From positions 1-25,125 of the IMG/VR virus record IMGVR_UViG_3300025617_000108: a stretch of 25,125 nt of DNA; one strand, given 5' to 3'. Shown piece after piece: positions 1-25,125 of the stretch (positions are counted from its first letter, which is position 1; every line of letters begins with the position of its first letter). The position numbers and the translations under genes were made by a program. The notes below the pieces were generated by a model. That model saw nothing but the letters and a program-made list of their open reading frames with translations. It did not search any database and was not told where the DNA came from. This DNA comes from a virus.

Positions 1-1023
1 CTCTGGGTTGCCAAAACGTCAAGCGATAACACCACGGTATATTGGTCAGACCTACTCACTGGATTCAAGTGGGACACTGGTAGCTCTGGATCTATTGACA
101 TATCCAAAGTATGGCCTAACGGGGCAGATGAAATTACTGCAATTACCATACATAATAACTTCTTAATTATCTTTGGTAAGACTCAAATACTTGTTTATCA
201 AGGTGCTGATGATCCTGCTACTATGTCATTAGCGGACACTGTGGTTGGTATTGGTTGTATTGCTAGAGATAGTGTTCAGGTAACAGGAACAGATGTTTTA
301 TTTTTATCTGAAGATGGACTGCGTAGTTTTGCAAGAACCATTCAAGAAAAGTCTGTACCTATGCGAGATATTTCTAAGAACATTCGCACTGAGTTGACAT
401 CATTAGTAGCATCAGAAACTGGACGTATCTACACTGTATACTCTCCGGAAGAAGCATTCTATCTGTTACATTTAGAAACAAACGGTGTGACGTATGCTTT
501 TGATATGCGTAGTCCTCTTCAGGACGGAAGCGCAAGGGCTACACGTTGGAACACTATCACCCCTCAAGCTCTCTGTAAACTCAGGGATGGGTCTTTATTG
601 CTTGGTAAGGCTCAAGGTATTGCTAAATACGATGGATTCACGGACAACGGCTCCTCATACTTTATGTCATACTTTACCAACTACATTGACTTTGGTGCTC
701 CGTCTAACTTGAAGCTACTGAAGAACTTGAAGATAACAATCATTGGTGGTAGTGACACTCAGGCAACACTCAACTGGGGTTATGACTACTCATTTGGTTA
801 TCGTAAGAAAACATTTACACTTGCCGAACAGATCATTGCTGAGTACAACATAGCAGAGTATAACATCGGTGAGTTTAATGCAGGTGTCTTGGTAAACCGT
901 CCATCAGTACAAGCATCAGGTGGCGGTCAAGTAGTACAACTTGGTATTGAATCAGAAATCAACGGATCAGCAGTGTCTATTCAGAGACTTACTGCACAGG
1001 CTATTGTAGGAAGGACTATCTAA
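1..1023 (+). CDS. Tail hub/stabilisation-type structural protein (5' truncated)
   Basis: The frame is open from base 1, so this is the last 340 residues of a longer protein whose start lies outside the window. The visible part alternates short beta-strand-like stretches (YWSDLLTGFKW, NNFLIIFGKTQILVY, VLFLSEDGLRSF), the look of the propeller-like tail tube or stabilisation proteins of podoviruses (T7 gp12 or P22 gp10 type). That assignment is inference from pattern and position, not a database match. Residues 280-294 of the visible part are three tandem five-residue units, AEYNI-AEYNI-GEFNA. It ends in TAATG with the next gene, indicating translational coupling in a late structural operon. An internal ATG at 223 is not the true start because the reading frame continues upstream without a stop. 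Confidence 0.7.
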   Translation, partial: LWVAKTSSDNTTVYWSDLLTGFKWDTGSSGSIDISKVWPNGADEITAITIHNNFLIIFGKTQILVYQGADDPATMSLADTVVGIGCIARDSVQVTGTDVLFLSEDGLRSFARTIQEKSVPMRDISKNIRTELTSLVASETGRIYTVYSPEEAFYLLHLETNGVTYAFDMRSPLQDGSARATRWNTITPQALCKLRDGSLLLGKAQGIAKYDGFTDNGSSYFMSYFTNYIDFGAPSNLKLLKNLKITIIGGSDTQATLNWGYDYSFGYRKKTFTLAEQIIAEYNIAEYNIGEFNAGVLVNRPSVQASGGGQVVQLGIESEINGSAVSIQRLTAQAIVGRTI

Positions 1024-1256
1024 TGTCAAACTATACTAAGACAACCAACTTTGCGACAAAGGATAACTTGGCATCAGGAAATCCTGCAAAGATTATTAAA
1101 GGCACTGAGATTGACTCAGAGTTCAACAACATCGCTACAGCCGTGGCAACTAAATCAAACACAGCAGACCCCACATTCACAGGGACTGTAACAATACCAA
1201 CGCTATCTGTCTCAGGTACTGCAACCATTGGTACAATTGACGGAGGAACATACTAA
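1023..1256 (+). CDS. Short tail-fibre-type protein
   Basis: This is a 77-residue protein. Residues about 3-45 (TKTTNFATKDNLASGNPAKI, then GTEIDSEFNNIATAVATK) match the N-terminal adaptor seen at the start of many podoviral tail fibres, where it attaches the fibre to the tail. Residues 46-77 are Thr/Ser/Gly-rich with the repetitive flavour of fibre shafts, ending GTIDGGTY. Fibres with this head are normally several hundred residues; here the protein stops after the adaptor. Its start overlaps the stop of the upstream tail gene (TAATG) and its own stop overlaps the next start in the same way. It may be a stand-alone adaptor or the residue of a fibre that lost its distal domain. Confidence 0.75.
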   Translation: MSNYTKTTNFATKDNLASGNPAKIIKGTEIDSEFNNIATAVATKSNTADPTFTGTVTIPTLSVSGTATIGTIDGGTY

Positions 1257-2155
1257 TGGGATTTTTAACAGACTTGTTAGGAGAGGATGGAGCAAATATG
1301 GCTACTGGATTACTCAGTGGTGCAGGTCAACTTGCAACAGCGTACCTTCCGTATGAATCCTCACAAGATATTATTGATTATTTAAAAACGCAGGGACCGG
1401 CTCTAGGGCAACAAGCACAACAGCTTGGATTGTCAGCCGCTCAAGCCGCAGAGTTTCAACCGTTTGCAGTAACCACAGGAACTGGAACAACTCAAGTTGG
1501 ACCCGGTGGCGGTATTACGCAACAACTAGCGCAAACTCCAGAAGCTATTCAACAAGGACTACTTGCTCAAGCATTAGGTCAGGTTGGAGGAGCAACTCCT
1601 ACTGCTACTGATTTGTATGGTCAGATGGCTATGATGCGTCAGCCTGAAATAGAACGACAACGACAAGAATTAGAAAACAGATTGTTTGCTCAGGGACGTG
1701 GAGGAGTAACTACTGCCACATATGGTGGTACTCCAGAGCAACTTGCTTTAGAAAAAGCAATACAACAACAGCAGTCTGCCGATGTCTTGTCAGCAATGAC
1801 TAATGCACCTGCACTAGCCGGGCAAAATATTCAAAACATTCAAGGTCTACTAGGTGCGGCGTACACACCACAAACGCAAATGACAGCGGCTATGCAACCG
1901 GCAGTCAACCTTGCTAACATTGCTCAAGCCGCACAGCAAGGACAGTCTGAAGCCTTGTATAAGGGTGGTATTGCAGGGCTAGAGACACAAGCCGCTAGTG
2001 ACACAGCAGTAGCAGGTCTAGAGCAAGCACGTACACAAGCACTAGCTCAGGCATTGTCTGGAATGTTTGCAGGTGGTAATCGGTATAATCCGGGAACTCA
2101 GTCTTTTGAAACAACCCCCTCAATGGTTGATACTATTCTTGGCTATTTAAAGTAG
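1256..2155 (+). CDS. Virion-associated protein, Ala/Gln-rich (unknown function)
   Basis: A 299-residue protein of unrecognised family, rich in Ala, Gln and Gly, with a moderately hydrophobic N-terminus (LLSGAGQLATAYLPY, about residues 19-33) and long predicted helices containing AQALGQ, QQAQQL and IAQAAQQGQ. Composition and position, between tail genes and the very large 909-residue protein, resemble the internal virion or DNA-ejection proteins of T7- and P22-like phages. That role is inference. It starts at an ATG overlapping the previous stop (TAATG). Eight bases separate its stop from the next start. Confidence 0.65.
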   Translation: MGFLTDLLGEDGANMATGLLSGAGQLATAYLPYESSQDIIDYLKTQGPALGQQAQQLGLSAAQAAEFQPFAVTTGTGTTQVGPGGGITQQLAQTPEAIQQGLLAQALGQVGGATPTATDLYGQMAMMRQPEIERQRQELENRLFAQGRGGVTTATYGGTPEQLALEKAIQQQQSADVLSAMTNAPALAGQNIQNIQGLLGAAYTPQTQMTAAMQPAVNLANIAQAAQQGQSEALYKGGIAGLETQAASDTAVAGLEQARTQALAQALSGMFAGGNRYNPGTQSFETTPSMVDTILGYLK

Positions 2156-2163
2156 AGGCTACT

Positions 2164-3234
2164 ATGGCAGAAAACAGTTTGATTAGAGATTTGCTTAAGT
2201 CTCCTGCTCAGTTAAGGGAAGAACGTTACGCTAAACTGCGTGAAGGAGCCCGGGCTAGAGCACAGCTTATGGGTGGTGGTTCGGCAACAACTGGATTGCC
2301 GGGGTTACTTACAGGATTAGCACAGCAGTCTATGGTCGCTCAAGCCCCTATGGCGGAGCAAATGGTTCGCCGTGGTATGTTAGGACTATCTAGTATTGCA
2401 GGTGCATTTCCTCAAACAACAACTAAGACTGGCTCTGCAACTATGATTGCCGGAGATGGACAAGAAGTTACTAGACCCGTCACACGTGAAGTTCCTTCTT
2501 TAGCATCGAATCTTAAGCGTGAGTTGGCTATTGGATCAATGTCACCTGAAGAACGTATGCAGGTACAGACACAAGGTATTCTACAAGCAGGTGGGACTAC
2601 AGATCCTGACAAGTTACTAACTCTTGCTGAACAACTACGGTCAGCAGGACGGTTTGATTTAGCAGAGACATTTGAAACACGTGCGAAATCATTACAAAAT
2701 GTAAATAAAAAGAAAGAGGCTTTGCGAGCGGTTGGTAACTCTATCGTTAAAGAAGCGGCAGAAACAGATGATCCTAAAATTAGACAACGGTTACTCCAGA
2801 TCAATACCCTTGTACAAGCAGGCGAGATGGAGCCAACTGATGCTCTGAACATGATGGAAGATCTCAGGACTGGGGCAGAAGTAGACACCACACCACCAAG
2901 CAAAATTGAACTTGCACTTGTGTCAGGACAAATCAAGTCCGACAGTAGTCTACAAAAGATGATCAACCAAATGTCCACTCAACCGGGATGGTTTTTTGAT
3001 AGCGTGGATGAAGACGTTGCCGCAAGTATTGAAGGTGCGGTTGCATGGAGATCTCGCCAGATTCTCGATAAAGGCAAGGGTGATGTCACTCCTCAACAGG
3101 CAGTCCAACAAGCAACCAAAGAATTGTTTGAAGAGTGGCAGGCTAAACAAAAGTCTAAGAAGCCTAAACAAAATCCTGCGCTCAAACAACAAAACGTGGA
3201 TATGGATCAAGCTGTAGAAGGAGCGGCGGCTTAA
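2164..3234 (+). CDS. Virion-associated protein (unknown function)
   Basis: A 356-residue protein with no family I recognise. The start is supported by GAGG five bases before the ATG. The N-terminal quarter is basic and amphipathic (SPAQLREERYAKLREGARAR) followed by a Gly-rich hydrophobic stretch (about residues 36-80). The middle is helical and charged, with an LAEQLRSAGRFDLAETFETR segment that looks like a short helical-repeat hairpin, and the C-terminus is Lys/Gln-rich. It lies between two other probable ejection proteins and its stop overlaps the next start (TAATG), so an internal virion role is likely but unproven. Confidence 0.65.
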   Translation: MAENSLIRDLLKSPAQLREERYAKLREGARARAQLMGGGSATTGLPGLLTGLAQQSMVAQAPMAEQMVRRGMLGLSSIAGAFPQTTTKTGSATMIAGDGQEVTRPVTREVPSLASNLKRELAIGSMSPEERMQVQTQGILQAGGTTDPDKLLTLAEQLRSAGRFDLAETFETRAKSLQNVNKKKEALRAVGNSIVKEAAETDDPKIRQRLLQINTLVQAGEMEPTDALNMMEDLRTGAEVDTTPPSKIELALVSGQIKSDSSLQKMINQMSTQPGWFFDSVDEDVAASIEGAVAWRSRQILDKGKGDVTPQQAVQQATKELFEEWQAKQKSKKPKQNPALKQQNVDMDQAVEGAAA

Positions 3235-5963
3235 TGGCATCTATGATGGAAGAGTTCCTCAAGTCTGAGGGCATCAATCTAAATCCTCTTCAGCAAGTAC
3301 TAGAAGAAACTAAACTTTCTGAACTAGAGCAGGATCGTGATCCCGTCATGGTCTCTGATCTTGCAACAGCCCAAGGACGTGTGCTTGGTAAGATTGAAAA
3401 CCAACTATTGTCTGGAGAAACGATTCGATTTCCTGATGGCTCGTACCAAAAATTAGAGTATGAGGATAGTATGGGTGAGTCTAAAGAGTACTGGGCTAAC
3501 ATCGGTGCTCAAGAGTACACTCGTCAACTAGAAGAACAAACCGGAGCTTTAGACACCTTTGCGTACTATGCTATGGAGCCTATCCTGGGATTGGCAGAAG
3601 CTCTAGAAAACATTGGCGTACTCAATATTAATTTTGATGAAGAGAAAGCACAGTTCTTTAAAGACAGTGCAGAAATTGCATCAGCAGATAATCCAGTGTT
3701 AGGTACAGTAGCGATGCTTGCCGGTAGTGCAACCGCATTAGGCACAGCGGCCCTGACTAGAGCAGGAACAGTAGCGGCTAGAGGTGCGGCGACATTGGGG
3801 GCAGGTAAGACTGCACAGCTTGCTACCTCTGGTGCTGTTTCTGGTGGCTTGTATGGGGCGTTAATACCTGAGTTAGAACAGGGTACTAATCGTGGGGCTA
3901 ATGTTGCTTTAGGTGCAGTAGGTGGCGGAGTCGCTTTACCTGCACTGCGTGGAATCAACATTGCTATGCGTCAGGCGGCGGCAAGAAAGGCTGAACGGGA
4001 TGCGGCAAAGCTGTCAGGACTAGATCAAACTGTACAGCCTACACCGGCAGAGCCAAAGACTCAAGTTGGTAAGGCTATGAACATAGTTGGAGAAGGGTTA
4101 GACTATATCCTTGGTACTCTTCACACTAGAATCGCAACTATTAGTCAGCCTATCGCAACTAAGCTACGTGAATTTGAATTTAATTCTAAGACGATGACTG
4201 CTCAGTTGTATGATGAGTCTGCTCCTTTAGTGCAGGGTATGCTTAAGATTGAAGGACAGGTAAAGAATGATCTGTCGATGGCACTCTTGAATCGCAGGTT
4301 TGATATTGCAGAAAACATTCTAAAGAAAGAAGCCCCTGATCTAATCCCTGAGTTACGTAAGGTTTCTGCTAAGATTGACTCAGTAAAAAAAGATTTAATC
4401 AAGGCAGGATATGATCTTGAGGATGCTCCTTCCGGGTACTGGCCTCGCCTTGTTAAAGACTATGAAGGTTTGATGCAACGCTTAGACTCTACCCCACGTA
4501 ATCAAGTGCGTCAAGCATTACAGGATCAGGCCAATAAAGAAAAAGTTTCTATTGATCAGCTAGATCCCTTGACAAGATCTGCTGTGATTAACAATGTTTT
4601 AACCACACCCATTCAGGGCAAGGTTGCTATTAAAGCATCAAGCTATGGTAAGGGCCGTGTCATTGAGGATGTGACTGATGACCTTCTACCATTCTACGCT
4701 ACACCTGAAGAATCGCTAGAGTTTTTCTATCGGTCTGCATCCCACAACATTGCTAAAGCTAAATTCTTTGGAAAGTTTGATGACCCTCAAAGCATTCAAA
4801 CATCTGTCGGAAAGTTGCTTGATAATGAACGGGCGAGTGGTAAGCTCACAGAAGATCAAATCTCAAAAGTAACTGGTATGTTACAGTCAAGGTTTATCCA
4901 AGGAGAGCGTAATCCAAATGGATTTATTAGGGCTGTGCGTGAGGTAGGGTACGCAACAACTATTGCTAATCCCTTGTCTGCCTTAGTACAGCTTGGTGAT
5001 ACTGCGACAGCGGCTATCATGCATGGTTTACGCAACACTATCGCTTCTATGTTTGGTAGGAAAGTTGTTAAGCTAGACGATATTGGAATGCGAGACCGTA
5101 TTGTCCAAGAGTTAGAGAATACTAGCGGTGCGTTGAACAAACTATTTAAGTGGTCAGGGTTCCAAGCAATAGATAGGTTTGGTAAAGAGACTTTAATTAA
5201 TTCAGCCTACCGCAAAGGTAAAGCTCTAACCAAAACTGAAGCGGGGCGTAATGCATTCCGTAAGAAGTATGGTAAGATTTATGGTGATGAAGTTGAAGCA
5301 TTGATGAATGATCTTCAGTCCGGTAACATAACGCCTAACGTTAAGTTTCACTTGTTTAATGAGTTGTCTGACGTACAACCTATCACCCTGTCTGAAGTAC
5401 CTCAAGCATATCTTGATAGTCCTAACGGTAGGATCATGTACATGCTCAAGACGTTTACTCTCAAACAGTATGACCTGATCCGTAAGAACATTATCCAAGA
5501 AGCCAAGAAGGGTAACATAGGTGCGGCAACTACATATGCACTCCGGTATGCTATCTTCATGTCCGTTGCTAACGGAACTATTCAGACTGTGCGGGATGCA
5601 CTACAGGGGCGTATTACCAGTGGTGAAGAAGTGGTAGAAAAGTTCCCAGATGCTTTACTGTGGGAAGGTTTATCTGTTCTAGGATTTAACCAGTACTCAA
5701 CAGAGCGGTATCTACAGCGTGGGGATGTGAGCGGCTTTGCTTCTAATATTGTTATGCCTCCGACACCATTGCTTGACGCAGTGACTAAAGAGTTTGCTGA
5801 CGTGTTCGCTGATGCATCCTCATCCCGTGAAGCATCCTTTGAACCTATCATAAGGAACACCCCTATTGTTGGTTCTACTCTTCCTATGCTTGCCATGTGG
5901 TATAACTTTATGTTCGGAGGATTGGAAGAGTACCTCAAAGAACAGGACGCAAAGAACGATTAA
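3234..5963 (+). CDS. Large internal virion / DNA-ejection-type protein
   Basis: At 909 residues this is the largest protein here and the last gene of the rightward structural operon. An acidic helical N-terminus (1-150) is followed by a long Gly/Ala-rich hydrophobic stretch (about 153-240) suited to membrane insertion, then a mostly helical region. The C-terminal third (from about 580) contains NPLSALVQLGDTATAAIMHG and YMLKTFTLKQYDLIRKNI, resembling the large polyvalent-type C-terminal regions found in phage virion proteins delivered with DNA. Size, last position in the operon and hydrophobic core parallel T7 gp15/gp16 ejection proteins, though no direct homology is claimed. No lytic transglycosylase motif was recognised. 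Start ATG overlaps the previous stop; GGAG lies about 12 bases upstream, and in-frame ATGs at 3243 and 3246 are alternatives. Confidence 0.75.
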   Translation: MASMMEEFLKSEGINLNPLQQVLEETKLSELEQDRDPVMVSDLATAQGRVLGKIENQLLSGETIRFPDGSYQKLEYEDSMGESKEYWANIGAQEYTRQLEEQTGALDTFAYYAMEPILGLAEALENIGVLNINFDEEKAQFFKDSAEIASADNPVLGTVAMLAGSATALGTAALTRAGTVAARGAATLGAGKTAQLATSGAVSGGLYGALIPELEQGTNRGANVALGAVGGGVALPALRGINIAMRQAAARKAERDAAKLSGLDQTVQPTPAEPKTQVGKAMNIVGEGLDYILGTLHTRIATISQPIATKLREFEFNSKTMTAQLYDESAPLVQGMLKIEGQVKNDLSMALLNRRFDIAENILKKEAPDLIPELRKVSAKIDSVKKDLIKAGYDLEDAPSGYWPRLVKDYEGLMQRLDSTPRNQVRQALQDQANKEKVSIDQLDPLTRSAVINNVLTTPIQGKVAIKASSYGKGRVIEDVTDDLLPFYATPEESLEFFYRSASHNIAKAKFFGKFDDPQSIQTSVGKLLDNERASGKLTEDQISKVTGMLQSRFIQGERNPNGFIRAVREVGYATTIANPLSALVQLGDTATAAIMHGLRNTIASMFGRKVVKLDDIGMRDRIVQELENTSGALNKLFKWSGFQAIDRFGKETLINSAYRKGKALTKTEAGRNAFRKKYGKIYGDEVEALMNDLQSGNITPNVKFHLFNELSDVQPITLSEVPQAYLDSPNGRIMYMLKTFTLKQYDLIRKNIIQEAKKGNIGAATTYALRYAIFMSVANGTIQTVRDALQGRITSGEEVVEKFPDALLWEGLSVLGFNQYSTERYLQRGDVSGFASNIVMPPTPLLDAVTKEFADVFADASSSREASFEPIIRNTPIVGSTLPMLAMWYNFMFGGLEEYLKEQDAKND

Positions 5964-5985
5964 TAAAAAGCCCCCTGATGGGGGC
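5961..5985 (-). terminator. Intrinsic terminator of the leftward operon
   Basis: On the minus strand, the perfect 6-bp stem GCCCCC-ATCA-GGGGGC (5985 to 5970) is followed at once by TTTTTATTA, a textbook Rho-independent terminator. It ends transcription after the small gene downstream of nrdB. The T-tract overlaps the TAA stop (5961-5963) of the 909-residue rightward gene. On the plus strand the same hairpin has an A-tract before it and no T-run after it, so it is not a convincing terminator for the structural operon. Confidence 0.88.
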
Positions 5986-6006
5986 AACTCACTGGAGAGT
6001 GAAACT

Positions 6007-6195
6007 CTAATCGACTAGCCCGTAGATTGTCCCTATCATAATCTTAACAAAAGGGATGTTAAAAACATAGCCATCAAAAAAATAAATAGTAGCATCATCA
6101 TGTGACTCACCCGGCTGATGACCGTACACAGGTTGCGCTTCAACCGACTCAACAGATAATCCAAAGACATGCCAAAACCTCACTGATACTACCAT
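6007..6195 (-). CDS. Small protein downstream of nrdB (unknown)
   Basis: A 62-residue protein whose ATG lies inside the end of nrdB (ATGGTAG, seven-base overlap with the nrdB stop), so translation is probably coupled. The C-terminal half is hydrophobic and aromatic (ATIYFFDGYVFNIPFVKIMI), possibly a short membrane-associated segment. No family recognised. It is the last gene of the leftward operon: its stop is 22 bases before the terminator hairpin, which supports it as a real gene rather than a chance frame. Confidence 0.6.
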   Translation of the reverse strand: MVVSVRFWHVFGLSVESVEAQPVYGHQPGESHDDATIYFFDGYVFNIPFVKIMIGTIYGLVD

Positions 6196-7142
6196 CCCCA
6201 GTCATCTCCTTCCAATCCGTGTGCGTTATAGTCTGTCACCCTCTTCTCAAAGAAATTAGAAATAGAGGAACCCCCAAGCAACTCCTCCATCCACGGTAGA
6301 GGGTTCTCCTTAACCTTCCAGTTAGTCTTAAGTCCAAGTTGGAGTAGTCGGCGGTCTGCCAAATATCTAATGTACTGCTTAACATCTGCCGCCGACAAAC
6401 CTTCCAAGTCACCCATCTCATACGCAAGATCAATAACCTTGTCTTCAAGTTTGACTGCAGTGCGGAACATCTCATATATATCTTTCTTAAAATCATCATT
6501 CACAATCCGTGGGTGCTCATCACAGAACTCCCTGAATAACTTAGCCATACCTTCAGCGTGTTGTGACTCATCACGTACAGACCACTCGACAACTGTACAC
6601 ATACCCGGCATCTTACCGAATCTTTGGTAGTTGAGTAGCATAGCGAATGCACTGAACAGGCTCATCCCTTCATTCATCACTGAGCGAGCAATCGACAATC
6701 CAGTTCCTGCAATACTATGTGTGTCAATATCGGACATGAACTCCAGTTTTGCAGACATTTGCTGATACTCTAGGAAGGTTGTGAATTCTTCTTCAGGTAG
6801 TCCAAGAGTATCATTAAGGAGGGCATATGCACGTTGATGGATGAACTCTCTACTAGCAAAGGCTGTAAGCATTGCCCGGATCTCATTGTTCTTAAACTTG
6901 GGAATATAATACTCCAAGTAGTTTGTCCCAACCGCAACGTCTGTCTGCGTGAACAACCGCAGAATCTGGGTGATATGGTTCTTCTCTGATTGCGATAAGA
7001 CATCTGACTTCCAGTGGTTGACATCTGTTTGTAGCTCTAGCTCATCCTCAATCCAGTGAATACGCTCATGCTCTGTTGCATAAGTGACAGCCCAAGGATA
7101 TGCGAATGGCTTGTATGTTGTATTACTCTCCAGTAGGCTCAT
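6189..7142 (-). CDS. nrdB: Ribonucleotide reductase class I, small subunit (R2)
   Basis: A 317-residue R2 protein, which houses the di-metal centre and tyrosyl radical that activate NrdA for NDP-to-dNDP reduction in the cytoplasm. Metal ligands line up with E. coli R2 spacing: D68, E99, H102, E158, E192, H195 (E. coli D84, E115, H118, E204, E238, H241), in TQTDVAVG, REFIHQRAY, MNEGMSLF and RDESQHAEGM. The radical tyrosine is present as Y106 in EFIHQRAY, equivalent to Y122. The C-terminal tail (NAHGLEGDDWGW) is the flexible acidic/aromatic peptide that docks on the large subunit. It is shorter than the cellular form (about 375), usual for phages. The ATG directly follows the TAA of the preceding gene with no gap. 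Confidence 0.97.
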   Translation of the reverse strand: MSLLESNTTYKPFAYPWAVTYATEHERIHWIEDELELQTDVNHWKSDVLSQSEKNHITQILRLFTQTDVAVGTNYLEYYIPKFKNNEIRAMLTAFASREFIHQRAYALLNDTLGLPEEEFTTFLEYQQMSAKLEFMSDIDTHSIAGTGLSIARSVMNEGMSLFSAFAMLLNYQRFGKMPGMCTVVEWSVRDESQHAEGMAKLFREFCDEHPRIVNDDFKKDIYEMFRTAVKLEDKVIDLAYEMGDLEGLSAADVKQYIRYLADRRLLQLGLKTNWKVKENPLPWMEELLGGSSISNFFEKRVTDYNAHGLEGDDWGW

Positions 7143-7331
7143 TTAACTCTCCAACTCTGATTGGTTTTGGTATATAACATTCATAAGATTATTGTTATGA
7201 TACTGTAGTCTTTCCACTTCTGATTGTAATTCAACGATTGTATCAAAGCAATCATTCAGTAGCTTCTTGTTAAATGGATCACAATCTTTAACTAATTGTA
7301 GCCGTTTAAGAATTGTTTTTGTTTCTTTCAA
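7143..7331 (-). CDS. Small coiled-coil protein between nrdA and nrdB
   Basis: A 62-residue protein, mostly helical, with a heptad-like stretch (FDTIVELQSEVERLQYHNNN) predicted to form a coiled coil. The start is TTG: the first in-frame stop lies three codons upstream (TAA GAG TCC TTG) and no earlier or nearby ATG exists. It overlaps the preceding 50-residue gene by 26 bases and its stop abuts the nrdB ATG, so expression is probably by coupling. Function unknown. Its place inside the reductase operon might mean a link to NrdAB, but that is speculation. Confidence 0.6.
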   Translation of the reverse strand: MKETKTILKRLQLVKDCDPFNKKLLNDCFDTIVELQSEVERLQYHNNNLMNVIYQNQSELES

Positions 7332-7458
7332 GGACTCTTAACTCCAACTCTAGGCCAATGATCTTAGCGTGTAGATCTCTAGCCTTATCCCACTTCCTCT
7401 TGCACTGAACCTTCAGTAGCTTCAGATACACCTTCTTCAGCTTTGTTTTTAAACTCAT
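7306..7458 (-). CDS. Very small basic protein between nrdA and nrdB
   Basis: A 50-residue, strongly basic, helical protein (MSLKTKLKKVYLKLLK start). A longer frame begins at 7545 inside nrdA, but the ATG at 7458 follows AGGAGGAGGG with ideal spacing, one of the best ribosome binding sites in the window, and is chosen as the start. Function unknown; basic residues could suit nucleic acid contact, which is only a guess. Its end overlaps the next gene by 26 bases. Confidence 0.65.
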   Translation of the reverse strand: MSLKTKLKKVYLKLLKVQCKRKWDKARDLHAKIIGLELELRVLERNKNNS

Positions 7459-7532
7459 AACCCTCCTCCTGATTAACAGCCATCTCATACCATTAGTCAT
7501 TATCCTCAGTATGCTGAGTATTTTGTAGCCAC

Positions 7533-9290
7533 CTAGCCTTGACAACTCACACAGACATCATCGTCTTGGAAGTCTTTCAGCGCATTACGATCTACCTTAG
7601 TTCCAACCTTCTCCGCTGTAACGCCCGAAGTTGTACGCAAGTAGTATAAGCCTTTAAGCCCTTCTTTCCAAGCCTTGAGATGTGTCTGATTAACGATAGC
7701 CTTGTCCGTCCCTGAAGGGAAGAAGACGTTGACGCTCTGGCCTTGACAGATAAACTCCTGTCGTTTTGCTGAGTGTTCCACCACCCAGTTCTGATCCAGT
7801 TCAAACGCTGTCTTAAACGTATCCCTCTCACTGTCGGATAAGAACTCCAAGTGCTGTACAGAGCCTTCATTCTCAAGAATGCTTTTCCATGTCGCCTTTG
7901 TGTTCTTACCATAACCATCTAATGTTTCCTCCAAGTACGGATTGCGTACCGTATGGCTACCTGCCCTAGTGCGATGTACATAGCAATTGCTAATACGTGG
8001 TTCGATAGAAGCACTACAACCGCATAGAATGGAACTGTTAGCATTAGGAGCAATAGCAAGGAGATGCATATTTCTAACACCAGTACCCACTCCATCAGGA
8101 CACTCACCATGCTCCATAGCGAGCGAGTAGGTGGCGTCAAGAGACTGGGCTTTGATGTCTTTGAAGATTGCATAGTTCTCACTAGCGGCCTGCCATGATT
8201 CCCAAGCTATGCCTTTGCTTTGGAGGTATCCATGCCACCCCATTGCTCCCAAACCGATGCTACGTTCTCTGTATGCTGAGTAAACAGCTTTTCCAAGTTC
8301 TTCTGGTGCGTTGTCAATAAAGTATTGAAGCACGTTGTCCAAGAATCTGATAAGGTCTCCAACCATTCCGCTTGTTCGCCACTCATCGTAGGCTTCAAGG
8401 TTGACTGAGGAGAGGCAACAGACGGCTGTGCGTTCTTCACTTGTTGCGAGATGGATTTCATTGCAGAGGTTGCTACCATTAATTGTGAGTCCAAGCTTTT
8501 TCTGAGCGTCTGGTAGGCTTCTTCTGGCTGTGTCGATAAAGTTAAGGTAAGGACTGCCAGTTCTGAAGCGAGCTTCAAGGATGCGTTGCCAGAGTCTGCG
8601 AGCTTTGACTGTATCTCTGACAATTCCTGTATTCGGGTCTGTAAGGTTCCATTCGGTATCATTAATTACACTCTCCATAAATTCATCAGTGATATTCACT
8701 GCATTAAAAAGATTAAAACATTTACGATTGATGTCACCACCAGTCGGTACTTTGAAGGAGATGAACTCCTCAATGTCAGGATGGCTTACGTCTAGGTATG
8801 CGGCGTAGCTTCCCTTCCGTGTCCTCCCCTGTTTGTACGCAGTCATCTGACTGTCCACTACTTTCATGAATGGTAGAGGGCCGGGAGCTTTGTCGCTGAT
8901 CCCTCTCACGTCCCCCCAGTGACCACCCACACCGCCGCCCTTTACGGAAAGCCATGCTACTTCACCATTATGCTCAATAAGACTATCAAGATTGTCGCCC
9001 ACGTAAGTAAGGAAACAACTAATAGGCAAGCCCCTATTGCCTCTGCCATGTTCAGGTGCGTTCGACAACACAGGTGACGCAAACATAAACCAACCCTTTG
9101 AAGCATAGTCGTAAATACGTTGTGCAAAGTCAAGGTCACCATAGCAATAAGCCACTGAAGCACGTGCAAAGGCTTCTTGAGGGCTGTTCTCATGCTCAAG
9201 CATATAGTAATCATGCATGAGCTTAATCGCTTGGTCACTAAGGCGAGAGTCTCTTTCATAGTCAATCGTTATCCCAAGGTGTGTCTTCAT
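7533..9290 (-). CDS. nrdA: Ribonucleotide reductase class I, large (catalytic) subunit
   Basis: The catalytic R1 subunit, reducing ribonucleoside diphosphates with NrdB; it supplies dNTPs for phage replication. With the ATG at 9290 the protein has 585 residues. The active-site loop SNLCNEI carries N274, C276 and E278 (thiyl radical Cys is C276). Redox cysteines are C92 in LPISCF and C291 or C292 in AVCCLSS. The radical path Tyr pair is in GLYYLRT, and the C-terminal shuttle is C580/C583 in DVCVSCQG. It starts straight in the catalytic domain, so the N-terminal ATP-cone (dATP inhibition site) of cellular NrdA is absent. A longer TTG-started frame reaches 9326, but ATG 9290 has GGAG six bases upstream. 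It overlaps the preceding 58-residue ORF by 29 bases. Confidence 0.97.
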   Translation of the reverse strand: MKTHLGITIDYERDSRLSDQAIKLMHDYYMLEHENSPQEAFARASVAYCYGDLDFAQRIYDYASKGWFMFASPVLSNAPEHGRGNRGLPISCFLTYVGDNLDSLIEHNGEVAWLSVKGGGVGGHWGDVRGISDKAPGPLPFMKVVDSQMTAYKQGRTRKGSYAAYLDVSHPDIEEFISFKVPTGGDINRKCFNLFNAVNITDEFMESVINDTEWNLTDPNTGIVRDTVKARRLWQRILEARFRTGSPYLNFIDTARRSLPDAQKKLGLTINGSNLCNEIHLATSEERTAVCCLSSVNLEAYDEWRTSGMVGDLIRFLDNVLQYFIDNAPEELGKAVYSAYRERSIGLGAMGWHGYLQSKGIAWESWQAASENYAIFKDIKAQSLDATYSLAMEHGECPDGVGTGVRNMHLLAIAPNANSSILCGCSASIEPRISNCYVHRTRAGSHTVRNPYLEETLDGYGKNTKATWKSILENEGSVQHLEFLSDSERDTFKTAFELDQNWVVEHSAKRQEFICQGQSVNVFFPSGTDKAIVNQTHLKAWKEGLKGLYYLRTTSGVTAEKVGTKVDRNALKDFQDDDVCVSCQG

Positions 9291-9438
9291 CAAATTCTCC
9301 AGAGAAGTAGTCGTAATTATTTTCAATGATGTCGCTAAAGCGATTTACCAAATCTTCAGAGGTAACTTCTAACAACTCCATTAGGGTTACCTCATCTAAT
9401 TGCATCATCTTTTGTTTAAGTTCTTGTATTGTTATCAC
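9262..9438 (-). CDS. Small acidic protein upstream of nrdA (unknown)
   Basis: A 58-residue frame starting at GTG (9438), reading V/M-ITIQELKQKMMQLDEV and ending DEDTPWDND. It is acidic and helical; no family recognised. It fills the gap between the DUF3310-type gene and nrdA, overlaps the nrdA start by 29 bases, and lies directly behind a consensus-like promoter (9453-9481). With that promoter the leader before GTG would be only about eight bases; the tandem ATGs at codons 11-12 are alternative starts. A TAGG lies about eight bases before the GTG. Confidence 0.55.
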   Translation of the reverse strand: MITIQELKQKMMQLDEVTLMELLEVTSEDLVNRFSDIIENNYDYFSGEFDEDTPWDND

Positions 9439-9452
9439 GATGCGAACCTACT

Positions 9453-9481
9453 ATTTTAATACATAGTTAGCAGTTTGTCAA
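9453..9481 (-). promoter_or_regulatory. Sigma70-type promoter for the nrd cluster
   Basis: On the minus strand TTGACA (9481-9476), a 17-base spacer, then TAAAAT (9458-9453): a perfect -35 and 5/6 -10 at ideal spacing. It lies in and just past the 3' end of the DUF3310-type gene and points at the 58-residue ORF and nrdA. It would let the reductase genes be transcribed by host RNA polymerase independently of the upstream replication genes. Confidence 0.7.
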
Positions 9482-9674
9482 GATAATGTTTGGCTTTTTC
9501 AAGATCAATCCTGCCACCCTTATCATCACATCGAGCTAAGTATTTGATTACATTACCCTTGAGGAATCCTTTGAACTGCTCCTCCGACATCCAAGCCTCC
9601 ATTGCCTCCCAAGGTTGAATCAGCTTGGATGTGTAGTGTGCTCCTCCAACTTGAGTATCGTTAGGACTTATCAC
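9456..9674 (-). CDS. DUF3310-type protein
   Basis: A 72-residue protein with the pattern of the DUF3310 family: DTQVGGAHY near the start, IQPWEAMEAW, then GNVIKYLARCDDKGGRIDLE and a final KAKHYLDKL helix. This family is widespread in phages; the C-terminal part of T7 gp1.7 belongs here, and gp1.7 has been linked to nucleotide kinase activity, so a role in nucleotide metabolism is possible but unproven for this short form. Its location just before the reductase cluster fits. The start is GTG (9674), overlapping the end of the upstream gene by 14 bases. Confidence 0.85.
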   Translation of the reverse strand: MISPNDTQVGGAHYTSKLIQPWEAMEAWMSEEQFKGFLKGNVIKYLARCDDKGGRIDLEKAKHYLDKLLTMY

Positions 9675-9861
9675 TGTTATAGATCCCTAACTCTTTTAGA
9701 TTAAATCCATAGCCGTAGTGTGCCTCCAGGGTTCCAACAAGCTTTTCTAGTACTTCTTTCCATGTGGTATCATACTCACAATTATAAGTAATGCTGTTGG
9801 TTTGTCCTAGATTTGTTATGTTAAAGTAAACGTACATTTTTACATCATCTTCATCAGTCAT
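9661..9861 (-). CDS. Small protein (unknown)
   Basis: A 66-residue protein with an acidic start (MTDEDD) and alternating beta-like stretches (VKMYVYFNITN, SITYNCEY) followed by a helix (TWKEVLEKLVGTLEAHYGYG). No family recognised. The ATG has GGAG six bases upstream (GGAGACTCTA-ATG) and overlaps the end of the nuclease gene by eight bases; its stop overlaps the DUF3310-type gene. Clean spacing in a tight operon supports it as real. Confidence 0.7.
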   Translation of the reverse strand: MTDEDDVKMYVYFNITNLGQTNSITYNCEYDTTWKEVLEKLVGTLEAHYGYGFNLKELGIYNSDKS

Positions 9862-10198
9862 TAGAGTCTCCTACTAGTTTCATAAAGTGTTCTAAGTCTA
9901 CTACCGCCAGAGGTCTACAACGATTCTGTTTGATGACAACTAACGGCTCATGGTTTCCACAATTTGTTTCTGCCTGTTGGTAGTAATTATATACTGCAAT
10001 CTTTGCAAGGTTCTTACACTCAACAGAGTAGGGGAAGAGCTTCCTAGCTTTAGGACTAAGAAGTACATCCTCTCCCCCTGCACCCATTGACGTGCTACGG
10101 ACATCATCAGGTTCTAGGCTAGGGAATCTTTCTAGTATGGCATCACGTACTGCCTGCTGTAGTTTTCTGCCTTTGGCTTTTGCTGATTGTGATTTCAT
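9854..10198 (-). CDS. PD-(D/E)XK endonuclease, probable Holliday-junction resolvase
   Basis: A 114-residue small nuclease. The core shows D44 in GGEDVLL, then a strand with E60-C-K62 in VECKNL, the D...E-x-K signature of the PD-(D/E)XK fold, preceded by a basic helix (KAKGRKLQQAVRDAILERF). Size and neighbours match the small endonucleases of marine T7-like phages, often annotated as Holliday-junction resolvases and replacing T7 gp3. It would cut branched or host DNA during replication and packaging. Substrate is inferred. Its ATG overlaps the exonuclease stop (ATGA). Confidence 0.85.
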   Translation of the reverse strand: MKSQSAKAKGRKLQQAVRDAILERFPSLEPDDVRSTSMGAGGEDVLLSPKARKLFPYSVECKNLAKIAVYNYYQQAETNCGNHEPLVVIKQNRCRPLAVVDLEHFMKLVGDSND

Positions 10199-10866
10199 AC
10201 CGGAGGTGTAAACCTGTCTTCCTTGTGCCGTAGCATGTACAGTAAATGTCCATTCTCTAGAGCCCTGTCCTCACCCAGATGCTCGACTACAGTAGCCCAC
10301 ATCTGAGGTTCGGTCTTGTCTTCTAGTAGCTTCCTTGCTTTCTTTGGTCCGATCCCTTTGACTCCTTTGATGTTATCCACTACGTCCCCAACTAAGAACT
10401 GCATGTAAAAGTTTAGAAGTCCTTCCTCTTCTGTTATAAAGTATTTATCCTTCTTGACAAAGTTGTAGTGCCAACCAGAGACCTGATCCAAGTCTTTATC
10501 CAGTGACACTATCACTCCTTCATCCCCCAACTCCGTTAGTCTGATCGCTAACATATCATCAGCCTCCATACCATCCACTACAAGCGCATCCCAAGAGGAT
10601 GAGAGGTACTCCCGTAGTAGATGATAGTGCTTAGGCTTTTCAGAAGTCCTGTTGCCCTTGTATGGTGCAGTGGTTGCTATGTCTAGGCGGAAGTTATCCT
10701 TACCTGTCAGGAATAGTTCCCATGTTTGAGACTCTGGTAGATCAAGAAGGATCAAGTCCTCTAAGAATCTTGCCATAGTCCTGATAGCGACATCCTCTGA
10801 TTCCTCATTTGTTGCAAAGCCTATGCGATAATTAAGGATGTCAGCATCTACAAGAGCGCAGTTCAC
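10195..10866 (-). CDS. 5'-3' exonuclease (flap/FEN-type, T7 gp6-like)
   Basis: A 223-residue structure-specific 5' nuclease that removes RNA primers and degrades host DNA. The acidic metal sites of the family are visible: D7 and D9 in LVDADI, E101, D103 and D104 in EADDML, D123 and D125 in SLDKDLDQ, and D161 and D164 in VGDVVDN. The helix-three-turn-helix DNA clamp GVKGIGPKKARKLL follows (about 168-181), and an early basic PYKGNR motif lies at 68-73. The start is GTG (10866), immediately after the TAA of the ssDNA-binding gene; no ATG start fits the N-terminal strand with D7. Its stop overlaps the nuclease start. Confidence 0.95.
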   Translation of the reverse strand: MNCALVDADILNYRIGFATNEESEDVAIRTMARFLEDLILLDLPESQTWELFLTGKDNFRLDIATTAPYKGNRTSEKPKHYHLLREYLSSSWDALVVDGMEADDMLAIRLTELGDEGVIVSLDKDLDQVSGWHYNFVKKDKYFITEEEGLLNFYMQFLVGDVVDNIKGVKGIGPKKARKLLEDKTEPQMWATVVEHLGEDRALENGHLLYMLRHKEDRFTPPV

Positions 10867-11274
10867 TTACAGGATCTCATCATCGTCTAGGGCTACAGGC
10901 TCCGCATCATCATAGGTCACTAGCTCATCAATGACTAGCTTCTTGAGTGATGGGGATACGCCTTCCTTATTCTTAAAGGTCCAAGCGTATGAGCCTACCA
11001 TTGCAACAGCCTTTGATCCGTTGCCAACTGCAACACCATCCAATGTCTCGCCTGTCTTATCGAACGGGCGAATCGGTTGGTTAGACTTGCAGGTGATGAA
11101 GTATCCCTTGTCTTCTTTCTGCCGTACAGTCAGACCCATGCTCTCAAGAGCCTGCACTGCAGGATCAGACAGGTTACAAAGGTCAACCTGATACTTACCC
11201 GACATTTCATTAGGCTTGTCAAGGTTAGCCCACATTACGTCAGCCTTAATCTTTACACGTTGTGTTTGTTCCAT
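10867..11274 (-). CDS. Single-stranded DNA-binding protein (T7 gp2.5-like)
   Basis: A 135-residue OB-fold type protein that coats ssDNA and couples polymerase and helicase at the fork. The segment VGNGSKAVAMVGSYAWTFKN with a following DELVTY strand resembles gp2.5-like phage SSBs, and the C-terminus is a strongly acidic tail (DDAEPVALDDDEIL) as needed for protein docking. A longer frame starts at 11316, but the ATG at 11274 has AAGGAG six bases upstream and lies downstream of the promoter at 11305-11332, so it is chosen. It is the first gene of a transcription unit ending with the exonuclease, nuclease and beyond. Confidence 0.88.
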   Translation of the reverse strand: MEQTQRVKIKADVMWANLDKPNEMSGKYQVDLCNLSDPAVQALESMGLTVRQKEDKGYFITCKSNQPIRPFDKTGETLDGVAVGNGSKAVAMVGSYAWTFKNKEGVSPSLKKLVIDELVTYDDAEPVALDDDEIL

Positions 11275-11304
11275 AGCATTCTCCTTTGTTGGTGCTATAA
11301 TAAT

Positions 11305-11332
11305 ATTATAACACACTTTTAATGTGTGTCAA
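11305..11332 (-). promoter_or_regulatory. Near-perfect sigma70 promoter before the ssDNA-binding gene
   Basis: The minus strand reads TTGACA (11332-11327), 16 bases, TATAAT (11310-11305), with TGT immediately before the -10 (extended -10). Both hexamers are exact consensus. The -35 lies in the last codons of the DNA polymerase gene. The spacer contains ACACAC...GTGTGT, a 6-bp inverted repeat that could be an operator or a weak stem in read-through RNA. The leader to the SSB start would be about 25 bases. Confidence 0.88.
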
Positions 11333-12971
11333 ACCAATTGTTACCTATCTTTGCTTCAGCGTCAACAGGACACCGAAACCCTAACACCTCACCCGCTGTG
11401 CGAGCAGAGGCTACCATGATTGACGCAACAGTTTCCGAATATGATCTCTGTGCTTCAACTTGGATTTCATCATGCACAAATGCAACTTGTTGTACAGACA
11501 GTCCCTGTCTCTTGAACTCTTTGTGCGCTTCAATGCACCACTGCTTCGCAATAATAGCCCCACATCCTTGTAGTAGTGAGTTAAGTGCGGCGTGTTCACT
11601 ACGCACCAGTATTCTTCTACCATCCAAGCCCGGTACATACCCTTTTGCCGCCACTTTCTTAACCCTTTCCATAAGCCTTGATAGCGCAGGGGTGTTGCGA
11701 TAAAAGTTCTGGAGTACTTCACTCCCCTCACTCGCACCGCCCCCGACAATACTGCCAATCTTGGCCGGTCCTGCACCGTACAGTGTTGCGTAGATAAGAG
11801 TCTTAGCCTGCGGTCTTGTAATGCCTGCGGCATCAGCGTTCTTCTGATGGATGTCACCATTCAATAACTCCTCTGTCCAGTCAGGGTCTTGCATGTAGTG
11901 TGCTAGACAGCGTAACTCAATACCTGCTAGGTCAGTACCCACAAGAACATTCCCATCATTCACTGTCCATAACTTCCTGCAGTCTTCACCATAAGGTTTA
12001 GATACAGAAGGAACCTGTCCCATGTTGGGACTATGGTGTGTCATTCTTCCTGTGACTGCACCATTAGTAATGATCGCTCCATGCACACGATCATCGTGGT
12101 CAGCCACGTGCTTAAGCCATGAGTCAATCAGACCTACTCTCTTCTGCATCATCAAGTACTCTGAGATAAGTTTTGCTTCCGGTATATCAATACCCTCTAG
12201 CGTAGTCTCATCAACAATCGGCTGTCCCTTCTCTGTGAACTTGTCAGGCTTCCAACCAAGTCCCGTCAGTCTCTCTGAGATTTGCTTACGGGATGCAAGG
12301 TTGAATACTGTTACCCTATCCTTCAATTGTTTTCCTGTCTTCTCAGACCAACGCTCCTCAACAATAGGCGGGAACACTGCCTGAACCTCATCCTCAATAG
12401 CCGACATTCTATCCGACAGAGTAGCACGTAACACTTGAGCTTTAGGAATATCCAGTTTAAAACCGTTCGCCTCCTGCTGTCGGCAGATGACTGCGATGTT
12501 GTGCTCCAGTAGTATACTCTGCGTGGCATCAGTCCACTTACCAAGTTCACGCATGAGGTACTTGTGTAGTTCAACAGTGAGTGACACGTCCTGCTTACAG
12601 TACTGTACCATTTCATCTGTCAGTCCTCCATCATAGTCATCAAAGTCTATCTTCTGATTCCGCAGTCGTAGTCCCCAAGCCCTCAGACTGTGGCCGTTTT
12701 CTAGTTGTGGATTCAAAAGTCTTGAAAGAATCAATGTGTCTACCGCTTTCGATTTCGGAATCCCAATACTCCATAGCTTCCTCAATACTGGTGCATCGAA
12801 ACCAATTATATTGTGTCCGATTATTTGATCTGCTTCCCTTACCAACGGAGCAAGAGTTGATGGATCGGTATGACATATCACTTCTCCTGTTACTATATCC
12901 TCAGTTACACAACACCATATCGTACTGTGCGTCCTGTTGGTCTCGATGTCTAAGACTATCCCGGTACTCAT
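11319..12971 (-). CDS. DNA polymerase, family A (T7 gp5-like)
   Basis: A 550-residue replicative polymerase with proofreading. The exonuclease domain has D8 and E10 in GIVLDIETN, D59 in NIIGFDAPVL and D128 in YCKQDVSL. Polymerase motif A is TDLAGIELR (D347), motif B runs R386, K390, Y394, Y398-G399, and motif C is VHDE (H500-D501-E502). Position 762 in E. coli numbering is Tyr (Y394), as in T7. It is shorter than T7 gp5 (704). The ATG at 12971 is chosen because the exonuclease I motif needs this N-terminus and GAGGT lies five bases upstream. The first 71 bases overlap the GIY-YIG gene. Confidence 0.97.
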   Translation of the reverse strand: MSTGIVLDIETNRTHSTIWCCVTEDIVTGEVICHTDPSTLAPLVREADQIIGHNIIGFDAPVLRKLWSIGIPKSKAVDTLILSRLLNPQLENGHSLRAWGLRLRNQKIDFDDYDGGLTDEMVQYCKQDVSLTVELHKYLMRELGKWTDATQSILLEHNIAVICRQQEANGFKLDIPKAQVLRATLSDRMSAIEDEVQAVFPPIVEERWSEKTGKQLKDRVTVFNLASRKQISERLTGLGWKPDKFTEKGQPIVDETTLEGIDIPEAKLISEYLMMQKRVGLIDSWLKHVADHDDRVHGAIITNGAVTGRMTHHSPNMGQVPSVSKPYGEDCRKLWTVNDGNVLVGTDLAGIELRCLAHYMQDPDWTEELLNGDIHQKNADAAGITRPQAKTLIYATLYGAGPAKIGSIVGGGASEGSEVLQNFYRNTPALSRLMERVKKVAAKGYVPGLDGRRILVRSEHAALNSLLQGCGAIIAKQWCIEAHKEFKRQGLSVQQVAFVHDEIQVEAQRSYSETVASIMVASARTAGEVLGFRCPVDAEAKIGNNWFDTH

Positions 12972-13479
12972 TCATCACCTCTTTGATTGTTGGGATGTAA
13001 GTTCTGAACCACTCACCTCTGCGCTCAAAACATTTATCGTGCTTCTCTAGCATCCTATGTATTGTTGACTCTGCTTCATGGCGATTATCAAACTGTTCAC
13101 AATATTCTAACACATAATCCCGTAGAGGGGAAGAGGTTTGATAACCCTGTAGTCTGTCCTCGCTACTCACTGCCTTCCCAACCTTCAACCAGTTAGTCCA
13201 TGCGCTGTTGCGGATAATGTAGACTTCACCTGCAGTACTACGCTCATCAATCTCACAGTGTGACCACGCATCATCCAGTGTCTTGAATCGTCCCGGTTTG
13301 TGTAACGGGTGTGTCTTGTGGATGTACTTTCCATTGACATACATCTGTGTAGCGTTTGACTTCTTGTCATAATGAACTGCACAGTCTCGACAGTAGGGGT
13401 AGTACCCGTCCTGTCTTGCTGATTCTAGGCGAAACTCTGCATAGTCTTTTGTTTCTTTGCAGTGTGTACATTGCTTCAT
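12901..13479 (-). CDS. GIY-YIG nuclease with N-terminal zinc finger
   Basis: A 192-residue protein. N-terminus: a zinc-binding module with C4/C7 (CTHC) and C30/C33 (CRDC). Residues about 84-160 form a GIY-YIG domain of the T5orf172/MUG113 kind: GEVYIIRN holds the first motif, WLKVGKA the second, then R109 in EDRLQGYQTSSP, the acidic HEAE (E135/E137), and RRGEWF near the end. Free-standing nucleases of this type between replication genes are often homing endonucleases; that mobility is inference. The ATG overlaps the primase-helicase stop (ATGA) with AGGA upstream. The last 23 or so codons overlap the 5' end of the polymerase gene, including its ribosome binding site and exonuclease I motif. 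Confidence 0.87.
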   Translation of the reverse strand: MKQCTHCKETKDYAEFRLESARQDGYYPYCRDCAVHYDKKSNATQMYVNGKYIHKTHPLHKPGRFKTLDDAWSHCEIDERSTAGEVYIIRNSAWTNWLKVGKAVSSEDRLQGYQTSSPLRDYVLEYCEQFDNRHEAESTIHRMLEKHDKCFERRGEWFRTYIPTIKEVMNEYRDSLRHRDQQDAQYDMVLCN

Positions 13480-15086
13480 AGTGCTTCCTCTAAGTCCTGT
13501 TCCTTAATTTCTTTCATGCGGCCAGACTCTAGTGAGTACAGTAGATCACAAGCAGGTCCAGTGATACCGCTGAATCTATTCTTCAGCACCCTAACCTTGG
13601 TTGTGTTCCTCTCCTGTTCATCCTCCGCCTGTCCATTACGCTCTAGTCCAATCACCATGTCAGACAACTGTGCGATAGAGCCTGAGCCACGTAGCTGTGC
13701 CAGTGAGGTAGCCGCACCCTCCTCATGTCCCTTGGAGTCAGGACGCTTGAGGTGTGACACAACAATCACTGCAACCCCTGTCTCCTGTACTAGCATTCGG
13801 AGCTTGGTCATGATCTCATCAATCGCCTTACGCTCATCACCATTACTCTGTGCTGACACAATAATACTAATGTGATCGACAAAGATGTAGTCACACCCTA
13901 CTACCTTGGCTAAGTATCGAACACGGTTGACAATATTATCCACGTCACTACTACCAAAGTGGTCAAATAAGAATAGTCGATCAGTACCCAAGGTAGACTG
14001 GAATGCATTGTCCTTCTCCTCCTGTGATGCTACTGTGTCAGGCAGGTGTAGTGGTTTGTCTGCCGCCAGTGACATGAGTGATAGTCCTGTCTTTCGGGTT
14101 GACTCCTCCAAGAACATCAGACCAATGTTGCTTGATGTCGTCTGCAGTATATGCCACACAATCTCCCGCAGGAACTGTGACTTACCAAGTCCACTCCCTG
14201 CTGTCACTGTCACTAGCTCCTGCAGTCTGATCCCGTAGGTCAGTTTGTTCAGTCCCTCAAACGGGTAGTCACAGTCGGCCTTGGCTAGTGGCTTCATCAC
14301 CGCCTCATAGAGGGTAGCACCGGCAACAATCCCGTCCGGAGTCCAACGCTCTGCCCTCCAAAACCCATTGACAAACTGTTCCTGCTTGTTGTCTGTTAGG
14401 TACTCACAGGCATCCTTGGTTCCGTTCTCAGGCTTCATCACCTTAGCTTTGTGACTGAAGAGTTCAGCACACTCTAGCTGTGCCTGTTGTCCTGCACTGT
14501 CCCCATCAAAGCAGAAGGTAACCGACTCAAAGGAATCTATATAGTCATAGTTCTCCTTGCAGTCCTTGAGTGCTGACTGTGCTCCATTACGGACAGACAC
14601 CACAGGATACTTAGATCCTAGCATCTGGTATGCGGCCAGTGCATCAAACTCACCCTCTACAATCAGAAGGTAACGCCCTCCTGCCGGGAACCTGTTCTGT
14701 CCAAACAACTCCTTGGACTCCTGCCATGATCCTTCAATCCTGAAGTTCTTCTCCCCATTGATGCGGACCTTGGCGGCAGTGCTCTTCTCCCCGTAAGGAA
14801 AGACAATATCAGAACCCCGATACCCTGCACCATACTTCTGTGCAGTGTGGGCAAGTATCTTCCTGTCCCTGAAGTCCTTATGAACTACCCCCTCAGACGC
14901 ACTGTAAGCCTCTGTGTCGGACGTTCTCTGTTTAATTGGTATCACCCTACCAGTCTCCTCTGTTCCGCCCTCTGGCGGTATGTTTGAATTACAACTAAAA
15001 CACTTACCCCATCCGTTCGCACTGATACTGTACGCATCACTGCTGTCACACTTTGGACATGGTAGGTGTGTCGCCTCCCAGTTCAT
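13476..15086 (-). CDS. DNA primase-helicase (T7 gp4-like)
   Basis: A 536-residue bifunctional replication protein: it primes lagging-strand synthesis and unwinds DNA as a ring helicase. Zinc ribbon C10/C13 (CPKC) and C29/C32 (CFSC). The TOPRIM primase centre has E144 in LIVEGEFDAL and D194/D196 in CFDGDSAG. The RecA-like helicase has Walker A AGSGLGKS (K302), catalytic glutamates in MFLEEST (327-328), Walker B IFVDH (401-405), H445 in VVSHLKRP, and a C-terminal QLRGSGSIAQLSD motif. Length is close to T7 gp4 (566). The ATG overlaps the upstream stop (ATGA), and its own stop overlaps the GIY-YIG start. Confidence 0.97.
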   Translation of the reverse strand: MNWEATHLPCPKCDSSDAYSISANGWGKCFSCNSNIPPEGGTEETGRVIPIKQRTSDTEAYSASEGVVHKDFRDRKILAHTAQKYGAGYRGSDIVFPYGEKSTAAKVRINGEKNFRIEGSWQESKELFGQNRFPAGGRYLLIVEGEFDALAAYQMLGSKYPVVSVRNGAQSALKDCKENYDYIDSFESVTFCFDGDSAGQQAQLECAELFSHKAKVMKPENGTKDACEYLTDNKQEQFVNGFWRAERWTPDGIVAGATLYEAVMKPLAKADCDYPFEGLNKLTYGIRLQELVTVTAGSGLGKSQFLREIVWHILQTTSSNIGLMFLEESTRKTGLSLMSLAADKPLHLPDTVASQEEKDNAFQSTLGTDRLFLFDHFGSSDVDNIVNRVRYLAKVVGCDYIFVDHISIIVSAQSNGDERKAIDEIMTKLRMLVQETGVAVIVVSHLKRPDSKGHEEGAATSLAQLRGSGSIAQLSDMVIGLERNGQAEDEQERNTTKVRVLKNRFSGITGPACDLLYSLESGRMKEIKEQDLEEAL

Positions 15087-15271
15087 AGGTTACTTCCTCT
15101 TACTGCCTCAATTGCAAGCCCAATGTCAGGGTCATCAATATACTCCTCTAGTTTTTGCAGTGTATCCAACACACCCCATGAGCTTGTGTACTCAGACACC
15201 ACACACATTGCAACATGCATTGCCATTTCCTGTGCGGCCAACTCAAACTCCTTTGTAGATAAGTCAGTCAT
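15083..15271 (-). CDS. Small protein upstream of primase-helicase (unknown)
   Basis: A 62-residue acidic helical protein with no recognised family. It starts at ATG 15271 with AAGGA upstream (slightly long spacing of about nine bases) and ends in an ATGA overlap with the primase-helicase. It is the first substantial gene behind the leader at 15272-15379, which has a candidate promoter and many small palindromes, so it probably opens the replication unit. Confidence 0.65.
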   Translation of the reverse strand: MTDLSTKEFELAAQEMAMHVAMCVVSEYTSSWGVLDTLQKLEEYIDDPDIGLAIEAVRGSNL

Positions 15272-15370
15272 TATAGTCTATCCTTGTTTCTCTTTAGTCT
15301 CTTTAGTTTTATCTTCTATAACTACATAAACTATTGTCATAGCTATGTACCTATAGAGAACTATATAGAT

Positions 15371-15399
15371 AGGGTAACACTAAAGTTCCTCAATGTCAA
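15371..15399 (-). promoter_or_regulatory. Candidate sigma70 promoter and leader before the primase-helicase cluster
   Basis: On the minus strand TTGACA (15399-15394), 17 bases ending TGT, then TACCCT (15376-15371). The -35 is perfect, the extended -10 is present and the -10 keeps T1, A2 and T6. It lies at the end of the zinc-ribbon gene. The leader (15370-15272) is AT-rich with CTATA...TATAG and CATAGCTATG palindromes and a doubled ACTAAAGAG word. It also holds a 20-codon frame (15340-15278, starting MTIVYVVIEDKT) too short to call as a gene. Confidence 0.5.
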
Positions 15400-15562
15400 C
15401 ATCATCCTGCAAATGCAGAAGACTATAGTTTTCAATCACTTGGACATCATCCCTAACATGAGTATAACAAGTGTTGCAGAGGTCTACAAACTCTCCAGTA
15501 TCCTTACTCTTTCTGACTGACTCAAACTCAGACAGTAATTTGTTGCATGCTTTACACCTCAT
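15380..15562 (-). CDS. Small zinc-ribbon protein
   Basis: A 60-residue protein with two CxxC knuckles, C3/C6 (CKAC) and C29/C32 (CNTC), the layout of a small zinc ribbon. The C-terminus is acidic (DDVDIEEL). Function unknown; such phage proteins may bind nucleic acid or host proteins. The ATG overlaps the stop of the previous gene (GGATGAG), and GAGG lies upstream inside that gene's end. It closes the run of small early genes before the leader at 15379. Confidence 0.75.
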   Translation of the reverse strand: MRCKACNKLLSEFESVRKSKDTGEFVDLCNTCYTHVRDDVQVIENYSLLHLQDDVDIEEL

Positions 15563-15690
15563 CCTAGTACTTCCTCTATGGTTGTTAGGATACTAAACTC
15601 ACGCCGACAGTACCGCTTAAACTCTACCGCCTCATGCAGTTTAGTGAATCCCTCGATTGGTTTACCATTATACATTACAATGTAGTTCAT
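15559..15690 (-). CDS. Small protein, 43 residues (unknown)
   Basis: A 43-residue frame beginning MNYIVMYNGKPIEGF with a basic middle (FKRYCRREF) and acidic end. No family recognised. It begins two bases after the stop of the preceding gene and ends in ATGA overlap with the zinc-ribbon gene, filling the gap exactly, which is the main support. The ribosome binding site is poor (AGTTGTAGCA), so coupling to the upstream gene is likely. Confidence 0.55.
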   Translation of the reverse strand: MNYIVMYNGKPIEGFTKLHEAVEFKRYCRREFSILTTIEEVLG

Positions 15691-15692
15691 TG

Positions 15693-15878
15693 CTACAACT
15701 CCTTCAAGTAATTTATGTATGCCTGTTCTAATTCCTGACTGAAGAGTGTGTAGTACACTTCCTGTACACAGAGACTATCCAATTCCTTTAGTCGATGAAT
15801 CTCATTCGAGATTTCTTCAATCCCCCACTTGATGGACTCATCGTACTGGTCATCGCATCCTGTTTCTTTGTCAGTCAT
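15693..15878 (-). CDS. Small acidic protein (unknown)
   Basis: A 61-residue acidic, helical protein (MTDKETGCDDQYDE start; later EISNEIHRLKELD). A TTG two codons earlier (15884) also opens the frame, but the ATG at 15878 has AGGAG six bases upstream and is preferred. It overlaps the preceding gene by eight bases. No family recognised. Confidence 0.6.
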   Translation of the reverse strand: MTDKETGCDDQYDESIKWGIEEISNEIHRLKELDSLCVQEVYYTLFSQELEQAYINYLKEL

Positions 15879-16041
15879 ACTCAACTCCTGTTACCTTTAG
15901 TTCTTCAGCATTGAATGACAACAACATCTCATGTTCATCCAACTCTAACTCTTTGTATACTGCTTGGTATAGCCAGTCAACATTATTACACACTGTCTGG
16001 TCATTAACAAGCAGTGTCATTGTTACATAAAACTTTTTCAT
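15871..16041 (-). CDS. Small protein, 56 residues (unknown)
   Basis: A 56-residue frame starting MKKFYVTMTLLVNDQTVC and ending TGVEYD. The start resembles two beta strands, followed by a helix (VDWLYQAVYKELEL). The ATG overlaps the previous stop (ATGA) and its own end overlaps the next start by eight bases. No family recognised; the gapless packing supports it as coding. Confidence 0.6.
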   Translation of the reverse strand: MKKFYVTMTLLVNDQTVCNNVDWLYQAVYKELELDEHEMLLSFNAEELKVTGVEYD

Positions 16042-16241
16042 AACTCATTCTTCCTGTACTCTACTAGTTTCTGTGTGGTGTACCTGAGTGACACCATTAT
16101 CTGATCGAGTGTCTCTGACTCTACGTCTCCAGTGTCATGTAGTTTACCCATTGCATCATTGAGTAAGTCTAGTATCTGACCAGTCTGTTTGTCAATCAAA
16201 CGATTCACCCGCACTCTATTCTCATTACTGATTGTCATCAT
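16038..16241 (-). CDS. Small helical protein (unknown)
   Basis: A 67-residue all-helical protein (VNRLIDKQTGQILDLLNDAM and following helices), no family recognised. Two tandem ATGs (16241 and 16238) are possible starts; the first overlaps the previous stop in ATATGATG. It lies in a chain of overlapping small genes, which suggests coupled translation. Confidence 0.6.
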   Translation of the reverse strand: MMTISNENRVRVNRLIDKQTGQILDLLNDAMGKLHDTGDVESETLDQIMVSLRYTTQKLVEYRKNEL

Positions 16242-16453
16242 ATCCGTACCTCTTTCGCCTTGTCTAAATACTCTACTACCTTTTCGACAGAGTTCTTGAT
16301 TGTCTCAAACTCATACATAATTTCATACAGTTCTTTGGTATACGTTTCAATGTCATTCAATTCTGCTCTCTGATCCTTCAAGTCTATGATCCAATCATCC
16401 AACTGGGCAAGCCTGAATTCAAAGTCTTTCAAATTGTTTTCAAAGTGTGTCAT
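16238..16453 (-). CDS. Small coiled-coil protein (unknown)
   Basis: A 71-residue protein with strong heptad character along most of its length (LKDFEFRLAQLDDWIIDLKD, then YEFETIKNSVEKVVEYLDKA), probably a coiled coil or helical hairpin. AAAGAGGA lies upstream, the same ribosome binding word used by the genes at 17.3-18.1 kb. It overlaps the end of the small membrane protein gene by 14 bases. Function unknown. Confidence 0.65.
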   Translation of the reverse strand: MTHFENNLKDFEFRLAQLDDWIIDLKDQRAELNDIETYTKELYEIMYEFETIKNSVEKVVEYLDKAKEVRI

Positions 16454-16604
16454 TGTTTCTGTTCCTCTTTGTTAGTCTGTTCTGTAGGTCATAGTATTCT
16501 GGTTCATTGAGTCTGAATCCTAGTAACTTAGCCGCCATCGCACCAAGTAATACCGACACAATAAAACCTATTCCAATTATAATTGCAAATGTTAAGAATT
16601 CCAT
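16440..16604 (-). CDS. Small single-pass membrane protein
   Basis: A 54-residue frame. Residues about 4-24 are a continuous hydrophobic helix (LTFAIIIGIGFIVSVLLGAM) followed by a basic, polar tail (QNRLTKRNRNNDTL), so an N-out/C-in single-pass inner membrane protein is likely. The ATG lies inside the end of the preceding 34-codon frame and the stop lies inside the next gene. Such early microproteins often act on host membrane functions; a holin-like role is possible because no other holin was found, but early position argues against it. Confidence 0.6.
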   Translation of the reverse strand: MEFLTFAIIIGIGFIVSVLLGAMAAKLLGFRLNEPEYYDLQNRLTKRNRNNDTL

Positions 16605-16696
16605 ACCGCTAACCATTCCTTTAAATCATAAACAGGATTGTACTGTACTACCGCCGATCCTTCTTGTTCAATTGATACCCATGCAATAATTGTCAT
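16592..16696 (-). CDS. Microprotein, 34 residues (tentative)
   Basis: A 34-codon frame (MTIIAWVSIEQEGSAVVQYN, then PVYDLKEWLAVWNS). It begins ten bases after the stop of the 199-residue gene with GAGGA upstream of its ATG and overlaps the start of the membrane protein gene by 13 bases. Two Trp near the C-terminus give it an aromatic helix. Short length makes this uncertain; it could be a leader peptide coupling translation to the membrane protein. Confidence 0.4.
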   Translation of the reverse strand: MTIIAWVSIEQEGSAVVQYNPVYDLKEWLAVWNS

Positions 16697-16706
16697 TGTC
16701 TGTTCC

Positions 16707-17306
16707 TCATTTAATCCCATGAATTCTGCGCCATACCACCCAGGTTATCGCTTGCATCTCATAGGCTTTTAGTTGTTTACCATTGACACTCACAAGCACA
16801 CCCGCATGTTTGTACGCAGTCTGTATTGTTGCATACTCTTTCTTTCCGATAGAAATACTACCGGTCAATCCTACTCTTTTCGCATGATAGATGTTGTATG
16901 CATGGCCATCGACAGTACAGGTATTCTCACCCATTATATTCTCGAAGAAGCACACAATCTTTTGACCATTGAGTGTCTGTTTTGTTTCCTCATAGTCTGG
17001 CATCTCACCAATAATACGCCATGCTTTTTCTTTCATCTTTCCGTATGTCGATACCTTGAATGACTCTATGCTGTCACCATTGACAAACGCAGTACATAAA
17101 CTCCTCGCATTGTCAATGTTCCTGTCCCACTTGTTATTGGGTGATAGTGCCGCTGTTACACCCACCACAATATGTATCGGTAAATCTAGGTCTTCTGCTA
17201 TCTTTAAACATTCACAGTATGCAGTGCTGTACCATGTTACGCCATGCTCAATCTCTTCTGGTGTTGCCAGATTGTAGATACTCAATATATTGTCAATGCT
17301 CATCAT
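16707..17306 (-). CDS. Possible HhH-GPD-like protein (unknown function)
   Basis: A 199-residue protein. The pattern VTAALSPNNKWDRNIDNA, then GQKIVCFFENIMG and CTVDGHAYNIYHAKRVGL recalls DNA-glycosylase-like helix-hairpin-helix proteins, where a VD-x-H segment carries the catalytic Asp. The resemblance is only a motif-level impression, and the typical GVGPKTA hairpin is not evident. A longer frame reaches 17366, but the tandem ATGs at 17306/17303 follow AAAGAGGA with good spacing. It is preceded by a 7-bp hairpin and a TATAAT. If real, a base-excision or modified-base role early in infection would fit. Confidence 0.75.
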   Translation of the reverse strand: MMSIDNILSIYNLATPEEIEHGVTWYSTAYCECLKIAEDLDLPIHIVVGVTAALSPNNKWDRNIDNARSLCTAFVNGDSIESFKVSTYGKMKEKAWRIIGEMPDYEETKQTLNGQKIVCFFENIMGENTCTVDGHAYNIYHAKRVGLTGSISIGKKEYATIQTAYKHAGVLVSVNGKQLKAYEMQAITWVVWRRIHGIK

Positions 17307-17325
17307 AGTTTCCTCTTTAGTGATA

Positions 17326-17358
17326 GTGCAGTTATGAATACTGCACCATCTCATTATA
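17326..17358 (-). promoter_or_regulatory. TATAAT plus leader hairpin before the 199-residue gene
   Basis: Minus strand: TATAAT (17358-17353), six bases, then GTGCAGT-ATTCATA-ACTGCAC (17346-17326), a perfect 7-bp stem with a 7-base loop, then CTAAAGAGGA before the ATG. The hairpin spans the stop codon of the upstream 84-residue gene. No -35 is evident, so the promoter part is weaker than the hairpin. Confidence 0.5.
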
Positions 17359-17586
17359 GTTTTCAAGTACTAAATCATAAAGTGTATCGGTTTTCCATTC
17401 TGCATCATCCGGTGTTTTATTCGGTAATGCTAGCAGAATATTGGTGCATGCTTCCTGTAAAGTTTGTTTCATGTAGACCGCTTTTTCAACTTCATTCATC
17501 ATTAGATTGTACATTGGTTCATCATTGTTCAACCATAGCGCAGTGTTCCAATGATCGTATGACTCATAACCATTATATGTTTGCAT
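17332..17586 (-). CDS. Small conserved-looking phage protein (unknown)
   Basis: An 84-residue protein starting MQTYNGYESYDHWNTALWLN. This Tyr/Trp-rich opening followed by NNDEP and helices (YNLMMNEVEKAVYMKQTLQE) looks like a short family seen in many phages, but I cannot name it with confidence. A longer frame goes to 17640; ATG 17586 is chosen because AAAGAGGA precedes it and the leader hairpin lies just upstream. Its stop is embedded in the hairpin of the next leader. Confidence 0.7.
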   Translation of the reverse strand: MQTYNGYESYDHWNTALWLNNDEPMYNLMMNEVEKAVYMKQTLQEACTNILLALPNKTPDDAEWKTDTLYDLVLENYNEMVQYS

Positions 17587-17606
17587 TGTTCTATCCTCTT
17601 TCAAAG

Positions 17607-17655
17607 TAGGCAGTTTAGTGTGTTGCCTAGCACCATGCAATTATACTTTAGTCTA
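17607..17655 (-). promoter_or_regulatory. Repeated promoter-leader module, copy 1
   Basis: Minus strand: TAGACTAAAGTATAAT (17655-17640), ten bases, then hairpin TAGGCA-(11)-TGCCTA (17629-17607), then AAAGAGGA and the ATG of the 84-residue gene. Its 5' TAG is the stop codon of the preceding gene. It shares the -10 block and the loop/stem (CTAAACTGCCTAC) with the copy at 17888-17936. If transcription starts about seven bases after TATAAT, the hairpin would sit at the very 5' end of the mRNA. Confidence 0.6.
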
Positions 17656-17859
17656 GCCTGCAAAGTTTGCAGTGTGTCGTGCTCGCATATCCAATGCAAT
17701 ACTAATTTTTCCTAGATGTAGTTGCGTAAATGTATTCTGTTTCTCAATACCGAACCCACGTGATTTCTTTTTACGTAGTGCGATAAAGCCTTTGAGTTTC
17801 TTACCAATTGCGAAACGCTTACGTCCATTCACAGTCTCTGTTACTTTGATTCCAAACAT
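17653..17859 (-). CDS. Small basic protein (unknown)
   Basis: A 68-residue, strongly basic protein (MFGIKVTETVNGRKRFAIGK, then LRKKKSRGFG), plausible as a nucleic-acid or ribosome-binding early protein; no family recognised. The ATG at 17859 follows AAAGAGGA; a longer frame to 17883 lacks a ribosome binding site. It is headed by leader copy 2 and its TAG stop is part of leader copy 1, so gene plus leader form a discrete unit. Confidence 0.65.
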   Translation of the reverse strand: MFGIKVTETVNGRKRFAIGKKLKGFIALRKKKSRGFGIEKQNTFTQLHLGKISIALDMRARHTANFAG

Positions 17860-17887
17860 TGTAGTTTCCTCTTTAAGTTTCAATGTG

Positions 17888-17936
17888 TAGGCAGTTTAGC
17901 GTCTTACCTAGGACAATTCTATTATACTTTAGTCTT
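17888..17936 (-). promoter_or_regulatory. Repeated promoter-leader module, copy 2
   Basis: Minus strand: AAGACTAAAGTATAAT (17936-17921), ten bases, hairpin TAGGTA-(11)-TGCCTA (17910-17888), then TTAAAGAGGA and the ATG of the 68-residue gene. Compared with copy 1 the stem has T for C, giving U-G instead of C-G in leftward RNA; on the opposite strand it would be a C-A mismatch. This favours a hairpin acting in the leftward transcript. No good -35 is visible. Confidence 0.6.
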
Positions 17937-18135
17937 ATAGGAAGTTATCCTGCTGTTTCATTTGTTCACTCACAAACTCTACGATTTCAATCCGGTCCTT
18001 TAGTGGGCATCCTTTATCCTTCAAGATGTCTTTGACCATGCTCAAGAATCCGTATGCGTCAACCTTCACAGTACCTTCAGTGTGCTCATTAAAGTTTGTC
18101 ACTATCTTTGTTGCTCTGTCTAAGTTTGTTCTCAT
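17935..18135 (-). CDS. First gene of the leftward operon (unknown)
   Basis: A 66-residue helical protein (MRTNLDRATKIVTNFNEHTE start; later MVKDILKDKGCPLKDRIEIV). No family recognised. ATG 18135 is chosen over the frame start at 18195 because AAAGAGGA lies directly upstream and the longer version would read through an 8-bp hairpin. It is the most promoter-proximal leftward gene, so presumably among the first made after infection. Its TAA stop abuts the GACTAAAG-TATAAT block of the next leader. Confidence 0.65.
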   Translation of the reverse strand: MRTNLDRATKIVTNFNEHTEGTVKVDAYGFLSMVKDILKDKGCPLKDRIEIVEFVSEQMKQQDNFL

Positions 18136-18157
18136 TTGTTTATCCTCTTTAGTAGTT

Positions 18158-18188
18158 GATGGTTGTATTGAAACATAGTCCAACCATC
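18158..18188 (-). promoter_or_regulatory. Leader hairpin before the first leftward gene
   Basis: Minus strand GATGGTTG (18188-18181), 15-base loop, CAACCATC (18165-18158): a perfect 8-bp stem ending about 15 bases before the CTAAAGAGGA ribosome binding site of the 66-residue gene. Stem sequence is unrelated to the other three leader hairpins, but the position relative to the ribosome binding site is the same. Confidence 0.6.
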
Positions 18189-18380
18189 GAGTCAAAGATT
18201 AATTTGTTATAAGCATATTCGATTTAGTTATAACGTCTGTTATATATAAGTATGATTGTCAAGTATCATAGTTTGTATCATGTGTCAATGGCTTTGTAGT
18301 CTAAGATGATTGGTGCAATGCAATAGGGCTATAGGGTGCTACATAGACTCTCACACTTTGTCAATTAGACCATAGTCTAT

Positions 18381-18396
18381 ATTATACTTTAGTCTA
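18381..18396 (-). promoter_or_regulatory. GACTAAAGTATAAT block, copy 3
   Basis: Minus strand TAGACTAAAGTATAAT, identical over 16 bases to the block at 17640-17655. It is the copy farthest upstream and would start a leader of about 240 bases before the first leftward gene. A TAGAC-TATG-GTCTA hairpin begins one base after the TATAAT. At 17-base spacing the -35 position reads TGTCAA, a poor match, so promoter activity is uncertain. Confidence 0.45.
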
Positions 18397-18403
18397 ATAA
18401 GCC

Positions 18404-18432
18404 TTGACAGTCTGTTTAGATTGTGATAGACT
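18404..18432 (+). promoter_or_regulatory. Candidate rightward promoter upstream of the structured leader
   Basis: TTGACA (18404-18409), 17 bases ending TGA, TAGACT (18427-18432). Perfect -35, ideal spacing, extended -10 TGN, and a -10 retaining TA...T. The expected start near 18439 coincides with the first base of the GCGGCA stem. It is about 250 bases upstream of terS, so it could make a long leader or a short non-coding RNA. Confidence 0.55.
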
Positions 18433-18438
18433 ATAGAG

Positions 18439-18498
18439 GCGGCATAGAAATAGGGCCGGGGAGGGCTGTATAGTTTTGCAGTTCATTACAGTTGCCGC
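18439..18498 (+). ncRNA. Candidate structured leader RNA
   Basis: Outer stem GCGGCA (18439-18444) with TGCCGC (18493-18498); inner stem CTGTA (18466-18470) with TACAG (18487-18491), and a G-rich internal stretch (GGGCCGGGGAGGG, about 18453-18465) that stands out in an AT-rich region. It begins where the 18404 promoter would start transcription. No known riboswitch or RNA family recognised; presence of a real RNA is inferred. Confidence 0.3.
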
Positions 18499-18543
18499 AT
18501 AGACTTGCAAGAGAGCAAAAATAACTAAAAAGAATATTAATAC

Positions 18544-18564
18544 TAATGAGAATGATTCGCATTA
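18544..18564. promoter_or_regulatory. 21-bp near-palindrome resembling a Fur box
   Basis: TAATGAGAAT-G-ATTCGCATTA is a palindrome with one mismatched pair. It matches the classical 19-bp Fur consensus (GATAATGATAATCATTATC) at 13 of 19 positions when aligned by eye. It lies 67 bases upstream of the -35 of the terS promoter. It could bind Fur, another dimeric regulator, or be chance. Confidence 0.4.
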
Positions 18565-18630
18565 ACGTCTTGATTACTATGTAGAATCTGCGCTGACTAA
18601 ACAATATACTTGTTTGTTAGTAAAAAGAGC

Positions 18631-18659
18631 TTGACAACTTAATTATTTTATGTTATCAT
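18631..18659 (+). promoter_or_regulatory. Sigma70 promoter for the packaging operon
   Basis: TTGACA (18631-18636), 17 bases ending TGT (extended -10), TATCAT (18654-18659). Perfect -35, optimum spacing and 5/6 -10. Transcription should start about 18666, leaving a leader of some 17 bases with TTTGGAGA before the terS ATG. Confidence 0.85.
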
Positions 18660-18682
18660 AGGGTCACATTTGGAGAATCTTT

Positions 18683-19126
18683 ATGACCCAAGATACAACT
18701 ATAGATACAAGTATTCATATCCCTGACACAGAACCTGCAGAACCTTTACAGCCTATAAAAAGAAAACGAGGAAGACCTAAAAAATCTGAGATCGAGGCTA
18801 GAAAAAAAGGAAACAGGGGCGTTAGAGGTAGACCACCCGGCGATGCCGCTAGGATTAATGAGTTTAAAGCTAGATTGTTGGCAACTGCCGGTGATCGAGT
18901 GATAGATAAGCTGATACACATTGCGTTAGACGATGAACACCCCGGTCAAATGGCGGCATTAAAGATGTGTATGGACAGAGTTCTGCCAATGTCTTACTTT
19001 GATAAGGATAAAGCAAACAATGGTAGGTCTCAAGTAAGTATTACTATCACAGGTGTGAACGGTGATACCACAATTGTAGGCGAAAATGATCCTATTGACG
19101 GAGAAATCATAGAGCATGAAGAATGA
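18683..19126 (+). CDS. terS: Terminase small subunit, AT-hook type
   Basis: A 147-residue protein immediately before lysozyme and the large terminase. It has two AT-hook-like motifs, KRKRGRPKK (about residues 27-35) and VRGRPPG (about 47-53), giving minor-groove DNA binding, then a helical core (EFKARLLATAGDRVIDKLIH) and an acidic C-terminus. Small terminase subunits recognise genome ends and regulate TerL. Assignment rests on position, size and DNA-binding motifs; sequences of this class are very divergent. The ATG has GGAG seven bases upstream and a strong promoter just before it. Confidence 0.8.
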   Translation: MTQDTTIDTSIHIPDTEPAEPLQPIKRKRGRPKKSEIEARKKGNRGVRGRPPGDAARINEFKARLLATAGDRVIDKLIHIALDDEHPGQMAALKMCMDRVLPMSYFDKDKANNGRSQVSITITGVNGDTTIVGENDPIDGEIIEHEE

Positions 19127-19562
19127 ACTACTAGAACAAATTAAAGAAGACCTGATTAGACATGAAGGGTACGTTGCAGAAATCTATTTAGACTCTGAAA
19201 ACCTACCAACCTTTGGTATCGGTCACCTTGTTACTGAAAACGACATGGAATATACATGGCCTGTTGGAACTCCAGTTACCGATGAGCGTATTCTACAAGT
19301 ATTTCATACAGACTGTAATGAGGCGGTAAACGATGCTGAATGTATTATTGATAATTTGTTTGACCACCCTGATCACGTTGTCCGTGTACTGGTTAATATG
19401 GCGTTTAATCTTGGGCGAACAAGACTTTCAAAGTTTAAGAACATGGTTGCGGCAGTTAATGCGAATGATTATCAATTGGCGTCAGAAGAAATGATTGATT
19501 CCAAATGGTATCGTCAGGTTAAACGCCGTGGTGAAGAGCTTGTAGAGATTATGCGTGGCTGA
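19116..19562 (+). CDS. Lysozyme, T4-type (GH24) endolysin
   Basis: A 148-residue muramidase hydrolysing the peptidoglycan glycan strand to release progeny. The catalytic triad has T4 lysozyme spacing exactly: E17 in RHEGYV, D26 in IYLDSE and T32 in PTFGIGH (T4 E11, D20, T26). The C-terminal half has RVLVNMAFNLGRTRLSKF, usual for the family. No signal peptide or SAR-type N-terminal helix is visible, so release would need a holin, not identified here. It overlaps terS by 11 bases and terL by eight bases, wedged between the two terminase subunits. Confidence 0.95.
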   Translation: MKNELLEQIKEDLIRHEGYVAEIYLDSENLPTFGIGHLVTENDMEYTWPVGTPVTDERILQVFHTDCNEAVNDAECIIDNLFDHPDHVVRVLVNMAFNLGRTRLSKFKNMVAAVNANDYQLASEEMIDSKWYRQVKRRGEELVEIMRG

Positions 19563-20814
19563 GTTAAACGTTAAACTTTTACCTTGGCAACAAGATGTCT
19601 TTGAAGATACAACTAGATTTAAAATTGTAGCGGCAGGACGGCGTACAGGAAAGTCACGTCTTGCGGCTTGGTTGTTAGTGATCAATGCTTTACAAACTGA
19701 AAAGGGTCACGTGTTTTATGTTGCCCCAACTCAGGGACAAGCACGTGATATTATGTGGAGTACGCTACTAGAGTTAGCGCATCCTGTGATTAAAGGATCA
19801 CATATTAATAACCTACAGATTACTTTGATTAATGGAGCAACCATATCCTTAAAGGGTGCTGATAGACCAGAAACCATGCGTGGTGTAAGTCTTAAGTTCC
19901 TTGTGTTGGATGAATATGCAGACATGAAGCCTAGTGTTTGGGAAACAATCCTAAGACCTGCACTGGCTGACCAAAAAGGCCAAGCTCTCTTTATTGGGAC
20001 ACCAATGGGGCGTAACCACTTTTATGACCTCTACCAGTACGGAAGTCTTGGCGATGACCCAACCTACAAGGCGTGGCACTTTACGTCTTATGACAACCCG
20101 ATCCTTGATCCGGAAGAGATTGACGTGGCTAAAAAGTCTATGTCATCCTATGCCTTCCGTCAGGAATTTATGGCGAGCTTTGAAGCTATTGGTTCTGAGA
20201 TCTTTAAGGAAGAGTGGGTTACCTTTGATGAGGAAGAGCCGGAGATTGGAGATTACTACATCGCTGTTGACTTGGCAGGATTTAGTGATGTGGGCTCCAT
20301 TAGTAAAGGGCAAAGCAGTAGACTTGATAGCACTGCTATTAGTATTGTAAAAGTTAATGAAGATGGGTGGTGGGTAGCTGAAGTTATCTACGGACGTTGG
20401 GACTTAAACAGTACAGCAGAACAAATCTTTGATGCTGTCGAGTTTTACAAACCTGTTGCTGTTGGTATTGAACGAGGTATTGCCAAGCAAGCGGTAATGT
20501 CTCCACTAATAGATTTACAAAAAAGAAAACAAAGATTTTTTAGAGTAGAAGAATTAACACACGGCAATAAGAAAAAGACTGATAGAATAGTCTGGGCTTT
20601 GCAGGGGCGTTTTGAAAATGGATATATTACTCTTAACCGAGGCGATTGGAACTCTGAGTTCTGTGATCAGTTATTCCAATTTCCTAACCCACTTGTGCAT
20701 GATGATTTAATTGACTCACTTGCATATATTGACCAGTTAGCTAAAGTACCTTACCACTATGAGGACTTTGACTTTGATGATTTTGAAATGCTTGACCCAA
20801 TAGCAGGATACTAA
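19555..20814 (+). CDS. terL: Terminase large subunit
   Basis: A 419-residue DNA packaging motor: ATPase plus nuclease at the portal vertex. Walker A AAGRRTGKS (K33), Walker B FLVLDE (D119-E120), and coupling motif FIGTPMG (about 147-152). RNase H-like nuclease acids: D239 in IAVDLAG, E306 in VGIERG and D383/D384/D387 in HDDLIDSLAY. The start is GTG (19555), overlapping the lysozyme stop as GTGGCTGA with a weak AGAG upstream; no ATG fits before the Walker A. Length is in the usual range for the shorter podoviral terminases. The TAA is one base before the portal ATG. Confidence 0.97.
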   Translation: MAELNVKLLPWQQDVFEDTTRFKIVAAGRRTGKSRLAAWLLVINALQTEKGHVFYVAPTQGQARDIMWSTLLELAHPVIKGSHINNLQITLINGATISLKGADRPETMRGVSLKFLVLDEYADMKPSVWETILRPALADQKGQALFIGTPMGRNHFYDLYQYGSLGDDPTYKAWHFTSYDNPILDPEEIDVAKKSMSSYAFRQEFMASFEAIGSEIFKEEWVTFDEEEPEIGDYYIAVDLAGFSDVGSISKGQSSRLDSTAISIVKVNEDGWWVAEVIYGRWDLNSTAEQIFDAVEFYKPVAVGIERGIAKQAVMSPLIDLQKRKQRFFRVEELTHGNKKKTDRIVWALQGRFENGYITLNRGDWNSEFCDQLFQFPNPLVHDDLIDSLAYIDQLAKVPYHYEDFDFDDFEMLDPIAGY

Positions 20815-20815
20815 A

Positions 20816-22876
20816 ATGGATAAACAATACATTCAACCTACACTTGAAGAATGGGTAATGGATAAATGTGATCAATGGCGAGATCATTATGATACCAATT
20901 ACCGTGAAAATCATGAAGAGTACTATCGGTTGTGGCGAGGCATTTGGTCTTCAGAAGATTCTATGCGTCAGAGTGAACGTTCTAAACTAATTAGCCCTGC
21001 ACTACAACAAGCTGTTGAGTCTAGTGTTGCTGAACTAGAAGAGGCAACATTTGGACGTGGTAAGTTTTTTGATATCTCAGATGATATTGCGGATCAAAAT
21101 AAACAAGATGTCCAGTTAATCAGAAATCAGTTAAATGAAGATATGCAGTTTACTCAAACACGTCGACAAGTTGCTGAGTGTATTTTAAATGCAGCAGTGT
21201 TTGGAACTGGGATGGGTGAGCTAGTTATTGAAGAAACTAAAGAACTACGTCCTGCTACTCAACCCATTATGGATGGTGCGTTACAAGCCGTGGGAGTTGA
21301 AAGAAAGGATAGGTTTGTAGTTAAGCTACGGCCTGTACTGCCTCAAAACTTTTTAATTGACCCTGTTGCTACATCTGTTCAAGAAGCTTTAGGGGTTGCT
21401 ATTGATGAGTTTGTTCCTCTACACCAAGTAGAAATAGATATGGAACGAGGGTACTATAAACAAGAAGATGTTCATATTGCATCTCAAGATTTAGATCTCG
21501 AACCAGATCAAGAGTTGCAGGTTTACCCTGAAGATAAAATACGATTAACTAAGTACTACGGATTAGTTCCACGTGACTTGTTTGAAGAAGCAGAAACAAA
21601 TTTGTATGAAGAGGTAGTCAACTTAACTGACAAAGAAGAAACCTCTGAGTATATTGAAGCATGTGTAGTGATTGCAAATGGCGGACAATTACTTAAGTGT
21701 GATCGTAATCCTTACATGATGCAAGATCGTCCGATTGTAGCGTTTCCTTGGGATATTGTACCGGGACGTTTTTGGGGCAGAGGTATTTGCGAAAAAGGAT
21801 ATAACAGTCAGAAAGCTTTAGATACAGAGTTACGTGCTCGCATTGATGCTTTAGCCTTAACAATTCATCCAATGATGGCAATTGATGCATCACGATTACC
21901 ACGTGGTATGAAACCAGAAGTACGTCCGGGTAAGATGTTACTTACTAATGGTAACCCTTCTGAGATTTTACAGCCATTTAACTTTGGCAGTTTAGATGCA
22001 ACATCATTTAATCAAGCGGCAACCCTACAGGGAATGGTACAGCAAGCTACTGGAGCTATTGATTCTGCAGGTATTGCAGGATCTATTAATGGTGAAGGCA
22101 CTGCCGCAGGAATTTCTATGTCGCTAGGGGCAATTATTAAGCGTCATAAACGGACACTTATTAACTTCCAAGAGTTATTCCTATTACCTATGATTAAAAA
22201 AATGGCATGGCGGTACATGCAGTTTAATCCTGAACTGTACCCTGTACAAGACTTTAAGTTTGTCCCTACAAGTTCTTTAGGTATTATTGCAAGAGAATAC
22301 GAGGTTACACAACTTGTTCAGTTATTGCAAACTATGTCAGCCGAATCACCAATGTATCCAATGTTAATTGAATCTATCATTGAAAACATGAATATATCAA
22401 ACCGTGAGGAAATGGTAGCACGTCTTAAGCAAGCAATGCAACCTAACCCACAGCAACAACAAATTCAACAAGCACAGCTACAAGTTCAGATGGCAAAAGA
22501 ACAAGCCACAGCGGCGGCACTGCAAGCACAAGCGGCTGAGTCTAATGCTAGGTCTAAAAAGTATGCAGTTGAAATGGAAATGGATCGTTATAACGCAGAG
22601 ACTAATCGGATTAAGGCAGTGTCTACTAATCTTGATCAAGGTGATGCGGATGAGAAAGAGTTTGAAAAACGTTTTCGAGCGGCAGAACTTTTACTTAAAG
22701 AACGTGAAATTGTAGTTAAAGAACAAGCATCACGAGGAGTGACAAATGCTAACACAAACAGAAATGCAGAAGATCTTGGATCAAATCAACAACAGGTTCG
22801 ATTACCTGAACAACAAGTTAGTCCAGTTGGAGAAGAAGCTTTTGGAAGCTCCCCGCCAAGCCCGGACCTCAGTTAA
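20816..22876 (+). CDS. Portal protein
   Basis: A 686-residue protein forming the ring through which DNA enters and leaves the capsid. Position directly after terL, size and helical N-terminus (TLEEWVMDKCDQWRDHYDTN) fit podoviral portals. The central region includes FPWDIVPGRFWGRGICEKGY and an ATGAIDSAGIAGS loop. The last 150 or so residues, from about 540, are a long Gln/Ala-rich helix (QQQQIQQAQLQVQMAKEQ) typical of the portal barrel or coiled coil. It starts at ATG 20816 with AGGA eight bases upstream. Confidence 0.92.
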   Translation: MDKQYIQPTLEEWVMDKCDQWRDHYDTNYRENHEEYYRLWRGIWSSEDSMRQSERSKLISPALQQAVESSVAELEEATFGRGKFFDISDDIADQNKQDVQLIRNQLNEDMQFTQTRRQVAECILNAAVFGTGMGELVIEETKELRPATQPIMDGALQAVGVERKDRFVVKLRPVLPQNFLIDPVATSVQEALGVAIDEFVPLHQVEIDMERGYYKQEDVHIASQDLDLEPDQELQVYPEDKIRLTKYYGLVPRDLFEEAETNLYEEVVNLTDKEETSEYIEACVVIANGGQLLKCDRNPYMMQDRPIVAFPWDIVPGRFWGRGICEKGYNSQKALDTELRARIDALALTIHPMMAIDASRLPRGMKPEVRPGKMLLTNGNPSEILQPFNFGSLDATSFNQAATLQGMVQQATGAIDSAGIAGSINGEGTAAGISMSLGAIIKRHKRTLINFQELFLLPMIKKMAWRYMQFNPELYPVQDFKFVPTSSLGIIAREYEVTQLVQLLQTMSAESPMYPMLIESIIENMNISNREEMVARLKQAMQPNPQQQQIQQAQLQVQMAKEQATAAALQAQAAESNARSKKYAVEMEMDRYNAETNRIKAVSTNLDQGDADEKEFEKRFRAAELLLKEREIVVKEQASRGVTNANTNRNAEDLGSNQQQVRLPEQQVSPVGEEAFGSSPPSPDLS

Positions 22877-22894
22877 GAAAAATACAGAAAAGCC

Positions 22895-22923
22895 TTGACT
22901 TTTGAAAAAAAGTATGCTAAAAT
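22895..22923 (+). promoter_or_regulatory. Sigma70 promoter before the scaffold/capsid genes
   Basis: TTGACT (22895-22900), 17 bases ending TGC (extended -10), TAAAAT (22918-22923). 5/6 at both hexamers, ideal spacing. It lies in the 76-base gap after the portal gene and would boost the two small genes, scaffold and capsid, which are needed in large amounts. A second TATAAT at 22929-22934 lacks a -35. Confidence 0.78.
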
Positions 22924-22953
22924 ATCTATATAATGTAAAGCACCGATAGGAGA

Positions 22954-23202
22954 ATGCTTTTGACTCTAGAAGAAGAAAAATACTACGATAATTATTTTTC
23001 AACTTTTGCTACTGAAGGATGGAATCAATTCCTTTCTGAAATACAAGAGATCCTTGATTCGCACAAGATTGAACATATTAAAGATGAAAAGAATCTTGCT
23101 TTTGTAAAGGGCGAAAGAGATGCGTTGCATCGAGTTCTTAGGTTTGCTCTTGGAATTAGAACAACGTACAACATGATCACGGAACGTACTGATAATGATT
23201 AA
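22954..23202 (+). CDS. Small protein after the portal (unknown)
   Basis: An 82-residue acidic helical protein (EEEKYYDNYFSTFATEGWNQ, then a KGERDALHRVLRFA helix). Small genes at this place are common in T7-like marine phages; function unknown. The ATG at 22954 is only one base after AGGAG, too close for normal initiation; the TTG at 22960 has AGGAG seven bases upstream and is a strong alternative, as the same AGGAGAATGCT word precedes the ssDNA-binding gene with initiation after the CT. It overlaps the next gene by eight bases. Confidence 0.75.
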   Translation: MLLTLEEEKYYDNYFSTFATEGWNQFLSEIQEILDSHKIEHIKDEKNLAFVKGERDALHRVLRFALGIRTTYNMITERTDND

Positions 23203-23404
23203 GCGGTACGATTTTAAGTGTACAGAATGTAACCACATTGATGAATACTGGGTTGAGTCGGAAGATAGATTCACATCCTGTCTTGAATGTGGTGAAACAG
23301 CACAGCGGATAATCTCAAGTGTATCCTCACATTTCAAAGGTTTCGGATGGCCCGATGCCGATGATAAGTGGGCTAGGGATCATGAGAGAGCCGCTAAGAA
23401 ATAA
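23195..23404 (+). CDS. FmdB-like zinc-ribbon protein
   Basis: A 69-residue protein with an N-terminal zinc ribbon: C9/C12 (CTEC) and C29/C32 (CLEC), preceded by YDF and followed by RIISSVSS, the layout of the FmdB-type regulatory zinc ribbon. Role in the phage is unknown; location between portal and scaffold suggests virion assembly or late regulation. The ATG overlaps the previous stop (ATGATTAA). Confidence 0.82.
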   Translation: MIKRYDFKCTECNHIDEYWVESEDRFTSCLECGETAQRIISSVSSHFKGFGWPDADDKWARDHERAAKK

Positions 23405-23435
23405 TCTTCATAATGCTAAGGCACGGAGACATAAT

Positions 23436-24251
23436 ATGGCAAAATTTATAGATGAACGACAAGAAGAAGTTGAGCTATCAGAAGAAGAACAACTTGAAAC
23501 TTTAGAAGAGACTCCTATTGAAGAGGAGCAACCTCAAGAAGAACAAGCTGTAGAAGAGCAACCCACTGAACTTCCAGACAAGTACAACGGTAAATCTGTT
23601 TCAGATATTATTGCAATGCATCAAAATGCAGAGCAGTTACTTGGAAAACAAGGTCAGGAAGTAGGCGAACTCCGAAAGATAGTAGATGACTTTATTCAGT
23701 CGCAAACCATCCAAAAAGAAGAACAAGCCCACACTGCACTACAAGAAATTGATGATGCGGCTTTCTTTGAAAACCCAAAGGAAACCATTAGCAAGATACT
23801 TGATAACCATCCGTCAATTAAGCAATCACAAGAATTATCTGTTAAGTTAAAGCAACAGGAATCGTTATCTAAATTACAGACTACGCATCCTGACTTTATG
23901 ACTATTATTCAAGATTCTAAATTTGCTGAATGGGTAGGGAAGTCTAAAGTTCGGACTAAGCTTTTACAGGAAGCTGATAAGAACTATGACTTTGATTCTG
24001 CTGATGAGCTACTATCGTTGTGGAAAGAACGTCAAGAGACGGTTCAAGAAACAGTAAAAGTAGAACAAGAGCAACGGAAACAACAAGTAAAAACTGCTTC
24101 AACTGGTACATCTAAAGGTTCTGGAGAACGGCCTGCTCGGAAAATTTATAGACGTGCAGATATTATTGAACTGATGCGTACTGACCCACAGAGATATGAA
24201 TCACTGATGCCGGAAATACGGCAAGCATATTCTGAGGGAAGGGTTAAATAG
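23436..24251 (+). CDS. Scaffolding protein
   Basis: A 271-residue protein directly before the capsid gene. The N-terminus is extremely acidic (ELSEEEQLETLEETPIEEEQ) then LPDKYNGKSVSDIIAMHQNA and long charged helices with coiled-coil character, and a basic C-terminus (GERPARKIYRRADIIELMRT). This acid-helix-basic layout is that of internal scaffolds which guide capsid assembly and bind coat protein through the C-terminus. A longer frame goes to 23319, but ATG 23436 has GGAG seven bases upstream and gives the normal start. Confidence 0.87.
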   Translation: MAKFIDERQEEVELSEEEQLETLEETPIEEEQPQEEQAVEEQPTELPDKYNGKSVSDIIAMHQNAEQLLGKQGQEVGELRKIVDDFIQSQTIQKEEQAHTALQEIDDAAFFENPKETISKILDNHPSIKQSQELSVKLKQQESLSKLQTTHPDFMTIIQDSKFAEWVGKSKVRTKLLQEADKNYDFDSADELLSLWKERQETVQETVKVEQEQRKQQVKTASTGTSKGSGERPARKIYRRADIIELMRTDPQRYESLMPEIRQAYSEGRVK

Positions 24252-24267
24252 TTTTTAGGAGATTAAC

Positions 24268-25125
24268 ATGGCTAAAGTAGCATTCCCCGGAGGCAGTACC
24301 TCCATTGTAAACAACACTAATGCGGCAACGTTCATTCCAGAACTATGGTCCGATGAGATCATTGCGGCATACAAAAAGAATCTTGTTCTTGCAAACATTG
24401 TAAACAAGATGTCTATGACTGGCAAGAAAGGTGACACGCTTCACATTCCTAAGCCAACACGTGGTTCAGCATCTGTTAAGGCGGCAAACACTGCTGTAAC
24501 TATTCAGGCTGACACTGAAACAGAGGTACAAGTTTCTGTTGACAAGCACTATGAATACTCACGCATGATTGAAGACATCACTGATGTTCAAGCGTTGGAT
24601 TCATTACGCCGTTTCTACACTGATGACGCAGGCTACGCTCTTGCAACTCAGGTTGACAACGACTTGTTCACACTTGGTAAGTCATTTGGTGACGGTGATG
24701 GTTCTGACTGGGTACACTCAAACGTGTACTACGTTAATGCCTCTTCAGGTATTGCGGCATACGCAGTAGACACTGTTGCTTCAGGCGACGACTTCTCTGA
24801 CCTTGCTTTCCGTCAATTGATTAAGTTGATGGATGACCAAGACACACCAATGGACGGACGTTTCCTTGTGATTCCTCCTTCTGCTCGCCGTGATATCTTG
24901 GGTATTGACCGCTACAACAGTTCTGACTTTGTGTCAACTGGTGGCGTAAACAACGGTCAGATCGGATCACTGTATGGTGTTGACATCTACGTTTCTTCGA
25001 ACGTTCCTGTTATTGAAACTGATGCGGCCAACACTGCAGGCGGCGATGTCCGTGGTGCAATCCTTGCTCACAAAGATACTATGGTACTTGCAGAGCAAAT
25101 GGCTGTACGTTCACAGACTCAGTAC
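24268..25125 (+). CDS. Major capsid protein (3' truncated)
   Basis: The frame opens at ATG 24268 after TTAGGAGATTAAC and remains open to the window end (286 residues visible). MAKVAFPGGSTSIVNNTNAA, then FIPELWSDEIIAAYKKNLVL, GDTLHIPKPTRG and DTETEVQVSVDKHYEYSRMI are the hallmarks of HK97-fold capsid proteins of podoviruses (N-arm, E-loop region, spine helix). FLVIPPSARRDIL and IGSLYGVDIYVSSNVP mark the P-domain. It follows the scaffold and has the best late ribosome binding site. The C-terminus is beyond the window. Confidence 0.95.
   Translation, partial: MAKVAFPGGSTSIVNNTNAATFIPELWSDEIIAAYKKNLVLANIVNKMSMTGKKGDTLHIPKPTRGSASVKAANTAVTIQADTETEVQVSVDKHYEYSRMIEDITDVQALDSLRRFYTDDAGYALATQVDNDLFTLGKSFGDGDGSDWVHSNVYYVNASSGIAAYAVDTVASGDDFSDLAFRQLIKLMDDQDTPMDGRFLVIPPSARRDILGIDRYNSSDFVSTGGVNNGQIGSLYGVDIYVSSNVPVIETDAANTAGGDVRGAILAHKDTMVLAEQMAVRSQTQY

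What the first reader, a model, noticed from the sequence alone, without database searches (positions are those of the whole stretch)
17326..18188. Serial gene cassettes, each with a leader hairpin and the same ribosome binding word
Four consecutive leftward genes (66, 68, 84 and 199 residues) each have a perfect or near-perfect hairpin just upstream of (C)TAAAGAGGA or AAAGAGGA: 8-bp stem at 18158-18188, 6-bp at 17888-17910, 6-bp at 17607-17629, 7-bp at 17326-17346. Stem sequences mostly differ while position is kept, which argues for structure rather than shared ancestry alone. In three cases a TATAAT lies 6-10 bases upstream, placing the hairpin at the predicted 5' end of the mRNA, as in 5' stabilising hairpins. 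Stop codons of upstream genes are built into the next leader, so each gene looks like an exchangeable module. I know of no named system of this form.
Basis: partly seen in the sequence, partly recalled or inferred. Interest (0 to 1): 0.72.

Follow-up and report, generated by a model that had tools for sequence, protein, structure and literature searches.

The report
Widespread phage RNA pseudoknot between genes
Two of the four 'leader hairpins' belong to a previously uncatalogued 28-nucleotide RNA knot that sits between genes in viruses of very different bacteria and is almost absent from the sampled bacterial genomes, and which I think guards the ends of viral messages, although that role is untested.

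Summary
The four small leftward genes and four stems are in the sequence, but they are not one thing. Stem 1 overlaps a promoter-like sequence conserved in relatives and is not conserved itself. Stem 4 is a strong 11-bp hairpin seen only here. Both helices covary. A full descriptor finds 285 distinct copies in held loci against 3 in reversed sequence. It occurs in phages of Staphylococcus, Streptococcus, Geobacillus, cyanobacteria and roseobacters and in metagenomic phages. Beyond the two genomes used to define the groups, none of 863 sampled cellular genomes has it. Rfam has no matching family. It lies between genes, on the coding strand, usually starting 5 nt after a stop codon, and 3-4 nt before some tRNAs. 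In the window's relatives, promoter+pseudoknot+gene cassettes are reshuffled, like PeSL cassettes of T4-type phages. My best guess is a roadblock protecting ends of phage mRNAs; function is inferred.

The parts
17888..17915 (-). Pseudoknot copy 1: S1a UGUC 17915-17912, L1 C 17911, S2a UAGGUA 17910-17905, L2 A 17904, S1b GACG 17903-17900, L3 CUAAAC 17899-17894, S2b UGCCUA 17893-17888
   Evidence: descriptor hit; covariation in the family
17607..17633 (-). Pseudoknot copy 2: S1a GUG 17633-17631, L1 C 17630, S2a UAGGCA 17629-17624, L2 A 17623, S1b CAC 17622-17620, L3 ACUAAAC 17619-17613, S2b UGCCUA 17612-17607
   Evidence: descriptor hit
17921..17935 (-). Promoter-like AGACTAAAGTATAAT before pseudoknot copy 1; with the preceding bases it overlaps the stop codon of the 66-aa gene
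17640..17654 (-). Promoter-like AGACTAAAGTATAAT before pseudoknot copy 2; overlaps the stop codon of the 68-aa gene
18381..18395 (-). Third copy of AGACTAAAGTATAAT, main leftward promoter-like site, well conserved in relatives ahead of different first genes
17606..17654 (-). Promoter-leader repeat unit (49 nt), 86% identical to 17887-17935
17887..17935 (-). Promoter-leader repeat unit (49 nt)
17935..18135 (-). 66-aa gene, no family match
17653..17859 (-). 68-aa gene, no PHROG match; follows its own pseudoknot leader in reshuffled relatives
17332..17586 (-). 84-aa gene, phrog_871, unknown function
16707..17306 (-). 199-aa gene, phrog_3842, unknown function; preceded by the pseudoknot in L103 and L106
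17322..17350 (-). 11-bp plain hairpin (one G-U) across the stop codon of the 84-aa gene; window only among loci held
18158..18188 (-).
18167..18195 (-). Promoter-like TTGACT-N17-TTCAAT, kept in relatives that lack the inverted repeat

Best explanation
Cassettes 2 and 3 each consist of a promoter-like AGACTAAAGTATAAT, a 28-nt H-type RNA pseudoknot, an AAAGAGGA ribosome-binding site and one small gene. SHOWN by computation: the pseudoknot belongs to a large family with two covarying helices, an invariant single-C first loop and a WAAAC third loop; the family lies between genes on the coding strand, is found in phages of unrelated hosts and is almost absent from the cellular genomes sampled; and in the window's relatives promoter+pseudoknot+gene modules have been reshuffled. 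INFERRED: it acts as a mechanical roadblock punctuating phage mRNA. Where it follows a promoter, as here, it would fold at the first nucleotides and shield the 5' end. Where it follows a stop codon, it would stop exonucleases entering from the 3' side or chewing in from upstream, so each cistron keeps its own stability. Confidence: about 0.93 that the pseudoknot family is real, about 0.4 for the roadblock role.
For: Covariation: with S2 fixed by the search, 117 of 124 distinct copies form at least 3 of 4 S1 pairs, against about 50 when partners are shuffled. With only S1 and the loops required, 218 of 253 form at least 5 of 6 S2 pairs, with changes on both sides at S2 positions 3, 4 and 5 (33, 18 and 13 cells), which the search patterns could not impose. 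Specificity: 285 distinct hits against 3 in reversed sequence; on the earlier set, 216 hits against 2-6 when the first loop is not C and 0-6 when the third loop differs. Whole phage records: 47 hits, 0 for the backward pattern. Not in Rfam. Position: 292 copies with genes of the same strand on both sides against 2 with both opposite; start usually 5 nt after a stop codon, floor 4 nt; 3-4 nt before most adjacent tRNAs, never just after one. Neighbouring genes are diverse and hosts unrelated, which suits a host-independent mechanical role. Modules reshuffled. Precedent: flavivirus xrRNAs block bacterial RNase J1 mechanically (PMC5760640).
Against: No transcript, decay or structure data exist here. 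The position relative to the stop codon is tight while that to the next start is loose, which points to a 3'-end role, yet in the window family the element stays with the downstream gene, which points to a 5' role; the roadblock model covers both but does not predict which. A spacing of 5 nt from a stop codon is also frameshift-element geometry, so a terminating ribosome would touch it. S2 is A-U rich, hence not very stable on its own. The strong sequence conservation could instead mean a binding partner. Copy number per genome is low (1-6), so it is not needed by most genes.
Confidence: 0.6

Rival explanations
1. Translational device: the pseudoknot meets the ribosome terminating at the upstream stop codon and controls release, recycling or re-initiation, so that translation of neighbouring genes is uncoupled or tuned.
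For: Sharp mode of 5 nt after the stop codon, floor 4 nt, close to frameshift-pseudoknot spacing; a ribosome-binding site with start codon follows in many copies (36% against 9% of random positions).
Against: Copies stand 3-4 nt before tRNA genes and directly after promoters (window), where no coupling is possible; no excess of read-through or frameshift ORFs.
Confidence: 0.2
2. Operator for a protein or small molecule: S2 and the WAAAC loop are recognised by a conserved phage or host factor that represses or processes the message, as gp32 does at the T4 gene 32 leader pseudoknot.
For: Sequence conservation beyond pairing (first loop C, WAAAC, last S2 pair A-U in all 218 copies); same topology as the gene 32 pseudoknot (PMC3014915).
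Against: Neighbouring genes share no pathway; hosts range over unrelated bacteria; no protein shared by all carriers was sought or found. Part of the conservation is imposed by the search patterns.
Confidence: 0.18
3. Transcription element: the nascent pseudoknot pauses RNA polymerase or makes it resistant to terminators (put-like), helping long phage operons to be read through.
For: Coding-strand bias; early position after promoters in the window; U-rich sequence after many copies.
Against: No enrichment of terminator-like hairpins within 100 nt downstream (7 of 184, against 21 of 564 random); presence in the middle of operons and before tRNAs.
Confidence: 0.1
4. Nothing but recombination handles: the repeats are shared leader DNA at which cassettes recombine (PeSL-like) and the RNA structure is incidental.
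For: Reshuffled gene order around the repeats in L103, L104 and L106; 86% identical 49-nt repeats.
Against: Compensatory changes in both helices across unrelated phages need selection on RNA pairing; many other phages carry single copies.
Confidence: 0.04

Closest known systems
PeSL cassettes (promoter-early stem-loop) of T4-type phages, Arbiol et al. 2010 and Comeau et al. 2014
   Same: Repeated intergenic promoter-plus-structure units in a region of small genes, with modules shuffled between related phages
   Different: As I recall the papers (not held; cited in PMC4503421) the stem-loop is a transcription terminator; here the structure is a pseudoknot without a U-tract in the window copies, followed by a ribosome-binding site, and the family also occurs without promoters
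T2/T4 gene 32 leader pseudoknot
   Same: H-type pseudoknot in a phage mRNA leader upstream of the ribosome-binding site (PMC3014915)
   Different: Gene-specific autoregulation by gp32; T4 has no match anywhere to the consensus found here
Exoribonuclease-resistant RNAs (xrRNAs) of flaviviruses
   Same: Compact virus-encoded pseudoknotted fold acting as a mechanical block without a cofactor; a tested one stops bacterial RNase J1 (PMC5760640)
   Different: Ring-like fold in RNA viruses; no shared sequence known to me; blocking not tested here
SAS/ESAS repeats of cluster K mycobacteriophages
   Same: Repeated short elements in front of a subset of phage genes
   Different: 13-bp asymmetric repeat; its inverted repeats do not support RNA pairing according to its authors (PMC3203893)
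STAXI motif
   Same: Small pseudoknot RNA candidate near mobile-element genes
   Different: Tandemly repeated, Enterobacteriales, UUCG loops (PMC2864571); no Rfam match to our copies

Membership tests
PeSL cassettes of T4-type phages | promoter joined to a structure, repeated between small genes | tested here: met
   AGACTAAAGTATAAT plus pseudoknot, two 86% identical copies
PeSL cassettes of T4-type phages | structure is an intrinsic terminator (stem-loop with U-tract) | tested here: not met
   window copies are followed by CACATTGAAAC and CTTTGAAAG; no terminator enrichment in the family
PeSL cassettes of T4-type phages | modules shuffled between related genomes at the repeats | tested here: met
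   gene order differs around the repeats in L103, L104, L106
PeSL cassettes of T4-type phages | genome is a T4-type myovirus | tested here: not met
   window encodes DNA polymerase I-type, primase/helicase and a 686-aa portal, no T4-type hallmark seen
T4 gene 32 pseudoknot operator | located upstream of a gene 32 homologue and bound by it | tested here: not met
   neighbouring genes diverse; no consensus match in T4; binding itself not tested
xrRNA (exonuclease-resistant RNA) | stops a processive 5'-3' exonuclease | not testable with these tools
   needs an RNase J1 assay
xrRNA (exonuclease-resistant RNA) | fold with the 5' end threaded through a ring | not testable with these tools
   needs a 3D structure; the pairing found is a simple H-type pseudoknot
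Any Rfam 15 family | match at or near gathering score over the element | tested here: not met
Metabolite riboswitch | found upstream of genes of one pathway, in bacterial genomes | tested here: not met
   diverse phage genes; no hits in 863 sampled cellular genomes other than the two centre genomes that carry it
SAS/ESAS of cluster K mycobacteriophages | GGGATAGGAGCCC 3-7 bp before the start codon | tested here: not met
   not in the leader sequences

The most novel reading that the evidence does not exclude
Phages of unrelated bacteria share a minimal host-independent RNA roadblock, a 28-nt pseudoknot that stops bacterial exonucleases and so gives each phage cistron (or tRNA-flanked message) its own protected end: a DNA-phage counterpart of flavivirus xrRNAs.
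Probability: 0.3. Interest if true: 0.92.

Novelty: categorically new. Interest (0 to 1): 0.8.

Why it matters
A tiny, strongly conserved RNA fold found in phages of Staphylococcus, Streptococcus, cyanobacteria and roseobacters and in many metagenomic phages, but almost absent from sampled cellular genomes, points to a shared viral need in mRNA handling that no catalogue I could search lists. It stands just before scaffold and capsid genes in staphylococcal and streptococcal phages, between ribonucleotide reductase and glutaredoxin genes in cobaviruses, and in front of tRNAs, so its function can be tested at once in well-studied phages. If it blocks exonucleases, it would be a new way for phages to resist mRNA decay and a compact tool for stabilising RNA in bacteria.

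Tried and rejected
Megablast of 9 kb of the window against annotated phages: no match. A first leader pattern built on the promoter plus CTAGG gave three chance hits in unrelated sequence. Rfam: only sub-threshold or unrelated hits. Stop-codon read-through or frameshifting was considered because of the 5-nt spacing; extension ORFs are not long. Pseudoknot as terminator: no downstream terminator enrichment, although the sequence after it is T-rich. A host-range test through prophages was uninformative because cellular genomes almost never carry it; no match in E. coli genomes by short-query BLAST. The mismatch control (A.C in S2) was not empty: its 35 stretches also have good S1 pairing, so A.C seems tolerated at S2 position 2. 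Covariation at S2 position 2 is partly imposed by my search patterns and is not used as evidence. Genetic-context calls rest on simple ORF finding, so the '+-' and '-+' classes are noisy; one verified convergent case (L138, ribonucleotide reductase on the other strand) and one probable divergent case (L141) were found. The PeSL papers, and a 2023 catalogue of candidate structured RNAs in viruses and phages (Fremin et al., recalled from memory), are not in the library, so an earlier listing of this motif cannot be excluded.

Full report
WHAT WAS CLAIMED AND WHAT IS THERE. The window is a 25-kb virus record with rightward structural and lysis genes and leftward replication genes (primase/helicase, DNA polymerase, ribonucleotide reductase). 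Folded as plain hairpins, stems 2 and 3 are not better than chance (z +0.7 and -0.1; 30% and 13% of random 60-nt windows have as good a stem). Stems 1 and 4 are unusual (about 0.1% each). AAAGAGGA also serves the 71-aa gene at 16453, which has no stem, so it is the ordinary ribosome-binding word.

STEM 1 AND STEM 4. In relatives L002, L102, L104 and L106 the region of stem 1 keeps TTGACA/TTGACT-N17-TTCAAT (TTTACT in L106), a promoter-like sequence, while the inverted repeat is lost. In the window the upstream arm lies in the spacer of that sequence and its -10 part in the loop, so RNA started there would lack half the stem. Stem 4 is an 11-bp hairpin (17322-17350; -16.7 kcal/mol for the stretch, none of 200 shuffles as stable). 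Its TATAAT is coding sequence for E-N-Y-N-E-M, kept in the 84-aa homologue of L002. In L103 and L106 a pseudoknot, not this hairpin, stands before the 199-aa gene.

STEMS 2 AND 3 ARE HALF OF A PSEUDOKNOT. The two leaders are 49-nt repeats, 86% identical, each starting with AGACTAAAGTATAAT, which occurs three times exactly in the window. This gives an H-type pseudoknot: S1a, a single C, S2a (TAGGCA), one base, S1b, nTAAAC, S2b (TGCCTA). One loop of one base over six pairs and one A-rich loop of six bases is the geometry I recall for the gene 32 pseudoknot of T2.

THE FAMILY. A pattern for promoter plus pseudoknot found clear copies in unrelated phages. Among 124 distinct copies with S2 fixed by the search, 90 form all four S1 pairs and 117 at least three; partner shuffling gives 13 and 50. 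With S1 and the loops required and S2 left free, 218 of 253 form at least five of six S2 pairs; changes on both sides occur 33, 18 and 13 times at S2 positions 3, 4 and 5, which no search pattern imposed. The full descriptor finds 285 distinct copies against 3 in reversed sequence in 3.9 Mb; on the earlier set only C serves as first loop and only WAAAC as third loop. In 26 whole phage records it occurs 47 times, the backward pattern never, and on one strand per genome except in one cyanophage record (W02) where the same stretch is present in both orientations. The compensated G-C version of S2 again gives at least 120 stretches, the A.C version 35 in all. Related copies count more than once in these figures. 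Rfam 15 has no match.

WHERE IT OCCURS. Annotated carriers include about 91 Staphylococcus phage records (a shorter S2; in the two records examined it lies between the head morphogenesis gene and the scaffold and capsid genes), Streptococcus Javan407 (before scaffold and capsid), cobaviruses SIO1, P12053L and ICBM1 (after ribonucleotide reductase, before glutaredoxin where annotated), Microcystis LMM01 and Synechococcus S-EIVl, Nostoc NMeng1 (4 nt before a tRNA) and Geobacillus GR1 (after a holin). T4 has none, and short-query BLAST found none in 5,426 E. coli genomes. Of 865 sampled genomes (Gammaproteobacteria, Bacteroidota and the order of a Ligilactobacillus), two match, both being centre genomes known to carry it, so 0 of the other 863.

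POSITION. Both neighbours are on the same strand as the pseudoknot in 128 and 164 copies, both opposite in 0 and 2, in two separately fetched sets. The distance from the upstream stop codon has a floor of 4 nt and a mode of 5 nt in both sets; the distance to the next start is broad. Where a tRNA closely adjoins, it lies downstream by 1-10 nt, mostly 3-4, never upstream that close. Neighbouring genes are diverse; scaffold proteins recur downstream and minor head proteins upstream.

CASSETTES. In the window family the order is 66-68-84-199 (window), 66-84-68-199 (L103), 84-68-199 (L104) and 66-68-199 (L106). The leader with S1 TGTC/GACG stays with the 68-aa gene in the window, L103 and L104 although its upstream neighbour changes.

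HOW IT MAY WORK. Shown: fold by covariation, strand, intergenic position, phage association, reshuffling. Inferred: with +1 about 7 nt after TATAAT, window transcripts would begin with S1, a paired 5' end; after stop codons and before tRNAs the knot would cap the 3' end left by cleavage. A host-independent roadblock to exonucleases explains the variety of hosts and genes, and xrRNAs show that a virus fold can stop RNase J1 (PMC5760640). A translational role at the stop codon, a bound factor, or a transcription role remain possible; none was tested.

LIMITS.

Noticed in passing
window 18200-18460: Intergenic region rich in TAGACTA/TAGTCTA words, with an inverted repeat TAGACTATGGTCTA next to the main leftward promoter-like site; the block CTGTCAAGGCTTRTTAGACTAAAGTATAATATAGACTATGGTC is well conserved in relatives ahead of different first genes. 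Possible operator or middle-promoter element.
   Followed up: partly
L086 3246-3330, L089, L101, L112: A second leader type after the same ACTAAAGTATAAT promoter (GTTAACGAAACGTGCAAAGAGGAGCACAT) stands before two different genes in other phages; not the pseudoknot.
   Followed up: no
L238, L157, L204, L393, L405, L452, L376: The pseudoknot ends 3-4 nt before a tRNA-Asp in many phage contigs.
   Followed up: partly
L276 about 6400-6480 (minus strand): A copy after a TTGACA...TAAAAT promoter-like sequence and before a terminator-like hairpin with T6, upstream of a tape measure gene: could be an attenuator arrangement.
   Followed up: no
L183 465-560: Two pseudoknots about 65 nt apart flank a short hairpin-like stretch.
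   Followed up: no
L118, L133, L237: Small genes ending in a shared C-terminus like PAFVRALKEIV* each followed by a pseudoknot 5 nt after the stop: paralogous small-gene cassettes in other phages.
   Followed up: no
L277, copies starting at 1865 and 2665 of the minus strand: Two nearly identical pseudoknot-gene cassettes (MGRRRCIC.../MARRRCIC...) 800 nt apart in a Nautiliaceae contig.
   Followed up: no
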